DNA from: Alistipes sp.
GTDB lineage: Bacteria > Bacillota > Clostridia > Oscillospirales > Ruminococcaceae
Direction: 5' to 3'
Assembly: GCA_023667265.1 (NCBI GenBank)
Contig: JAMPAJ010000004.1
Span: 1 to 64,000 of the forward strand
Length of the DNA: 64,000 bases
Of the stretch, positions 1-64,000 are shown piece by piece; within the stretch, counting starts at the first letter, position 1; the number at the start of each line of letters is the position of its first letter. The notes beneath the pieces are model-generated. The model worked only from the letters and a program-made list of their open reading frames with translations, made no database searches and was not told the DNA's origin. Position numbers and translations under genes: made by a program.

Positions 1-56
1 CAATCGGCAGAATTTGCCGAAAAGACGCGTGCAATATCCTATGAGAACAAGTTCTT
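1..56 (+). repeat. Right half of a short inverted-repeat element
   Basis: The stretch reads as gccgaaaagacgcgtgcaat followed by cctatgagaacaagttct. This closely matches the right half of the element at 35926-35986, where gccgaaaggacgcgtgcaat is followed by cctatgtgaacaagctct. The left half lies outside the window or has been lost. It abuts a remnant of a coding region, which suggests that insertion or recombination of this element damaged that gene. Confidence 0.5.
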
Positions 57-110
57 ATTATACCATGGCTGAATCTTTTCTGTCTAATTTATTATAGACG
101 ATCCAACCTT

Positions 111-299
111 GATGAGCAGCCTGAAATCAGAGTGACGTATTTCGTCCCCGATGAAAAGAAGCCGGGCGGCAAGTATGTTGATAAGGTCGGTGTAGCGAGG
201 ATATATGACAGCTATTCAAATGAGCTTGTGTTTACGGACGGGGCGAGAGTGGCTGTATCGGATGTGTATTCATTAGAGCGTGTTCACATAAAAATGTAA
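111..299 (+). pseudogene. C-terminal remnant of a YolD-like protein
   Basis: An open frame encodes about 62 residues, starting DEQPEIRVTYFVPDEKKPGG and containing VGVARIYDSYSNELVFTDG and VAVSDVYSLE. The spacing of a basic or hydrophobic strand, an LxFxDG turn and a final DI/DV..LE matches the C-terminal end of YolD-like small proteins, which often accompany UmuC/ImuB-type polymerases. There is no start codon or ribosome site in frame, and the upstream sequence is unrelated with a stop at 42-44. The final codons and the stop (297-299) come from the repeat element that begins at 274. I therefore read it as a broken gene. The family call is by eye and moderate at best. Confidence 0.35.
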
Positions 300-314
300 C
301 GCACGTCTTTTCGG
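274..314 (+). repeat. Left end of the inverted-repeat element
   Basis: The sequence tagagcgtgttcacataaaa, continuing through the gcacgtcttttcgg block, is the same as one end of the full copy at 2780-2945 read in reverse complement. Only this end is present; unrelated sequence follows after 314. It supplies the stop codon of the YolD-like remnant. Confidence 0.6.
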
Positions 315-420
315 GAAAGAAAATCGCAAAAGTTCATGAAATGATTACAATTGAAATTTGTAACTCCGTGAATATTGAGTGAAACAATTGATTTTCCACC
401 AAACCAAGCCCTCAGCATTC

Positions 421-449
421 TTGATTTTTTAGTGAAAATCTTGTATAAT
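421..449 (+). promoter_or_regulatory. Sigma-A-type promoter of the GH18 gene
   Basis: TTGATT at 421-426 and TATAAT at 444-449 are separated by 17 nt. The -10 box lies 27 nt upstream of the ATG at 477. A small inverted repeat (ttacaa/ttgtaa, about 345-363) lies upstream and could be an operator, but that is speculative. Confidence 0.6.
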
Positions 450-476
450 AGAAGTAACTTGATTTGGAGGTGCAAT

Positions 477-2618
477 ATGCTCATAAAGAAAATTTTAACG
501 ACGATACTTGCGGTATCGGCATCGCAGTTGAATTTCATAATTCCTGCACAGGCGGCGAGCGATACGTCAAGCTCATCTTCTCCGAGAATTGTAGGCTACC
601 TGCCGGACTGGTCTTACAGTGCATATACAACGCTTGATTTTGGTAATCTCACACACATGAATATCGCTTTCTGCAATCCGAATGACAAAGGCGATATTTC
701 GTGCTGGATTCCCGACAGCGAGCTTACGAAAATCGTTGAAAAGGCGCATAATAACGATGTAAAGGTTATGGCTGCTCTCGGCGGTGCAGGAGGCTGCGAC
801 AATTACCTCGACTACATAGACACATCCCAGGAGATGTCTGAGTTCAATGATAAGATTATGAATTTCTGTGAAAAATTCGGTCTTGACGGAATTGATCTTG
901 ACATTGAGCTGAATTCAACCAACGCTGTCTGGAAGTATTATGGCGACTGGGTGGACTCGCTTCGTGAACTTTGCGACGAGAAGGATTATGAGCTTTCCAC
1001 AGCAACGGCACAATGGGTAGCTTACGGAGTTTCGGACGAAACATTTGCAAAATTTGATTTCGTCAATGTTATGGCTTACGATAACGACGAAAGCAAAACT
1101 TCTCACGCTGATATGGATTTCGCTATAAAATCGCTGAATTTCTTCAATGAGGAGAAGAACATTTCAAAGGATAAACTTGTGCTTGGTGTACCTTTTTACG
1201 GCAGAGGCTACTCATCTGACGGCAGTCTGGATTGGGGTTCGTATGTTCCGTATAAGGATATGATCGCAGATAATCCCGATTATTATAACCTTGACAGCTA
1301 TAACGGAGCTGCCTACAACGGTGCTGAAACGATTGCCGAAAAATGCAGACTTGCATCTGATTATGGCGGTATCATGATATGGGAATTGTCGCAGGATACA
1401 ACCGATGAATATTCACTCTTAAAGGTTATCGGCGATAATCTGAAACAAGAGAGAATAGCAGGCGATGTAAATGCTGATGGCAATTTGACCGTTGCTGACC
1501 TTGTGATGATGCAAAAGTGGCTGCTCTCTGTACCTGATGCAACGTTAACGGATTGGAAAGCCGGTGATCTCTGCGAGGACGATGTTATTGATGTATTTGA
1601 TATGTGCCTGATGCGGAGGCTGCTGTTAAATAAAGCTGCGCCCTCTGAGCAAATACTTGTCACCAATACTGATGAACTGAAAACAGCACTTGCAAACGCA
1701 AAGTCCGGCGATGAAATTGTGCTTGCTCCCGGCGAATATATCTACAGCGGCTCAACTCCAAAGGGTCGAATGTTTACAGGTGAAGCTGATGGCACGGAGG
1801 CCGCACCAATAAAACTGCGCTCCCTTAATGCAGACGATCCTGCTATCATTTCAGGAACAACAACCGCAAGCAGCTACGCCCTCACGATTACAGGCGACTG
1901 GTGGGAAATCAGTGATTTAATTATCACGAACGCAGGCAAAGGGATCATTCTTGATAATTCAAGCCACACGATTATCCGCAATTGCGAGGTCTGCAACATT
2001 GGCGCAGAGGGTATTCATTTCCGTGATGACAGCTCCTACAACACTGCTGAAAACTGTTTCGTTCACGATACAGGTGTGGTATCTCCCGGCTATGGCGAAG
2101 CGATATACGTTGGTAGTGCCAAAAGTACAACAGGATACGGCTTTGATTGCCATTACAACACGATTACAGGGTGTAAGCTCGGTCCGAATGTGGCTGCGGA
2201 GCATATTGATGTTAAAGAGTACACAATAGGTACGATTATTGAGAATTGCATCTTTGACGGCACGGGCATGAGTGGTGAAAATTCCTCAAAGAGTTTCGTG
2301 AATGTTAAGGGAAACGACGCAATACTGCGAAATTGTGTGGGCTATCGCAACGGCTGCGATAAGATTACAAGGGCGTTTGAGTCCAATCAGGTTGTGGACG
2401 GCTGGGGACAGAACCTCAGCGTATACGGCAATAAAGCATATATGGACACGTCAATCAGTGCAGCAGGCAAGAATATGTACCTTCTTAATTCATGGAACTG
2501 CACTGCTACCGTGTGGGATAACTATATTTCCTATGAGGACGGTGAGCTTGTTTCCTGCGATAACGAGGATGATAGGCGGCTATATTACAACTGTAATTTG
2601 CTGACCGTAAAGGGATAA
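477..2618 (+). CDS. Secreted GH18 glycosidase with internal dockerin and C-terminal beta-helix domain
   Basis: The start is set at ATG 477 because GGAGG lies at 466-470 and a signal peptide (MLIKKILTTILAVSA..., cleavage near AQA) begins there, giving 713 residues. Residues about 35-325 are a GH18 barrel. DGIDLDIE at 137-144 is the DxxDxDxE catalytic motif, with Glu144 as the acid. GH18 enzymes cut chitin or N-glycan GlcNAc linkages. Residues about 328-386 form a dockerin with two duplicated calcium-loop segments (GDVNADG..., GDLCEDDVIDVFD), which should anchor the enzyme to a cohesin. Residues about 393-713 are a right-handed parallel beta-helix resembling polysaccharide lyases of the PL6/PL9 or chondroitinase-B type; I cannot assign its substrate. 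A dockerin placed between two domains rather than at the end is unusual. Codons are more A/T-rich than in neighbouring genes. A hairpin terminator follows. Confidence 0.85.
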   Translation: MLIKKILTTILAVSASQLNFIIPAQAASDTSSSSSPRIVGYLPDWSYSAYTTLDFGNLTHMNIAFCNPNDKGDISCWIPDSELTKIVEKAHNNDVKVMAALGGAGGCDNYLDYIDTSQEMSEFNDKIMNFCEKFGLDGIDLDIELNSTNAVWKYYGDWVDSLRELCDEKDYELSTATAQWVAYGVSDETFAKFDFVNVMAYDNDESKTSHADMDFAIKSLNFFNEEKNISKDKLVLGVPFYGRGYSSDGSLDWGSYVPYKDMIADNPDYYNLDSYNGAAYNGAETIAEKCRLASDYGGIMIWELSQDTTDEYSLLKVIGDNLKQERIAGDVNADGNLTVADLVMMQKWLLSVPDATLTDWKAGDLCEDDVIDVFDMCLMRRLLLNKAAPSEQILVTNTDELKTALANAKSGDEIVLAPGEYIYSGSTPKGRMFTGEADGTEAAPIKLRSLNADDPAIISGTTTASSYALTITGDWWEISDLIITNAGKGIILDNSSHTIIRNCEVCNIGAEGIHFRDDSSYNTAENCFVHDTGVVSPGYGEAIYVGSAKSTTGYGFDCHYNTITGCKLGPNVAAEHIDVKEYTIGTIIENCIFDGTGMSGENSSKSFVNVKGNDAILRNCVGYRNGCDKITRAFESNQVVDGWGQNLSVYGNKAYMDTSISAAGKNMYLLNSWNCTATVWDNYISYEDGELVSCDNEDDRRLYYNCNLLTVKG

Positions 2619-2651
2619 GGCAGAAAAGTAAGAAAAACATGAGAATACTAT

Positions 2652-2690
2652 AAAAATCGGAGCTGTAACTGCTGCAGCTCCGATTTTTTT
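2652..2690 (+). terminator. Rho-independent terminator after the GH18 gene
   Basis: The stem aatcggagctg / cagctccgatt is followed directly by a run of T, 34 nt after the stop codon. Confidence 0.85.
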
Positions 2691-2779
2691 GAAATATGAA
2701 CTTATGCCTGTAAGATTTGATATAACGATATTATCTCGAAATTTGTGCGATCATAGATAGTTCCATACAGCAGAGAAGC

Positions 2780-2945
2780 TAGAGCGTGTTCACATAAAAT
2801 TAATGTGCGGATTTTCGAGCATAATTTTTGCGGATACAAGGCAAAAAAGCGAAAGCATACTGTCGTATGGTGAGCTTTTTTAACGCAGCAGCCGTCAAAA
2901 TTTGCCGAAAAGACGTGCGTTACATTTTTATGTGAACACGCTCTA
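2780..2945. repeat. Full-length MITE-like inverted-repeat element, 166 bp
   Basis: A perfect 17-bp terminal inverted repeat (tagagcgtgttcacata / tatgtgaacacgctcta) bounds a 132-bp interior that has no coding capacity. The interior holds a second hairpin (gcatactgtcgtatg, flanked by aaaaagc and gcttttt). Half or shortened copies occur at 1, 274, 7736, 32040 and 35926. No transposase is present in the window, so mobilisation, if any, would be in trans. Confidence 0.7.
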
Positions 2946-2976
2946 ATAATTTTAGATTCAAATTTATCTGCGAGTG

Positions 2977-3005
2977 TTGCAATTTTACAGATAATATGAT
3001 ATAAT
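2977..3005 (+). promoter_or_regulatory. Promoter of the YgjP-like/CE4 operon
   Basis: TTGCAA at 2977-2982, a 17-nt spacer, and TATAAT at 3000-3005. The -35 box is followed by TTTT, giving TTGCAATTTT, a string shared with five other promoters in the window. Confidence 0.75.
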
Positions 3006-3037
3006 ATAATTGAAAAATATTTCAGGAGCCAAAAGCA

Positions 3038-3625
3038 GTGAAACAGATAACAACGGACATTATATCCGTCCCGGTTGAAATTATCCGAAGCAGCCGCAGA
3101 ACGCTGGGGATACAGGTAACAAAAGACGGAAGGATCGTCGCGCGCGCACCAATTAAAATGCCGGAGAAAACGATCCGGGAGCTTCTCAACTCAAAGGCTG
3201 ACTGGATAGAAAAACATCTGCGTAAAGCGCAGGAAGCTGAACATATGCTGGAAGAGCTTAAACCCTTTACAAACGACGAGCTCCGGCAAATGGCGGTCAG
3301 GGCTCTGAAAATAATTCCGGAACGCGTGAAGCACTATGCTCCTCTGATCGGCGTTACATATGGCAGGATCACCATTCGCAGCCAGAAAACAAGGTGGGGA
3401 AGCTGTTCCGGCAAGGGAAATCTGAGTTTCAACTGCCTGCTTGTTATGACGCCGGCAGATGTGCTGGATTCTGTTGTCGTTCACGAGCTGTGCCACCGCA
3501 GGCATATGGATCATTCAAAGGATTTTTATGCAGAGGTATACCGGGTCTTTCCGGAATATGATAAATGCAGCAAATGGCTGAAAGAGAACGGCTCTCTTTT
3601 GATCAGAAGAATGATTGGAGGATAA
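3038..3625 (+). CDS. YgjP-like (SprT-related) zinc metallopeptidase
   Basis: This 195-residue protein starts with GTG at 3038 behind CAGGAG. It matches the YgjP-type metallopeptidase family (DUF45): a small beta-rich N-terminal half, the RWGSC segment (119-123) and the zinc motif HELCHRRHMDHS at 149-160. His149, His153 and His159 are the likely ligands and Glu150 the catalytic base. There is no signal peptide, so it is probably cytoplasmic. Substrates of this family are poorly known. It is the first gene of a two-gene operon; its stop codon lies one base before the start of the deacetylase, whose ribosome site sits inside this gene. Confidence 0.8.
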   Translation: MKQITTDIISVPVEIIRSSRRTLGIQVTKDGRIVARAPIKMPEKTIRELLNSKADWIEKHLRKAQEAEHMLEELKPFTNDELRQMAVRALKIIPERVKHYAPLIGVTYGRITIRSQKTRWGSCSGKGNLSFNCLLVMTPADVLDSVVVHELCHRRHMDHSKDFYAEVYRVFPEYDKCSKWLKENGSLLIRRMIGG

Positions 3626-3626
3626 A

Positions 3627-4907
3627 ATGAAAGAAATGTTTAAAAAAATCGCGTGTACTGCTCTGGCATTGTGCTTTGCACCTGCAATGTCACCTTCCGG
3701 CGCAGACGCTGCCGAACCGCAGGAAACAAAGCTCATCGCCCTTACCTTCGATGACGGCCCGAACACCACGACCACAAACGATGTTCTCGACGTTCTGGAG
3801 GAGTATGATGCAAAGGCGTCTTTTTTCCTCATCGGCAACAATATAAACGACGAAAGCGCAAAATCAGTGAAACGCGCCTATGATATGGGCTGCGAGATAG
3901 ATAATCACTCAAGATCGCACCCGAATATGGGCAGTATGTCGGCGGAGGAGATCAGAGCTGAGGTAAGCTATGTCGACGAAAAGGTCTATGAAATCACAGG
4001 AGAATATCCGAAGTTTTTCCGTCCGCCCTTTATTGATACGAGCCAGGCGATGTATGAAAATATCGACGTTCCGTTTATTTGCGGGATCGACTGCCAGGAC
4101 TATATGGACAACGTCACTGCACAGGAGCGTGCGGACTATATTCTAAACGGCGCACGGGACGGAGTGATCGTTCTGCTTCACGATGCAAAGGGCAACAGTC
4201 AGACGGTGGATGCGCTTAAAATCGCCATGCCCGAGCTTATTGAACAGGGCTATGAGTTTGTTACGCTTACAGAGCTTTTTGAGCGGCAAGGCGAAACTCC
4301 TAAAGAGGATATGATGTACACCTATGTATCGAAATACCCCTGCAACGGCTATACAAAATATCAGAATATTTTCAGCGGCACAGCGCAGGGCGAGCCGAGC
4401 TGGAGCGGCTGGTCTAAAACGGCTGTTCTGGACAGAGAGCTCCTTGAATCACTCGGCGATTCCTATGCGATCGAGGTCGAATATTCCTGCGAATACGAGC
4501 CCGTTATTGCACTGCAAAAATGGTCCGGGGCGGCGATCTGGCATCCTGTCAAGCCGAGCTATTACAACGGCGATAAGGCTTGCTTTATGGCGTCTGACGT
4601 TCTGAAAGCTCTTGATGAACTGGAAATTTCATATTCCGACCTCGACCGTATGACGCTCACCCCGTATGGCGGAAATATGACTGTCACCAATGTGGATATT
4701 CTGATAAAAAGCGGCGGTTCCGAAAGAATAATAGGCGATGTAAATGCCGACGGTGAATTTGATATTTCGGATATCGTGATAATGCAGAAATGGCTGCTTG
4801 GAGCTCCGGACACAAAGCTTGCGGACTGGAAAGCCGGTGACATTTGCGAGGACAATAGGCTGGACGCCTTTGATCTGTGCCTTATGAGAGAGCTGCTGGT
4901 CGGATAG
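3627..4907 (+). CDS. Secreted CE4 polysaccharide deacetylase with dockerin
   Basis: ATG 3627 is chosen because GGAGG lies at 3617-3621 and a signal peptide follows, giving 426 residues. Residues about 33-225 are a NodB/CE4 domain. TFDDGP (40-45) holds the catalytic Asp and a metal Asp, HSRSHP (94-99) holds the metal His pair, then come RPPF (132-135) and LLHD (183-186). CE4 enzymes remove N- or O-acetyl groups from chitin, peptidoglycan or xylan. Residues about 240-365 form a beta-rich module with a WSGWSK segment and the ending LTPYGGNMTVTNVDILI; I suspect a carbohydrate-binding role but do not recognise the family. The C-terminus (about 370-426) is a dockerin of the same kind as in the GH18 protein. 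Co-transcription with the metallopeptidase is implied by the 1-nt gap. Confidence 0.88.
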   Translation: MKEMFKKIACTALALCFAPAMSPSGADAAEPQETKLIALTFDDGPNTTTTNDVLDVLEEYDAKASFFLIGNNINDESAKSVKRAYDMGCEIDNHSRSHPNMGSMSAEEIRAEVSYVDEKVYEITGEYPKFFRPPFIDTSQAMYENIDVPFICGIDCQDYMDNVTAQERADYILNGARDGVIVLLHDAKGNSQTVDALKIAMPELIEQGYEFVTLTELFERQGETPKEDMMYTYVSKYPCNGYTKYQNIFSGTAQGEPSWSGWSKTAVLDRELLESLGDSYAIEVEYSCEYEPVIALQKWSGAAIWHPVKPSYYNGDKACFMASDVLKALDELEISYSDLDRMTLTPYGGNMTVTNVDILIKSGGSERIIGDVNADGEFDISDIVIMQKWLLGAPDTKLADWKAGDICEDNRLDAFDLCLMRELLVG

Positions 4908-4911
4908 AAGA

Positions 4912-4945
4912 AAAATGGGTATTCCATGTGGAATACCCGTTTTTT
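4912..4945. terminator. Bidirectional terminator between CE4 and GH43 genes
   Basis: The perfect 9-bp stem gggtattcc / ggaataccc (4917-4925, 4930-4938) has a 4-nt loop. It is followed by gtttttt on the plus strand and attttt on the minus strand, and it sits between two convergent genes. Confidence 0.85.
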
Positions 4946-4975
4946 ATAGCCGGTCTATCGTCTTAGAGCCTGCTC

Positions 4976-7693
4976 TCATTTCTCAACTAATTTTTTCCTC
5001 ATAATCTGAAGATCGAATGTGTCGATCCTGCCGTCCTGACACATATCCCCTGCCGTCCAGTCCGTAAGCTCATTTGAACCGAGCAGCCATTTTTCCAGCA
5101 TGACCAGATCAGCCACTGAAAATTCGCCGTCTGCATTGACATCGCCAATAACTGTTTTTTCATCTGCCGCCGGAACGATCACCCAACGCTGTCCTTCGCC
5201 TCCCCAGTAATTCCACTGGCAGATATTTGCGCCGGGTTCAGTATTGATATTATAAACGTCGATCGCCGATGCTCCGTCGGAGCAGGCGGATAAAATTCCG
5301 TATGAACCGTCCTTGTAGGGCTTGAATGTAAAACGCTGTCCGCTGCTTCCGGTAAGGTCAGCCAGAGCGATGTTGTTTCCGTCTGCTGCGCTGGAGCTTT
5401 CGACAGTCACAGCCTTGTCTCCGCTAAGAATAAAAAATGTACCGTCGTCATTTTTCCTGAATGTCCATGACTCAGCCTGAGCGGACTGCTCGATATTTCC
5501 ATTATTTTCGGCTATATAAAGCCCACTATTGACATTGCGGATAATATATTCAGCCTCCGCTGCTTCCGGATATACGGGAGTGATCTTCCAGAGCTGACCG
5601 TCGCCCTCCCAGTATTCCCACTGGCAGATATTCGCGCCGTTCTCCTTGCTGATCTCATACACGTCAAATCCCGATTTTCCGCCTGAACACTTTGAAACAA
5701 TGCCGTAATATGCTCCATTCTGAATCAGCCTAAAAAGCTGGCTGTCCGTACCTGCATATTTTTCAAGCTGGATATTCAGCCCGTCGGACGCGTCAGCTCC
5801 GTCGACCGTAACAGCCATGCTCTCGTCAGCCATTGAAACTATTTTGCACCAGCCGTCTCCGACATCGCATATACGCCACTCCTGTGCGCTTCCGCCGAGT
5901 CTGCTCCACTGCTGAATATTTGAACCCGAGGCTGTATTGCCGTTTTCCAGGTCGAGAACAAGTCCGCTGTTTTTGTTAGTTATCCTGTAAGATACATCGC
6001 TTAAAAGCAACGTATCGCCGAGTTTGCCTGAGCCTTTCTCAAATGACGTATTATCCGGATCATATGTCAGCAGACTGCCATAGCTCGTAAGGTCTATATT
6101 GTCCTGGTTTATGTCATAGGCAGCCTTTTTGCTTCCCCATACGCAGGTATTATTGCCAGTCGCCGTAAAGGTCATTTTCTCAATTTGCTGAGCCGATTCG
6201 TCGGCCTGAACCAGAAATTCGCCCTTATAGGTCACATTGTCAATGGAAATGCTCATGTAAGGCGAGCCGTTTTCCATAGTCCACGTTCCCGAAACGTCGC
6301 CGGAAACAGTTCCGTTTTCGTTAAGAGTGATGTTCTTCGGCTTTTCAACGTCGGCGCTCTTTTCATTTACAAAATTCTGATCAAGCGTGTGGAAAATAAA
6401 CTCGTAATCTCCGATAACAGCTTCGGCAGAATGACCGTTTTCAGAAATTGACTCCCCGGAATACTCATAAGGAGCGGCGGTAAGCCATCCGTCCTCGTTT
6501 ATGAACATCTGATGCACGCGGACCTCGTGGAAGCCATATACGTCGTCAAATTTTGTGTGATAGACAACGTACAGCTTTCCGTCGTCATCCATGAGCGCGG
6601 AATTATGCCCCTGAGCCTTGAATGGTCTGTCATTGCAGCTCCACTGGTAATTTGACATAAGACGTTCGCCTATTACGCCCTTTGTATTGGCATCGCCTAC
6701 GCCGCGGCTGAAAATTGCGCTGTTGCCGTTCTGGTCGAGGTATGGACCGGACGGATCTTCAGAACGGAAAATTCGCATATTATAGCCGCCGTTGGAGTTG
6801 AAATAACCGTATGAAACGAAAAGATAGTAATAGCCCTTGCCTGTATTCGGGTCGACCATATACTCGATATAAGGGCCTTCTCCGGAGCTGTAGTCGCCGC
6901 CTGCCGCGCGGATTCCCATATAGGCGTCTGAAACGTTCGCTTTCGTTTCATATTTTACGTTATAGTCACGGAGACCGGTATTTTCGTCAAGCTCCAGCAT
7001 ATAAAGTCCGCCGAACCATGAACCGTATATCAGCCAGAGATTTCCATTTTCGTCATAGAATACAGCCGGGTCAATAGCGTTTGTACCATATGAAGCATTC
7101 CAGCCTGAACCGCTGAGATATCGGCTTATGTCCGGATCACTGCCAAGGACCCTCGGCACGTCCGTATCATTGACATTGTTGACGGAATTGTTTGTAAAGC
7201 CGGAATAAACTATCGTTCCCTGGTAGGTATAAGGCCCGTCAATGTTATCAGAGGTACAGAGAACGACAGAGGAGTTCCACACCTGACCATTGATGCTGAG
7301 ATACATACAATACTTGCCCATAGCAGGATTGTAAATTATATCCGGCGCCCAGAGATTTCCGGACAGATCGTAGCCGTCCGTGGTATTCGACCACTTTTCA
7401 GGGACTGCAAGATCCTTGTAGATGTCATTGAAAAAGGTCGTATTTGTTGTGCCGAGATTGGAATTTGCGGCTGAATACCAGCTGCAAAGATCATCAGATC
7501 TCGCAGCGCCTAAATGCGAGCCTATGATGTAATATCCGCCGTCCGCAAGCTTTACAACAGACGGGTCGTGAACGCTGACTCTGGCGTGGTCAACCGCACT
7601 GACGCTCGGCATAGCCATAAATGCGGACATTGAGAGGGACGCCGCAGTTAAAACACTTGCCGTTTTCATAAACGCCTTTTTGATCGAAAACAT
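4976..7693 (-). CDS. Secreted GH43 endo-arabinanase with ricin-type lectin domains and dockerin
   Basis: The start is ATG 7693, supported by AGGAGGTC just upstream and a signal peptide (MFSIKKAFMKTASVLTAA..., cleavage after VSA). The product has 905 residues. The GH43 five-bladed propeller covers about 35-410: HDPSV near 40 holds the catalytic base Asp, IDPAVFY near 206 the pKa-modulating Asp, and EGPYIEY near 272 the acid Glu. HEVRVHQMFINEDGW and the module at about 420-530 resemble the C-terminal beta-barrel of extracellular endo-1,5-alpha-L-arabinanases. Two ricin-B-like modules (about 560-718 and 718-840, with repeated ICQWxYWxGxGQxW) should bind galactose- or arabinose-rich chains. A dockerin ends the protein. 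Role: cutting arabinan side chains of pectin on the cellulosome. The transcript leader contains a copy of the inverted-repeat element. Confidence 0.88.
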   Translation of the reverse strand: MFSIKKAFMKTASVLTAASLSMSAFMAMPSVSAVDHARVSVHDPSVVKLADGGYYIIGSHLGAARSDDLCSWYSAANSNLGTTNTTFFNDIYKDLAVPEKWSNTTDGYDLSGNLWAPDIIYNPAMGKYCMYLSINGQVWNSSVVLCTSDNIDGPYTYQGTIVYSGFTNNSVNNVNDTDVPRVLGSDPDISRYLSGSGWNASYGTNAIDPAVFYDENGNLWLIYGSWFGGLYMLELDENTGLRDYNVKYETKANVSDAYMGIRAAGGDYSSGEGPYIEYMVDPNTGKGYYYLFVSYGYFNSNGGYNMRIFRSEDPSGPYLDQNGNSAIFSRGVGDANTKGVIGERLMSNYQWSCNDRPFKAQGHNSALMDDDGKLYVVYHTKFDDVYGFHEVRVHQMFINEDGWLTAAPYEYSGESISENGHSAEAVIGDYEFIFHTLDQNFVNEKSADVEKPKNITLNENGTVSGDVSGTWTMENGSPYMSISIDNVTYKGEFLVQADESAQQIEKMTFTATGNNTCVWGSKKAAYDINQDNIDLTSYGSLLTYDPDNTSFEKGSGKLGDTLLLSDVSYRITNKNSGLVLDLENGNTASGSNIQQWSRLGGSAQEWRICDVGDGWCKIVSMADESMAVTVDGADASDGLNIQLEKYAGTDSQLFRLIQNGAYYGIVSKCSGGKSGFDVYEISKENGANICQWEYWEGDGQLWKITPVYPEAAEAEYIIRNVNSGLYIAENNGNIEQSAQAESWTFRKNDDGTFFILSGDKAVTVESSSAADGNNIALADLTGSSGQRFTFKPYKDGSYGILSACSDGASAIDVYNINTEPGANICQWNYWGGEGQRWVIVPAADEKTVIGDVNADGEFSVADLVMLEKWLLGSNELTDWTAGDMCQDGRIDTFDLQIMRKKLVEK

Positions 7694-7735
7694 TTTTGAC
7701 CTCCTTATGCAGCGCCGCAGAAGGACTGCCTGTTG

Positions 7736-7823
7736 AGAATCTGTATTCATAGGATAAGCTGCACGTTTTTTCGGCAAAATTATGCTTGAAGATCCGCACA
7801 CCTTCCCTATGAATACAGGTTCT
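7736..7823. repeat. Shortened inverted-repeat element inside the GH43 leader
   Basis: Ends agaatctgtattcatagg / cctatgaatacaggttct pair with one G-U-type mismatch. The interior (ttcggcaaaattatgct..., gatccgcac) matches the interior flanks of the full copy at 2780-2945 in reverse complement, with the middle deleted. It lies between the GH43 -10 box and the start codon, so it would be transcribed as a leader hairpin. Confidence 0.65.
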
Positions 7824-7886
7824 GACTTTATACGGCGCTGCTCTGATATTATTTGTCTTATCCAGACCGGTTTGTTTAACGTCTTT

Positions 7887-7915
7887 ATTATATCACAAGC
7901 TATTCAAAAAAGCAA
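7887..7915 (-). promoter_or_regulatory. Promoter of the GH43 gene with adjoining palindrome
   Basis: On the minus strand TTGCTT (7915-7910), 17 nt and TATAAT (7892-7887). A palindrome ATGACA-TATAG-TGTCAT (7915-7931) touches the -35 box and is a plausible operator. The leader would be about 190 nt long. Confidence 0.6.
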
Positions 7916-7970
7916 TGACATATAGTGTCATCTTTATAATACTTTTGTACATAAGCTGACAGCCTTCAAT

Positions 7971-7999
7971 AAAAAACAGCGCTCCCGGGGAAAGCGCTG
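7971..7999 (-). terminator. Terminator of the MATE exporter gene
   Basis: Read on the minus strand, cagcgct and agcgctg form a perfect 7-bp stem followed by six T, 20 nt past the stop codon. Confidence 0.85.
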
Positions 8000-8018
8000 C
8001 TCCTTATCTCTTTAATTA

Positions 8019-9431
8019 TCAATCGTATCGTTCACAAACGACCTCCTGCGGCTCGATCGTTTTGTATTCTATGCTCGTAAATTTCTTGAAATTCCGATTG
8101 AAAAGCAGGATCGCCGCTGCAAATGAAGCTGCCTCCGCAATCGGAAACGCGATCCAGATAAGCTTCTCCTGGAGCTGCATGGCGGCAAATAATGCTGTAA
8201 GCGGAAGAACGACTATGACCATTCTGAGAGCCGAGATCACAAGAGAGCTTATTCCGCTGCCAAGCGCCTGGCATACGCCCTGAAGCATCACATTTACACC
8301 TGCAAATATAAATCCCGCGCTTATGATGCGCAGTGCAGACACGCATAATGCGGACGCTTCGACCGACAGCTTGAAAATGTCAACAATAGGCGACGCGCAA
8401 AGCTGGAACAGAAGTATGCCGAATGTCATAATTGCAAGGATCACCCAGATGGCGTATCTTATCGTTTTTTTGACGCGATGAATTTGTTTCGCTCCGATAT
8501 TATAGCCAATTATAGGCACGCAGGCATTGTTCAATCCAAATGCCGGCATAAATATAAAGCTTTGCAGCTTATAGTAAACTCCGTAAGCCGTTATCGCTTC
8601 AGCAGAAACGCTCTTCAGGATAAGGTTCATTCCCAGCGTCATAATACTTGTCAGCGCCTGCATGAGAATTGCCGGTGCGCCGACCTTCATAATTTCGCCG
8701 ATAATTTTAACGTCCGGCTTTATGTATCTGAGATGACTTATTATCTCGGTATTTTTCCGGAAATGGAATGTGGCGGAAATGGCGATGGCACAGCATTGCC
8801 CGACAACTGTTGCAATAGCCGCGCCTGCAACGCCCATTGCAGGAATACCGCAGTATCCGAAAATAAATATCGGGTCGAGAATTATATTCAAAACTGAGCC
8901 TGTAAGCTGTCCAAGCATTGAATAGGTCGTTTTTCCCGTTGCCTGCAATAGCTTTTCAAAACATTTTTCACCCATATTGCCAAAGCTCAGACAGGTGACA
9001 AGCCCCAGATACGTGGCTCCGAAATTATAAACCACCGCGTCGTTCGTAAAAAAGCCGATAAACGGTCTTGCGAAAAACAACCCGAAAATCAGCATAACGG
9101 CGTAGTACAGGCAGTAGAGCAGCATTGCATTTCCTGCCGTTTTGCTCGCCTTTTCCCTGTCGCCGCTGCCAAGAGCACGTGAAAGGGACGCTCCCACGCC
9201 AACTCCGGTTCCCACGTTCAATGCGGTCATCAGCATTTGTATCGGGAACGCAAGGGACAGCGCATTAGCCGCCGCCTCGCCTGCACCTTCTATCCTGGAT
9301 ACAAAAAATGTATCAACAATATTGTACAGCGCAGTTATCAGCATCGAAAGCATTAACGGCACTCCCATTGAGATCAGCAGTCTTCCCTCGTGCATAGTTC
9401 CCATTTTGTTTTGCGAAATTGTTTTTCCCAT
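8019..9431 (-). CDS. MATE family multidrug/cation exporter
   Basis: The start is ATG 9431 (MGKTISQNKMGTMHEGRL...), preceded by AAGGAAG. The product has 470 residues, normal for the family. Twelve hydrophobic helices are apparent in two homologous halves; SMGVPLMLSMLITALYNIVD and the repeated GxGxGxxxSRALG-type segment of helix 2-3 are typical of NorM/DinF-like proteins. It would export drugs or metabolites in exchange for Na+ or H+. It stands alone, with its own promoter and terminator, and is transcribed divergently from the GntR operon. The substrate cannot be read from sequence. Confidence 0.88.
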   Translation of the reverse strand: MGKTISQNKMGTMHEGRLLISMGVPLMLSMLITALYNIVDTFFVSRIEGAGEAAANALSLAFPIQMLMTALNVGTGVGVGASLSRALGSGDREKASKTAGNAMLLYCLYYAVMLIFGLFFARPFIGFFTNDAVVYNFGATYLGLVTCLSFGNMGEKCFEKLLQATGKTTYSMLGQLTGSVLNIILDPIFIFGYCGIPAMGVAGAAIATVVGQCCAIAISATFHFRKNTEIISHLRYIKPDVKIIGEIMKVGAPAILMQALTSIMTLGMNLILKSVSAEAITAYGVYYKLQSFIFMPAFGLNNACVPIIGYNIGAKQIHRVKKTIRYAIWVILAIMTFGILLFQLCASPIVDIFKLSVEASALCVSALRIISAGFIFAGVNVMLQGVCQALGSGISSLVISALRMVIVVLPLTALFAAMQLQEKLIWIAFPIAEAASFAAAILLFNRNFKKFTSIEYKTIEPQEVVCERYD

Positions 9432-9462
9432 TTTTATCTTCCTTTTTCTGACATCTATTGAT

Positions 9463-9491
9463 ATTATAGCATGCCATCTGCAAAATTGCAA
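9463..9491 (-). promoter_or_regulatory. Promoter of the MATE gene
   Basis: On the minus strand TTGCAA (9491-9486) followed by TTTT, 17-nt spacer, TATAAT (9468-9463). It belongs to the TTGCAATTTT class seen elsewhere in the window. Confidence 0.75.
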
Positions 9492-9531
9492 TAGCCGCAT
9501 GAAAAATTTCAGTTGTTATTATTCATCCCGA

Positions 9532-9608
9532 CCGCGGCATATTTACATCTGCAAAATAAATCAGCGAGGTACTCGCGGTCACGTGAATCGCCCGCGGGGG
9601 CTCCCCGC
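9532..9608 (+). repeat. Solo copy of the GCGAGGTACTCGC core repeat
   Basis: This 77-bp sequence (atttacatctgcaaaataaa, then cagcgaggtactcgcgg, acgtgaatcgcccgcggggg, ctccccgc) is nearly identical to the core segments at 45929, 46304 and 46611. It contains the hairpins GCGAG-GTA-CTCGC and GCGGGGG-CT-CCCCGC. Here it stands alone between the divergent MATE and GntR promoters, without the multi-hairpin module seen at 46 kb. Confidence 0.75.
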
Positions 9609-9637
9609 CGCCGCCGAAAAAAATTTTCAAAAAACCC

Positions 9638-9666
9638 TTGACAAATTATGAAAAGCGTGGTATGAT
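9638..9666 (+). promoter_or_regulatory. Promoter of the GntR-ABC operon
   Basis: TTGACA at 9638-9643, 17-nt spacer, TATGAT at 9661-9666. Confidence 0.75.
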
Positions 9667-9681
9667 ATAACTGTAGCAACC

Positions 9682-9700
9682 GTACTATTCGTGATAGTAC
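9682..9700. promoter_or_regulatory. Likely operator of the GntR/YtrA regulator
   Basis: A perfect inverted repeat GTACTAT-TCGTG-ATAGTAC lies 16 nt downstream of the -10 box, over or just after the expected transcription start. The first gene encodes a YtrA-type GntR protein, and such regulators usually bind symmetric sites in their own promoters. Autoregulation is inferred. Confidence 0.65.
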
Positions 9701-9734
9701 ACAACAAACAGAAAACTCAATGAAAGGAGTGTCT

Positions 9735-10112
9735 ATGTTTTCTATTGACTTAACAAGCCGGATCCCCATTTATGAGCAGATCTACAACAAGATCACCGAC
9801 CTTATACTTGCAGGAACTCTCGGCGAAAATGATCAGCTTCCAAGCGTCCGGAGTCTTGCTAAGGATATGAGTGTTAACCCTAACACCGTTTCCAAAGCAT
9901 ATCAGGAGCTTGAAAGGCGCGGTGTTATCTACTCAGTGCCGGGACGAGGAAGCTTTATTGCCGCTGTTGACAACAGTATTTTTCACAGCTCGGCTCTTGC
10001 CGGATTTGACGAGGCGGCAAGAAATGCAAAAAAAAGCGGTGTTTCCGCAGATGTACTGAAATCTCATATTGATGAGATATTTGCAGACAAGAAAGGAGAG
10101 GCAAATGATTGA
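9735..10112 (+). CDS. GntR family (YtrA subfamily) transcriptional regulator
   Basis: ATG 9735 is preferred to ATG 9720 because AAAGGAG lies at 9723-9729. The product has 125 residues. The N-terminal winged helix (PIYEQIYNKITDLI, LPSVRSLAKDMSVNPNTVSK, GVIYSVPGRGSFIA) is a textbook GntR DNA-binding domain. The C-terminal tail of about 45 residues is short and helical, as in YtrA-like regulators that control ABC transporter operons. The last 8 nt overlap the ATPase gene. It likely represses the operon through the palindrome at 9682-9700 until a cell-envelope or antibiotic signal arrives; the effector is unknown. Confidence 0.88.
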   Translation: MFSIDLTSRIPIYEQIYNKITDLILAGTLGENDQLPSVRSLAKDMSVNPNTVSKAYQELERRGVIYSVPGRGSFIAAVDNSIFHSSALAGFDEAARNAKKSGVSADVLKSHIDEIFADKKGEAND

Positions 10113-11028
10113 ACTAAAGAACACTGTCAAAAAATTTGACAGCTACACAGCGCTGGACGGCGTTGATCTCACTATCGAAAAGGGCACGGCATTCGGTCTT
10201 CTCGGCTCGAACGGAGCAGGAAAGTCCACTATCCTCCGCCTGCTGTCCGGAATTTACAAACAGGAGCAGGGCGAGGTGCTCATCGACGGCGAGCCGGTCT
10301 ACGACAATCCTGCCGCAAAGGAAAAGGTTTTCTTTATCAACGACGAAACCGTCCAGTTCGGCAGCTTTACCCTGAAACAGCTTAAGGAATACTACAAGGG
10401 CTATTACAGGACATTCTGCGACGAGACCTTTGAAAATCTGAGAAAGGCGGTAAATCTGCCGCTTGACAAGAAGATATCGACTTTTTCAAAGGGTATGAAG
10501 CGTCAGGCTATCGTTATCGTCGGGCTTGCCTGCAAGACTGATTACCTGCTCCTCGACGAGGCGTTCGACGGTCTTGACCCGACAATGCGCATCATCGTCA
10601 AGAAGATGCTTGTTGACGCCATGGTCGACCGCGAGCTGACGACTATTATCTCCTCCCACAATCTGAAAGAGATAAACGAGGTGTGCGATACGGCTGCGCT
10701 CATTCATGACGGAAAGGTCGTTTTCTCACGTGAGATCGACAGCGTTACAAGCAGCATACACAAGGTACAGGCAGTATTCCCCAAGGACGAAAACGGAGAT
10801 CCTATGGTATACACCAGAGAAGAGCTTGCAGAGTCCGGGCTTGAAATTCTCCATTACGAGAGAACCCAGAGCATACACTATATCATCGCAAAGGGCGCTG
10901 CTGAGGAGCTGCGGACCTTCTTTGAACCCAAAGCTCCTGTGCTCCTTGAAATGATACCGCTTACCCTTGAGGAAATATTTATCTACGAACTGGAGGTGCT
11001 CGGCTATGACAGCAACGACATCAAGTGA
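10105..11028 (+). CDS. ABC transporter ATP-binding protein (YtrB-like)
   Basis: The start is ATG 10105 behind AAAGGAG (10092-10098), giving 307 residues. Walker A GSNGAGKS is at 34-41, the signature is a variant FSKGMKRQ rather than LSGGQ, Walker B is LLLDEAFDGLD, and the switch His is in SSHNLKE. The C-terminal 90 residues are an accessory domain seen in ABC-2 type ATPases. It would energise the permease encoded next, with which it overlaps by 23 nt. The arrangement GntR-ATPase-permease matches the B. subtilis ytr-type system, which responds to cell-wall antibiotics. Confidence 0.88.
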   Translation: MIELKNTVKKFDSYTALDGVDLTIEKGTAFGLLGSNGAGKSTILRLLSGIYKQEQGEVLIDGEPVYDNPAAKEKVFFINDETVQFGSFTLKQLKEYYKGYYRTFCDETFENLRKAVNLPLDKKISTFSKGMKRQAIVIVGLACKTDYLLLDEAFDGLDPTMRIIVKKMLVDAMVDRELTTIISSHNLKEINEVCDTAALIHDGKVVFSREIDSVTSSIHKVQAVFPKDENGDPMVYTREELAESGLEILHYERTQSIHYIIAKGAAEELRTFFEPKAPVLLEMIPLTLEEIFIYELEVLGYDSNDIK

Positions 11029-13237
11029 AACAGCTAAAAAATCCCGGATGAACAGCTTTTTCGGCAGACGGTATATTACAGGGATAAACTCAAACAAAAA
11101 GGGTCTGATCGTGAACTGTATAATGCAGCTTCTTGCGCTGCCTGTGGCGGCAGTGATCGCTCTTCTGCTCTGTTATCTGGAGGAAAACTATGACAAGCTC
11201 GGCAGCGACACGATCTCATCCATAGAAAATGGAACTATGGCTTTTGCCGTAATTGCCGTTATTGCGTTCGGAGTCAGCATCATGAGCGGGATCCCTACGG
11301 CTATGGCGCATTTCTCCTATCTTCACAAAAAAGCTCAGGCTGATATGCACTACGCACTGCCTCTGAATAACAGGCAGCGCTTTATCGCCGATTATCTCTC
11401 GGGACTTACTGTTTATCTCGGACCCGTTATTGCGGCGGTGATACTGGCTTTTGCAATTCTCGGAATCGGCTCGGCATTTATCAACACCGAACCCGTCTGG
11501 AAGCAGCTTATGCCCATTGCCATCAAGATCGGCGTGGTAGTTTTTATGGCTATGCTCCAGCTTTACACTGTTGCAGTTTTCTCCCTCACCTTCTGCGGAA
11601 ACGGATTTGAAGCAGGCTTCAGCATCTGCGCGTTCAACGTGCTTATCCCTGCCACGATCTTATGCCTGTGGTCTGCGGTCACAGAAACCGCTACCTTCGG
11701 AGTAGTTGCGGAATCAATACTGAAAATGAATATTTTCACCGACACATCCCCTGTCGGAGCGGCTGCGTTCCTTATGAATCTCGATGATTACTTCAGCTTC
11801 GCATACGACAGTGTATCGACTTTCAATTCGCTGTTCGCAAAGTGGCTGATATTGAACGTACTGTGCACGGCTGCATACGCTGTGGCTGCATTTTTCCTCT
11901 ATAAATCGAGAAAAGCAGAGGACGTTTCAAAGCCCTATGTTCACCGTTCATTCTTCTACGCACTGCTTACAATGGCTGTTTTCTGCGTGCTTTCACTGTT
12001 TATCATCGGAGAAGCGCCTATTTCCGCCGGAATCGTCATCTGCGCAGTAGGCTGGTTCGTAATGGAGATAATCACAAGACGAGGCTTCAAGAGATTCTGG
12101 ACGGCTGCCGTCGGATTTGTTGCCGCAACTGCCGCAGTTTTCGGAATTATCGGAATATGCACAGTCAGCGACGGCTTCGGAGCGTCAAAGCGTATTCCAA
12201 CCGCAGACTCGGTAAAGTCTGTTACAATAAACTGCGGGGATTCATATCTTATCACATCATGTGAATTCACCGACGAAAAAGTCATCGAAGAGGCTGTAAA
12301 GCTTCACCAGCAGTGCATCGACCAATACTACAGCTTCGATGAAAAGAATTTTCCGCCCGTGGACTTAAACGACAACATCGTCCATGTAGACGACGACCTG
12401 TTCCGCGTCTCCTACACCATGAAATCAGGAGCCGGCTACACACGTGAGTATACTGTAAGCCAGAGCATGGAAGCAGATCTTATGAAGGCTATTCTCCTCT
12501 CCGACGAGGCAGCGGATGTCTGCTCCGAAGATGTAGGCTACATCGACGTTCACAGCAACGCTCAGAATCCCTGCGGCGTCAATGCAGAATATCTGGGTGT
12601 AAGCACATCCGTCAACATCAGTGAGAAGGAGCTGGAAGAGCTTCGCGGCGATCTTAAAGCGGATATGCTGGATATGACCGAGGAAGAGCTTGTAAACGTC
12701 GATGTCTATTGCTATCTGGACAATGGTATGTTCGTTCTGGACAGCTTTGAGCGCACCATTGCAGACCTGAATGACTTCGGTCTTGATCTGAGCGGCGTTA
12801 CGATCGAAGACGAATTTACCATTATGCCCGACCCTGTATTTGCCTCATACACGATTTTAAGCTATGGCTCACGTACGGATGTACACGATTATGAGTACAC
12901 TTATTACATGGATTATGACGCTCTTTCAGAGGTCGACCAGCTTTGTAATCTCTCTTCATACAGCTACGGCGATATGTGCAGCGGAACTGCCTATGAAATA
13001 AGCTGTGAAAATCCGTATATCGACCAGCTTCTTGATAATATGACTACTTTTATTATTGGTCAGAAGCCGATAGCCGCTATAGATCTGTACGGCAATAATT
13101 ACTACCTGAAGGACACCGACGAGAACCGTAAACTTATTGAAAAGCTTATGGAATATAAAATAGACGAATACGATTGCAGTCACAAATATGAATACGAATA
13201 TTCAGACGACGAAATATACGACGAAATTTACTACTAA
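11006..13237 (+). CDS. ABC-2 type permease with large extracytoplasmic domain
   Basis: ATG 11006 is chosen for the GGAGG at 10992-10996, although ATG 11049 is also possible. The product has about 743 residues. About ten hydrophobic helices occupy the first 390 residues (for example IVNCIMQLLALPVAAVIALL). Residues about 395-743 form a polar, acidic region rich in Asp, Glu and Tyr (ending HKYEYEYSDDEIYDEIYY) that probably faces outside or forms a sensor domain. Many Clostridia have such long permeases next to YtrA-type regulators. It would form the membrane channel for the preceding ATPase. The substrate is not known. Confidence 0.8.
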   Translation: MTATTSSETAKKSRMNSFFGRRYITGINSNKKGLIVNCIMQLLALPVAAVIALLLCYLEENYDKLGSDTISSIENGTMAFAVIAVIAFGVSIMSGIPTAMAHFSYLHKKAQADMHYALPLNNRQRFIADYLSGLTVYLGPVIAAVILAFAILGIGSAFINTEPVWKQLMPIAIKIGVVVFMAMLQLYTVAVFSLTFCGNGFEAGFSICAFNVLIPATILCLWSAVTETATFGVVAESILKMNIFTDTSPVGAAAFLMNLDDYFSFAYDSVSTFNSLFAKWLILNVLCTAAYAVAAFFLYKSRKAEDVSKPYVHRSFFYALLTMAVFCVLSLFIIGEAPISAGIVICAVGWFVMEIITRRGFKRFWTAAVGFVAATAAVFGIIGICTVSDGFGASKRIPTADSVKSVTINCGDSYLITSCEFTDEKVIEEAVKLHQQCIDQYYSFDEKNFPPVDLNDNIVHVDDDLFRVSYTMKSGAGYTREYTVSQSMEADLMKAILLSDEAADVCSEDVGYIDVHSNAQNPCGVNAEYLGVSTSVNISEKELEELRGDLKADMLDMTEEELVNVDVYCYLDNGMFVLDSFERTIADLNDFGLDLSGVTIEDEFTIMPDPVFASYTILSYGSRTDVHDYEYTYYMDYDALSEVDQLCNLSSYSYGDMCSGTAYEISCENPYIDQLLDNMTTFIIGQKPIAAIDLYGNNYYLKDTDENRKLIEKLMEYKIDEYDCSHKYEYEYSDDEIYDEIYY

Positions 13238-13260
13238 TATCACAGAAATAAGGGATTGAT

Positions 13261-14637
13261 TTGAAGCGGACAGTAAATATCTTCAATCATTTTATTATTG
13301 TATTTTTTGCAGCCGCTGTTGTTCTCGGACTTTGCGGAGCTGCTGCGAATAAACTGAACACGCTGCCCTTGCCGGGACTTATGGTATGCCTCGGAGCTGC
13401 CCTTTGCCTCGGCGCGGCAGTCGGTATCGGCAGGATAGAAAAATATACCCGGAATTTATCCGTATATGATTACAGACGCTTTACTGCCCTGCTCCTTATT
13501 ATCCTTTTCATCTCTCAGCTTATCACGGCGATCTTTGTCGACTTTACGCCAAGAAGCGACCTTTCCTATGTATGCGCCGGAGCAAAAAATCTGGCGCTGG
13601 GAAAGGACATTTACGAGGGCTTGCCGGACTATCACCAGGATTATTTTGAATGTTATCCGAATAATCATATGCTTTTTTCCGTGGTGTATCTTCTATATAA
13701 AATACAGTATGCGCTTACGGGAAATATAACTGATTTTCTGCCTACAGCTCTCAATATCGTCGGACTAAGCGTATCGTACTGGCTTATGTGCCGCTGTGCG
13801 GAAATGATACATCAGCCATCAAAGGCTTATATATGCGCCATACGGGGTATGCTTTTCACGCCGATGATAACTTATTCTGCTTTCTTCTACACCGACTCAA
13901 TGTCGATGCCGTTTGTCATGGCGTCTGCATATTTCTATCTCAGATACAGAAACTCCGGTAAGATATCCCATATTATTTTCAGCGGCGCTTTTATCGGACT
14001 GGGTTATAAAATGAAAGGCAGCGCTGTTGTTCTGCTGATAGCCGTTATTATTGATATGCTCATCAAGAAGCGCAATATAAAATTTATTGCAGCATTGATC
14101 ATGCCCTGCGCTGCAATAATAAAGGCTGTCTCATTTGCAGCAATGCGGCTGATGAATATAAGCTGCAGGGCTCTCAAGGAAAAGGCCTTTCCGCTTATTC
14201 ACTGGATCATGATGAGCGCTGACGGAAGAGGCGGATATAATTCCGAGGACTTTTTCTACACCCAGAGCTTTTCCGGATGTGAAAAAGCTTCCGCCGATCT
14301 TTCAAGACTTGGCGAAAAGCTCGAAGCTCAGGGAATCGCCGGATTTTTCGGGCATCTTTGCAGCAAAGCCGCCTACACCTGGGAAAATATTACATTCATG
14401 GCAGGCTACTACTACGATGACGCTTTCCGCTCTCCGAGCTTTATCATTACAGCTTTCTTCTGCCATTTCACGCTGATGTTCTCGATTCTGCTCAGTCTTG
14501 TCGATTCGCGGAAAAACGGCGCGGACGGATCGTTCGTTTTCCGCCTGAGCCTTTTCGGACTTTGCCTTTTCCTTCTTATCTGGGAAACACGATGCCGATA
14601 TCTGGTAAGCTTCTTCCCTTTGTTTATGCTGATATGA
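13261..14637 (+). CDS. Polytopic membrane protein, possible GT39/ArnT-like glycosyltransferase
   Basis: The start is TTG 13261 with a weak AAGGGA site; no good ATG exists nearby. The product has 458 residues with roughly ten hydrophobic helices. The first loop contains DFTPRSDLSYVCAGAKNLALGKDIYEG and YPNNH, which resembles the acidic outer loop of PMT/ArnT-type glycosyltransferases that use lipid-linked sugars. It begins 23 nt after the permease stop and may be in the same transcript. The end at FFPLFMLI is a little short for the family, so the C-terminus may be trimmed. The function assignment is tentative. Confidence 0.55.
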   Translation: MKRTVNIFNHFIIVFFAAAVVLGLCGAAANKLNTLPLPGLMVCLGAALCLGAAVGIGRIEKYTRNLSVYDYRRFTALLLIILFISQLITAIFVDFTPRSDLSYVCAGAKNLALGKDIYEGLPDYHQDYFECYPNNHMLFSVVYLLYKIQYALTGNITDFLPTALNIVGLSVSYWLMCRCAEMIHQPSKAYICAIRGMLFTPMITYSAFFYTDSMSMPFVMASAYFYLRYRNSGKISHIIFSGAFIGLGYKMKGSAVVLLIAVIIDMLIKKRNIKFIAALIMPCAAIIKAVSFAAMRLMNISCRALKEKAFPLIHWIMMSADGRGGYNSEDFFYTQSFSGCEKASADLSRLGEKLEAQGIAGFFGHLCSKAAYTWENITFMAGYYYDDAFRSPSFIITAFFCHFTLMFSILLSLVDSRKNGADGSFVFRLSLFGLCLFLLIWETRCRYLVSFFPLFMLI

Positions 14638-14667
14638 TCTGTCGGCAAAATATATAGAAATCCTCAA

Positions 14668-14706
14668 AAAGGCTGCTGCAAAATCTCTCCTGCAACAGCC
14701 TTTTAT
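14668..14706 (+). terminator. Terminator of the GntR-ABC operon
   Basis: The stem aaaaggctgctgca / tgcaacagcctttt has one mismatch and is followed by a T-rich tail, 30 nt past the stop codon. Confidence 0.75.
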
Positions 14707-14708
14707 TT

Positions 14709-14745
14709 AAGACAACACCGCACAAAGATTGTGCGGTGTTGTCTT
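14709..14745 (-). terminator. Strong hairpin at the 3' end of the V-ATPase operon
   Basis: A perfect 15-bp stem (agacaacaccgcaca / tgtgcggtgttgtct) with a 5-nt loop overlaps the ntpD stop codon. No T-run follows directly on the minus strand (taaataaaa), but the terminator at 14668-14706 lies just beyond and could serve both directions. Confidence 0.6.
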
Positions 14746-15394
14746 ATGTGAAATTGTGGCTCTGTTTAAGCACCATATCCTTTACCTTCATAAGCGAGGT
14801 GGTGGTGCTTCTTTCGTTTTCCGAAAGCTTCATTGTTATATATTTTATGGTTTCCAGATAGTCCGGTATCATAATATGCTCCAGAGCGTTTACCCGGCGG
14901 CGGGTCTTTTCGATCTCGTCAGCCATAAGCTGGCACGCCTTCTCGATCTCCGCAAGACGTATCATCTTCGGGAAAATATCGCTAAGTGCACTTATTGCGC
15001 CGTCCAGATCGACAGAGGTGAACGCCGTTCCGTACGAATAGATGTCGTCGGCGTCGGCAGTGCGGTATTTAGGGCTGAAAACCGGGATATAAACGCTCAT
15101 TACGTTTTTCTCCGAGACTTCAAGCTCCACCTCCTGCTTTGGCAGAAGCAGCGCCGTCTCCAGCACCTCACGCTGCATTACCGAGCCTGCAACAGCCATA
15201 TAGCGGTTAGCCTCGCGTATGCCTTCCTCGACCTCCGAACGCAGCTGCTTATTTTCCCGTATGAGATTCATGAACTGCCGCATAAGCTCGTCGCGCTTGT
15301 CCTTAAGCAGCTTATGTCCGCGCTGGGCAGAGGCAAGCTTCTTTTTAAGACTGCTCAGCTCCATTCGTGTGGGATTTACATTAAGTCTTGCCAT
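14744..15394 (-). CDS. ntpD: V-type ATPase central-stalk subunit D
   Basis: ATG 15394 lies behind AGGGGAGGTG. The 216-residue product begins MARLNVNPTRMELSSLKKK, the typical start of subunit D. It has two long helices (about 1-80 and 120-210) that form the antiparallel coiled coil of the rotor shaft inside the A3B3 head. It is the last gene of the operon, following ntpB with a short gap. E. hirae carries ntpH and ntpJ after ntpD; neither is present here. Confidence 0.93.
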   Translation of the reverse strand: MARLNVNPTRMELSSLKKKLASAQRGHKLLKDKRDELMRQFMNLIRENKQLRSEVEEGIREANRYMAVAGSVMQREVLETALLLPKQEVELEVSEKNVMSVYIPVFSPKYRTADADDIYSYGTAFTSVDLDGAISALSDIFPKMIRLAEIEKACQLMADEIEKTRRRVNALEHIMIPDYLETIKYITMKLSENERSTTTSLMKVKDMVLKQSHNFT

Positions 15395-15426
15395 TCAGCG
15401 CACCTCCCCTGCCCTTGCTGCAAAAA

Positions 15427-16794
15427 TCAATCATAATACTCATTGAGATACTCCTCGCGAATACGTCTCAGCTCGCTTCTCGGCAGCAGCTTCAGCAGCT
15501 CCCAGCCTATGGAAAGGGTCTCCTCGATGCTTCTGTTGTTGTCGAAGCCCTGTGAAACGTAACGCTTCTCAAACTCGTCGGCAAACCTCGCATAGAGCAG
15601 ATCGGTAGGCGTAAGGGCAGCCTCGCCAAGGACTACCATAAGCTCCTTTGCGTCCTTTCCCCGGGCATATGCGGAGAAAAGCTGATTCATGGTATCGGAG
15701 TGGTCGGCTCTTGTCTTGCCCTTGCCGATACCCTTGTCCTTCAGACGGGAAAGAGACGGCAGAACATCCACAGGAGGATTGATACCCTTTCTGAAAAGCT
15801 CACGGGAGAGAATGATCTGTCCCTCTGTAATATATCCGGTAAGGTCGGGAATAGGGTGAGTTTTGTCGTCCTCCGGCATGGTGAGAATGGGTATCATGGT
15901 GATACTTCCCTCCTTGCCGTCCTGTCTGCCTGCGCGCTCGTAAAGCGACGCAAGATCGGTGTACATATAGCCGGGATAGCCTCGTCTGCCGGGAACCTCC
16001 TTACGCGCCGCCGAGACCTCCCGGAGAGCGTCGGCATAGTTTGTGATATCCGTCAGGATAACAAGCACGTGCATACCCTTTTCAAAGGCAAGATATTCCG
16101 CAGCCGTAAGCGCCATTTTCGGCGTGGCAAGACGCTCGATAGCCGAGTCGTTTGCAAGATTGACGAAGAGCACTGTTCTGTCCAGCGCTCCGGTCTCGCG
16201 GAAGCTGTTCACGAAGTATTCCGACTCCTCAAAGGTTATTCCCATAGCCGCGAAAACAACGGCGAACTGCTCGTTATCTCCGAGAACCTTAGCCTGCCGC
16301 GCGATCTGTGCCGCAAGCTGTGCATGAGGAAGACCGCTGGCAGAAAAGATTGGCAGCTTCTGTCCGCGTACAAGTGTGTTCAGACCGTCGATCGCCGAAA
16401 CTCCCGTCTGGATAAACTCCTGGGGATATTTTCTGGCGACCGGATTCATAGGCAGACCGTTAACGTCCATGCGCATTTCCGGGATTATATCCGGGCCGTC
16501 GTCAATGGGATTTCCCATACCGTCGAAAACTCGTCCGAGCATATCCTCTGAAACTCCGAGCTCCATCTGGTGACCTGTAAATACGACTGCGCTGTCCTGC
16601 AAATTTATTCCTGCGGAGTTTTCAAAAAGCTGAACAAGGGCGTCGTTTCCGTTTATCTCAAGCACGCGGCATCTGCGCTTTTCACCGTTTTTCAGCCGGA
16701 TATCCGCAAGCTCGCCGAAGGTGCAGTTTTCAACTCCCTTAACAAGGAGAAGAGGGCCTGCGGCTTCTTCGATCGTTCTGTATTCTCTTGGCAT
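15427..16794 (-). CDS. ntpB: V-type ATPase non-catalytic subunit B
   Basis: The 455-residue product ([18 protein letters not shown]...) matches V/A-type subunit B. The P-loop position reads SGLPHAQLA instead of GxxxxGKT, which is the mark of the non-catalytic nucleotide site. [18 protein letters not shown] and the conserved [10 protein letters not shown] are present. Its ATG overlaps the ntpA stop codon (ATGA at 16793-16796), so the two are translationally coupled and made in equal amounts for the hexamer. Confidence 0.95.
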
Positions 16795-18566
16795 CAGTAT
16801 TCCTCCGTTTCCTTTGTAAGTCTGTCAAGCTCAGCCGAAATTTCACCGGAAAGCTTTGAAAACTCCTCGTCGGCGCTGTCTTCGGCAACATACTTGAATC
16901 TGCCTATTCTCTCTCGAACTGCAAGCTCCGAAACAGCTTCCACATCTGCTCCTCTGGCAATAGCGGTCTCCGCCTCGTCGTTGAAATTCAGAATGAGCTT
17001 CATCATATAAAGCTGTTTTTTCAGGCTGGTATATGTGTCGATCTCGTGGAAGGCAAGCTGGTGCAGGAAATCCTCTCGAATCGAACGAGCCGTCTCCATT
17101 TTCAGTCTGTCGGAAGCCGAAAGAGCGTCCATACCGATAAGCTTTACGATCTCCTTCAGCTCCGCCTCGTCGTTGAGGATAGCCATGAATCTTCCACGCA
17201 GCTTCATCCAGTCTGCCGAAACGTTGTTATTGTACCAGTCAGCCAGGGAATCCGCATAGAGAGAATAGCTGGTGAGCCAGTTTATCGCAGGGAAGTGTCG
17301 CTGATACGCAAGGCTTGCGTCAAGTCCCCAGAATACCTTTACGATACGCAGAGTCGCCTGTGATACCGGCTCTGAAATATCGCCTCCGGGAGGTGAAACC
17401 GCGCCGATGACCGAAAGCGCGCCCTCGCGTCCCTCTGTGCCTGTAGAGATAACGCGTCCTGCACGCTCGTAGAACTGAGCAAGACGGCTTCCGAGATAGG
17501 CAGGGTAGCCCTCGTCTCCGGGCATTTCCTCAAGACGTCCGGACATCTCTCGCAGAGCCTCTGCCCAGCGCGATGTGGAATCAGCCATAAGAGCAACGGA
17601 ATAGCCCATATCACGGTAATATTCCGCGATCGTGATACCCGTATAAACGGAAGCCTCACGAGCCGCAACAGGCATATCGGAGGTGTTTGCAATAAGCACG
17701 GTTCGCTCCATAAGGGATTTTCCTGTCTTTGGGTCGATAAGCTCCGGGAACTCGTTAAGAACGTCGGTCATTTCGTTTCCGCGCTCGCCGCAGCCGATGT
17801 ATACGATAATATCAGCCTCCGCCCATTTTGCAAGCTGATGCTGGGTAACGGTCTTTCCGCTGCCGAAAGGGCCGGGAATTGCCGCAACTCCGCCCTTTGC
17901 AATGGGGAACAGACAGTCGACGACGCGCTGACCGGTAACAAGGGGCATATTCGGCGAAAGCTTCTTTGCATATGGTCTGCCCCGGCGGACCGCCCATTTC
18001 TGCATCATCGTAAGCTCGCGCTCACCGCTTTCCGTCTCGATAACGCAGACTGTCTCCGCAACCGTAAATTCGCCCTGCTTCACCGATCTGACAGTGCCGC
18101 TTACGCCGTTGGGAACCATTATTTTATGAAGTACGATATCGGTTTCCGGGACAGTTCCGATAACGTCGCCGTCCTGTACCCTGTCGCCGATCTTCACGGC
18201 AGGGGTGAACTGCCATTTTTTATCGCGTTTAAGCGACGATACCTCAACTCCGCGGGCAAGATTGTTTCCGCAGAGCTTCCGTATATCGTCGAGAGGACGC
18301 TGTATGCCGTCGTAGATGCTGCCGATAAGTCCGGGACCAAGCTCCGCGGACATAGGCTCGCCGGTTGATTCAACAGACTCTCCCGTGCCAAGACCGGAGG
18401 TCTCCTCGTAAACCTGGATGGAAGCCCTGTCGCCGTGCATCTCGATTATTTCGCCGATAAGGCGCTTTTTACTTACACGTACAACGTCGAACATATTCGC
18501 ATCTCTCATACCCTCAGCCACAACAAGAGGGCCGGATATTTTAACAATATTTCCAATGCTGCTCAA
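16794..18566 (-). CDS. ntpA: V-type ATPase catalytic subunit A
   Basis: The start is TTG 18566, supported by AAGGAGA 6-7 nt upstream. The 590 residues include the A-type insertion (non-homologous region, about 115-185) and Walker A GPFGSGKT at 232-239, the GCGERGNEM segment and [13 protein letters not shown]. It hydrolyses or makes ATP at the A-B interface. The length is normal. The TTG start 17 nt after ntpG may tune translation. Confidence 0.96.
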
Positions 18567-18582
18567 GTTCGCATCTCCTTTT

Positions 18583-18903
18583 CTAATTCAGAATATCGGA
18601 GCCGACAGCCTTTTCCACAGCCTCGTGAAGTCCTCTCATGCCCTCGCCGGTGTTGCCCTCGATGGCAGGTATCAGCACGATCGCCGGAAGTCTCTTGCTC
18701 CTGTATTTTTTTATGGTTTCAGCCGCAAGCGCCGCGGCAGGCTCGGTAATATAAATTACCCCGAAGCCGTTTGCCGCAAGCCTTGTTATAAGTCTTGATA
18801 TTTTTTCGCCGTCGGTTTCACGGAATACGGAAAGTCCGAGAGCCGCAAATCCTGAAACGCTTGCCGAGTCGCCGATAACGGCTGTTTTGCACAATTCAGA
18901 CAT
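18583..18903 (-). CDS. ntpG: V-type ATPase subunit F (NtpG)
   Basis: This small 106-residue protein begins [23 protein letters not shown] and contains [10 protein letters not shown], the Rossmann-like core of subunit F, which binds the D shaft in the central stalk. Its start codon lies within the last codons of ntpC (8-nt overlap). Confidence 0.92.
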
Positions 18904-19834
18904 AAAGCTTCCGCATCCTTTCCGTTATTGTTTCCCTGTCTGCGCCAAATTCCTTGCACACGCGTATTATCCGCAGATTTTTCTGCTCAGCCTCTGCAGC
19001 AATGAAATAGGCAGCCAGAGGCTCCGAACCAAAGGACATCATTCTTGCAGATTCCGCAAGCTCCATTATCATGTCGTCGCATTGCTTTTCAAATGCCGCA
19101 GCCGAGCTGTTCAGCAGCTTTGCAAGCTCGCCGAAGCCTGCTCCGTCAAGGTAGGACAGCAGATTTTCCTCGCCCTCCAGCGCAGCCTTCACAAGCAATT
19201 CCTTATCCAGCTCGCGGCTTCCGCAGACGGCGGTCTCCAGAAAGCTCCTGGACTTTTTCATTCTGCTGCATCTGTAGGCTGTTTTTATATCGGCGCAGAC
19301 CGCCGTAAGCTCCGCATATCTTTTTATAAATCCGCAGCCTGTTGCTCCGGCGTCCTCCTGCATACGGCGCAGCGCTGCCGCATCAATATACGAATCGGCA
19401 AGCTGACCGTCGGAGGTACGCACGATAATATCGTAAGCCTCGCGCGCCGTCTCCCGGATATGCTCCGGAAGAGCGTCATGATCCTTTTCAGCCAGAGCCT
19501 TCGGAAGCTGCTCCAGGTCGAGACTCGTCGGCTCGACAAAATAATCGGCAGCCTGCTTTCCGCTTATCATAGCCTTTAACGCCGCCTTTAAATTGTGAAA
19601 ATCATTTTTATACAAAAGTATCTCCAGCTCACGGCTGTCCGGCGCATACTCTCTGAGCATAGTCCAGACGGCAGACGGATCTGCGTTTTCTCCGCCGCTC
19701 TTTGAATTCAGAATAGCTTCCGTCTCCGCTTTTCCCTGAGCATTTATCAGCTGCTCAAGCTCATTACGAGTCATCAGCGTATTTTCCATAGCCTTTACAG
19801 CTGCAACTGCGTTTGCATATTTTGTTGTACTCAT
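18896..19834 (-). CDS. ntpC: V-type ATPase subunit C (d-type rotor funnel)
   Basis: ATG 19834 (MSTTKYANAVAAVKAME...) overlaps the ntpE stop as ATGA, giving 312 residues. The helical protein contains NLKAALKAMI and ENLLSYLDGAGFGEL, as in NtpC/AtpC. It forms the funnel that joins the D-F shaft to the c-ring. The length is close to the usual 330 residues. Confidence 0.92.
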   Translation of the reverse strand: MSTTKYANAVAAVKAMENTLMTRNELEQLINAQGKAETEAILNSKSGGENADPSAVWTMLREYAPDSRELEILLYKNDFHNLKAALKAMISGKQAADYFVEPTSLDLEQLPKALAEKDHDALPEHIRETAREAYDIIVRTSDGQLADSYIDAAALRRMQEDAGATGCGFIKRYAELTAVCADIKTAYRCSRMKKSRSFLETAVCGSRELDKELLVKAALEGEENLLSYLDGAGFGELAKLLNSSAAAFEKQCDDMIMELAESARMMSFGSEPLAAYFIAAEAEQKNLRIIRVCKEFGADRETITERMRKLYV

Positions 19835-20436
19835 CAGCTCACCTGCCCGAACAGAGCCTTTGCGGCAGTATCTCTTACGCTGTCGCGGTCGGCTTCGATT
19901 ATCGCTCTGAAGCTGCAATTTTCGGATATAAGACCATAGGAGAGGATAAAGCCGTTTTCGATGTCAGCCGCCTTATCCGATATCGTCACAGTACCTCCGG
20001 CTTTTTCCGCAAGCCTTGCGGCAGATTTCCTGAAGCTGTCGGGCAGCCTGGAAAGATCTCCTGCGTTAAGCTGCAAAATGCCGTCTCCACGCTGCAAATG
20101 CTTTGCAAGCAGCTTTTCCAGTACGGCAAAATACTCATTGTCCGGCATACCGTCCAGCTTCCGGAGGGCAGCTTCCACTGTCTCGTCGATCGCCGACACC
20201 TTATACGCCAGGATCTTCCGCTTCATTTCGCCGTCTATTGAGGATTCGCCGTTTTTATGCTCCTGCTCGAGCCTTGCCAGGGATCTTTTCAGATATTCTT
20301 CATATTCCCTGTCAGCCCTGGCTTTACATTCAGCCTCAATTTCCGAAGCCTTCTTTTCCGCAGCTGATATGAGGGAGTCCTCGGTCTGCTTCTGCTGTGA
20401 GGCGATGATGTCCAGGATATTTTCAATTCCTGCCAT
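19834..20436 (-). CDS. ntpE: V-type ATPase peripheral stalk subunit E
   Basis: ATG 20436 follows GGAGGT. The 200-residue product has a long charged N-terminal helix (about 10-95, rich in Glu, Lys, Arg and Ala) that would pair with the NtpF helix, and a globular C-terminal half with GGTVTISDKAADIENGFIL and NCSFRAIIE, typical of subunit E. Confidence 0.92.
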   Translation of the reverse strand: MAGIENILDIIASQQKQTEDSLISAAEKKASEIEAECKARADREYEEYLKRSLARLEQEHKNGESSIDGEMKRKILAYKVSAIDETVEAALRKLDGMPDNEYFAVLEKLLAKHLQRGDGILQLNAGDLSRLPDSFRKSAARLAEKAGGTVTISDKAADIENGFILSYGLISENCSFRAIIEADRDSVRDTAAKALFGQVS

Positions 20437-20450
20437 TTCTTTACCTCCGT

Positions 20451-22899
<2,449 letters not shown>

Positions 22900-22918
22900 A
22901 AATTATATCACCCTCCTC

Positions 22919-23230
22919 TTATCCAAAAAATCCGCTGATTATCGCCGAAACAGCCTTATCGGAGTTTTCCTGCAGCCGACTTCTCAGCTCGTCCAGCCTT
23001 CTGCTGCACTCCTTATCGGCATTTTCAGCATATTGTTTCAGCCTTTCCTGGTCGGAACGTTTTCGCTTTTCAGACTCCGCCCTGGCTTCCGCGACTCTTT
23101 TCTGGACTGCGACCGCTCCGTTCTGCTGAGCCTGGGTCACTATTTCCTCAGCCATTTTTCTGGCGTCGATGTTTTTTCTGTCCGCTTCAGCCTCTGCGTC
23201 GAGTATTTTTCTTACTGATTCTGATGCCAT
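22919..23230 (-). CDS. ntpF: V-type ATPase peripheral stalk subunit NtpF (G/H-like)
   Basis: ATG 23230 (MASESVRKILDAEAEADRKN) follows AAAGGAGG, so the open frame that reaches upstream to 23272 is not used. The 103-residue product is almost entirely one charged helix rich in Ala, Glu, Arg and Gln, with a hydrophobic C-terminal end. This is the expected partner of subunit E in the peripheral stalk. As first gene of the operon it matches the ntpF position in E. hirae. Confidence 0.85.
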   Translation of the reverse strand: MASESVRKILDAEAEADRKNIDARKMAEEIVTQAQQNGAVAVQKRVAEARAESEKRKRSDQERLKQYAENADKECSRRLDELRSRLQENSDKAVSAIISGFFG

Positions 23231-23254
23231 ATTCTGCCTCCTTTTATGAATATT

Positions 23255-23320
23255 TCCTGGGGAAATGTCCATATAAACGCAAAGAGAGCCGACTCTACAG
23301 ACAGCTCCCTCTTTGGATCT
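23255..23320 (-). other. Hairpin in the V-ATPase operon leader
   Basis: On the minus strand aaagagggagc and gctctcttt flank a loop of about 15 nt, between the promoter and ntpF. No T-run follows, so it is more likely a leader structure or mRNA stabiliser than a terminator. Confidence 0.35.
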
Positions 23321-23337
23321 TCATTTCCTTATTCAGT

Positions 23338-23366
23338 ATTATAACATAATTTACTCCCGCTGTCAA
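23338..23366 (-). promoter_or_regulatory. Consensus promoter of the V-ATPase operon
   Basis: On the minus strand TTGACA (23366-23361), exactly 17 nt, TATAAT (23343-23338). Both hexamers match consensus perfectly, which suggests strong constitutive expression. The -10 box lies about 108 nt before the ntpF start. Confidence 0.85.
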
Positions 23367-23387
23367 TAGATATTGAGCAAATTTTGC

Positions 23388-24284
23388 CTAAAACAGCAAT
23401 TCATCAAAAAATCTGCATTCCTCGTCATTACAGCATACTGCCTCGTCAAGAGCAATATTAAGGTGGAAAACGTGCCCCATATGCTCCTGCCCGGCAGAAC
23501 CGTACAGCTTATACCTGTTTTTCACTCCCAGCTCGTCAAGGCGGCTCGCAAGCAGGAGCGCGTCGTCCCTGAGAAAATCGTAGTATGCGGTCATTATGAA
23601 GCTGGGCGGAAAATCCGGAGTGATACTCTCCATAACGTTCAGCTGCTCTGCCAGCTCGATTTCCTTTCCCTGAAAATAGGCGTCAAACATTTCGCTGTGC
23701 TCGCCGGACATTATGCTCCTCATATCGTACATTCCGCAGTTGAAGCCGCAGCCCTTGACACGGATATCCGGCAGCTCCAAGCCAAAAAGCCTGCCGTAGG
23801 CTCTGTTTGTCAGCATTGCCGTATACTGCGAGGCGATCTGCGCCCCGGCTGAATCGCCGACTATGAAAAGCTTGTCAGAGTCGATGAGATGCTCCCTGCC
23901 CTGCTCTTCTATGAAACGGAAAACGCTGTTCACATCCTCCACCGCCCCGGGATAAGCCGTCTCCGGAGCAAGCCTGTATGAAAAATTCACAACCGTGAAG
24001 CCTCGTGCGGCAAGGTCTGCGCAATAGAAGCGATACCGCTCCTTATCTCCGTAAACGTAAGCGCCGCCGTGAACGCTTACGATCGTTTTATCCGGAGAAC
24101 CATCCTCAGCCGGATAGTAAATATCAAGAAGATTTTCATTTTCGCTGCCGTAACGAATATCCCGGAAGCAATTTACTGTTTCGGGTATCGCAAAGCTGCT
24201 GTCGCGCACATTATCATATCCGGCAAATGCTGCCCTTGTGCTTTCGGCGTATTTCAGGTATTTATCAAAATTATCTGTCATCAT
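23388..24284 (-). CDS. Intracellular alpha/beta-hydrolase esterase (HSL-like)
   Basis: This 298-residue protein has no signal peptide. Its motifs are HGGAY (72-76, oxyanion hole), GDSAGA (143-148) with nucleophile Ser145, an Asp near 240 (DFLRDDALL) and His near 268-271 (QEHMGHVF). These fit the hormone-sensitive-lipase branch of carboxylesterases. The gene starts 3 nt after the pectate lyase stop and has no good ribosome site of its own, so it appears translationally coupled. A cytoplasmic role in removing acetyl or other esters from imported pectic oligosaccharides is an inference from that linkage. Confidence 0.8.
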   Translation of the reverse strand: MMTDNFDKYLKYAESTRAAFAGYDNVRDSSFAIPETVNCFRDIRYGSENENLLDIYYPAEDGSPDKTIVSVHGGAYVYGDKERYRFYCADLAARGFTVVNFSYRLAPETAYPGAVEDVNSVFRFIEEQGREHLIDSDKLFIVGDSAGAQIASQYTAMLTNRAYGRLFGLELPDIRVKGCGFNCGMYDMRSIMSGEHSEMFDAYFQGKEIELAEQLNVMESITPDFPPSFIMTAYYDFLRDDALLLASRLDELGVKNRYKLYGSAGQEHMGHVFHLNIALDEAVCCNDEECRFFDELLF

Positions 24285-24287
24285 ATT

Positions 24288-27200
24288 TTATTTCACAATA
24301 AGCTTTCTCATGGCTGCCAGGTCGAAGGCGTCGATAACGCCGTCCTCCACCAGGTCGCCTGCTGTCCAGTCTGTGATATCCTTAGAGCCGAGAAGCCATT
24401 TCTCCATCATCACAAGATCAGCGACGGAAAATTCTCCGTCTGCATTTACGTCTCCTATAACGGCTGTCGGAGCTGGTTCAGCGAAAACCGTATAATTAAC
24501 GCAGCCTGCCGACTGACCGTTTGTACCGAGCGTTACCTTCTCGCCGCTCTTTACGGCTTTTCTGTAAATTATAAATGTAACGTCCTTATTATTTACAGCG
24601 GTCATAGACGTTTTTTCAAATCCGCTCATCCACTCCGGAGCTGCCGTAACGCGGCTGTCCATGGCGACATATACGGTCATATCCGCACCTGCCGTAAACT
24701 GCGCAAGGTCGCCGGTGGAATTTTTCGAGTCGCAGGCAGTTATGATGTATTCCGCATCGGCAAGAGCCTCCGGAAGCTCCGCATATGTCACGTCCCTGTC
24801 GCCGAACAGCGGCTTTCCTACGCTTAAAGCCGAACCTATCGACCAGCTTTCGGAATGTTCCGTATCGAGCACAGTCAATTCCTTGATAAGCCTTCCGCTG
24901 AGAGGAAGCGAGCCGCGTCCGAACACAAAGCTGTCCATATTCATAAGATAGCCGTCTCCGCCTGTAAAGCGAATGTAAAGATTCCTGACTCCGGAGAGCT
25001 TCGGAATATTGAAGGCTGCCTCCTGATAATCGGAAAATCCCGACGTTCCGGCAAAATCAACTGATGCCGCAGGAGTTCCGGACATAACGCCGAGGTAAAG
25101 CTCCATTTTGCAGGCATTTCCCGACGCCATGACCTTAAAGCTCTTAGCGCCGTCCTCGAAATCAACATTTCTGAACATGATGCTGTCGCCGCTCTCGATA
25201 AAGCCGATATTCTGTCCGCCTGTGGAAGCCAGATCCTCAACGCGTATACCCTCCTGCGAGGAGAAGCTTTCTGCCTCTATGGTCTCAAAGGCAGAGATCG
25301 TCTCAACAATTCCGTTGTACTCCACCGGGTCGCCGGCAAGCTCGTTAAGATACATTTCAACATTTGTGTAATCGTCTGCGGAAAGGCTGACGATAGCTCC
25401 GTCGGAAGCGTCATTCGGATCAAGACCATGCTCGGTCTCCCAGGCGTCGGGCATACCGTCGTGATCGCTGTCCGCAGGAGCAGCTCCGCCCTTGAAATTA
25501 GAGCTGTTCGGATAGCCGCCAACGTCGTTCTGGCTGTCGATAATACCCTTTAATCCTGCCTTGCTGCCGGTATAGGTGTACGTTCCGTTTGTGACCTCCT
25601 TGATATAGCGCGAGTCAAGGTAGTCCCAGCCCGGCTGATTTGCGCCTGCGGATGCGATAACGCTCTTGTAGGCGTCATCGGCGGACTGCGTATTCACATA
25701 CGGCTCAAAGAAAGGCGTATCGCTGCGGACATCGGCATCGGTGGAGTTCTTGCCGCCCGACTTCGCTTTTCCCTTAGCCCATGCGTCGTCGGTTGAATTG
25801 AGGATCGCATTGCCCTTGCTGTCGGTCATTTTATTTCCGGAGACATACATCTTCTGCATATCGTTTGTGCCAAGCTCGTTGCCGTCCAGCGAAACCACAT
25901 GAAGAGACGTATTGCTGACTTCGCCTGCCTTGTAATAATTATTGACAAACTGCAAACGCCTTACGCCGCCGTCTGTTGTACGGTCGCGCCAGTTGTAAAC
26001 GACATTGTTCCGGAAGTCAAGCTGACCGCCGTATGTCACAGCGTCCTGCTCCATAGCTCCTGCAAGTGAAACGTTTCTTCCGGTATTGTCCACAAGCAGA
26101 TTGTGGTGGAAGCTTCCGGTATAGCCGCTTATGGACGCGGCAAAGGAGTGGGGCTCGGTTTTATCCCGGTCGCCTGCGTCATAGTGGACAGACTCGTTCA
26201 GAGACTCGGCAATAATATTCCACTGGAATGAAATATTCTGCGCCGAACGGGAGCTGAAGCCCTCGTCGGTAGCCCAGGAGATCGAGCAGTGGTCTACGAT
26301 GGAATAATTACAGCTTCCGAGACCCATGCCGCCTGTGGATTTTCCGTTCATATCGCCTACACGGACGCGGACGCCGCGTATGACAACGTCGCTTGCGCCC
26401 ATTGCTCCAAAATCGTAATTGATAAGAGTTATTCCGTCTCCGGGAGCGGTCTGACCGGCAACATAGACATCGCCGCCGTCGTCGGGGATGCAGAGCACGC
26501 TTTTCAGTTCAATAATGCCGCCCACCTTGAATACAACGATCCTCGGGCCTTTTTCAACCTCGAGAGCCTGGCGGAGACTTCCCTCGCCGCTGTCATTGAG
26601 ATTGGTGACCTCAACGATCCTTCCGCCTCTGCCGCCTCTCGCATAGCGTCCGTAGCCCTCGGCTGTAGGGAACGCCACACGTGCCGGGTTAAAGCTGTAA
26701 ACTGCGCCCTTTACAACGTTTCCGCTGCTGTCTACCTCGTCGACACGCCAATAATAGGTATTTATCGAGGAATAGCTGCTGTCCAGATCAAATTTCGTGC
26801 CTGTCTGGCTGCCTTTATACTCGGCGGAGGCTTTTGTTGCATTTGCAACGCTGTTATAGTCTGTACCTATATAAACATCATGAGACTTCGCATCCTGACC
26901 TGCCGTCCAGGAAAGTCCGTTTTCAATTTCAAAATGCTTTTCCTTATCGGAGGGCGAAATTTTTGAAATAGATCTTACCGGGTCTGCTCCGTCCAGTTCG
27001 AGAGCGTTGAGCCAGGCATTATTCACATCGCCGTTGCCCTCGCCTTTGATGAGCACGGTTACGGTTTCTCCCGATTTTACGTCAAATTCCGCGTAGGAGA
27101 TACCTGCGTCGTCCTCGTTTTTCACGCCTGTAGGACACTGAACGCCTGCGGCTGTCGTTTTTCCGTTGACGGAGACAGTCAGAGAGCTGTTCTTCACGTT

Positions 27201-27638
27201 GTCGACGCAGCTATGCCACATTTTCAGACTGTGGTGTCCTGCTGAAAGTCTGGAGATCTCCAGCTTCAGCACTCCGCCCTTATCGCCGTCATTTATCTTC
27301 GCGCCGTCCATTGTCATATACGGGTAAATGCCGCTCTGGAGCTGGAGCTTCTTGTTGTTGACCATGCGTACCTCCGAGCCGACTGAACCGCCGTTTGACA
27401 GCTTCAAAGACACGCCGTTTATTGTTGTACTCGGCGCATCTCCGGTGGCTATCCAGTTTTCGGCGACCCTTGAATATGACGCCTTTCTTCCGTCGCCTGC
27501 GTTAAGGTCGATAGTAAGCCGGACGCTGTCGCCCAGTGCAGATACGTTTTTTTCGGGCGCCGAAACATTACCCAATGCTCCGGAGCATACAACTGCCGCT
27601 GCCAATCCGGAGAAGAGCTTCTTTAAATTCCCTTTCAT
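24288..27638 (-). CDS. Secreted multimodular PL1-type pectate lyase with CBM6 and dockerin
   Basis: ATG 27638 follows GGAGG, with a signal peptide at 1-26. The 1116 residues contain: a beta-rich N-terminal module (about 35-215) that may bind carbohydrate; an Fn3-like module (about 225-315); a PL1-like right-handed beta-helix (about 320-715) beginning PTAEGYGRYARGGRGG and containing VAGQTAPGDGITL, SIVDHCSISWATDEG and RRLQFVNNYY; a calcium-repeat-like DSDHDGMPDAWE segment (about 719-745); a CBM6-type module (about 783-909, IEAESF and GGQNIGFIESGD); a further beta module; and a dockerin (about 1059-1116). It would cleave polygalacturonate on the cellulosome. The PL1 subfamily is uncertain because the classical RxPxxR motif is not obvious. 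Confidence 0.85.
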   Translation of the reverse strand: MKGNLKKLFSGLAAAVVCSGALGNVSAPEKNVSALGDSVRLTIDLNAGDGRKASYSRVAENWIATGDAPSTTINGVSLKLSNGGSVGSEVRMVNNKKLQLQSGIYPYMTMDGAKINDGDKGGVLKLEISRLSAGHHSLKMWHSCVDNVKNSSLTVSVNGKTTAAGVQCPTGVKNEDDAGISYAEFDVKSGETVTVLIKGEGNGDVNNAWLNALELDGADPVRSISKISPSDKEKHFEIENGLSWTAGQDAKSHDVYIGTDYNSVANATKASAEYKGSQTGTKFDLDSSYSSINTYYWRVDEVDSSGNVVKGAVYSFNPARVAFPTAEGYGRYARGGRGGRIVEVTNLNDSGEGSLRQALEVEKGPRIVVFKVGGIIELKSVLCIPDDGGDVYVAGQTAPGDGITLINYDFGAMGASDVVIRGVRVRVGDMNGKSTGGMGLGSCNYSIVDHCSISWATDEGFSSRSAQNISFQWNIIAESLNESVHYDAGDRDKTEPHSFAASISGYTGSFHHNLLVDNTGRNVSLAGAMEQDAVTYGGQLDFRNNVVYNWRDRTTDGGVRRLQFVNNYYKAGEVSNTSLHVVSLDGNELGTNDMQKMYVSGNKMTDSKGNAILNSTDDAWAKGKAKSGGKNSTDADVRSDTPFFEPYVNTQSADDAYKSVIASAGANQPGWDYLDSRYIKEVTNGTYTYTGSKAGLKGIIDSQNDVGGYPNSSNFKGGAAPADSDHDGMPDAWETEHGLDPNDASDGAIVSLSADDYTNVEMYLNELAGDPVEYNGIVETISAFETIEAESFSSQEGIRVEDLASTGGQNIGFIESGDSIMFRNVDFEDGAKSFKVMASGNACKMELYLGVMSGTPAASVDFAGTSGFSDYQEAAFNIPKLSGVRNLYIRFTGGDGYLMNMDSFVFGRGSLPLSGRLIKELTVLDTEHSESWSIGSALSVGKPLFGDRDVTYAELPEALADAEYIITACDSKNSTGDLAQFTAGADMTVYVAMDSRVTAAPEWMSGFEKTSMTAVNNKDVTFIIYRKAVKSGEKVTLGTNGQSAGCVNYTVFAEPAPTAVIGDVNADGEFSVADLVMMEKWLLGSKDITDWTAGDLVEDGVIDAFDLAAMRKLIVK

Positions 27639-27702
27639 TTATGAGCCTCCATTATAAATACAAATAATTTCCTGCTGCATTTCTATCAATTTCATTGTTT
27701 AC

Positions 27703-27731
27703 ATTATATAATTTTTTCAGGCGCGTGTCAA
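27703..27731 (-). promoter_or_regulatory. Promoter of the pectate lyase-esterase operon
   Basis: On the minus strand TTGACA (27731-27726), 17 nt, TATAAT (27708-27703): both perfect hexamers. The intergenic region 27639-27972 otherwise holds only AT-rich sequence and the divergent kinase promoter. Confidence 0.8.
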
Positions 27732-27885
27732 TGAATTATAATATCATATTTAAAAAATTATTTATATGTTTATTATTTTTGATGTGTACTATAATGTTAT
27801 ATTAATTCGCGTCAATGAGATTATTTTACATCTTTACAAGGGCTGACCGCTCTGTAAAATAACTTGAAATTTATTTCCGCGAGTG

Positions 27886-27914
27886 TTGCAATTTTCCTGT
27901 TAATGTGCTATAAT
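27886..27914 (+). promoter_or_regulatory. Promoter of the hybrid histidine kinase
   Basis: TTGCAA at 27886-27891 followed by TTTT, 17-nt spacer, TATAAT at 27909-27914. The preceding bases cgcgagtg match those before the promoter at 2977. Confidence 0.75.
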
Positions 27915-27972
27915 AGTTATAGTAACTACACGAGAGCCTCCGGAAACGGACAGCTCGGAATCGGAGAATAAT

Positions 27973-30900
27973 ATGGAGTACCCTAAAAATGATGTTAATA
28001 TGCGGGATATGCAGCGTGAAATTACCGACTCCATAAGCTGCGGCGTTCTGGCGTATTCTCTTCCGGAGCATCAGCTCCTTACAATAAACAACGAGGCACG
28101 CCGTATCATCGGATGCAGCGGCAATGACGACCCAATGGCTGTTTTTCTGCGCTATCTGCGTGAATATGTCGTTCCGGAGGACAGAGAACGCGTTCTCGGC
28201 GTCGTAAAAAAGCTGAACCAGCCCGGCGATTTTGTGAAGCATACCTATAAAGCTTATCGAAACGGCGAGACATTATGCGTGGAATCGAACCTGAAAAAGC
28301 TCAGATTTGAAAACGGACAGGATTACATACTCTGCACCATGGTCGATATCACCGAACAGGAAAGACTGACGCGGACTCTCGAGCACGAACGCAAAACCTA
28401 CCGCAACGCGCTGGACAACGGAAAGGAATTCAGCTTTTTCTTCGACGTTACCGAGGGTAATTTGCAGAATGAATTTATTACTGCTCACGGCGTAAACCTT
28501 ATCGAGCTGCTGGGATTTACCGTGCCTGTCAGCTTTGACGAGCTTATGAGCGCATATGTAAAGAGATGGAATATTCAGTTCCTGTCAGAATCTGCGAAGG
28601 GCTGCTTTACCTGCAAGGGACTTCTTGACGCCTTTGCAAAGGGTATCACGAATGTTGTCGTGGAATTTTATACGCCGCCTACAGGTATCTATATACGCGT
28701 AAACGGACTTCTTTCCCAGAACGACGAAACCGGGCATATCCACGCAGCTGTGGTTGCTATGGATATTTCTGAAATGCGCCGGAAAGAAAATCAGCAAAAG
28801 GCCGCTCTTGCGGAGGCGAATGAGAAACTCAGCAGAATGAACGCCGAGATCAACAAACGTATTGACGCTGTTCTGGACGGTATTTCCGGCGGACTTAAAA
28901 TTATCAGCGCCAGCAATGATTTTGGCTATGAATACATCAGCGACGGCGCAGCAAGACTCCAGGGCTATGAAATTGATGAATTTCTGGAGCTTTTCGGTCA
29001 TAGCGTGATAAGCAGCATCCATCCGGACGACGGCGCAGCCGCTCTTGCGGACGCAAAACAACAGGTCAGGAAAAACGGATTCTATTCCGTAAAATATCGT
29101 GTTCCATGCAAGGACGGCAGCATAAAATGGGTAATTGACCGCGGCAAGGAAATTTTTGATGAGTCCACCGGAAAAACGCTTTGGTATACTCTTATGCAGG
29201 ACGTTACGGATATTGAGGAGCGCAACAGAAGGCTTGCAAATACACTGTCAATGCAGGAGGAGATGTCAGAATCCCTCGGCGTGGGAATTTTCGCCTATAC
29301 ACTCCCGGAACGCGAGGTTCTGATACAGAATCAGGAGGCAAGGCGTATTTTCAGCCGTATGGGACTGGTGGACGACGGCGTTGCAAATATTATGAAAACC
29401 GTTACCGACATCGACCGTCCGCATCTGATACGAGCGGTTGAACGGCTGAATACGCCCGGAGACAGAACCAGCTATATTCTCCACTCGCCTACTGTCAACG
29501 GCGAAATGCAGACCCTGAAAAACGACACAAAGCTTCTGCAGTTTGCCGACGGTCAGAGGTATATCCTCTCGGCAATTTCCGACATTACCGAACAGGAGCT
29601 TATGGAAAAGCGTCTTGACGAGGAGCGCCGGCAGTACAGAAACGCCCTCGCCATGGACAGTGAAGCTTTCTTTACATTTGATCTGACGGACGGCATAATT
29701 TATGATAACGTCATTTCCAGGAATAATACCGACCTTATAAAAGAGCTTGGTCTCAGCGTTCCCGTCAGCTACGACGAGCTTGCAAGGCGCTGGTTTTCTC
29801 CGGACAGGATCGTAAGCAGAACGTCCGACGTGGAAATGGTTTACAGCCGGGAAAGGCTTCTGGAGCTTTTTAAAGCCGGCACTTCAATTCTCGATTTTGA
29901 ATACCATGTTCCGAAGGAAGGAAAATACCGCCGTGTACTGACTCTGCTGTATAAAATACGCGGCAGTATATACGCATCATTCATTATTTACGACATAACG
30001 TCGAGCCGGCATGAGGAAAAACAGCGCAGAAGCATGATAGAATCCCTGGGAATGATCTATACCGCGCTGTGCCTGTTCTCATTCCGTCACGGTACCTACA
30101 AGGCGTTCAAGCAGCGGGGCGATCTGGCTGAAAAGCTTCATGCGACCGGAGAGCTTGATGAGTTTATACGCGTCTATTCCGAGGAATTTGTTCTGCCGGA
30201 ATACAAGGACAGGATCGCCTCGTTCCTGAGTACGGACAGCATCAGAAAAGCTCTTAAGGACAGCGATTTCACGAGCATAGAATACCAGAGAAAGGGCATC
30301 GGTTGGTGTCGTATAACTATTGTTGCCTCGGAGCGCGACGAAAACGGTATGGTGGAATCCGCAGTATTCGCCGGAAGCTGTATCGACGGTGAAAAAAGAG
30401 CTGATCTTGCACAGCAGGAGGCTCTTCGTGCAGCCTGCGAGTCGGCAAATATCGCAAATTCCGCAAAGACCGACTTCCTCGCAAACATGAGCCATGACAT
30501 AAGAACGCCAATGAACGCAATTATAGGTCTCACCGCAATTGCCGGAACTCATATTGACGACAGAGAACGTGTTGCCGATTGCCTTTCCAAAATAACGATC
30601 TCATCCAAGCATCTTCTGGGTATAATCAACGAAGTGCTTGATATGTCGAAAATCGAATCAGGCAAAATGGAGCTTCACGAGGACGAATTCAGCCTGCCGG
30701 ACCTTATCGACAATCTGATCGCCATGTCGAAGGCTGAGATCGGCGCAAAACGGCATCAGCTCAAGGTGACGATAAATGGTATTGACCACGAAAGAGTAGT
30801 CGGAGACAGCCAGCGTATCCAGCAGGTGTTCATGAACCTGATGAGCAACGCTATCAAATATACTCCGCCCGGAGGAAATATCAACCTGTCAATAACAGAA

Positions 30901-32007
30901 AAAATTACCAATAAGCCAAGGATCGGATGCTTTGAATTTATTTTCGAGGACAACGGTATCGGCATGGACGAGGAATATCAGAAGCATATTTTCGAGCCCT
31001 TTTCACGTGCAAGAAATGATGAGCGCGTTGAGAAAATTCAGGGCACAGGTCTCGGAATGCCGATAACCAATAACATTGTCCAGATGATGAACGGCAATAT
31101 CGACGTAAAGAGCCGACTTAACGAGGGAACTAAGATCACCGTTACTCTCTTTATGAAGCTGAAAGCGGAAGAGGATGAGCTTCACAGCAAAGAGCTTATA
31201 GATCTGCCTGTTCTCGTTGCGGACGACGACGAGACCGCCTGCATATACACCTGCGATATGCTCAACGAGCTGGGCATGAAGGGCGAATGGGTCCTCACAG
31301 GCGAGGAGGCGGTGGAGCGTACCGTGCAGCATCACGAGCTCGGCAGCGACTTTTTCGCGGTTATTATAGACTGGAAAATGCCCGGAATGGACGGAATCGA
31401 GACTACCAGGGAAATACGCCGCAGAGTCGGAAAAAATGTCCCGATCATCATTATTTCCGCCTACGACTGGTCGGATATCGAGCTTGAAGCCAGGGCGGCA
31501 GGCGCAAACGCGTTTATTTCAAAGCCGCTGTTCAAGTCGCGTATGCTGCATCTCTTCAATGAGCTTGTTGACGGCGGCGATGAAAAAAAGGCTGCCTCCG
31601 AGCTTGGCGAATACACTAAGGATAAATTTGCCGGAAAGAGGGCGCTGCTTGTAGAGGATAACGGGCTTAACGCCGAGATCGCCGGGGAGATACTGGAAAT
31701 GGCTGGTCTCACTGTTGAGTTTGCCCGGGACGGCAAGGAGGCTGTGGATATTATGACCGAGGCAGAGGACGGCTATTACAATATAGTCTTTATGGATATC
31801 CAGATGCCTGTTATGAACGGATATGAAGCTGCCAGGGCTATCCGGACGCTTCCCGGAGACTATCCCAAATCCGTGCCCATAATCGCTATGACAGCCAACG
31901 CCTTTGCGGAAGACGTTGCGGCTGCGAAAAATGCCGGCATGAACGAGCATATAGCAAAGCCCCTCGACTTCGCACAGCTTATGAACACGCTTAGAAAATA
32001 CACATAA
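27973..32007 (+). CDS. Soluble hybrid sensor histidine kinase with repeated PAS modules and two receivers
   Basis: ATG 27973; 1344 residues with no membrane helix, so a cytoplasmic sensor. Residues 1-800 carry several PAS-like domains. A two-part module occurs twice: YSLPEHQLL... through [22 protein letters not shown], and YTLPEREVL... through [22 protein letters not shown]. The HisKA box has the phosphoacceptor His841 ([12 protein letters not shown]), followed by the N box ([12 protein letters not shown]), DNGIGMD and GTGLGM. Receiver 1 has DDDE, Asp1133 in IDWKMPG and a Lys in SKPL. Receiver 2 has VEDN, Asp1275 in FMDIQMP and AKPLD. There is no HPt or output domain, so it must signal to another protein. 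It is a single-gene unit with its own promoter and terminator, divergent from the pectate lyase operon. Confidence 0.9.
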
Positions 32008-32009
32008 TT

Positions 32010-32040
32010 AAAAGGGACTTCATTGCGAAGTCCTTTTTTA
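32010..32040. terminator. Bidirectional terminator between kinase and EF-G-like genes
   Basis: The stem aaaggacttc-type / gaagtccttt has one bulged G and a 5-nt loop. It is followed by six T on the plus strand and by cttttaatt on the minus strand, between two convergent genes. Confidence 0.8.
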
Positions 32041-32092
32041 GAACCTGTATTCATAGGATAAGCCGCACATCTTCCCTATGAATACAGGTTCT
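32040..32092. repeat. Minimal 53-bp inverted-repeat element
   Basis: A perfect 18-bp inverted repeat (agaacctgtattcatagg / cctatgaatacaggttct) encloses 17 bp (ataagccgcacatcttc). Ends and interior match the element at 7736-7823 with the middle removed. It sits immediately after the terminator. Confidence 0.7.
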
Positions 32093-32102
32093 TAATATGA
32101 TT

Positions 32103-34181
32103 TTATTCTGCGTTGAGAGCAGAAATAACCTCTGTAAGAAGATTAGCCGGAAGCTGCTCATATCTCAGGAAATCAAAGGTGAACGAACCCATTCCCCTTG
32201 TCACCTGACGGAGATACATCGCAAAATCATGCATTTCGCGAACCGGGACCTCCGCGGAAATTCTGGTGATACCGTGAGCTGCCGGCTCCATGCCGAGAAC
32301 TCTGCCGCGGCGCTTGTTCAGCTCGCCCATAATATCTCCGGTCTTATCGTCGGGAGCGTCGACCCTGAGCTCGCCGATCGGTTCAAGCATGACCGGGTCA
32401 GCCTGGCGAAGTCCCTCCTTATATGCAATAGAAGCGGCAGTTTTAAACGCCATTTCCGACGAGTCAACGGGATGGTATGAGCCGTCAACCAGGATAGCCT
32501 TCAAGCCGACTACAGGACAGCCTGCAAGAACGCCCTTCTTCACGGAATCCTCCAAGCCCTTCTGAACAGCCGGGAAGTAATTTTTCGGCACTGCCCCGCC
32601 GAACACGCGCTCCTCAAATATCAGCGTATCGCTTACGCAAGGCTCAAATTCGATCCAGACGTGACCAAACTGACCATGACCGCCGGACTGCTTCTTATGC
32701 TTGCCTTCGACCCTTACCTTTTTGCGGATAGTCTCCTTGTATGCGATCCTGGGCACGCTGAGACTTATTTCCACGCCAAACTTACTCTTCGCCTTTGCCG
32801 CCGCTATCTCAAGATGCTGCTCTCCAAGACCGCTGAGGATCTGCTCCTTGGTCGTTTCGTCCTGGATATAGGTAAGAGTTCTGTCCTCCTCGGTAAGGCG
32901 CTGCATTGCTGCGGAGATCTTCGCCTCGTCGCCCTGAGTCTTAGCCTTTACAGCCATTGAATAGCAGGTATTCGGGAACTCCATAGCGGAAAATTCAACT
33001 ATTCTTGAAACGGCAGACAGGGTGTCCCCCGTATTCGCCGATATCTTCATGGCAGCTACGATCTCGCCGGCAGAAGCCGCTGAGACGTCAGCCTGCTTTT
33101 TGCCGCAGAGCCGTACAAGCTTTCCGATCTTCTCGCTGTTTCCCGTAGCGGAATTAACAGCCTCGCTGTTTGCAGCGAGCGTACCGGAAAGCACCTTTAT
33201 AAATGACATTTTGCCGACAAACGGGTCGGCGACCGTCTTGAAAACATAGGCGGAAAGAGGCTCGGAGGCGTCGCATTTTATCTCGACAACATCCCTTGCC
33301 GGAGTGTAAGCCTCCGCAGGATAAACCTCCTGCGGATTAGGCAGAAGCAGCTCGATCTCCTTCAGGAGCATATCAATTCCAGCCAGCTCCGTTGCGGAGG
33401 TGCAGACGACCGGCGTAATGATTCCCCTGTTCATACCGTCGTGGATACCGTCGATAAGCTCCTTCTGCGTGAAGGGCTCGCCCTCGAAAAATTTCTCCAT
33501 AAGCTCGTCCGATGTCTCTGCGACAGCCTCGGAGACCGCAGCGATAAGACCGTCGATACGATACTCGAACTTTTCGGATATCTCGGCGGTAGGCATCTCA
33601 GTCTCCACTGCATTTCCCTTGCTGTCGTATTTATACGCCTTCATCTCAATGAGATTTACGTAGGAAACGATCTGTCCGCCGCTGATAACAGGAACTACGA
33701 CAGGGCAGACCGTAGGACCGAAAACGGTTTTAAGCTCTGTGAGGACGTTGAAGAAATTAGCGTCCTTATCGTCGATCTTTGTGACCACGAACATCTTGGA
33801 TCTCGCCTGCCTGACAGCCTCGTCGTATGCCTTGCGCGTTCCGACCTTTACGCCGGATTTGGCTGAAACGGTTATCATGACCGTATCGGCAGCGCGAACG
33901 CCCTCGATCATCTCGGCTGCGAAGTCGAAAAGACCGGGAGTGTCAAGAAGATTTATCCTTATGTCGCCGCTGTCAAAGGAAGCGAGAGTCGTACCGATAG
34001 ATATTGTACGCTTTATCTCCTCCGGGTCATAGTCGCAGACTGTTGTGCCGTCGGCTACTCTGCCAAGGCGGTCGGAAGCGCCTGTTTTATAGAGAAGAGC
34101 CTCGGCAAGTGAAGTTTTTCCCGAGCCGTTATGTCCTGCGAATGCGATATTTCTTATTTTAGTAACGTCGTAATTGTTCAT
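32103..34181 (-). CDS. EF-G-like translational GTPase paralogue
   Basis: ATG 34181 follows GGAGGA; 692 residues, the usual EF-G length, with the five-domain layout and the late GGHGQFGHVWIE and VGLKAILVDGSYHPVDSSEMAFK segments of domains IV-V. The G domain is unusual: G1 is GHNGSGKT (16-23) instead of AHIDAGKT, G3 is DTPGLFD (80-86) with Leu84 where canonical EF-G has the catalytic His, and G4 is TKID (134-137) in place of NKxD. This pattern is that of the EF-G-like paralogues (EF-G2 type) found beside a standard fusA. Its job in the cell is unclear. It is monocistronic. Confidence 0.85.
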   Translation of the reverse strand: MNNYDVTKIRNIAFAGHNGSGKTSLAEALLYKTGASDRLGRVADGTTVCDYDPEEIKRTISIGTTLASFDSGDIRINLLDTPGLFDFAAEMIEGVRAADTVMITVSAKSGVKVGTRKAYDEAVRQARSKMFVVTKIDDKDANFFNVLTELKTVFGPTVCPVVVPVISGGQIVSYVNLIEMKAYKYDSKGNAVETEMPTAEISEKFEYRIDGLIAAVSEAVAETSDELMEKFFEGEPFTQKELIDGIHDGMNRGIITPVVCTSATELAGIDMLLKEIELLLPNPQEVYPAEAYTPARDVVEIKCDASEPLSAYVFKTVADPFVGKMSFIKVLSGTLAANSEAVNSATGNSEKIGKLVRLCGKKQADVSAASAGEIVAAMKISANTGDTLSAVSRIVEFSAMEFPNTCYSMAVKAKTQGDEAKISAAMQRLTEEDRTLTYIQDETTKEQILSGLGEQHLEIAAAKAKSKFGVEISLSVPRIAYKETIRKKVRVEGKHKKQSGGHGQFGHVWIEFEPCVSDTLIFEERVFGGAVPKNYFPAVQKGLEDSVKKGVLAGCPVVGLKAILVDGSYHPVDSSEMAFKTAASIAYKEGLRQADPVMLEPIGELRVDAPDDKTGDIMGELNKRRGRVLGMEPAAHGITRISAEVPVREMHDFAMYLRQVTRGMGSFTFDFLRYEQLPANLLTEVISALNAE

Positions 34182-34234
34182 AATTTTTCCTCCGTAGTGG
34201 ATTTATATAGACAATATATCTATTGCATAATCTA

Positions 34235-34263
34235 ATTATATAACAAAAGCGAAAAAATTGCAA
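34235..34263 (-). promoter_or_regulatory. Promoter of the EF-G-like gene
   Basis: On the minus strand TTGCAA (34263-34258) followed by TTTT, 17-nt spacer, TATAAT (34240-34235). Confidence 0.75.
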
Positions 34264-34295
34264 CAGTTTCCTATTTTTTCTACACTTTTCATTAC

Positions 34296-35825
34296 TCACC
34301 TGGTGCTTTTTTGTATATTTTTCACAATCCTTCCGGAGCGACTTCTGTCAGATCCGCCCTCCATAAATAAAAATATGCCAAGATAGCCCACAAGCCATAT
34401 TACAATGAAAAATATCATGCCGAAAGCCGAGCTGTCGTCCAGTCCGATCAGGCCGCACAAAAGCTCCGCAGCCGACATGGTCAGAAGGCAGTACAGCGCC
34501 GGAAGAACCAGATCCTTCAGCGGCTTCAGCTTGGCGGAGGTGTGGCGCAGCAGCTTTACAAGCCGGTTTACATTGCCGAAAATATTGCTTGCATAATACG
34601 ACACCGCGATACCTGTAAATCCCCATCTCGGCACAAAAATCAGCACGATCGAAATTCTTATGACATATTCCGCAAGATAATTCAACGAGGAAAAGCCCTG
34701 CAGGCCCATTCCCTTTATGAGAGCCTCAAGCACGATCTCCAGATAAATGAACGGTACAACGGGCGCAATTGCGGCGATCATGCCTCCCCCGGTCTCGCCT
34801 CCGCCAAGCATTACGCCGATAGGTCTGCCGAAGCGAATAAGGATCGCCGAGGATGCCGCCGCATATATCAGAGTATAGCGTATTATCCGCTGGGTAAGGC
34901 TTTTCAGCCGCTCTTTGTTTTTAGCTGCGGAGGCTCGTGCCGCCTCAGTGACGATCATGCCGGAAAGCGAACACAAAACCACCGACGGAAAAAATAACGT
35001 AGGAATGACTATCGCTTCAAATATGCCGAAAAGAGCCAGCGCCTTTTCCTGGGAATCGCCGAACTGCCGCAGACAAACAGGTACGAGAGCGTCGTTTGCA
35101 CTGCTGAGCAGGGATGTAAGTATGCTGCCGCCCATAACAGGAAAAGCGAGCGCCGCATAATCCCTGAGCGAGATCGAGCTTCTGCCGGTACTCCTTATAT
35201 GTACTGCCGGGAAAAGAATTATCATCAGAAGAAGGCAGGCAACATTTCCGGCAATAACGGCTGTTATCATTATCTTGCAGGCAGAGGCGCTGTCGTGATT
35301 CTCAGTTGAAAGAGTCATAATTATTATCACGGCAGCCTTCACCGCGAAGTCTACAATATCGCTCAAAGCCGCCAGCGACGCTTTCCGGCAGGCGTTATAA
35401 TAGCCCTCGAGGCAGCCGCATACTGCTCCGGAAATAAGCGCGATAGGCATAAACCGCAGGTACGAGGTCATTTCGCCGCCTCCGAAAAAGGCTGTGCCTA
35501 TCGGCTTTGCAAATATGAAGATCGCCGCGGAAACAGCTGTGCTTAATGTCATGCACAGAGTTATTCCGTGAAGCAGGACGCGATTGGGATTTCCCTGCTT
35601 TTTCCCCAGCTCCTCAGATATAAGCCGACTGGTGCACAGAAAGGCGTTTCCGTCGGAAAGTATGCCTGCAAGTCCGAGAAACGAGCCCATGAGCGAAAAT
35701 ATTCCGACTGCCGACGCTCCGAGCTGCCTTGTTATAAACGAGTTGAGCAGCAGCGCCGACGAATCCAGCACAAGCTGCATGACTGTCAGAAAAATCGTAT
35801 CTCTCAGCAATTTATTTTTCACCAT
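34296..35825 (-). CDS. SpoVB/MurJ-like polysaccharide flippase
   Basis: ATG 35825, with AGGAGC upstream; 509 residues and about 13-14 hydrophobic helices. The N-terminus (LLLNSFITRQLGASAVGIFSLMGS) and ITGFxGIAVSYY-like late segment fit the oligosaccharidyl-lipid flippase branch of the MOP superfamily, including stage V sporulation protein B and MurJ analogues. It likely flips a lipid-linked cell-wall or surface-polymer precursor. It lies downstream of the murT-gatD-lysozyme operon, separated from it by a terminator, which fits an envelope role but does not prove lipid II as substrate. Confidence 0.8.
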   Translation of the reverse strand: MVKNKLLRDTIFLTVMQLVLDSSALLLNSFITRQLGASAVGIFSLMGSFLGLAGILSDGNAFLCTSRLISEELGKKQGNPNRVLLHGITLCMTLSTAVSAAIFIFAKPIGTAFFGGGEMTSYLRFMPIALISGAVCGCLEGYYNACRKASLAALSDIVDFAVKAAVIIIMTLSTENHDSASACKIMITAVIAGNVACLLLMIILFPAVHIRSTGRSSISLRDYAALAFPVMGGSILTSLLSSANDALVPVCLRQFGDSQEKALALFGIFEAIVIPTLFFPSVVLCSLSGMIVTEAARASAAKNKERLKSLTQRIIRYTLIYAAASSAILIRFGRPIGVMLGGGETGGGMIAAIAPVVPFIYLEIVLEALIKGMGLQGFSSLNYLAEYVIRISIVLIFVPRWGFTGIAVSYYASNIFGNVNRLVKLLRHTSAKLKPLKDLVLPALYCLLTMSAAELLCGLIGLDDSSAFGMIFFIVIWLVGYLGIFLFMEGGSDRSRSGRIVKNIQKSTR

Positions 35826-35874
35826 TCACATCACGCTCCTGACAAATTCTATGCAAAAAGCGGATAATAAATGC

Positions 35875-35907
35875 AAAACAGCGTCCTGCCGAAGCACAGA
35901 ACGCTGT
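35875..35907 (-). terminator. Terminator of the murT-gatD-lysozyme operon
   Basis: Read on the minus strand, acagcgttctg / caggacgctgt form an 11-bp stem with one G-U pair around an 8-11 nt loop, followed by TTTT. Confidence 0.75.
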
Positions 35908-35925
35908 ATGTTATTTCATAGATCC

Positions 35926-35986
35926 AGATCGTGTTCACATTAATTTGCCGAAAGGACGCGTGCAATAGCCTATGTGAACAAGCTCT
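35926..35986. repeat. Short inverted-repeat element at the lysozyme gene end
   Basis: Ends agatcgtgttcacat / atgtgaacaagctct pair with two mismatches; the interior holds gccgaaaggacgcgtgcaat, as in the copy at the window start. The terminal TAG of the element on the minus strand forms the stop codon of the lysozyme gene. Confidence 0.65.
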
Positions 35987-37271
35987 AATAAACCGGCATT
36001 TCATTCAGGCGGATATTCATGTCAACATCGCCGCTTATGCCGTCCATTCTGCCGTATGCGCTTGCCTGCCATATGGCAAATGCGCCCTGATAATCGGTCT
36101 CGTCTACATAATGCGCAAGCCAGACCGTCCGGTTATTTTTGTTTTCCCAGAAATTATTCAGGAAATTCCTGCTGCTGTACAACATTCCCGAGTAGCCGTT
36201 TTTCTCCAGCTCGTCGCAGAACGACTCGAAGATCTCGTTCAGATCGCGTATGTTCATGCCGTACTGCTGAAATCTTCCCCACTCCTCCCAGTCAAAGGCA
36301 ACAGGGTAATCAAGCTGTCTGCCGTCAAGCTGCTCCGCTATCCAGCGCGCCTGCTCCCGGGCTTTTTCTTCAGTATTAGCCGTGGTGTAGAAATAAACTC
36401 CCACATCAAGCCCTGCCTCGGAGGCATTTACGATGTTCTGTCTGTAATAATCGTCCATCCTTATTTCATCATAGCAATAGCCCATACGCATCAGCACAAA
36501 TTCGCAGCCCTGAGCCCTGACCGCTTCATAATCAACATTTGTCTGCCATGCCGAAACGTCAATACCGTAGCTTACGTTTTCATAGCAGTATTTGTCCATA
36601 AATTCCCCGAAGGTCAGACGCGGATTATTGTCCTGTGGAGACGGGATCTCGTTGAGGACGAAAACTGTGATATCCCAGCTCGTCTCGTTCCCGGAGCTGT
36701 CAGTGACCGTCGCTGTTATGGGATAATTTCCCACAGTCGAGGTGTCCACCTCTCCGGTATAGCTAAGCTTCGGCGAACGGTCGTAGTTGTCCGCAAATCC
36801 GACAATTGAATCCAGGTCAAAGGGCTCGCCCTTTTTCGTGTACGGATTCCAGCCCGAGTTAAGACAAAGCGGAGGAGTCGTGTCCGCGACAGTATATGTA
36901 AATGTGCCGCTGTAGGCTCTTCCCTTGTAGTCGAAAATATACTCAATGTCATGCTCGCCTAATTCGGAGGTGTCAATAAGCCGGTCATAGTCCTGCACGT
37001 CGAAATTCGAGCCGTCCAGCAGCTCTCCGAGAGTGACGTCGCTGTACACCTCCACCTGCTCCAGACCGGAAACGATCACGTCCTCCGGAATTTCCCCGGA
37101 AACCGGGGCTGCTGTCGTCTCCGACGCCTCCTCGGCTGCGGCAGCCTCCGGTGCAGTGGCGACGGCAGAAGCGGCTTCCGGAAAAGCCTTCGGGACAGAT
37201 GCTTCCGTCTTATCTCCGCAGCCCCAGAGCAAAGCTGTCAAGGCTGCCGATAATGCCAGTATTTTTCTCAT
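35985..37271 (-). CDS. GH25 lysozyme-like lipoprotein with Ig-like domains
   Basis: ATG 37271 follows GGAGGG and overlaps the gatD stop as ATGA. The 428-residue product has a lipoprotein signal (LTALLWGC, Cys18), an Ala/Glu/Thr-rich linker (about 20-75), two bacterial Ig-like modules (about 80-215, DTTPPLCLNSGW and DSSGNETSWDITVF) and a GH25 domain (about 230-428). Catalytic candidates are the Asp in YGIDVSAWQ near 237 and the Asp/Glu of FDWEEW near 328-331. GH25 muramidases cut the MurNAc-GlcNAc bond of peptidoglycan. Anchoring to the membrane outer face and co-expression with lipid II amidation enzymes point to cell-wall remodelling rather than defence. Confidence 0.88.
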   Translation of the reverse strand: MRKILALSAALTALLWGCGDKTEASVPKAFPEAASAVATAPEAAAAEEASETTAAPVSGEIPEDVIVSGLEQVEVYSDVTLGELLDGSNFDVQDYDRLIDTSELGEHDIEYIFDYKGRAYSGTFTYTVADTTPPLCLNSGWNPYTKKGEPFDLDSIVGFADNYDRSPKLSYTGEVDTSTVGNYPITATVTDSSGNETSWDITVFVLNEIPSPQDNNPRLTFGEFMDKYCYENVSYGIDVSAWQTNVDYEAVRAQGCEFVLMRMGYCYDEIRMDDYYRQNIVNASEAGLDVGVYFYTTANTEEKAREQARWIAEQLDGRQLDYPVAFDWEEWGRFQQYGMNIRDLNEIFESFCDELEKNGYSGMLYSSRNFLNNFWENKNNRTVWLAHYVDETDYQGAFAIWQASAYGRMDGISGDVDMNIRLNEMPVY

Positions 37272-38023
37272 CTTCCCTCCTGCTTTCCTGTAAGCCTCCC
37301 GATCATGACCTGCCTGCATTTCAGTTCAAGAGCGTCGTCAAGCTCCGGGAGAGCCGTTTTTTCGTCAGATCTCCTATGCAGACAATATGCTATGATATAG
37401 TCCGATATTTCGGGATTTTTCGCGAGACAGGGACCGTGCATATATGTTGCGATGACATTTTTTTCAAAATAGCCCTCATGGCTGCTTCCGGTGCAGTTTC
37501 CATGACCGCAGACCACGCTTCCGAAAGGAGTTTTCACGCCCTTTGTCTGACCGCCGTGGTTCTCGAAGCCAACAATTTCGGTCTCTTTTCCGGTGATATT
37601 AGTTTTCACGACGATATTTCCTATGCAGCGTTTTTTTCTGTTCGGTTCAGCCACAGTGTAGTAGTCGAAGATACCCAGTCCCGGGATATCCACGCCGTCG
37701 GCGTCCTTATAATATTTTCCCAGGAGCTGGTAGCCTCCGCAAATCAGAAAAAGAAACGAGCCGCCGTCGTATGCGTCCTTTATCCCCTGCCGGCATTTTT
37801 GAAGGTCGTCGGCGATATGCTGCTGCTCAAGATCTGCGCCGCCGCCGATATAGATAAGGTCATATGACGTAAAATCTGGCATTTCCGAATCTACAGAATA
37901 TTTGTCGATGCAGCATTCGATGCCTCTCATTTTGCATCGGTAGCTTATGATCTCCATATTTCCGCTGTCGCCGTAAAGATCAAGCATATCGGCATACATA
38001 TGAAGAATTTTTATTTTACTCAT
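37268..38023 (-). CDS. gatD: Lipid II isoglutaminyl synthase, glutaminase subunit GatD
   Basis: ATG 38023 follows GGAGGAAAG and lies inside the end of murT (8-nt overlap). The 251-residue class I glutamine amidotransferase is of the CobB/CobQ type: Cys95 in LICGGYQ is the nucleophile and His195 in TYMHGPCLAKNPE the general base. GatD supplies ammonia to MurT, which amidates the D-Glu of the lipid II stem peptide. The tight murT-gatD overlap is the arrangement known from Staphylococcus aureus and Streptococcus pneumoniae. Confidence 0.93.
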   Translation of the reverse strand: MSKIKILHMYADMLDLYGDSGNMEIISYRCKMRGIECCIDKYSVDSEMPDFTSYDLIYIGGGADLEQQHIADDLQKCRQGIKDAYDGGSFLFLICGGYQLLGKYYKDADGVDIPGLGIFDYYTVAEPNRKKRCIGNIVVKTNITGKETEIVGFENHGGQTKGVKTPFGSVVCGHGNCTGSSHEGYFEKNVIATYMHGPCLAKNPEISDYIIAYCLHRRSDEKTALPELDDALELKCRQVMIGRLTGKQEGR

Positions 38024-39356
38024 GCTTTCCTCCCGCTTTGTCGGCGTAACGCTTCAATGCGCTGCGTGTAGGCTGAACCGCCGTATAATTGGCGATAACG
38101 AATTTCTTTCCCGGAGTTTTTGCAAGCTCCGCAACTGCGCCGTCAAGCTCCGTGCAGACCGTTATTTTCTCCGCCGGATACCCCGAGCATTTTATCCTGA
38201 CGGCAATATCATAAGCGCGCGTGCCGGATGTCACGACTCTTGCCACATCTCTGAAAATGCTGAAATTTATGTCCCAGATCCAGGATACGTCAAGACCGTC
38301 CGCCACGTTGTCGTTGAGCACAAAAAGCAGTTCCTTTTCGCCTTTCATCTCGTTCATTACACGGAGAGTCATATTCGCTCCAACGGGATTTTTCGCAAGA
38401 TTCAGCACAGCCCTGCGGTCGCCCAGCATAAAGGTCTCCATTCTGCCGTTGTTAACGGTATAGTTGGAGATAACGTCCTCCGTGATCTCCGGAGCTATGC
38501 CGTAAAGCTTTGCAATTCCTGCGACCGCGGTCATATTGTAGATGTTGTAGATGCTGTTGAGCTTCGGGCTGTAGGAGTGCCCGTCAGCCGTAAAAACAGG
38601 CTTTTCAAGGTCGATGCCGCTTGCAGTGATGTACGGCTCATAGTCACCGAAGCCGCACCCTCTGCACCTGAATTTTCCGATGTGGGAGTACTGATAATAA
38701 TCATACTCCAGCGCCTCGCCGCAGAATGGACAGAAGCGGCCCTCGGACGCCTCGAAGATCTCATGCGTTGCAAAGGCGTAGGGCTGGGCATGAAAATATT
38801 TTACATTTTTATTTTTGGGATTCGCCTTTCCGAGACGGGCGGTATTCGGATCGTCGCCGTTGAGGAGCAGATTGCCCTCGAATGTCTTGCAGAAGCCGTT
38901 TATCTTCTGTATCAGCGTCTCCATTTCACCATTTCTGTCAAGCTGGTCTCTGAAAAAATTCAGAACGACCAGTGTTTCCAGCTTCAGCTGGGAGTAGACC
39001 ACCGGAACATGGCTTTCGTCGGTTTCAAGAATAAGCATATCCGCCTTGACGCGTCCTCCGCCGTCGCAGCAGCGCAGAAGCAGCGAGCAGATGCCTGTAT
39101 CAAGATTGTTGCCCTCTTTATTGATGATTATATTTTTTCCGCTCTTCTCAAAAAGCTGGGCGATACAATTTGTTACCGAGGTTTTTCCGTTTGTTCCTGT
39201 TACGGCGATTATGGGGCAGTCCACCTTGAACATCTTCACACATTTTCCCCTTGTCAGATGCCAGAGCACGATGCCGGGAAGATTTCCTGCATTACGCTTA
39301 AAAAGATGCAGAAGCTTCACAATAAGCTTTCCGATAAAAATTAATATCCTGTTCAA
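38016..39356 (-). CDS. murT: Lipid II isoglutaminyl synthase, Mur ligase subunit MurT
   Basis: The start is TTG 39356, with AAGGAG upstream. The 446-residue product has a hydrophobic N-terminal stretch (MNRILIFIGKLIVKLLHLF), Walker A GTNGKTS at 54-60, and a Cys4 zinc ribbon inserted near 207-235 (CPFCG and CRGCG), which is specific to MurT among Mur ligases. The C-terminal domain carries the MurT-type GatD-binding region (NYTAVQPTR). It activates the lipid II D-Glu carboxylate with ATP for amidation. Confidence 0.93.
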   Translation of the reverse strand: MNRILIFIGKLIVKLLHLFKRNAGNLPGIVLWHLTRGKCVKMFKVDCPIIAVTGTNGKTSVTNCIAQLFEKSGKNIIINKEGNNLDTGICSLLLRCCDGGGRVKADMLILETDESHVPVVYSQLKLETLVVLNFFRDQLDRNGEMETLIQKINGFCKTFEGNLLLNGDDPNTARLGKANPKNKNVKYFHAQPYAFATHEIFEASEGRFCPFCGEALEYDYYQYSHIGKFRCRGCGFGDYEPYITASGIDLEKPVFTADGHSYSPKLNSIYNIYNMTAVAGIAKLYGIAPEITEDVISNYTVNNGRMETFMLGDRRAVLNLAKNPVGANMTLRVMNEMKGEKELLFVLNDNVADGLDVSWIWDINFSIFRDVARVVTSGTRAYDIAVRIKCSGYPAEKITVCTELDGAVAELAKTPGKKFVIANYTAVQPTRSALKRYADKAGGKHE

Positions 39357-39404
39357 TTTTAACTCCTTAACATTGCGATATTTTGCAGCTATTGCTTATA
39401 TATA

Positions 39405-39433
39405 ATTATAACATATCAGCTGAAAAATTGCAA
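39405..39433 (-). promoter_or_regulatory. Promoter of the murT-gatD-lysozyme operon
   Basis: On the minus strand TTGCAA (39433-39428) followed by TTTT, 17-nt spacer, TATAAT (39410-39405). Confidence 0.75.
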
Positions 39434-39532
39434 CCCACGCGGAAATAAATTTTAAAATAAAGTATATTCAGCGCGGACCTGCCGATTTTGATATATAGGC
39501 TGCGGAATTGCGTGAACCGCTCAGCGCTCCAC

Positions 39533-39561
39533 TTGACAATTCCGTCATAACATGGTACAAT
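39533..39561 (+). promoter_or_regulatory. Promoter of the lipoprotein-radA operon
   Basis: TTGACA at 39533-39538, 17-nt spacer, TACAAT at 39556-39561. Confidence 0.75.
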
Positions 39562-39661
39562 AGAGACTAAGACAATCTGAGTAAGCGCCGCATAATGATC
39601 GTGCGGCAGACGCGCAGCCGGGCTTTTCGCCGGACGCGCCTTGTGCAGCGCTGACTTGATC
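39562..39661 (+). ncRNA. Candidate structured leader upstream of the lipoprotein gene
   Basis: Between promoter and ribosome site lies a GC-rich stretch that can fold into a closing stem (agcgc 39584-39588 / gcgct near 39648), enclosing one hairpin gccgca...tgcggc (39587-39607) and a second, longer one cgcgcagccgg...ccggacgcg (39611-39638). The three-way layout could be a cis-regulatory RNA, but I recognise no known riboswitch family, and it may simply be a structured leader. Confidence 0.35.
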
Positions 39662-39676
39662 CAAGGAGGAATACCC

Positions 39677-40729
39677 GTGAACCGCAAAATATCCGTGACT
39701 CTGCTTGCAGCCCTGATCTTCGGCAGCCTTACCGCCTGCTCGGACAAAAACCAGGAGGGCGGCAGCTCTGCTAAAGGCGATTTTTCCGCAGCATGGCAGA
39801 CGCCCTTTGCCGAAAAATTGCAGGAATTTAAAAACTCACCCGACTTTGACGAGAACGTGTCTGCCTTTGATATTGCCGATATTACGGGAGATTCCAAGCC
39901 CGAGCTTATTATCTCCACCGCGGTTTCCGGTACGGACGCCTGCCGTGTCTACACTCTGGACGGCGACTCGGTAAAGGAGCTCGGAAACGTGGGAAGCTGC
40001 GGCAAATTCAGCTATATCCCGGAGCTTAATCTGATACGCGACGAATATGTCGGAACAGGCTTTGTTATCGGAAAATTCATCTCCTGCAGCGGCTCGGGGC
40101 TGGTCAGCCAGCTGACCTACAGCGATAACTCCGCGTCGGCTTCCTCCGGAGCGGCTATCTACCACAAAATAAACGACAAGGAGATGCTTCTCGCCGATTA
40201 TCAGGAGGCAATGTCCGACTATACCGGCAAGGCTGAAACAGAGCTGGGAAGGCGTTATTCCTTCGGTGAGGAGACCCTGGATTATGCCGTAAACTCGGCG
40301 GAAAGCTGGAGCTCCGTCCTGAACGGAAGGCAGAAAAGGCTTTGCCGGGAAAAGCTTGAGGGGCTTCTTGCCGCAACTGATGAGAACGCCCTGGAGCTTG
40401 CCTTCGACCTGGTCGACCTCAACGCCGACGGCACGCCCGAGCTGCTTGTTTCTTCTGGAACCTACGAGGAAGCGGAGGTGCAGATATTCTACCTGACCGG
40501 GGACACCATCTCCCTTATGGAGGGCAAATACGGATGCAGCGGCACGTTCACCCTTGACGTAAAAGAAAAGGTTTTTGCCTATATTTCGCCGGATTCCGGA
40601 AATATGAGCTACTGGAGCATCGCCAACCCGGACTTCGACGCGGCATCCTACACCGACCAGTCCAACAAGATCCTGTGCGGCAGACGCTATCCCCTTACAG
40701 ACGCCGGAATTTCGGCAGTTTTTGATTGA
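39677..40729 (+). CDS. Lipoprotein with two VCBS/EF-hand-like repeats
   Basis: The start is GTG 39677 behind AAGGAGG (39663-39669). The 350-residue product has a lipoprotein signal ending GSLTAC. Two similar modules, DIADITGDSKPELII (about 65-80) and DLVDLNADGTPELLV (about 245-260), each consist of an Asp-rich calcium-type loop followed by beta strands, as in VCBS/FG-GAP-like repeat proteins. It should sit on the outer face of the membrane. Function unknown. It is the first gene of an operon with radA (1-nt gap). Confidence 0.75.
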   Translation: MNRKISVTLLAALIFGSLTACSDKNQEGGSSAKGDFSAAWQTPFAEKLQEFKNSPDFDENVSAFDIADITGDSKPELIISTAVSGTDACRVYTLDGDSVKELGNVGSCGKFSYIPELNLIRDEYVGTGFVIGKFISCSGSGLVSQLTYSDNSASASSGAAIYHKINDKEMLLADYQEAMSDYTGKAETELGRRYSFGEETLDYAVNSAESWSSVLNGRQKRLCREKLEGLLAATDENALELAFDLVDLNADGTPELLVSSGTYEEAEVQIFYLTGDTISLMEGKYGCSGTFTLDVKEKVFAYISPDSGNMSYWSIANPDFDAASYTDQSNKILCGRRYPLTDAGISAVFD

Positions 40730-40730
40730 T

Positions 40731-42092
40731 ATGGCGAAGTCAAGATATACCTACACCTGCAGGGGCTGCGGCTTTGAAACATCGAAATGGAGCGGAAAAT
40801 GCCCTTCCTGCGGCTCATGGAATACCCTCGAGGAGGAGCTGCGCCAGGCTGCTCCGGGAAGCCGGAGCGTCCAGCCGCCTGCCGACCTCTGCGACAGTAT
40901 CCTGGAGCTGGAGGACATCGGCTACGACAGCGACGTCCGCTACGACACAGGTATCGGCGAGCTGAACCGCGTACTTGGCGGCGGACTTGTAAAGGGCTCG
41001 CTGGTACTTCTCGGCGGCGAACCGGGCATCGGAAAAAGTACGATTTTGCTGCAGATCTGCCAGTTTCTCGGGGAAGAGCACTCCATTCTCTACATCTCCG
41101 GCGAGGAATCCGCACGGCAGATAAAGCTCCGGGCACAGCGGCTGGGGGTGGACTCGGAAAATCTCTACCTGCTTACGACCACCGACGCCGAGGCAGCCGC
41201 GGCAACTATCACGTCCAGCGCGCCTGATATAGCCATAATCGACTCCATTCAGACCATGAACATAAGCCGCATCCCCTCCTCCCCAGGCAGCATAACCCAG
41301 GTGAGGGAATGCTCCAATCTGTTTATGCAGACCGCCAAAACCCAGGAGATCCCGGTGATCTTAGTCGGCCACGTTAACAAGGACGGCGCTATCGCAGGGC
41401 CGAAGGTCATGGAGCATATCGTGGACGCGGTGCTGTACTTCGAGGGCGAGCGGCATCAGAGCTGCAGGCTGCTCCGGGCGGTGAAAAACCGTTTCGGCTC
41501 CACAAACGAGATAGGCGTGTTCGAGATGCTGGATTCCGGGCTTGCGGAGGTGGAAAATCCCTCGAAAATGCTCCTCTCCGGCAGACCGCTGAACGTCTCC
41601 GGCACCTGCGTCGCCTGCGTTATGGAGGGCACGCGCCCGATCTTAGCGGAGGTCCAGGCTCTTGCGGCTAAAACGAGCTACTCCGCGCCCCGGCGAATGG
41701 CTACAGGCTTCGATTTCAACCGCCTGAGCATACTCATCGCCGTCATGGAAAAGCGGCTTGGCATTTTCATGGGCGGTCTCGATATCTACCTTAATATTGT
41801 GGGCGGATTCCGGCTTGACGAGCCTGCCGCCGACCTGCCCGTGGCAATTTCGCTGTACTCCGGCATCATGGACAAGCCGGTGGACGAGCTGCTCATCGCC
41901 TTCGGCGAGATCGGTCTGGGAGGCGAGATACGCTCCGTTTCCCACGCTGCCCAGCGTATCCGGGAGGCTGAGCGTATGGGCTTCAAAAAAGTAATTATCC
42001 CCAGGCAATGCTTCGAGAGCATAGCTCCGGGCGATTACGACATAGAAATCATACCTGCCGCGACGCTGAAGCAGGCGTTCGCAAGACTGTAG
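40731..42092 (+). CDS. radA: DNA repair protein RadA/Sms
   Basis: ATG 40731 (MAKSRYTYTC...) starts one base after the preceding stop; 453 residues. Zinc finger Cys10, Cys13, Cys24, Cys27; RecA-like core with Walker A GEPGIGKS (96-103); the RadA-specific KNRFG motif at 253-257; and a C-terminal Lon-type domain (about 290-453). RadA is a DNA helicase that drives branch migration in recombinational repair. No strong ribosome site of its own is seen, so translational coupling to the lipoprotein is likely. Confidence 0.95.
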   Translation: MAKSRYTYTCRGCGFETSKWSGKCPSCGSWNTLEEELRQAAPGSRSVQPPADLCDSILELEDIGYDSDVRYDTGIGELNRVLGGGLVKGSLVLLGGEPGIGKSTILLQICQFLGEEHSILYISGEESARQIKLRAQRLGVDSENLYLLTTTDAEAAAATITSSAPDIAIIDSIQTMNISRIPSSPGSITQVRECSNLFMQTAKTQEIPVILVGHVNKDGAIAGPKVMEHIVDAVLYFEGERHQSCRLLRAVKNRFGSTNEIGVFEMLDSGLAEVENPSKMLLSGRPLNVSGTCVACVMEGTRPILAEVQALAAKTSYSAPRRMATGFDFNRLSILIAVMEKRLGIFMGGLDIYLNIVGGFRLDEPAADLPVAISLYSGIMDKPVDELLIAFGEIGLGGEIRSVSHAAQRIREAERMGFKKVIIPRQCFESIAPGDYDIEIIPAATLKQAFARL

Positions 42093-42105
42093 AAAAGAGG
42101 AAATC

Positions 42106-42741
42106 ATGAAAATAACACGTATTACAGCGGTTTTCGCCGCATCAGCAATGGCTCTGGGACTTTTCGGCTGCTCCAGCGACAGGAACGAAAGCAGCCAGTC
42201 CTCACAGGTGGTCATCCCCACCAACGCCGCCTCGTCCCAGCCTGTCCCGGAGGAGGTCGTAGAGCCGTTTATCAGCTATTTTAAGGGCTATTCCGAAAAC
42301 GACCCGGTCATTGCGTTCCGCGCAACGACACCCGACGCCTACATCGAGTCACTGAAGGAGACCGGCAACTACGACGCTTCACTTGAGGATGTGGCTGCGG
42401 ACATCGAGGAAAATTACCGCCTATGGACGGAGGCATACGGCGAAAACGTGGTCGCAACCTACGAGGGCGAGGTGAGCAACACCGTTCTGACCGAGGAGCA
42501 GCTTGACCTTGCCCAGCGGTGCATCGAATATTATTATTACGGCATAGAGCCGAGAATCGACGTGACGGAGGGCTACGAGGTGACCTTCAACTACGCCGTA
42601 AAGGGCGACAACGAGACCGTTGGCGGCGAGGAGACGGCGTGCTTCGTGAAGATCGAAAATCAGTGGGTGATGCTGACAATGCCGGCAGTGCAGCTGAACT
42701 ACTACGTCAATGCAAGAGACCCCTATGCTGACGCCGAATAA
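42106..42741 (+). CDS. Small lipoprotein of unknown function
   Basis: ATG 42106 lies behind AGAGGAAA, 13 nt after radA. The 211-residue product has a lipoprotein signal (MKITRITAVFAASAMALGLFGC) with Cys22, a Ser/Gln/Asn-rich spacer and a mixed alpha/beta domain with DPVIAFRATTPDAYIESL. I recognise no family. Its position just before an ABC ATPase and FtsX-like permease suggests that it could be the extracellular partner of that transporter, an inference only. Confidence 0.7.
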   Translation: MKITRITAVFAASAMALGLFGCSSDRNESSQSSQVVIPTNAASSQPVPEEVVEPFISYFKGYSENDPVIAFRATTPDAYIESLKETGNYDASLEDVAADIEENYRLWTEAYGENVVATYEGEVSNTVLTEEQLDLAQRCIEYYYYGIEPRIDVTEGYEVTFNYAVKGDNETVGGEETACFVKIENQWVMLTMPAVQLNYYVNARDPYADAE

Positions 42742-42756
42742 TGCGGAGGAAAATCA

Positions 42757-43458
42757 ATGAGCTTCGTTGAATTTAAAAATGTTAAAAAGATCTACAGATC
42801 CGGCGAGACGGAGATACGTGCGCTGGACGGCGTGGACTTTGTAATTGAAAAGGGCGAATTCTGCGTCATTTTAGGCGCTTCGGGAGCCGGAAAGACCACC
42901 ATTCTGAATATCCTCGGGGGCATGGACACCATGACCTCCGGCAGCGCGGCGCTGGACGGGGCGGAGCTGTCCGCCATGAGCAAGAAGCAGCTCACCGCCT
43001 ACCGCCGCTACGACGTGGGCTTCGTGTTCCAGTTCTACAATCTGGTGCAGAATCTGACGGCTCTGGAGAACGTGGAGCTTGCGGCGCAGATCTGCAAGGA
43101 GCCCCTGGACGCGGCTGAGGTACTGGCGCAGGTTGGACTTGGGGAACGGCTTAAAAATTTCCCGGCGCAGCTTTCCGGAGGCGAGCAGCAGCGTGTGGCT
43201 ATCGCCCGTGCACTGGCGAAAAATCCCAAGCTGCTCCTCTGCGACGAGCCCACCGGCGCGTTGGACTACAACACCGGAAAGGCAGTGCTGAAGCTGCTAC
43301 AGGACACCTGCCGGAGCACCGGAAAAACCGTCGTCGTCATAACCCATAACCAGGCTCTGGCGGCTATGGCTGACCGTATAATAACCGTCAAAAGCGGAAA
43401 AGTGTCGGATATGCGTCTCAACGACAAAATAGCCGATGTTTCGGAGATCGAGTGGTGA
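42757..43458 (+). CDS. ABC transporter ATP-binding protein (MacB/LolD type)
   Basis: ATG 42757 follows GGAGGA; 233 residues. Walker A GASGAGKT at 40-47, LSGGEQQR signature, Walker [13 protein letters not shown] and switch His in VITHNQ. The sequence is typical of the ATPases that partner FtsX/MacB-like permeases. The next gene encodes such a permease 4 nt downstream. These systems transduce force across the membrane to move lipoproteins, peptides or antibiotics. Confidence 0.92.
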
Positions 43459-43462
43459 CGTC

Positions 43463-45928
43463 ATGAAAAAGAGTATGCTAAGACGGAGCTCCTTCCGTGA
43501 CATAAGGCAGACCTTCGGGCGATTTATGGCGATTTTAGCCATTATGGCGCTGGGCGTGGGATTTTTCTCCGGCGTACGGGAGACGACGCCCTCAATGGTC
43601 AACACAATTAATCAATTCCTCGAGGAACAGCAGCTTTACGACTACAGGCTGATCTCCTCCATGGGCTGGGATAAATCGGCGGTGGAGGAGTTCCGGAGCG
43701 AGCCGGAGGTGCGGTTCGCCGAGGGCAGCTCGACCCTGGACGTACTGTGGAACAGAGGCGGCGCGGATTTCGTGCTGAAAACCCACATGATGCCGGAAAA
43801 TATCAACGGCATACGGCTCACTGAGGGCAGACTTCCCCAGACCGGCAGCGAGTGCGTCATCGACGCCGACGAAAATCTGAAAATCGGCGATAAGCTGCGT
43901 ATTTCTGCGGAAAATCCGGATTCCGCCGCCGATACGTTCAATACAAAGGAATTTACGATCGTCGGAAAGGCATATTCCTCACAGTATATTAATTTTGAGC
44001 GCGGCACCACCTCCCTGGGCAGCGGAGATGTGCGCGGATTTGTGTATATTCCAGAATCCGCCTACGCTTTGGACTACTACACGGAAATATTCATCCGCTT
44101 CGACCATTCCCATGAAATATACTCTCAGGAATATAAAGATATGATGGATTCCCTGGAGGACAAGTGGCAGGAAGCTGCTCAGGCTCAGGCGGACGCACGG
44201 TACGACAGGCTCTTCGGCGAGCTTGCTGCCGCTGCGGAGGCAGGACTGACGGAGGCTGAAATTCCCGAAAAACCGACGGTTTACCTGATGAACCGGAACA
44301 CCAACATCGGCTACGCCTGCTTCGAGAGCGACTCCCAGATCGTCGGGCAGGTGGCGAAGGTTTTCCCGGTTTTCTTCATTCTCGTGGCAGCCCTCGTCTG
44401 TATGACCACCATGAGCCGTATGGTCGAGGAGCAGCGGACTCAGATCGGTATGCTGAAGGCTCTGGGCTATTCCCGTGGAAAAATTATGGGCAAGTTTATG
44501 TTCTACTCCGGTTCAGCCTCGATCCTTGGCTGTTTACTGGGCTTTTTCGCAGGCACATATGCCCTGCCCCGGATAATCTGGATAACCTATCGGCTCATGT
44601 ATATCGAGCTGGAAATGAGCTATCACTTCGACCCGGTATTGTGTGCGTCAACAGCGGCGGCTGCGCTTCTCTGCTCGCTGGGAACGACCTGGATATCGTG
44701 CAGAGTCGAGCTTTCCGAAACTGCCGCTTCACTCATGCGCCCGAAAGCTCCGAAAGCCGGAAAGCGCGTATTTCTGGAGCATATCGGCTTTATCTGGAAC
44801 AGAATGAAGTTCCTGCACAAGGTCTCCGTCCGCAACATTTTCCGCTATAAGGGCAGATTCTTCATGATGATAATCGGCATCGGCGGCTGTACTGCGCTGC
44901 TGCTGACCGGCTTCGGGCTGAAGGACTCCGTGGCAGGCTTTGCGCCCTCCCAGTACGAGGAGGTGGAAATTGCCGACGGACAGGCGTATTTCGACTCCGG
45001 AAACGCTGAAAATGCGGAAAAGCTTCTGGCGGAAAAGACCGAAAAATCGGCAATTTTCCACACCTCGGCATGGGACGTCCTCTACAGCGACCATGTGAAG
45101 AGCATTTCCCTCAACGTTTCGGAGGATCTCGGGGCGTTTGACGGGCTTGTGGACTACCACGGCGAGGACGGCGGAAAGCTGGCGGCTCCCGGAGTCGGCG
45201 AGGCGATAGTAAGCCAGAGCGTGTGCGAGCGATACGGCGCAGAACCGGGAAAAACCATCACTCTCCGCAACAGGGATATGGAGGAGCTTCACGTGAAGGT
45301 CGCCGGCGTTTTCGAGAATCATGTGTACAACTACGTCTGCATCAGCGGCGAGACCTATCGTCAGCAGCTTGGCAGGTCGGCGGAGGCGAACACGGCTTAC
45401 GTGAATCTGCGGCTGGACGGCAGGACTGCGGCTGAGGCGGCGGCGGAGCTGTCCAGAACGCCGGAGATCAGCGCATTTACCAGCTTTTCCGAGCTTAAGG
45501 AGCGGCTTTCAAATATGATGAAGAGTCTGAATTACATCGTACTCGTCATTATCATCTGCGCTGCCGGACTGGCGTTCATCGTCATTTACAACCTGACGAA
45601 CATCAATATAACCGAGCGCACCCGGGAGATCGCAACGATAAAGGTTCTCGGCTTCACGCGGCACGAATCCTCGGCGTATGTGCTTCGGGAGAATCTCGTT
45701 CTGACGGCGATAGGCGTAGCGGCAGGGTGTATCGCAGGAATTTTCCTGCACAGGTTTGTGATGCAGCAGATAGTTGTGGACATGGTGCAGTTCAGTGTGA
45801 AGATAGAGGCGATAAGCTTTGTGCTCAGTGTTGCGCTGACCTTCTTATTCAATATGGCAGTGAATCTGTTCATGAATGTGAAGCTGGAGCGGATAAACAT
45901 GGCGGAGTCGCTGAAAGAAGTAGATTAG
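43463..45928 (+). CDS. FtsX/MacB-like ABC permease
   Basis: ATG 43463 is favoured over ATG 43436 because it lies 4 nt after the ATPase stop; the ribosome site is weak. The 821-residue product has one N-terminal helix (MAILAIMALGVGFF), a large extracytoplasmic domain (about 45-280) with a coiled-coil-like stretch near 235-265, three helices around 300-420 (first FtsX domain), a second extracytoplasmic domain (about 480-680), and three C-terminal helices (second FtsX domain). This duplicated layout is common in Firmicute peptide or lantibiotic exporters. Substrate unknown. Confidence 0.88.
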   Translation: MKKSMLRRSSFRDIRQTFGRFMAILAIMALGVGFFSGVRETTPSMVNTINQFLEEQQLYDYRLISSMGWDKSAVEEFRSEPEVRFAEGSSTLDVLWNRGGADFVLKTHMMPENINGIRLTEGRLPQTGSECVIDADENLKIGDKLRISAENPDSAADTFNTKEFTIVGKAYSSQYINFERGTTSLGSGDVRGFVYIPESAYALDYYTEIFIRFDHSHEIYSQEYKDMMDSLEDKWQEAAQAQADARYDRLFGELAAAAEAGLTEAEIPEKPTVYLMNRNTNIGYACFESDSQIVGQVAKVFPVFFILVAALVCMTTMSRMVEEQRTQIGMLKALGYSRGKIMGKFMFYSGSASILGCLLGFFAGTYALPRIIWITYRLMYIELEMSYHFDPVLCASTAAAALLCSLGTTWISCRVELSETAASLMRPKAPKAGKRVFLEHIGFIWNRMKFLHKVSVRNIFRYKGRFFMMIIGIGGCTALLLTGFGLKDSVAGFAPSQYEEVEIADGQAYFDSGNAENAEKLLAEKTEKSAIFHTSAWDVLYSDHVKSISLNVSEDLGAFDGLVDYHGEDGGKLAAPGVGEAIVSQSVCERYGAEPGKTITLRNRDMEELHVKVAGVFENHVYNYVCISGETYRQQLGRSAEANTAYVNLRLDGRTAAEAAAELSRTPEISAFTSFSELKERLSNMMKSLNYIVLVIIICAAGLAFIVIYNLTNINITERTREIATIKVLGFTRHESSAYVLRENLVLTAIGVAAGCIAGIFLHRFVMQQIVVDMVQFSVKIEAISFVLSVALTFLFNMAVNLFMNVKLERINMAESLKEVD

Positions 45929-46006
45929 CGGGGAGCCCCCGCGGGCGATTCACGTGACCGCGAGTACCTCGCTGATTTGTTTTTCAGACGTAGATATTCC
46001 GCGCGC
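45929..46006 (-). repeat. Core repeat copy, inverted, starting at the permease stop codon
   Basis: In reverse complement this is the same sequence as the solo copy at 9532-9608 (aatatctacgtctg..., cagcgaggtactcgcgg, acgtgaatcgcccgcggggg). It begins at the first base after the stop codon of the permease gene and is the tail of hairpin unit 1. Confidence 0.8.
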
Positions 46007-46038
46007 GAAAATATTTCAATTACTGACACTCCAAGCGC

Positions 46039-46233
46039 GACACCGGGTTTCAAAAGGGACGGTTGTCCCTTTTGCGAAGTCCAGAGGCAGCGCCTTTGGC
46101 GAGGCATGGAGCAGAGCTCCATATCGACCGCAGGTCGATGTTATACTTTAGGCGCCCTGCAAGGGGTGAATTAAAAAACAGTCCGGTGGACTGTTTTTTA
46201 AGAGGGGACGCTCTGCAAGAGAGAGCGTCCCCT
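46039..46233 (+). ncRNA. Hairpin module 1: six consecutive stem-loops
   Basis: The module consists of back-to-back stems: caaaagggac/gtcccttttg (46051-46074), ccagaggc/gcctttgg (46081-46099), atggagc/gctccat (46106-46122), atcgacc/ggtcgat (46123-46139), aaaaaacagtcc/ggactgtttttt (46173-46199) and aggggacgctct/agagcgtcccct (46203-46233). Module 2 at 46386-46580 is a diverged copy in the opposite orientation, in which most stem changes are matched by changes on the partner strand. The fifth stem with its T-run could act as a terminator. No coding capacity is evident. Whether the functional form is RNA or single-stranded DNA is not known. Confidence 0.6.
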
Positions 46234-46303
46234 AAAACTTTCACAGGAAATTCAAAAAGGTAGAAAGAAATTCTCCCCGAATAAAAGAGGAAGGAAATCA
46301 TAT

Positions 46304-46384
46304 CGCTCGCGGAATATCTACACCTGCAAAATAAATTAGCGAGGTACTCGCGGCTACGTGAAACCGCCCGTGGGGGCTGCCCCA
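46304..46384 (+). repeat. Core repeat copy, direct orientation
   Basis: ggaatatctacacctgcaaa, then taaattagcgaggtactcgc and the cgcccgtgggggctgcccca block match the other core copies with a few changes. It lies between hairpin modules 1 and 2 and abuts module 2. Confidence 0.8.
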
Positions 46385-46385
46385 C

Positions 46386-46580
46386 AAGGGAACGCCCTCT
46401 CTTGCAGGGCGTTCCCTCTTTTGTAACAGTCCACTGGACTGTTACAAAATTCACCCTTTGCGGAGCGCCTAAAGGCATTATCGACGTTCCGTCGATATGG
46501 GACGCTGTCCCATGCCCTGCCAGAGGCGCTGCCTCTGGACTTCGCCAAAGGGACAACCGTCCCTTTGGAAACCCGGTGTT
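46386..46580 (-). ncRNA. Hairpin module 2: six consecutive stem-loops, inverted copy of module 1
   Basis: Read on the minus strand the stems are ccaaagggac/gtccctttgg, ccagaggc/gcctctgg, atgggac/gtcccat, atcgacg/cgtcgat, ttgtaacagtcc/ggactgttacaa and agggaacgccct/agggcgttccct. They keep the loops of module 1 (ggtt, agc, gcaagag), while several stem pairs are exchanged as pairs. The similarity to module 1 runs the full 195 bp, including the single-stranded joints (gcgaagt, tttaggcgc, ggtgaatt). Confidence 0.6.
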
Positions 46581-46610
46581 TTACGCTTAGATTGTCTGCA
46601 ATCATGATTT

Positions 46611-46697
46611 TCTCCGCACGCGGCAATATCTGCGCCAGTCGATAAATCAGCGAGTTTACTCGCGGCTACGTGAATTGCCCGCGGGGGGCTGCCCCGC
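46611..46697 (+). repeat. Core repeat copy at the end of hairpin unit 2
   Basis: cggcaatatctgcgcc, aaatcagcgagtttactcgc and gcggctacgtgaattgcccg match the core. The GCGAG/CTCGC hairpin is kept with an altered loop. With module 2 it forms unit 2 (46386-46697), a mirror image of unit 1 (45929-46233). Confidence 0.8.
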
Positions 46698-46766
46698 TGG
46701 TGATATTTTATCTCAGGTGCGGTAACACAAAAGCACAATATATCAGTTAATCAGTATTATTTATCA

Positions 46767-46795
46767 TTGAATTTTTTGTGAACATGATATATAAT
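46767..46795 (+). promoter_or_regulatory. Promoter of the double pectate lyase gene
   Basis: TTGAAT at 46767-46772, 17-nt spacer, TATAAT at 46790-46795. Confidence 0.65.
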
Positions 46796-46802
46796 ATAAT
46801 CA

Positions 46803-46886
46803 CAGGGTCGGGAATGACCCAAGCGAACGGTCGGGAACGAGTCCCGGTCATATATCATTATATTTTACCACCGTCATCGTGACGGA
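46803..46886 (+). other. Leader with three hairpins before the double pectate lyase
   Basis: gggtc-gggaat-gaccc (46805-46820), cggga-acgag-tcccg (46832-46846) and ccgtca-tcg-tgacgg (46871-46885) fold between promoter and ribosome site. The first two share the string gtcggga. The third is followed only by A, so it is not a terminator. It may stabilise the mRNA or regulate it; no known riboswitch class was recognised. Confidence 0.4.
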
Positions 46887-46905
46887 AAAATCGGAGGGAA
46901 AGAAA

Positions 46906-49900
46906 ATGAAAAATTCTATCATGAAGAAAAGGATCATGGCGATCGCCGCTTCTGCAGTTATGAGCGTTTCTGCTGTGACAGGTGCTGCCGGAACTGTTGC
47001 CGCTCCCCTGCTCGCAAATATGACAACTTCCATGGCTGCCGAGGCAAGCGTCAAGATCAACGCAACTGTAGGCTATGCCGAGGGTATGTACGCTACCTGG
47101 GGCGCTGTTTCGGGAGCTTCCGGCTACAACGTTTACGTTGACGGCGTGCAGATCGACTCCATGCTCATCAGACAGTACAGCGGCTACATGAGAGCCGACG
47201 CTATCGGTCTTAAAGCCGGCAGCCACACAATGAAGATCGTCCCCGTTATCAGCGGCAAGGAGGACAGCTCGAAGGCTGCTTCCGGTACGGCAAGCGTTTA
47301 CGCCCACGACAGAAGCGGCTACGCTTTCGCTGACGGTCATATGCCCGGAGCTTACAAGGCTGACGGTACTCTGAAGGACAACGCTATCGTCGTTTACGTT
47401 ACAGACGAAAATAAGGACACCGTTACCGCTTCTCTCAACGCCGAGGGCAAGGGCAACGTCGAGTGCAAGGGAATCCAGAACATCGTTACAGCCTACAAAA
47501 AAGGCAAGGAAACGCGTCCTATCTCTATCAGACTTATCGGAAACATCTCCGACCCTGCAAATATGCCCAAGGGCGACCTTATGGTGGACACAGTTACCTC
47601 CGCAGGCATGACTATCGAGGGCATCGGCAGCGATACTACAGCTAACGGCTGGGGAATCGTGCTGAAAAACTGCGTTGACGTCGAGGTAAGAAACATCGGC
47701 ACAATGAACTGCAACAGCGACGAGGGCGACAACATCGGTCTCCAGCAGGGCGACTCCTACTGCTGGGTGCACAACTGCGACTACTTCTACGGCGACGCAG
47801 GCTCTGACGCAGACCAGGTAAAGGGCGACGGCGCGCTTGACACAAAGAAGTCCCACCATATCACCCACTCCTACAACCACTTCTACGACAACGGAAAGTG
47901 CAATCTCCAGGGCGCAAACAGCTCTGATACGTCGAATTACATCACATACCACCACAACTGGTACGACCACTCCGACTCACGTCACCCCAGAGTAAGAGTT
48001 GCTACAGTTCACGTTTACAACAACTATTACGACGGCAACGCCAAGTACGGCATCGGTTCGACTACGGATTCCGATATTTTCGCTGAAAACAACTACTTCC
48101 GCAACTGCGCCAAGCCCATGATGATAGCAGGTCAGGGAACGGACGCTGCCGGCGAGGGCACATTTTCCGGCGAGGGAGGCGGTATGATAAAGGCCTACGG
48201 CAACGTTTTCGTGGGCGGAACATACGTTCCCTACAGCGAAAACAGCACGCAGTTCGACTTCTACGACGCTAAGTCCAGAACCGAAGCTGTCCCCTCCTCC
48301 GTCAAGGCGGCTAAGGGCGGCGCAGGCTACAACAACTTCGACACTGCAAGCGATTTCTACAGCTATAACCTGGATGCAGCCGAGGACGTTCCCTCTGTCG
48401 TTACGGCAAAGGCTGGACGTGTTGACGGCGGCGATTTCAAGTGGACCTTCGACGCCTCCGAGGACACAAACTACGCTGTAATTCCCGAGCTCAAGGCTGC
48501 TCTGGTGGCTTACGACGACGCTATCGTTTCCATCGGCAGCGGCTTCAAGGACGATGTCTCAAATCCTCCCACAACAACTCCCCAGCAGACAACGCCCCAG
48601 ACCTCACAGCAGACTACGCCTCAGCAGACGACTCCTGCTTCAAACTCCAGCGTGACAGGCGGACAGGTACACAACTTCACAGAAAGCGAAATGTCCAGCA
48701 GCTTCTACACCATTTCCGGCAACATGAACAGCAAGCCCGCGGCTATCACCTACAACGGTCTGACTCTTTCCAAGTGCATGAAAATGGAGTCCGCAACAAG
48801 CATCACATTCACGGCAGGCTCTTCCGGACTTCTGACTCTTGTAACAGATTCGGCTTCCAAGAATATCAAAATTGACGGCGACAAGTATGCTACAGATTCA
48901 GACGGCACGCTGACTATCGACCTGGGCGCAGGCGCTCACACTATCACCAAGGGCGACTCCATGAACCTCTACTATATGTCCTTCGGCGGCGAGGCTGGCA
49001 CACCTGTTGTCACAAACGCTCCCACAAGCGGCAATACTCCCGTTGTGACAACTGTTACAGTCACAACTCCTGCCGCACAGGTTCCCTCCGGCGATATCAA
49101 GGTCGTTTACGCAGGCGGCTGGAACGAAATGGCTTACCTCGTATGCTCCGGCATCAAGGACGCCAACGTAACGGGCGTCTCCTACGCCGGCACGACAAAC
49201 GGCAAGCTTTCCGGCGAGGACTTTGAATACCTCGTAAGAGACGTAAACGAGGGCGTTCGCGTTGATCTTCTCGGTCTGAAGCCCGGCACATACAGCATCA
49301 CTCTCGAGACTACCGCAGGCAAGATCACTCAGCCCGGCATCGTAGTCGGCGAGCAGGATCGTTCCGGTTACGCCCACTTCAACTACACCGACGGCGTAGG
49401 CGCATACAACGACGACGGTACTCTTAAAGAGGGCGCAAGAATTCTCTACATCACAAACGAAAACAAGGACACTGTTTCCATCACCTCCAAGGACGGCACA
49501 ACGGTAACAGGTATCGGCAATATCCTTAACTCCGCAGGCATGGACTCCGGAAACGGCAAGACCTCCGGCGGCGGTACGGCTAATACAAACTCCGGCATCA
49601 TCAAGAAGATAGCTCAGGACGACACTCCCCTGGTCATCAGAATTATCGGCAACGTCGAGACTCCCAAGGGCGTTACAGAGTTCGACTCCGCAAACTACGG
49701 CGGAACTGTCGGCGACAACGGCGGCATGGCAAGAATGAAGTCCGGTAAGAACATCACTATCGAGGGCGTGGGCAACGACGCTGTAGTAAACGGCTGGGGC
49801 TTCCACTTCATGTGCGAATCCTCCGACCCCGACCTGGGCAAATCCTTCGAGGTAAGAAATATCGCATTCAGAAACGTTCCCGAGGACTGCATCGGCATGG

Positions 49901-50925
49901 AGGGCGTTCAGGAGGGCTCCGGCGACAGCGCTAAGCTCACTGCTTCCGTTGAGAGATGCTGGATACACAACTGCGAATTTTACGTTCCCAAGATAGCAAA
50001 TCCTGCCGAGTCCGACAAGGCTGAGGGCGACGGAGCCTGCGACTTCAAGCGCGGTCAGTACTTCACAAACAGCTACTGCTACTACGAGGGCTACCACAAG
50101 ACAAACCTGGTAGGCGCTTCGGATTCAAATATCCAGTACAACATCACCTTCCACCACAACTACTGGAAAAACTGCGAGTCAAGAGGTCCTCTCGCCCGTC
50201 AGGCTAACATTCATATGTACAACAACGTATTCGACGCACAGTCAAGCTACTGCCAGAACCCCAGAGCAAACGCTTACATCTTCTCCGAGTATAACGCATT
50301 TGTAAACGAGTGCAAGAACCCCGGCGTGCTTACCTCCGGCGGCGTAATCAAGAGCTACAACGACGCGTTCATCAGCCTGAAAAAGGGCGCAAAGGACGAG
50401 GCTACAAAGGTTTCCAGCAGAACCGAAAAGGTAAGCAGCTCCAACAAGTATGCCGGCTTTGAGATGGATTCCAAGCTCTCATACATCCCCTCCGGCGCAT
50501 ACGTTCTCTCCGAAAAGACAGGCGACGCGCTCTACACCGAGCTTAACTCCGTATTCGAGGAGCTGGGCGGCTGTATGGACAACAAGAAGCTGACGACCTC
50601 CGCGCCTGTAACAGAGCCTGCACCCACAACAACAGCTGCACCCCAGCCTGTCGTTACAACAACTGCCGCTCCCGATCCTGTCACAACCACAGCCGCTCCT
50701 GTTGCAAACGTAACACCCGGCGACGCAAACGACGACGGCATAGTTGATATCGCAGACGCTACACTTCTTCTCCAGTACATCGGAAACAGCGACAAGTACA
50801 AGCTTTCAGCAGCAGGACTTGCAAATTCAGACGTAGCAGAGCCAAAGGGCATCACAGCTCTCGACTCTCTCCAGATACAGATGTACGACGCAAAGATTGT
50901 TGACAAGCTTACGGTGATTTCATAA
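46906..50925 (+). CDS. Secreted double PL1 pectate lyase with dockerin
   Basis: ATG 46906 follows GGAGGG; signal peptide about 1-45; 1339 residues. Layout: Fn3-like module (about 50-130); PL1 domain 1 (about 135-545) with GDGALD, YHHNWYDH and SRHPRVR; Thr/Pro/Gln linker (about 554-580); beta module of carbohydrate-binding type (about 583-698); Thr/Pro linker; second Fn3-like module (about 727-818); PL1 domain 2 (about 818-1205) with GDGACD, FHHNYW and SRGPLAR; Pro/Thr linker; dockerin (about 1268-1339, GDANDDGIVDIADATLLLQY and ITALDSLQIQMY). Both catalytic domains keep the RxPxxR motif whose Arg abstracts the proton. Codons end strongly in C, as in highly expressed genes. The dockerin differs from the other four in the window. 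Confidence 0.92.
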   Translation: MKNSIMKKRIMAIAASAVMSVSAVTGAAGTVAAPLLANMTTSMAAEASVKINATVGYAEGMYATWGAVSGASGYNVYVDGVQIDSMLIRQYSGYMRADAIGLKAGSHTMKIVPVISGKEDSSKAASGTASVYAHDRSGYAFADGHMPGAYKADGTLKDNAIVVYVTDENKDTVTASLNAEGKGNVECKGIQNIVTAYKKGKETRPISIRLIGNISDPANMPKGDLMVDTVTSAGMTIEGIGSDTTANGWGIVLKNCVDVEVRNIGTMNCNSDEGDNIGLQQGDSYCWVHNCDYFYGDAGSDADQVKGDGALDTKKSHHITHSYNHFYDNGKCNLQGANSSDTSNYITYHHNWYDHSDSRHPRVRVATVHVYNNYYDGNAKYGIGSTTDSDIFAENNYFRNCAKPMMIAGQGTDAAGEGTFSGEGGGMIKAYGNVFVGGTYVPYSENSTQFDFYDAKSRTEAVPSSVKAAKGGAGYNNFDTASDFYSYNLDAAEDVPSVVTAKAGRVDGGDFKWTFDASEDTNYAVIPELKAALVAYDDAIVSIGSGFKDDVSNPPTTTPQQTTPQTSQQTTPQQTTPASNSSVTGGQVHNFTESEMSSSFYTISGNMNSKPAAITYNGLTLSKCMKMESATSITFTAGSSGLLTLVTDSASKNIKIDGDKYATDSDGTLTIDLGAGAHTITKGDSMNLYYMSFGGEAGTPVVTNAPTSGNTPVVTTVTVTTPAAQVPSGDIKVVYAGGWNEMAYLVCSGIKDANVTGVSYAGTTNGKLSGEDFEYLVRDVNEGVRVDLLGLKPGTYSITLETTAGKITQPGIVVGEQDRSGYAHFNYTDGVGAYNDDGTLKEGARILYITNENKDTVSITSKDGTTVTGIGNILNSAGMDSGNGKTSGGGTANTNSGIIKKIAQDDTPLVIRIIGNVETPKGVTEFDSANYGGTVGDNGGMARMKSGKNITIEGVGNDAVVNGWGFHFMCESSDPDLGKSFEVRNIAFRNVPEDCIGMEGVQEGSGDSAKLTASVERCWIHNCEFYVPKIANPAESDKAEGDGACDFKRGQYFTNSYCYYEGYHKTNLVGASDSNIQYNITFHHNYWKNCESRGPLARQANIHMYNNVFDAQSSYCQNPRANAYIFSEYNAFVNECKNPGVLTSGGVIKSYNDAFISLKKGAKDEATKVSSRTEKVSSSNKYAGFEMDSKLSYIPSGAYVLSEKTGDALYTELNSVFEELGGCMDNKKLTTSAPVTEPAPTTTAAPQPVVTTTAAPDPVTTTAAPVANVTPGDANDDGIVDIADATLLLQYIGNSDKYKLSAAGLANSDVAEPKGITALDSLQIQMYDAKIVDKLTVIS

Positions 50926-51031
50926 GACAGCTACAAGACCCTTTCATATAAGACAGATTCCCCGGCTTCACCGCCGGGAGGATCTATGTCCTGAAAAAGC
51001 TTGTTTCTCAAAATATAATGATATAAGAAGA

Positions 51032-51058
51032 GCGGCTCCCATTTCGGGAGTCGTTTTT
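51032..51058 (+). terminator. Terminator of the double pectate lyase gene
   Basis: The stem gcggctccc / gggagtcgt (with G-U pairs) has a 5-nt loop followed by TTTTT. A second GC-rich hairpin (tcccc/gggga-type) lies upstream near 50958-50984. Confidence 0.65.
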
Positions 51059-51082
51059 CTGCGGGGCGGAAAGACGCCCCAC

Positions 51083-52405
51083 TCAAGAAGATTTGCGGAA
51101 ATTCTTATCGGTAATAATACGCGCCGCAATAAGACCCATAGGCAGGGCAATAATTATCATCAGCGCCTTTGCAAGCCATAAGCCGCCCTCCCCAAGCTGG
51201 TTCAGCGCCAGATAGTATACGCCCTTGTACAGGTACATTCCCGGAACCATAATAACGATCGCTGGAACAGTCACGGTTATCCGCGGAAATCCGGAGATCG
51301 GTTTCAGAGCCGAGGCGAGAAGCCCTGCCGTAAGCGTGCCCAGAAATGCCGCAACAGCCGGATGCAGCCCTGCAAGGTCGATAAGCTCCAGCCGGAGCAG
51401 ATTCGCCGTCATGCCGATAAGTCCTGCCGTAAGAGCGTTTTTCGGCGTGCTGTTGAACATGAGCGAAAAACCGAAAACTCCCACAAATCCGGCGATAAGG
51501 CGGAATATCAGCGTAAGGGGCAGGTCAAGCTCCAGGTCTGCGAACTCTCCGGGAGCAAGGCTGAAAATGCTCGCCGTCACCCAACCGGTAACAGCGGCGG
51601 TGACAATGATGAGCAGAGCGTAGGTTATCCGTTCAAGCCCCGAACGCAGGTCAAGCTTCGCAAGGTCGAGACCGCCAGTGATAAGCGGAAATCCGGGAAT
51701 TATGAACAGCATGGAGCATATGTACCCAGCCTGGTGCATGGCGGAAACTCCCAGTACCGCTTCGGCAAGCCTGATGAGCACGGCGTAGGTCACGCAGGCT
51801 GACGCGACTCCCACAAAGACGTTGGCGAGGAGGGTTATCCGCCGCTCAAGCAGCCCCTTCCGGACGAAATTTCCCACGCCTGCGCCGAAAAAGGCACATA
51901 TCATCTCCACAGCTCCGCCTCCCAGCAGGAACGTAAACGCACAGCAGGCAAAGGCTGCCGCAAGTCCCAGAACAAGGCGGCTGTAGTTGCCTTTCAGCTT
52001 GTCGATATTGTCCAGTATCTGGTGGAACTGGGCTGCGGAGTACCTGTCTGCCCGCTCACCGAAGCTGTCGGCGAAATATTCGAGATAGCTCAGCTTGTGG
52101 GTGTTCACCCCGGTCGTCCGCAGAGACAGGGCGTTTGTGCAGAGCTGACCGTCGCCCTCGCAGGTATAGGCAATGGAAAGCAGCCCGATATCGGCGTTGC
52201 AGGTGATGCCCAGTCCTCGGGCAAGCTTGTTCATGGAGGCGCGTACTCTCCATGCCGCCGTACCCACGGACAGCATCATAAGCCCGAATCTGCCGACGAG
52301 AGCCGACTTTTCTTCCAGCGTCGCCCTCGAAACAGGCGTATCGTCGTCGCCGACAGTAAGCTCGTGCCAGTTTATCTGCATATGCTGGTCTCTGAATTTG
52401 CTCAT
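51083..52405 (-). CDS. ThrE-like threonine/serine exporter family protein
   Basis: ATG 52405 follows AGGAGG; 440 residues. The N-terminal cytoplasmic part (about 30-150, VGRFGLMMLSVGTAAWRVRASMN) and about ten helices fit the ThrE family, in which a DUF1212-type half and a DUF3815-type half are fused in one chain (many Firmicutes have them as two genes). GFPLITGGLDLAKLDLRSGLERI and VPAIVIMVPGMYLYKG are typical. It would export small hydroxy amino acids. The gene lies 10 nt downstream of a replication-initiator-like gene and is probably co-transcribed with it. Confidence 0.82.
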   Translation of the reverse strand: MSKFRDQHMQINWHELTVGDDDTPVSRATLEEKSALVGRFGLMMLSVGTAAWRVRASMNKLARGLGITCNADIGLLSIAYTCEGDGQLCTNALSLRTTGVNTHKLSYLEYFADSFGERADRYSAAQFHQILDNIDKLKGNYSRLVLGLAAAFACCAFTFLLGGGAVEMICAFFGAGVGNFVRKGLLERRITLLANVFVGVASACVTYAVLIRLAEAVLGVSAMHQAGYICSMLFIIPGFPLITGGLDLAKLDLRSGLERITYALLIIVTAAVTGWVTASIFSLAPGEFADLELDLPLTLIFRLIAGFVGVFGFSLMFNSTPKNALTAGLIGMTANLLRLELIDLAGLHPAVAAFLGTLTAGLLASALKPISGFPRITVTVPAIVIMVPGMYLYKGVYYLALNQLGEGGLWLAKALMIIIALPMGLIAARIITDKNFRKSS

Positions 52406-52415
52406 AGATATCCTC

Positions 52416-53114
52416 CTAAAAATTGTTGATAAGAAATTTGTATTTTTCCGGGTCGAAGCCGTCGCTGAGTTTAGGCTTGGCAACGTTGTCCTGCTTCATC
52501 CACCTCGCCACAGTTCCCCAGAAATCGGCGATATGTGAAATGCCCTTAGCGGCCATCCAGTCCTGAACACGCTTCTGATAATCCAGAACATTTTCCCTGC
52601 CGTAATCGCTGATAAGCCTATCCTGAGCCGTTTTATCAGCCTCGGGAGAGGGAGAGCTTTTTTCAGCCTGCACTGGGGAGGCGGGCGCCCCCTTCTCATC
52701 CTTCTTGTAATTATTATTATTTATTATATTTATTTCATTGTTGTCATTCGCCTGTCGCTGCCCTGTCGTTTCCTTGTCATCATCCTGACATCTGTTTGTC
52801 GGCAAAATAAAATCATCATAGGAATTTACCGTAACTATGGTAAATTTTCCGCTTGATGACCTTGTCACGTCTCCGGTTTTCTCCAGGTGCTCGAACGCCG
52901 TTCTGATCTGCCGCACGGTGAGGTTCAGCTCGTCAGCCAGCTTGGTAAGAGAGGCTAACCGCTGCCCTCGGCGGACTGTGATGTCCTGGAACTCCCTCTC
53001 CTCAAAATTACAGCTCATAAGCAGGTGCAGGAACAGCCGCACGGTATTTCCGTCGCTGTACCAACGCCAGTCCATAAAATTCCTGCCAAGCCGGATATAA
53101 CCAAAATTCAACAT
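52416..53114 (-). CDS. Replication-initiator-like winged-helix protein (DnaD/phage type)
   Basis: ATG 53114 follows GGAGGT; 232 residues. The N-terminal half (GYIRLGRNFMDWRWYSDGNTVRLFLHLLMS, then LASLTKLADELNLTVRQIRTAFEHLEKTGDV) is the winged helix found at the start of phage-type replication or DnaD-like proteins. An Asn-rich linker (EINIINNNNYKKDEK) leads to a C-terminal part with DYQKRVQDWMAAKGI and FWGTVARWM. Such genes normally sit in phages or mobile elements; here no other phage gene is near. Confidence 0.65.
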   Translation of the reverse strand: MLNFGYIRLGRNFMDWRWYSDGNTVRLFLHLLMSCNFEEREFQDITVRRGQRLASLTKLADELNLTVRQIRTAFEHLEKTGDVTRSSSGKFTIVTVNSYDDFILPTNRCQDDDKETTGQRQANDNNEINIINNNNYKKDEKGAPASPVQAEKSSPSPEADKTAQDRLISDYGRENVLDYQKRVQDWMAAKGISHIADFWGTVARWMKQDNVAKPKLSDGFDPEKYKFLINNF

Positions 53115-53233
53115 AAATATACCTCCATAGAGAGGGCTGAATTTAATGAAGCCCTTCTATAAGAGGCGTATTTTTGGGTGTTTTTCAATGGATACCCGTT
53201 GATTATTGAAAAAAGTTTACAAAAATTTTACAT

Positions 53234-54811
53234 TTAAAAAAGAGGCGATATGAACTTCATAAGTCCGCCAACAATTTTGTAGTACAGCTTTTCATGCCTT
53301 ATGGTCTCAGGCGTCACCTTGCGGCAGAGCTTCAGCGTGTCGTGGAAATCGCCCTCTATCTCGCCGATACAGCTTGTTTTGTACATATACGTCGCGCACT
53401 CGAAGTGGTGGTAAAGGCTGCGGAAATCCAGATTTATCGAGCCGACGACCGCTTTTTTGTCGTCGCTGACGATGACCTTTCCGTGGACGAAGCCGGGAGT
53501 GTACTCGTAAATTTTCACACCAGCTTTCAGCAGGGACTTGTAATGGGTCTTTGCCAGGGCGTAGGCGGTCTTTTTATCCGGGATGCCGGGTAGGATTATC
53601 TTCACGTCGATGCCGCGTTCCGCCGCAAATTTCAGCGCGTTTTCAAGCTCGCCGTCAAGAATGAGATAGGGCGTCATAATATGAACATAGGTGGTGGCAC
53701 GGTTCAGCGTGTCCATGATAACGTTTTCGCCCACCTTGTCCTCGTCCAGCGGAGAGTCCGCAAAGGGCATAACGAAGCCCTTTCCGGGAGTTTCGGCAAC
53801 GGGCTCAAGCCACCTGTCCCACTCCGGTTCTCTTTCATTGATATTCCACATTTGCAGGAACATCAGCGTAAAGCTGCGGACTGCATTGCCCCGTATCATA
53901 ACGGCGGTGTCCTTCCAGTGCCCGAAACGCTCGATGCGGTTAATGTACTCGTCGGCAAGATTTATCCCGCCGTTGAAGGCGACTTTGCCGTCTACTACGA
54001 GAATTTTCCGGTGGTCGCGGTAGTTGTAGTAGGTGGACAAAAACGGCGTTATAGGCGAAAATGCGCGGCACTTGATGCCCAGCTTTTCCAGCCGCTGAGG
54101 GTAGTCGTGGGTAAGGGTGGACATCTCGCACATTCCGTCGTACATCACGCGGACCTCCACGCCCTGAGCCGCCTTTTCCTTAAGAATTTTCAGCACCTCG
54201 CTCCACATATAGCCCTCGGCGAGGATAAAATACTCCATGAAAATGAACTTCTCCGCCTTTCTCAGCTCCTCCAGAAGAGCGGTGAACTTGGACTCGCCGC
54301 TTGGGAAATAATCCACCTCGTCAGCGCGGAAGATCGGAAAACAACCGGTTCGGTTCACGTATTTGCACAGGTCGTCCATACCGGAGCGCATCAGCTCAGG
54401 CTCTCCCATAACGCTCGGATCGTGAGGCAGCTTGTTTCGCGTCTCGCCGATGAGCTGGAACGTCCGCTTCGCCAGGGCGCGGTGTCCGAAATCGCTCATA
54501 GTCAGGAAGAACAGCATCGCTCCGGGCACCGGGAACAGGAAGAAAATTATCGCCCAGGTAAATTTCGCTATGTACACCATGTCGGTATTGCACAGCCACA
54601 GCAGCATACATATGGTAAAAATGCCGAAAATCATGTGAGAATAGGGCAATATCTCCTCGAAACGAAGATACATTATGACAAGTATACCCACCTGTAGAGC
54701 CAGCAGACCAATGATTATTGCAAGTCGGCTGAACACAAGCCTGAAAATGCCTTTTTTTCTGACAGGGATCAGCCTTATGATCCCCTCTTCATCTTTAATT
54801 TTTTTACTCAT
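53234..54811 (-). CDS. cls: Cardiolipin synthase (phospholipase D family)
   Basis: ATG 54811, with AAGGGG upstream; 525 residues. Two N-terminal helices (about 27-75) and two HKD motifs are present: HRKILVVDGKVAFNGG (about 263-278) and HGKVIVSDDKKAVVGS (about 440-455). The enzyme joins two phosphatidylglycerols into cardiolipin at the membrane. It follows galactokinase by 72 nt and may be read from the same transcript, although a -10-like TATAAT lies between them. Confidence 0.92.
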   Translation of the reverse strand: MSKKIKDEEGIIRLIPVRKKGIFRLVFSRLAIIIGLLALQVGILVIMYLRFEEILPYSHMIFGIFTICMLLWLCNTDMVYIAKFTWAIIFFLFPVPGAMLFFLTMSDFGHRALAKRTFQLIGETRNKLPHDPSVMGEPELMRSGMDDLCKYVNRTGCFPIFRADEVDYFPSGESKFTALLEELRKAEKFIFMEYFILAEGYMWSEVLKILKEKAAQGVEVRVMYDGMCEMSTLTHDYPQRLEKLGIKCRAFSPITPFLSTYYNYRDHRKILVVDGKVAFNGGINLADEYINRIERFGHWKDTAVMIRGNAVRSFTLMFLQMWNINEREPEWDRWLEPVAETPGKGFVMPFADSPLDEDKVGENVIMDTLNRATTYVHIMTPYLILDGELENALKFAAERGIDVKIILPGIPDKKTAYALAKTHYKSLLKAGVKIYEYTPGFVHGKVIVSDDKKAVVGSINLDFRSLYHHFECATYMYKTSCIGEIEGDFHDTLKLCRKVTPETIRHEKLYYKIVGGLMKFISPLF

Positions 54812-54883
54812 TTACAAATCCCCTTGCTGAATATTCTGGTAAAACGCAGAAATCCATAAACTTTTTATATTACATTTTATTTA

Positions 54884-56170
54884 TTATACAGAAATTTCAA
54901 TGCCGCCTACGGGACGTATGCTCAGGACCCTGCAGCTTCCCTCGCCGAATATCCTGTCAAGCTCCGCAGCAAATCCCTTGGCAGCGTATGTGGGCACGAA
55001 AGCCTGGATAGTCCCTGCAAATCCGCCGCCGTGGACTCTCACCGCGCCGCTTCCCCGGAGAAAACGCTTCGCCGCGAGAATACCGACCATAAGCTCCCGG
55101 TCGCTGTCCCGTTTAAGAGAGAACAGATTCTGGAGCAGAAACGCCGAGGAGTCGCCGGACTGGTTCACAAGGCGGAAAAATTCCTCCGTGTCTCCCCTTT
55201 CCAGAGCCTCGCCCTCAAGCCTTGCGCGCTGGGTCTCCGCAAAGAAATGCGCAGCCCGGAGCGCTGCTCTGTCGCCGCATTTTTCCCGTATCTCCGGCAA
55301 TTTCTCGTAGAAAGCGTCCTCGTCAGCGTCGCCGAGGACGTCAGCTCCGAGACATTCCGCACAGGCGCGCATATCCGCCGGGATCTGGGAATAGTCGTCG
55401 CTGAGGTCGCTGTGACTGCCATTTGTGTCCACGATGCAGAGGCTGTAGCCTGAGCCTGAAAAGTCGAAGTCGATGGGCTTAATCGTTGGAGAATCGGGAT
55501 TTTTGAAGTCGATTCCCACAAATCCGCCCACTGCGCTGACTGTCTGATCCATAAGTCCGCTCGCCTTGCCGAAGTAATTATTTTCAGCATATTGTCCAAA
55601 TTTTGCGATTTTCACAGCTCCCAGGTTGCCGTTATTGTAGAATTTGTCAACTATAGTTCCCAGCAAAATCTCAAACGCCGCAGAGGAGGAAAGTCCGCTT
55701 CCACTCATGACATCAGAGGTGGTATAGGCGTCGAAGCCACCGATATCAACCGATTTTTCGGCAAATTTCGACAGCACGCCGCGAATGATAGAGCCGCCGT
55801 GCCCCTTCTCGTCATCCTTGGGCGACAGGTCGGACAGGTCTATTTCATCAGCCTTATGCCCCTCGGATTTCAGCCGCACAACGCCCTCGTCATGGAACGA
55901 AACTATGGCAATTGCGTCAAGGTTCACCGCCGCCGCAAGCACGCAGCCGCGCTGGTGATCTGTGTGATTTCCGCCTATTTCAGTCCGTCCGGGAGCGGAA
56001 AAAACGTGGATCTCCTGCCGCTCCGGATAGAGCCGGGAAAACTGCTCGGCGGCATTGAGAAAGCGCGCTCTCTGCCGGAGCAGCTCCATGTCGGAATTGC
56101 CATAGATACGGCGAAAATCGTCGTCGAGCCTGCCTGAGCTGACGGCGGAAACAAAATCAAAAACAGTCAT
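54884..56170 (-). CDS. galK: Galactokinase (GHMP kinase family)
   Basis: ATG 56170 follows AAGGGGA; 428 residues. The family signature at 60-73 reads PGRTEIGGNHTDHQ (canonical GRxNxIGEHTD), the GHMP ATP loop is GSGLSSSAAFE at 156-166, and the C-terminal motif is VRVHGGGFAGTIQAF. It phosphorylates galactose at C1 in the Leloir pathway, or possibly another sugar, since the signature departs from the E. coli form. The divergent neighbour is a GH130 phosphorylase, which fits use of galactose-bearing mannans. Confidence 0.87.
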   Translation of the reverse strand: MTVFDFVSAVSSGRLDDDFRRIYGNSDMELLRQRARFLNAAEQFSRLYPERQEIHVFSAPGRTEIGGNHTDHQRGCVLAAAVNLDAIAIVSFHDEGVVRLKSEGHKADEIDLSDLSPKDDEKGHGGSIIRGVLSKFAEKSVDIGGFDAYTTSDVMSGSGLSSSAAFEILLGTIVDKFYNNGNLGAVKIAKFGQYAENNYFGKASGLMDQTVSAVGGFVGIDFKNPDSPTIKPIDFDFSGSGYSLCIVDTNGSHSDLSDDYSQIPADMRACAECLGADVLGDADEDAFYEKLPEIREKCGDRAALRAAHFFAETQRARLEGEALERGDTEEFFRLVNQSGDSSAFLLQNLFSLKRDSDRELMVGILAAKRFLRGSGAVRVHGGGFAGTIQAFVPTYAAKGFAAELDRIFGEGSCRVLSIRPVGGIEISV

Positions 56171-56204
56171 CTTAAAATCCCCTTTTGCGTTATTATACAT
56201 TTTA

Positions 56205-56233
56205 ATTATAGCATATAATCGGCAAAATTGCAA
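56205..56233 (-). promoter_or_regulatory. Promoter of galK
   Basis: On the minus strand TTGCAA (56233-56228) followed by TTTT, 17-nt spacer, TATAAT (56210-56205). Confidence 0.75.
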
Positions 56234-56258
56234 GTTATTTTACGGAGCTATTTTTTAG

Positions 56259-56308
56259 AGCCATTAGCTTTCAGCTTTTTTTGCAGCTAAAATTTTTAGC
56301 TAATGGCT
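56259..56308. repeat. Inverted repeat between galK and GH130
   Basis: AGCCATTAGCT (56259-56269) and AGCTAATGGCT (56298-56308) are perfect inverted arms around 28 nt of T- and A-rich sequence, which itself repeats cagct/agctaa. It may be a regulatory site for the divergent pair or a small hairpin; nothing decides between these. Confidence 0.45.
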
Positions 56309-56419
56309 AACAGCTATTCATTACATACGAAACATTGTTTAAAATATACAATTCACAGCTGAAAAATTCTCTGTTTTCAACAAAACGTTCTCCGATATCA
56401 CAAAATATCAGCATTGCCC

Positions 56420-56448
56420 TTGACTTTATTTATAATTTGGTGTATACT
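56420..56448 (+). promoter_or_regulatory. Promoter of the GH130 gene
   Basis: TTGACT at 56420-56425, 17-nt spacer, TATACT at 56443-56448. Confidence 0.65.
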
Positions 56449-56500
56449 TAATTTATACCTTCTTTTAATCAGATTCAGCTTAATGAAACGGAGAAAAATA

Positions 56501-57520
56501 ATGTCAGAGATAAGATTAATTGCGCCTGCACTGCCGGATATGCCATGGGAGGATATGCCCAAGGGCTGCACTGCTCCAATGTGGCGACACAGCGGTAATC
56601 CCATAATAAAGCGGAATCCTATGCCAGATGTGGCGCGTATTTTCAACAGTGCTGTCTTGCCCTACGGCGACGGCTTCGTGGGAGTTTTCCGCGGCGAACA
56701 GCGTGACGGCATACCGCACATCTACCTCGGGCGGAGCAGCGACGGCTTAAACTGGCGATTCGACGAGGAAAAAATTAAGTTTACAGATAAGCAGGGAAAG
56801 TCCTTTCAGCCTATTTACGCCTACGATCCGCGGCTGGTACAGGTCGGGGACGAATATTTCGCCATATGGTGCCAGGATATGTTCGGGCCGACTATCGGCA
56901 TAGCGAAAACTACTGATTTCACCAGCTTTACGCGGCTTGAAAATCCCCTGCTGCCTTATAACAGGAACGCGGTGCTTTTCCCCCGGAAAATAGGCGGAAA
57001 TTACGTTATGCTCTCGCGCCCCTGCGACAACGGTCACACTGCCTTCGGCGACATCTTCATCAGCGAAAGCCCGGATATGGAATTCTGGGGCAGACACCGC
57101 CATGTTATGGGAAAAAACGGAAATTGGTGGGAGAATCTGAAAATCGGCGGCGGCGCTGCTCCTATCGAGACGGATAAGGGCTGGCTGCTGTTCTATCACG
57201 GCGTCGTCAACACCTGCAACGGCTATGTTTACAGCGTGGGTGCGGCAATTCTGGACATCGACCAGCCTTCGAGGGTGCTGCACCGCTGCTCCCGTTACAT
57301 CCTTACGCCGGAAGAAAGCTACGAAACTACGGGCTTTGTGCCCAACGTCACCTTCCCATGCGCCGCACTCTGCGACGGCGAAACAGGCAGGATAGCGCTG
57401 TATTACGGCTGCGCGGATACATATGTCGGCGTTGCATATACGACTATCGACCGGATATACGACTATATTCTGAAATACGACAATGCAAGTGATGAGGACA
57501 AGGAGCCCGGCAGAAGATAA
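56501..57520 (+). CDS. GH130 mannoside phosphorylase
   Basis: ATG 56501 follows GGAG; 339 residues, no signal peptide. The five-bladed propeller carries the GH130 marks: RHSGNPI near the start, FNSAVLPYGDGFVGVFRGE, YDPR at 108-111 with Asp109 as the likely proton donor, and NWWENLKIGGGAAPIETDKGW with the phosphate-binding region. Length and the start PMWRHSGNPIIKRNP resemble the 4-O-beta-mannosyl oligosaccharide phosphorylases of Ruminococcus albus (RaMP2 type). It would release mannose 1-phosphate from imported manno-oligosaccharides without using ATP. The exact subfamily needs a tree. Confidence 0.88.
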   Translation: MSEIRLIAPALPDMPWEDMPKGCTAPMWRHSGNPIIKRNPMPDVARIFNSAVLPYGDGFVGVFRGEQRDGIPHIYLGRSSDGLNWRFDEEKIKFTDKQGKSFQPIYAYDPRLVQVGDEYFAIWCQDMFGPTIGIAKTTDFTSFTRLENPLLPYNRNAVLFPRKIGGNYVMLSRPCDNGHTAFGDIFISESPDMEFWGRHRHVMGKNGNWWENLKIGGGAAPIETDKGWLLFYHGVVNTCNGYVYSVGAAILDIDQPSRVLHRCSRYILTPEESYETTGFVPNVTFPCAALCDGETGRIALYYGCADTYVGVAYTTIDRIYDYILKYDNASDEDKEPGRR

Positions 57521-57540
57521 CGCTATACACATTTTAATAT

Positions 57541-57604
57541 GAAGGTTCGGCACGGCTGTGTGATTTTTCACAACATACAGCTTTTGCCGAACCTTTTCTT
57601 TGTT
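57541..57604 (+). terminator. Terminator of the GH130 gene
   Basis: The stem aaggttcggca / tgccgaacctt (57542-57552, 57585-57595) is followed by ttcttt; an inner hairpin (ctgtgtga/...cacaacatacag) lies in the loop. Confidence 0.75.
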
Positions 57605-57713
57605 TGTATATTACAATGCAGTATAATTTCGTCATAATACACAAATTATATTGTTGGTAATTGTATCTCATGCACTTCATTTGCTGGATTTTTAGATTTT
57701 TCGCGAAAAATAC

Positions 57714-57742
57714 TTGCAGTTTTTTGTATAATATGATACAAT
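57714..57742 (+). promoter_or_regulatory. Promoter of the ligase homologue-DUF1934-argS operon
   Basis: TTGCAG at 57714-57719 followed by TTTT, 17-nt spacer, TACAAT at 57737-57742. It is a near relative of the TTGCAATTTT class. Confidence 0.6.
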
Positions 57743-57797
57743 AGATATGATTGAAATACTATGGCGTGTTGACGCGCCTCGATTTAAGGAGTTAGCT

Positions 57798-58871
57798 ATG
57801 GCAAAAATCAAGGCTGCCGTTATTTTCGGCGGCACATCGCAGGAACACGACCTTTCGCTGGCGTCTGCCGCACAGGTCATCAGGAGCATCCCCAGGCATA
57901 AGTACGAGGTCATCGCCCTGGGCATCACCCGTAAGGGCAGATGGCTGTATTTCCCCGGCGATTGGACTGAGATCGCCGACGGAAGCTGGGAGTCCAACCC
58001 GGACTGCACCTCCGCCTTCATCTCCCCCGACCCGCTCCACAGCGGCATCATCATCCTGGAGAACGGCGAGGCTTCAGTGCGGAAAATAGACGTGGTTTTC
58101 CCCTTATTACAGGGAAAAAAGGGCGGCGACGGCACTATTCAGGGACTGCTTGATATGTCCGGCATACCCTACGTCGGCTGCGGACTTCTGGCTTCCGCGT
58201 CCTGCATGGATAAATCCCACACCCACATGGTCCTCGACGACTACGGCATCCCAACCGCGGACTGGCAGCTCATAACTCAGCGCGACATAAGCAGGATCGA
58301 GGAAAAATGCCGTGAAATAGCCTCGGATATCCCTTTCCCGCTTGTGGTGAAGCCGGCTAACAGCGGATGCAGCGCAGGCACAAGCACCGCCGAGGATATG
58401 GACGAGCTGGTGAGAGCGGTGAAGATCGCGTTCTCCAACGATAATAAGGTGGTCGTGGAAAAATACGTCAGCGGACGAAAGCTTGAGGTGGCAGTTTTAG
58501 GCTATGATTCGCCGATTTCTTCCTCTGTAGGCGAAATTCTGCCCACTAACCGGGTCTATGATCCCACAGAGGTTCGCAAGACCTCCGGGGACGACCTGGT
58601 GATCCCTGCCGATCTGCCGGAGAAAACTGCGGAATTTGTCCGCGAAACAGCCGTAAAAGCCTTCAAGGCGCTGGGCTGCAAGGGACTTGCCCGCGTGGAC
58701 TTCTTCCTCACCGAGGAGGGCGACCTGATGCTGAACAAGATCGGCACTGCGCCGGGATTACGGCTGAACAGCGTCTATCCCAAGCTCATGGCTCACATGG
58801 GAACGGACATGGAGGAGCTTACCGACGACCTGCTCGAACAGGCTCTCGAAAGCTCGGAAAAATGCTATTAA
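57798..58871 (+). CDS. D-alanine-D-alanine ligase homologue with degraded active site
   Basis: ATG 57798 follows AAGGAG; 357 residues. Overall fold and length match Ddl/Van ligases: FGGTSQEHDLSLASA (10-24), GCKGLARVDFFLT (293-305) and YPKLM near the end. Key positions have changed, however. HGxxGEDG reads QGKKGGDG (105-112), losing the His and Glu. GSS of the Ser loop reads GCS (190-192). The Glu of GxE after EKYVSG is Lys228. The metal motif NExNTxPG reads NKIGTAPG (313-320), so its Glu and Asn are replaced by Lys314 and Gly316. Asp301 is kept. Such a protein can hardly use the normal two-Mg mechanism. The frame is intact and expressed-looking, so it may be a paralogue with another role. Genes follow for DUF1934 and ArgS. 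Confidence 0.85.
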   Translation: MAKIKAAVIFGGTSQEHDLSLASAAQVIRSIPRHKYEVIALGITRKGRWLYFPGDWTEIADGSWESNPDCTSAFISPDPLHSGIIILENGEASVRKIDVVFPLLQGKKGGDGTIQGLLDMSGIPYVGCGLLASASCMDKSHTHMVLDDYGIPTADWQLITQRDISRIEEKCREIASDIPFPLVVKPANSGCSAGTSTAEDMDELVRAVKIAFSNDNKVVVEKYVSGRKLEVAVLGYDSPISSSVGEILPTNRVYDPTEVRKTSGDDLVIPADLPEKTAEFVRETAVKAFKALGCKGLARVDFFLTEEGDLMLNKIGTAPGLRLNSVYPKLMAHMGTDMEELTDDLLEQALESSEKCY

Positions 58872-58884
58872 AAGGAGAATCCTC

Positions 58885-59295
58885 TTGAATAAGAATATTA
58901 TGCTGTCACTGACCAGCATCCAGCGGCAGGACGGCGATAAGACCGAGACGGAGCTGACGACCAGGGCGATCCGGAAAAAATCCGGTAAATTCGACATTAT
59001 TTCCTACGAGGACACCGCAGCCACCGGCTTTGAAGGCTCTGTCACTACCATAAAAACAGACGGCAGGATAGCCGTTATAACCCGGGAGGGAACGGCTAAT
59101 TCCGTTCTGTCGCTGGAGGTGGGCAGGAAGCACTTCTGCCAGTACAGCACACCCTTCGGCGATATGCAGATAGGCGTTTACACCCACGCTATAGAGAACA
59201 CGCTGGAGAAGGACGGCAGGCTTTACATGAAGTACACTCTCGACCTTAACAACTCCTACCTGTCAGACAACGAGATAATTATGAAAATAAATTAA
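58885..59295 (+). CDS. DUF1934 (YwiB-like) protein
   Basis: The start is TTG 58885, 7 nt after AAAGGAG. The 136-residue product is an all-beta protein: SLTSIQRQDGDKTETELTT, GFEGSVTTIKTD and FGDMQIGVYTHAIENTL fit the DUF1934 beta-barrel family of Firmicutes. In Bacillus the homologue ywiB also precedes argS. Function unknown. Confidence 0.78.
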   Translation: MNKNIMLSLTSIQRQDGDKTETELTTRAIRKKSGKFDIISYEDTAATGFEGSVTTIKTDGRIAVITREGTANSVLSLEVGRKHFCQYSTPFGDMQIGVYTHAIENTLEKDGRLYMKYTLDLNNSYLSDNEIIMKIN

Positions 59296-59311
59296 CGAAA
59301 GGACGTTTGAA

Positions 59312-61078
59312 ATGTCAGACCTTATTAAATCAGCCTCGGAGCAGCTTCGTCAGCTCATTTTAGAGGCGCTGGGAAAGCTTGTTGCGGAGGGCAGCGCTCC
59401 CGCCGAGCTTCTTCCCGACTTTACTGTTGAAATTCCTGCGGATAAGTCCCACGGAGATTTTGCCGCAAATACCGCCATGGTTTGCGCGAGGGCGTTTAAA
59501 ATGGCGCCGAGAAAGATCGCGGAGCTGCTGCTCGAAAAAATCGACATGGAGGGCACTGTTTTCCAGCGCGCCGAGATCGCAGGACCGGGCTTCATGAACT
59601 TTTTCCTCAACAAAAGCTGGTTCGCAGACGTTGTGGAAAATGTGCTCGGCGAGGGCGATTCCTACGGCAGGACCGACTTCGGCGGCGGAAAACGTGTGCT
59701 TGTGGAGTTCGTCTCCGCTAACCCTACAGGACCTATGCACATCGGAAACGCCCGCGGCGGCGCGATCGGAGACTGCCTTGCAAGCGTGCTGGACTGGGCA
59801 GGCTACAAGTCTGAACGTGAGTTCTACGTGAACGACGCCGGAAACCAGATCGAAAAATTCGGAAAATCCCTGGATCTGCGCTATATGCAGCTCTGCTCCG
59901 ATAAGGGCAAGGCGGCTATGGCGGAAAACCCTGACCCCGAAAGCCTCTTCCGCTTTATCTATGAGGGCAGCGGCGAGGGAATGGATTTCGAGATGCCGGA
60001 GGACGTATACCTGGGCATGGACATCATCGAGCACGCCTATAATTTCTACGGCATAAACGGCGACAGCCTCGCCTCCGCCGGCGAAAGCGACAGAAGAAAG
60101 GCTCTCGTTGACTACGCCCTTCCTATTAATGTAGCAGGGCTGGAGCGCGACCTGAAAAAATACCGCATCGTTTACGACAACTGGTTCAGAGAAAGTACTG
60201 TCCACGAGAAAAACGAGACTAAGGCTGTTGTGGACAAGCTTTTAGCCAGCGGCAACGCCTACGAGCAGGAGGGCGCGATCTGGTTCAAGGCAACGGACTA
60301 CGGCATGGACAAGGATTTCGTTCTCCGCCGGAGCAACGGACTTTACACCTACATCGTCCCCGACATCGCCTACCACTATAACAAGCTCGTGACGCGTAAT
60401 TTCGACAAGGCTATCAACGTCCTGGGCGCAGACCACCACGGCTATGTTCCCCGTCTCAAAGCGGCTCTGACAGCCCTGGGAGTCGACGCTTCAAAGCTGG
60501 ACGTCGTACTTATGCAGATGGTTCGCCTCGTTCGAGGCGGCGAGACCGTGAAGCTGTCCAAGAGAAGCGGAAAGGCTATCACCCTCGTGACTCTGCTGGA
60601 GGAGATACCGATAGACGCCGCTCGTTTCTACTTCAACCTCCGGGAGGCAAATTCCCAGTTCGAGTTCGACCTGGATCTTGCCGTCGAGCAGTCCTCCCAG
60701 AATCCGGTTTTCTACGTTCAGTACGCCCATGCGAGAATTTGCAGTCTCCTTTCAAATCTGGCTGCGGAGGGCGTCGAAATTCCGGAAAACGCCGATTTCA
60801 CGCTGCTTGACACCAGCCGCGAGATAGAGCTTATCCGCCACCTCGCTTCGCTTCCGGGAGAGATCGTCATGGCGGCAAAGCAGTACGACCCGGCAAAAAT
60901 GACCAAGTATGCCCAGGATCTCGCGACCCTGTTCCACCGCTTCTACGACGGATGCAGCGTAAAAAATGCGGAGACGGAAGAGCTTCGGGGCGCAAGGATA
61001 CTCCTTTGCGTCGCTGTGCGCCAGGCGCTCAGAAACGTGCTCGCTATGCTGAAGATCCAGCAGCCGGAGAAGATGTAA
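59312..61078 (+). CDS. argS: Arginyl-tRNA synthetase
   Basis: ATG 59312 follows GAAAGGA; 588 residues. N-terminal Add-1 domain (about 1-110); class I core with ANPTGPMHIGNARGG (HIGH motif as HIGN near 141); LSKRSGK near 414 in the KMSK region; C-terminal helical anticodon domain (about 460-588) ending ALRNVLAMLKI. It charges tRNA-Arg in the cytoplasm. It is last in the operon. Confidence 0.96.
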   Translation: MSDLIKSASEQLRQLILEALGKLVAEGSAPAELLPDFTVEIPADKSHGDFAANTAMVCARAFKMAPRKIAELLLEKIDMEGTVFQRAEIAGPGFMNFFLNKSWFADVVENVLGEGDSYGRTDFGGGKRVLVEFVSANPTGPMHIGNARGGAIGDCLASVLDWAGYKSEREFYVNDAGNQIEKFGKSLDLRYMQLCSDKGKAAMAENPDPESLFRFIYEGSGEGMDFEMPEDVYLGMDIIEHAYNFYGINGDSLASAGESDRRKALVDYALPINVAGLERDLKKYRIVYDNWFRESTVHEKNETKAVVDKLLASGNAYEQEGAIWFKATDYGMDKDFVLRRSNGLYTYIVPDIAYHYNKLVTRNFDKAINVLGADHHGYVPRLKAALTALGVDASKLDVVLMQMVRLVRGGETVKLSKRSGKAITLVTLLEEIPIDAARFYFNLREANSQFEFDLDLAVEQSSQNPVFYVQYAHARICSLLSNLAAEGVEIPENADFTLLDTSREIELIRHLASLPGEIVMAAKQYDPAKMTKYAQDLATLFHRFYDGCSVKNAETEELRGARILLCVAVRQALRNVLAMLKIQQPEKM

Positions 61079-61314
61079 CTTTTCTGTAACCTTTTTGGCA
61101 GCTCAGACAGAAAAATGTTACCGATTTGTATTAAAAAACATTTTAGTTTGTGAGTTTATCACAATTCCAACACATAAAATTTGTCAAAAGCACAGGCATA
61201 AAATAAAAAGTTAACAGTTTGTTAATATTGCGTTCATTATTATATGTTACAATTTGTAATATGTAATGATGTTAATTTGGATTCTATAAATTTATTTCAG
61301 GAAGGATCATTATT
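61079..61314 (+). other. AT-rich intergenic region upstream of the CdaR-like gene
   Basis: A weak inverted repeat (cttttctgt / acagaaaaat) follows argS and might end its transcript. The rest is very AT-rich. A possible promoter is TTGTTA (61219-61224) with TATGTT (61243-61248) at 18 nt, but no strong match is present. The ribosome site AGGAAGGA lies just before ATG 61315. Confidence 0.4.
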
Positions 61315-62400
61315 ATGTCCAACAGATTATTTCAGGGTTTAGTTCACCAGATGAGAGACACCATTGATACCACTATGGGCGTTGTCGACGAGACGGCGAC
61401 TATCATCGCCTGCAGCGACCTCACCAAGGTCGGCACTACAAACGAGTTCGTCTCCCTCGACCTCAGCGACTCCCACGATATCTTCATCCGCGACGGCTAT
61501 ACGTACAAGCCCTTCGGCTCGCGCGTTAAGCCCGATTACGCCGTTTTCGTGGAGGGCGTGGACGAATCTGCCGCTAAGTACGCAAGCATCCTCGCTATCA
61601 CTCTGTCCAATATCAAGCAGTACTACGACGAAAAGTACGATCGCAACAACTTCATCAAAAATGTCATCCTCGACAACGTTCTCCCCGGAGACATCGTTAT
61701 CAAGGCACGGGAGCTCCATTTCAACGCCGAAATAAGCCGCGCCGTTTTCCTCATCCGCATCGTTTCTGCAAACGATATTTCCGCCTACGACGTTATCCAG
61801 AACCTCTTCCCTGATAAGAACAAGGACTTCGTTTTCAATATCACCGAGTCCGATATCGTCCTTGTCAAGGAGCTGAAATCCACTGTTGACGCCCGCGACC
61901 TCGAAAAGCTCGCCCGTTCCATCGCAGATACCCTTTCCAGCGAGTTCTACACGAGGGTAAACGTCGGCATCGGTACTGCCGTTGTCGGCGTTAAAGACCT
62001 GGCACGCTCCTTCAAGGAGGCTCAGATGGCTCTGGAGGTCGGCAAGGTGTTCGACACGGACAAGGTCATCGTAAGCTACGACAACCTTGGCATCGCTCGC
62101 CTCATCTACCACCTGCCCACCACCCTCTGCGACACATTCCTCCACGAGGTGTTCAAGGTCGGAAGCATCGACTCTCTCGACCACGAGACCCTCTTCACTA
62201 TCCAGAAATTCTTCGAGAACAATCTGAACGTTTCCGAGACCTCGAGAAAGCTCTTCGTTCACAGAAATACGCTGGTCTACAGACTTGAAAAGATCAAGAA
62301 GCTGACAGGTCTCGACCTCCGGGAGTTCGACCACGCGATCATCTTCAAGATCGCCCTTATGGTCAAGAAATATCTCTCGGCTAATCCCGTCAAATTCTAA
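61315..62400 (+). CDS. CdaR/PucR-family transcriptional regulator
   Basis: ATG 61315 follows AGGAAGGA; 361 residues. The N-terminal part (about 1-110) is a sensing domain of the CdaR/sugar-diacid type (MRDTIDTTMGVVDETATIIACSD). The middle (about 120-270) resembles the GGDEF-like domain of this family (RVNVGIGTAVVGVKDLARSFKEAQMAL). The C-terminal HTH (about 302-355) includes NVSETSRKLFVHRNTLVYRLEKI. The gene lies 27 nt upstream of ftsE, and the two are probably co-transcribed. Its ligand and targets are unknown. Confidence 0.8.
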   Translation: MSNRLFQGLVHQMRDTIDTTMGVVDETATIIACSDLTKVGTTNEFVSLDLSDSHDIFIRDGYTYKPFGSRVKPDYAVFVEGVDESAAKYASILAITLSNIKQYYDEKYDRNNFIKNVILDNVLPGDIVIKARELHFNAEISRAVFLIRIVSANDISAYDVIQNLFPDKNKDFVFNITESDIVLVKELKSTVDARDLEKLARSIADTLSSEFYTRVNVGIGTAVVGVKDLARSFKEAQMALEVGKVFDTDKVIVSYDNLGIARLIYHLPTTLCDTFLHEVFKVGSIDSLDHETLFTIQKFFENNLNVSETSRKLFVHRNTLVYRLEKIKKLTGLDLREFDHAIIFKIALMVKKYLSANPVKF

Positions 62401-62427
62401 AATATTTTTTAAAAGGAAGGTGACAGC

Positions 62428-63474
62428 ATGGTAGAGCTTCAGAACGTGTCGGTGACCTACTCCGGCGGCGTTGACGCACTGAATAATGTCAGCCTTAAAA
62501 TAAACGACGGCGATTTCGCTTTCGTTGTAGGCTCTTCCGGTGCGGGAAAGAGTACCATGATAAAGCTGCTTCTGAAAGAAATAGACGCCACAAGCGGTGT
62601 CGTTACCGTAAACGGCTATAATCTGAGCAAGCTTAAAAGGCGCAAAATACCGGAATTTCGCCGCACTCTCGGCTTCGTGTTCCAGGATTTCCGCCTCATA
62701 TCGTCAATGACGGTCTACGATAATATCGCTTTCGTGCTCCGTGTACTTGACGCTCCGTTAAAATATATAAGAAAAAGAGTTCCCTACGTTATCTCACTCG
62801 TCGGATTGCAGGCGAAAACCAATTCCTACCCCGACGAGCTTTCCGGCGGCGAAAAGCAGCGTGTGGCGATCGCTCGCGCGCTTGTCAACGACCCCCAGCT
62901 CATCATTGCCGACGAGCCTACCGGAAATATCGACCCCGAGCTGTCCTACGAGATAGTGGAACTGCTCAAGGGCATCAACGACCAGGGCACGACTATACTT
63001 ATGGTTACCCACGAACACGACCTCGTCCGACACTTCGGAGGAAGAATAATCAACATAACAGGCGGAGAAATCGTTTATGACGAGGTAGTTACCGGCACAA
63101 ATTCCGAGATACTTCCAGAGGTCGAGCTGGCGCAGGCAATGGAAAACGCCGCTTACGTCGATAATTCCGACTACGCCGTTTCTCAGGATTACGAAGAAAA
63201 TGGCGACGACGCCGAAACGCCCTATGTGGACGACGTTATCGCCGCGATCATGGGTACTGCGGCCGCTGATTCCGAGACTGCCGAGGAGATCGCTCCACAT
63301 CTGCCCGAGCCTGAGCCGGAAGAGCTTGTTGACGCAGAGGAAACAGAACTGCCCGAGGAGCTTCCGGAGGCTTCGATTCCCGATGACTCCCCTGCCGGCT
63401 TCGACGTAGAGGTGGACATACCGATAGAAGATGCCGAGGAAGCATCTCCCGAGCTTATAGGAGGCGTGAAATGA
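62428..63474 (+). CDS. ftsE: Cell division ATP-binding protein FtsE with acidic C-terminal extension
   Basis: ATG 62428 follows AAGGAAGGTGA; 348 residues. The core (1-225) is a normal FtsE: Walker A GSSGAGKS (35-42), Q loop FQDFRL, signature LSGGEKQR (138-145), Walker B IIADEPTGNIDP and switch His195. Usual FtsE proteins end near residue 228. Here about 120 further residues follow, rich in Glu, Asp, Pro and Ala (PEPEPEELVDAEETELPEEL), probably disordered. Its stop overlaps the ftsX start (ATGA). FtsEX activates peptidoglycan hydrolases during division. Confidence 0.93.
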   Translation: MVELQNVSVTYSGGVDALNNVSLKINDGDFAFVVGSSGAGKSTMIKLLLKEIDATSGVVTVNGYNLSKLKRRKIPEFRRTLGFVFQDFRLISSMTVYDNIAFVLRVLDAPLKYIRKRVPYVISLVGLQAKTNSYPDELSGGEKQRVAIARALVNDPQLIIADEPTGNIDPELSYEIVELLKGINDQGTTILMVTHEHDLVRHFGGRIINITGGEIVYDEVVTGTNSEILPEVELAQAMENAAYVDNSDYAVSQDYEENGDDAETPYVDDVIAAIMGTAAADSETAEEIAPHLPEPEPEELVDAEETELPEELPEASIPDDSPAGFDVEVDIPIEDAEEASPELIGGVK

Positions 63475-64000
63475 AGCTGAGCGGCGTAAAATACCTGGCA
63501 AATCAGGGTGTGGAGAACATCTGGAAAAATAAGATGATGGCGTTCGCGACCTTCTGCGTGCTGCTCATCTCCCTGCTTTTAGTGGGCTGCTCCGCACTTT
63601 TCTATATCAACACCAACTCCATGATACTCGGACTCGGCAACCAGAACGAGATAGCCGTCTACCTTGAGACCGACACCCCTGACGAGCGCGTCGAAGAAAT
63701 AACCGCTCAGCTCAAGGGGCTCGACAACATCAAGACCGTGGAATTCATCTCAAAAGAGGAAGCCTATGCGCGGATGAAAACTCAGGTCGTAAAGGGTCAG
63801 GAAATTTTCGATCTCATCGACGACGCTGAATTTATGCCCGACGGCTTCAGCCTTACGGTTGCCAACGTCGAGACGATTGAGGACACGACTGCGGTAATTT
63901 CGCAGATCACCAACGTTCAGCTTGCACAGTGCTCGATACAGGTCGCGGAATTTCTCCGGGAGCTGAGAAGAGCCCTGACGATAATCGCGGTCGCTATAAT
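63471..64000 (+). CDS. ftsX: Cell division permease FtsX (partial, runs off the window)
   Basis: ATG 63471 overlaps the ftsE stop, behind AGGAGGCG. About 176 residues are visible without a stop. They comprise a cytoplasmic N-terminus (MKLSGVKYLANQGVENIWKN), a first membrane helix (about 24-47, MAFATFCVLLISLLLVG), an extracellular domain (about 50-165) with NEIAVYLETDTPDERVEEI and VEFISKEEAYARMK, and the beginning of the second helix. This matches FtsX of Firmicutes, whose outer loop binds a hydrolase. Confidence 0.93.
   Translation, partial: MKLSGVKYLANQGVENIWKNKMMAFATFCVLLISLLLVGCSALFYINTNSMILGLGNQNEIAVYLETDTPDERVEEITAQLKGLDNIKTVEFISKEEAYARMKTQVVKGQEIFDLIDDAEFMPDGFSLTVANVETIEDTTAVISQITNVQLAQCSIQVAEFLRELRRALTIIAVAI

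Follow-up and report, generated by a model that had tools for sequence, protein, structure and literature searches.

Small structured repeats are common in bacteria, but it is seldom settled whether their fold is relevant as RNA or as DNA. Among the described families closest to the element studied here, BOX of Streptococcus pneumoniae is a small, modular, interspersed repeat with a variable number of inner modules, a predicted folded RNA and ends similar to those of an insertion sequence (IS); it is over-represented between convergent genes, and shielding of 3' ends or damping of read-through has been proposed for it (PMC3049150). The repeats bcr1-bcr3 of the Bacillus cereus group are MITE-like and often lie in UTRs or between the genes of an operon; about half of all bcr copies have been seen in transcripts, and a correlation with decay rate is given for bcr3 only (PMC3446304). 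IS1272 (IS1182 family, TnSha1) inserts at stem-loops and terminators, and its description in PMC4923244 reports no target duplication.

Here we describe a repeat family found in the window, that is, the whole analysed stretch of 64,000 nucleotides. Its unit is a six-hairpin cassette that resembles BOX in kind, as a modular repeat near genes with a predicted RNA fold, not in sequence; it differs from BOX in its six separate hairpins, its pervasive paired change, the measured strand bias of its mismatches and its fixed mirror-image composites. With bcr1-bcr3 the cassette has in common that it is a MITE-like repeat; it comes from a different taxon, and the restriction of the decay-rate correlation to bcr3 cautions against presuming that the cassette stabilises transcripts. 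Like REP/BIME elements it presents intergenic hairpins in inverted arrangement, but it is much longer and has multiple hairpins. Moreover, the Y1/RAYT transposase family (PF01797) had no match in G000, the window's own genome (2.57 Mb, 96% complete), nor in G018, the genome with the most cassette matches found (87% complete), and RAYT mobilisation was rejected for G000 on that ground. In relatives, the cassette recalls the IS1182 family, having the same ends as an IS1182-family element that lies beside terminator hairpins.

The best reading is that of a BOX/bcr1-like, MITE-borne putative RNA cassette without an Rfam match. Rfam 15 gave no match in the window at the gathering score; with loose thresholds, the region 45800-46900 gave five matches far below gathering scores, and nothing credible. 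In the open-licence literature on repeats, MITEs, structured RNAs and hairpins of Ruminococcus, we found no published description of it.

Two inverted cassettes beside a pectate lyase gene

Profile searches resolved positions 45929-46697 into a composite of two inverted 192-bp six-hairpin cassettes and three 84-bp "core" repeats:

45930-46012, plus strand: core repeat copy 1, hairpin-rich, 1 base from the stop codon of an FtsX-like permease gene
46040-46233, plus strand: cassette 1, six hairpins
46051-46074, plus strand: hairpin 1 of cassette 1, 10 pairs, loop GGTT
46081-46099, plus strand: hairpin 2 of cassette 1, 8 pairs, one of which is G-T in the window copy
46106-46122, plus strand: hairpin 3 of cassette 1, 7 pairs, loop AGA
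46123-46139, plus strand: hairpin 4 of cassette 1, 7 pairs
46171-46201, plus strand: hairpin 5 of cassette 1, 14 pairs, the basal ones hypervariable yet complementary
46203-46233, plus strand: hairpin 6 of cassette 1, 12 pairs, loop GCAAGAG
46234-46386, no strand assigned: composite interior, between the two mirror-image cassettes
46299-46382, minus strand: core repeat copy 2, between the two units
46387-46579, minus strand: cassette 2, six hairpins
46610-46694, minus strand: core repeat copy 3, the outer end of the composite, absent at the orthologous locus of G018

The initial annotation had described two inverted units of 305-312 bp. That they are inverted copies is borne out by the unit alignment and by the complementarity of the arms (87% for 46040-46139/46480-46579, 82% for 46146-46233/46387-46474); single units are too simple a description, because the profile searches identified cassette and core as separate repeats that combine. 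Core copy 1 is linked to cassette 1 via a 27-bp extension, and the minus-strand core copy between the units (46299-46382) had gone unmentioned. All the paired changes named at the outset are present in the unit alignment: stem 1 goes from A-T to C-G and stem 4 from C-G to G-C, two pairs are exchanged in stem 3, and stems 5 and 6 differ at four and two pairs, respectively. A one-sided change in stem 2 (G-T in unit 1, G-C in unit 2) had not been listed, and the stem 3 loop, said to be an unchanged AGC, differs between the units (AGA/AGC), as does the loop of stem 4.

The outer cores of the composite form a 31-bp inverted pair (90%), which makes them candidate termini only, and the interior contains a terminator-like hairpin in minus-strand reading (46292-46273). 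Among the stretches fetched from G000, the core gave 22 profile matches, some of them partial. A core repeat without a cassette lies at 9526-9606 (minus strand), a short distance 5' of the start of a minus-strand ORF of 493 aa (8019-9500).

On one side, the composite is separated by 1 base from the stop codon of an FtsX/MacB-like permease gene; on the other side follows a pectate lyase gene (46879-50925). This gene encodes a large enzyme with two pectate lyase matches, a CBM77 domain and a type I dockerin domain, which suggests a cellulosome component. Its leader contains a direct repeat, GGTCGGGAAYGA, at 46806-46840; in the G018 orthologue a 23-bp gap removes one copy.

ORFs across the composite are mechanical and reach at most 168 aa, and no transposase ORF was seen in the cassette by inspection. 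In this respect the cassette resembles a MITE: it is short (about 192 bp), has many copies (43 near-full ones) and, from the inspected ORFs, carries no transposase of its own. For 46040-46233, the predicted RNA fold is far beyond chance, with z = -7.9 for the plus and -8.2 for the minus strand; with good in silico folds on either strand, the energies do not tell which strand is the relevant one.

Copies, ends and mobility

The initial annotation had proposed collecting homologues, and these proved abundant. A covariance model (R1) built from 42 G000 copies gave 80 matches in G000 among the 150 of 896 candidates that were scored, 43 of them near-full (at least 200 bits). Of 60 genomes sampled from the genus, 44 had matches, counting G000 itself. 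G018 had at least 151 matches (150 of 1467 candidates scored), G035 had 62 and G072 had 24. Order-wide, 13 of 147 genomes matched, again including the window's own, and in another genus of the same family all 17 scored candidates, in two genomes, were matches. Many G018 contigs start inside or next to a cassette (e.g., C118:1-192 and C69:43-234); the repeat thus appears to interrupt assembly, and the true copy numbers may be higher. The cassette matched nothing in phage or plasmid records. A 19-base motif occurred in 21 viral-contig stretches, only one of which had the cassette, cut by the contig end, while a 31-base fragment was present in one other; with almost all motif matches lacking the cassette, there is no sign of regular carriage by phages.

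Single cassettes are common. In the fetched stretches of G000 we also found ten opposite-orientation pairs no more than 153 bp apart, with the cassettes pointing towards each other in every case. In seven the gap is 148-153 bp, with a tail, a hairpin and a core in common; two others overlap, with hairpin 6 in common, and one has a 95-bp gap. By simple codon-score gene calls, which make this a rough count, the ten mirror pairs lie in three convergent, six co-directional and one divergent setting. G000 also has a single close pair in the same orientation, both copies being partial (485597/485751), and in two places a cassette looks interrupted by a core (61252/61451 and 851434/851641). The number of hairpins varies: some G000 copies are shortened, and one G072 copy (L226) has an extra hairpin. 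A comparison of flanking loci, also proposed at the outset, gave no clean empty site: at the G018 orthologue of the pectate lyase locus an element is present too, with hairpins 1-4 tandemly repeated and the core missing, and the end of this element is only a few bases from the same TGATATTTTA.

Transposon-type ends are visible in relatives. In G072, the left end was common to 14 of the 15 fetched copies. Thirteen copies had both ends; nine of these were near-identical and 296-298 bp long, and four measured 323-360 bp. The 12-bp inverted ends were AAATCATAATTT/AAATTATGATTT, some with one change, and the flanking 2 bp agreed in 9 of the 13, eight times as AT, which could belong to the end. Terminal inverted repeats were also present in relatives with CAGTCTGTC-type ends. 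Four cassette-free, palindromic elements of 183 bp (L318, L330 and L338 in G072, L320 in G070) had ends ATAAATCAWAATTT, as the cassette elements of G072 do, and are apparently another MITE family.

In other relatives, the cassette lies between CAGTCTGTCGAAAAAGT-type ends beside hairpins, and the CAGTCTGTCGAAAAAGT end is also found on an IS1182 transposase element. End-motif loci numbered 29, in six of the eight genomes searched: seven had a strong cassette match (at least 90 bits), one a weak match and 21 none. By eye, 18 of these 21 have a start like that of one IS; the L290 protein of this IS matched the NCBIfam IS1182 model with 399 bits (cut-off 270), and three more cassette-free loci coincided with partial IS1182 matches (G010:C48, G001:C53 and G001:C48). 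In the relatives G001, G010 and G067, the cassette ends were common to an IS1182-family element of the same genome. The IS1182 transposase was not found in a search of G000, nor were CAGTCTGTCGAAAAAGT-type ends seen by eye beside the G000 copies inspected.

In seven relatives, similar hairpins flank the cassette on either side, a difference from the target behaviour of IS1272 in the description cited above (PMC4923244). Four of them have CAGTCTGTCGAAAAAGT-type ends (L177, L179, L035 and L043, the last with a reversed loop), and three lack clear ends of this type (L040, L223 and L042). A general duplication of target hairpins was rejected: when 119 copies were compared by score, a minority exceeded the mismatched-pair control, some of them due to cores or repeats in the flanks. 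In G006, one IS1182 element had both ends, each beside a hairpin, and the two hairpins were different. L036 contains a 36-bp perfect direct repeat (GGGCGGCGGAACGCCGCCCC core), 114 bp to the left and 110 bp to the right of the cassette, which is perhaps another dispersed hairpin repeat.

From its dispersal and its ends, the cassette family looks mobile, and the suggestion in the initial annotation of a hairpin-based mobile element holds to that extent. Tentatively, one could go further and regard the cassette as an independent RNA module that was captured by unrelated ends (IS1182-type, ATAAATCATAATTT-type and core-type) and re-dressed even at one site, so that the folded transcript, not the DNA ends, would be the unit of selection. 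We consider this possible, at odds well short of even.

Paired change and the strand of the fold

We aligned the 42 G000 copies structure-blind with MAFFT. Hairpin "4b" (alignment columns 117-127) was left out of the structure before counting because it held 38 A-C cells against 100 Watson-Crick cells, an omission that favours the one-strand reading. In the 42 copies, 99.7% of the 2432 stem cells paired, and 19 of the 58 pairs had changed on both sides (198 cells); none of 500 shuffles reached either value. The number of further pair types was no different from shuffles (36 against 34.9), and sliding the partners dropped pairing to 33-48%. The basal pairs of hairpin 5 showed up to four Watson-Crick types. 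On a FastTree tree with parsimony, we counted 65 same-branch compensatory events, where the null averaged 2.9 and never exceeded 9 in 300 replicates; because of gene conversion among copies, trees of this kind are approximate. Compensatory change thus goes beyond both the shuffles and a tree-aware null, and the idea of a structured RNA stands in so far as the fold is kept by paired change.

In one alignment of the 42 copies (A2), unpaired columns 63/64 were linked with 72/73/79/80, and 120/125 with 170/175/187/192. Their linkage with stem pairs of hairpins 3 and 6 was perfect or almost so, despite variable sites in between, and the linked letters were mirror-like relative to the 5' arm, not complementary. 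This may reflect either subfamily blocks or a tertiary contact.

Arms could also be matched without any function, by palindrome correction or template switching at the DNA level (cruciforms, quasipalindrome repair, gene conversion), an alternative that the initial annotation had raised. Hairpin events at the DNA level do occur: the loop of hairpin 6 is inverted, with intact arms, in 3 of the 42 copies. Furthermore, the linked blocks common to copies suggest gene conversion, and intermediates are rare. Against it, loops and linkers change faster than stems (2.91 versus 1.53 changes per column), and above all, if arms were matched only via repair of double-stranded palindromes, which acts on both strands, leftover G-T and A-C mismatches would be expected alike.

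They are not. The G000 stems had 39 G-T cells, at 10 pairs, and no A-C cell with hairpin 4b left out; 4b alone had 29 G-T and 38 A-C, so that with it the G000 totals are 68 and 38. In other genomes (87 distinct rows of 89, as L189 duplicates L044), there were 77 G-T against 14 A-C stem cells in an alignment made to fit the structure and tilted in its favour. In unpaired columns, the corresponding changes (G-T-type versus A-C-type cells) were 119/161 in G000, 48/58 in G018 and 140/277 in the others; as these show no such excess, mutation bias does not explain that of the stems. Counted as tree events over all sets, stems had 57 G-T against 16 A-C and unpaired columns 228 against 218 (Fisher p 1.3e-5). 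By set, the stem events were 15 versus 1 in G000 (p 0.001), 30 versus 11 in the other genomes (p 0.0037) and 12 versus 4 in G018, where unpaired columns had 37 versus 21 and the difference was not significant (p 0.55). When the six basal pairs of hairpin 5 were checked without an alignment, in 78 rows of the other genomes, 6 G-T and 4 A-C were found, that is, no bias; this fits palindrome correction and means that the signal is carried by the other stems. Since mismatches in the stems of the cassette strand are mostly G-T and not A-C, palindrome correction probably does not account for everything, and we regard it as an unlikely explanation of the cassette.

The G-T bias, which repair of double-stranded palindromes does not predict, on the whole favours selection acting on the folded cassette strand. 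It suggests that the cassette is maintained in a folded, single-stranded form, for which RNA is the simplest candidate. The constrained form might instead be single-stranded DNA of the cassette strand, for instance a strand-specific intermediate of transposition or replication recognised by its hairpins. Hairpins of single-stranded DNA also tolerate G-T better than A-C, so that folding as ssDNA would give the same bias. DDE elements with inverted ends, however, work on double-stranded DNA, and here such ends lie outside the cassette; in addition, the known family of transposases that act on ssDNA hairpins is the Y1/RAYT family, without match in G000 and G018. IS1272, of the IS1182 family, has been reported to target DNA secondary structures (PMC4923244), and this lends the ssDNA form some plausibility; on balance we think it quite improbable.

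Position at gene ends and what the element may do

Gene context was taken from gene calls by a simple codon score. Among copies with an upstream call, the cassette was co-oriented with that upstream gene in 32 of 46 cases in G000, 25 of 30 in G018 and 33 of 50 in other genomes; among copies with calls on both sides, settings between divergent genes were rare (3/45, 0/10 and 4/47, respectively). We rejected the upstream same-direction excess as a sign of sense transcription: it arises mostly from convergent sites, and in co-directional settings the cassette lay on the same versus the opposite strand 14 and 11 times in G000, 3 and 2 times in G018, and 11 and 12 times in the others. A pure sense 3'-UTR role would predict a strand preference. 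As co-directional sites show no clear one, the placement fits a mobile element tolerated at gene ends and is no proof of a sense 3'-UTR role.

Terminator-like hairpins were scanned for beside the cassettes, with 14 copies left out (13 of G018 and 1 of the others). Counts for left plus, right plus, left minus and right minus were 7, 4, 7 and 17 in G000 (n = 47), 3, 5, 1 and 5 in G018 (n = 18) and 9, 14, 6 and 8 in the other genomes (n = 55). Such hairpins were more frequent in cassette flanks than in 99 control stretches, which were mostly intragenic and had 1 on the plus and 3 on the minus strand. In the region of the window around the composite, the scan found seven, against a shuffled mean of 1.3. 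Three of the seven belong to cassettes, two on the cassette strand (hairpin 4 in cassette 1, the 4b stretch in cassette 2) and one on the opposite strand (hairpin 6 in cassette 2). That the hairpins are mere transcription terminators carried by the element agrees with these excesses over controls and shuffles, and is nonetheless very doubtful, given that the other four of the seven lie outside the cassettes, that by eye hairpin 6 has no following T-run in most copies, and that several copies sit behind a terminator already there.

The explanation we prefer, with a probability of roughly 0.58, is that of a MITE- or BOX-like dispersed, non-autonomous element, moved in trans, whose six-hairpin cassette is kept foldable on one strand, most simply as RNA. 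The element of Ruminococcus and its relatives would spread as DNA via transposases acting in trans, and some transposase would move it, or have moved it, in G000. Insertions downstream of genes would survive, and there the cassette would be transcribed mostly by read-through from the neighbouring gene. The folded RNA may be either useful or harmless, possibly as a shield in 3'-UTRs and intergenic regions against 3'-5' exonucleases or read-through; as proposed for BOX, the row of hairpins may shield 3' ends or damp read-through.

The many copies of such an element amount to a natural mutation experiment, in which the asymmetry between G-T and A-C, controlled by unpaired columns, argues for one strand; the same test is applicable to BOX, bcr1, REP and other families. 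If the cassette is indeed a portable RNA domain, it would show that transposons are able to spread RNA structure to gene ends.
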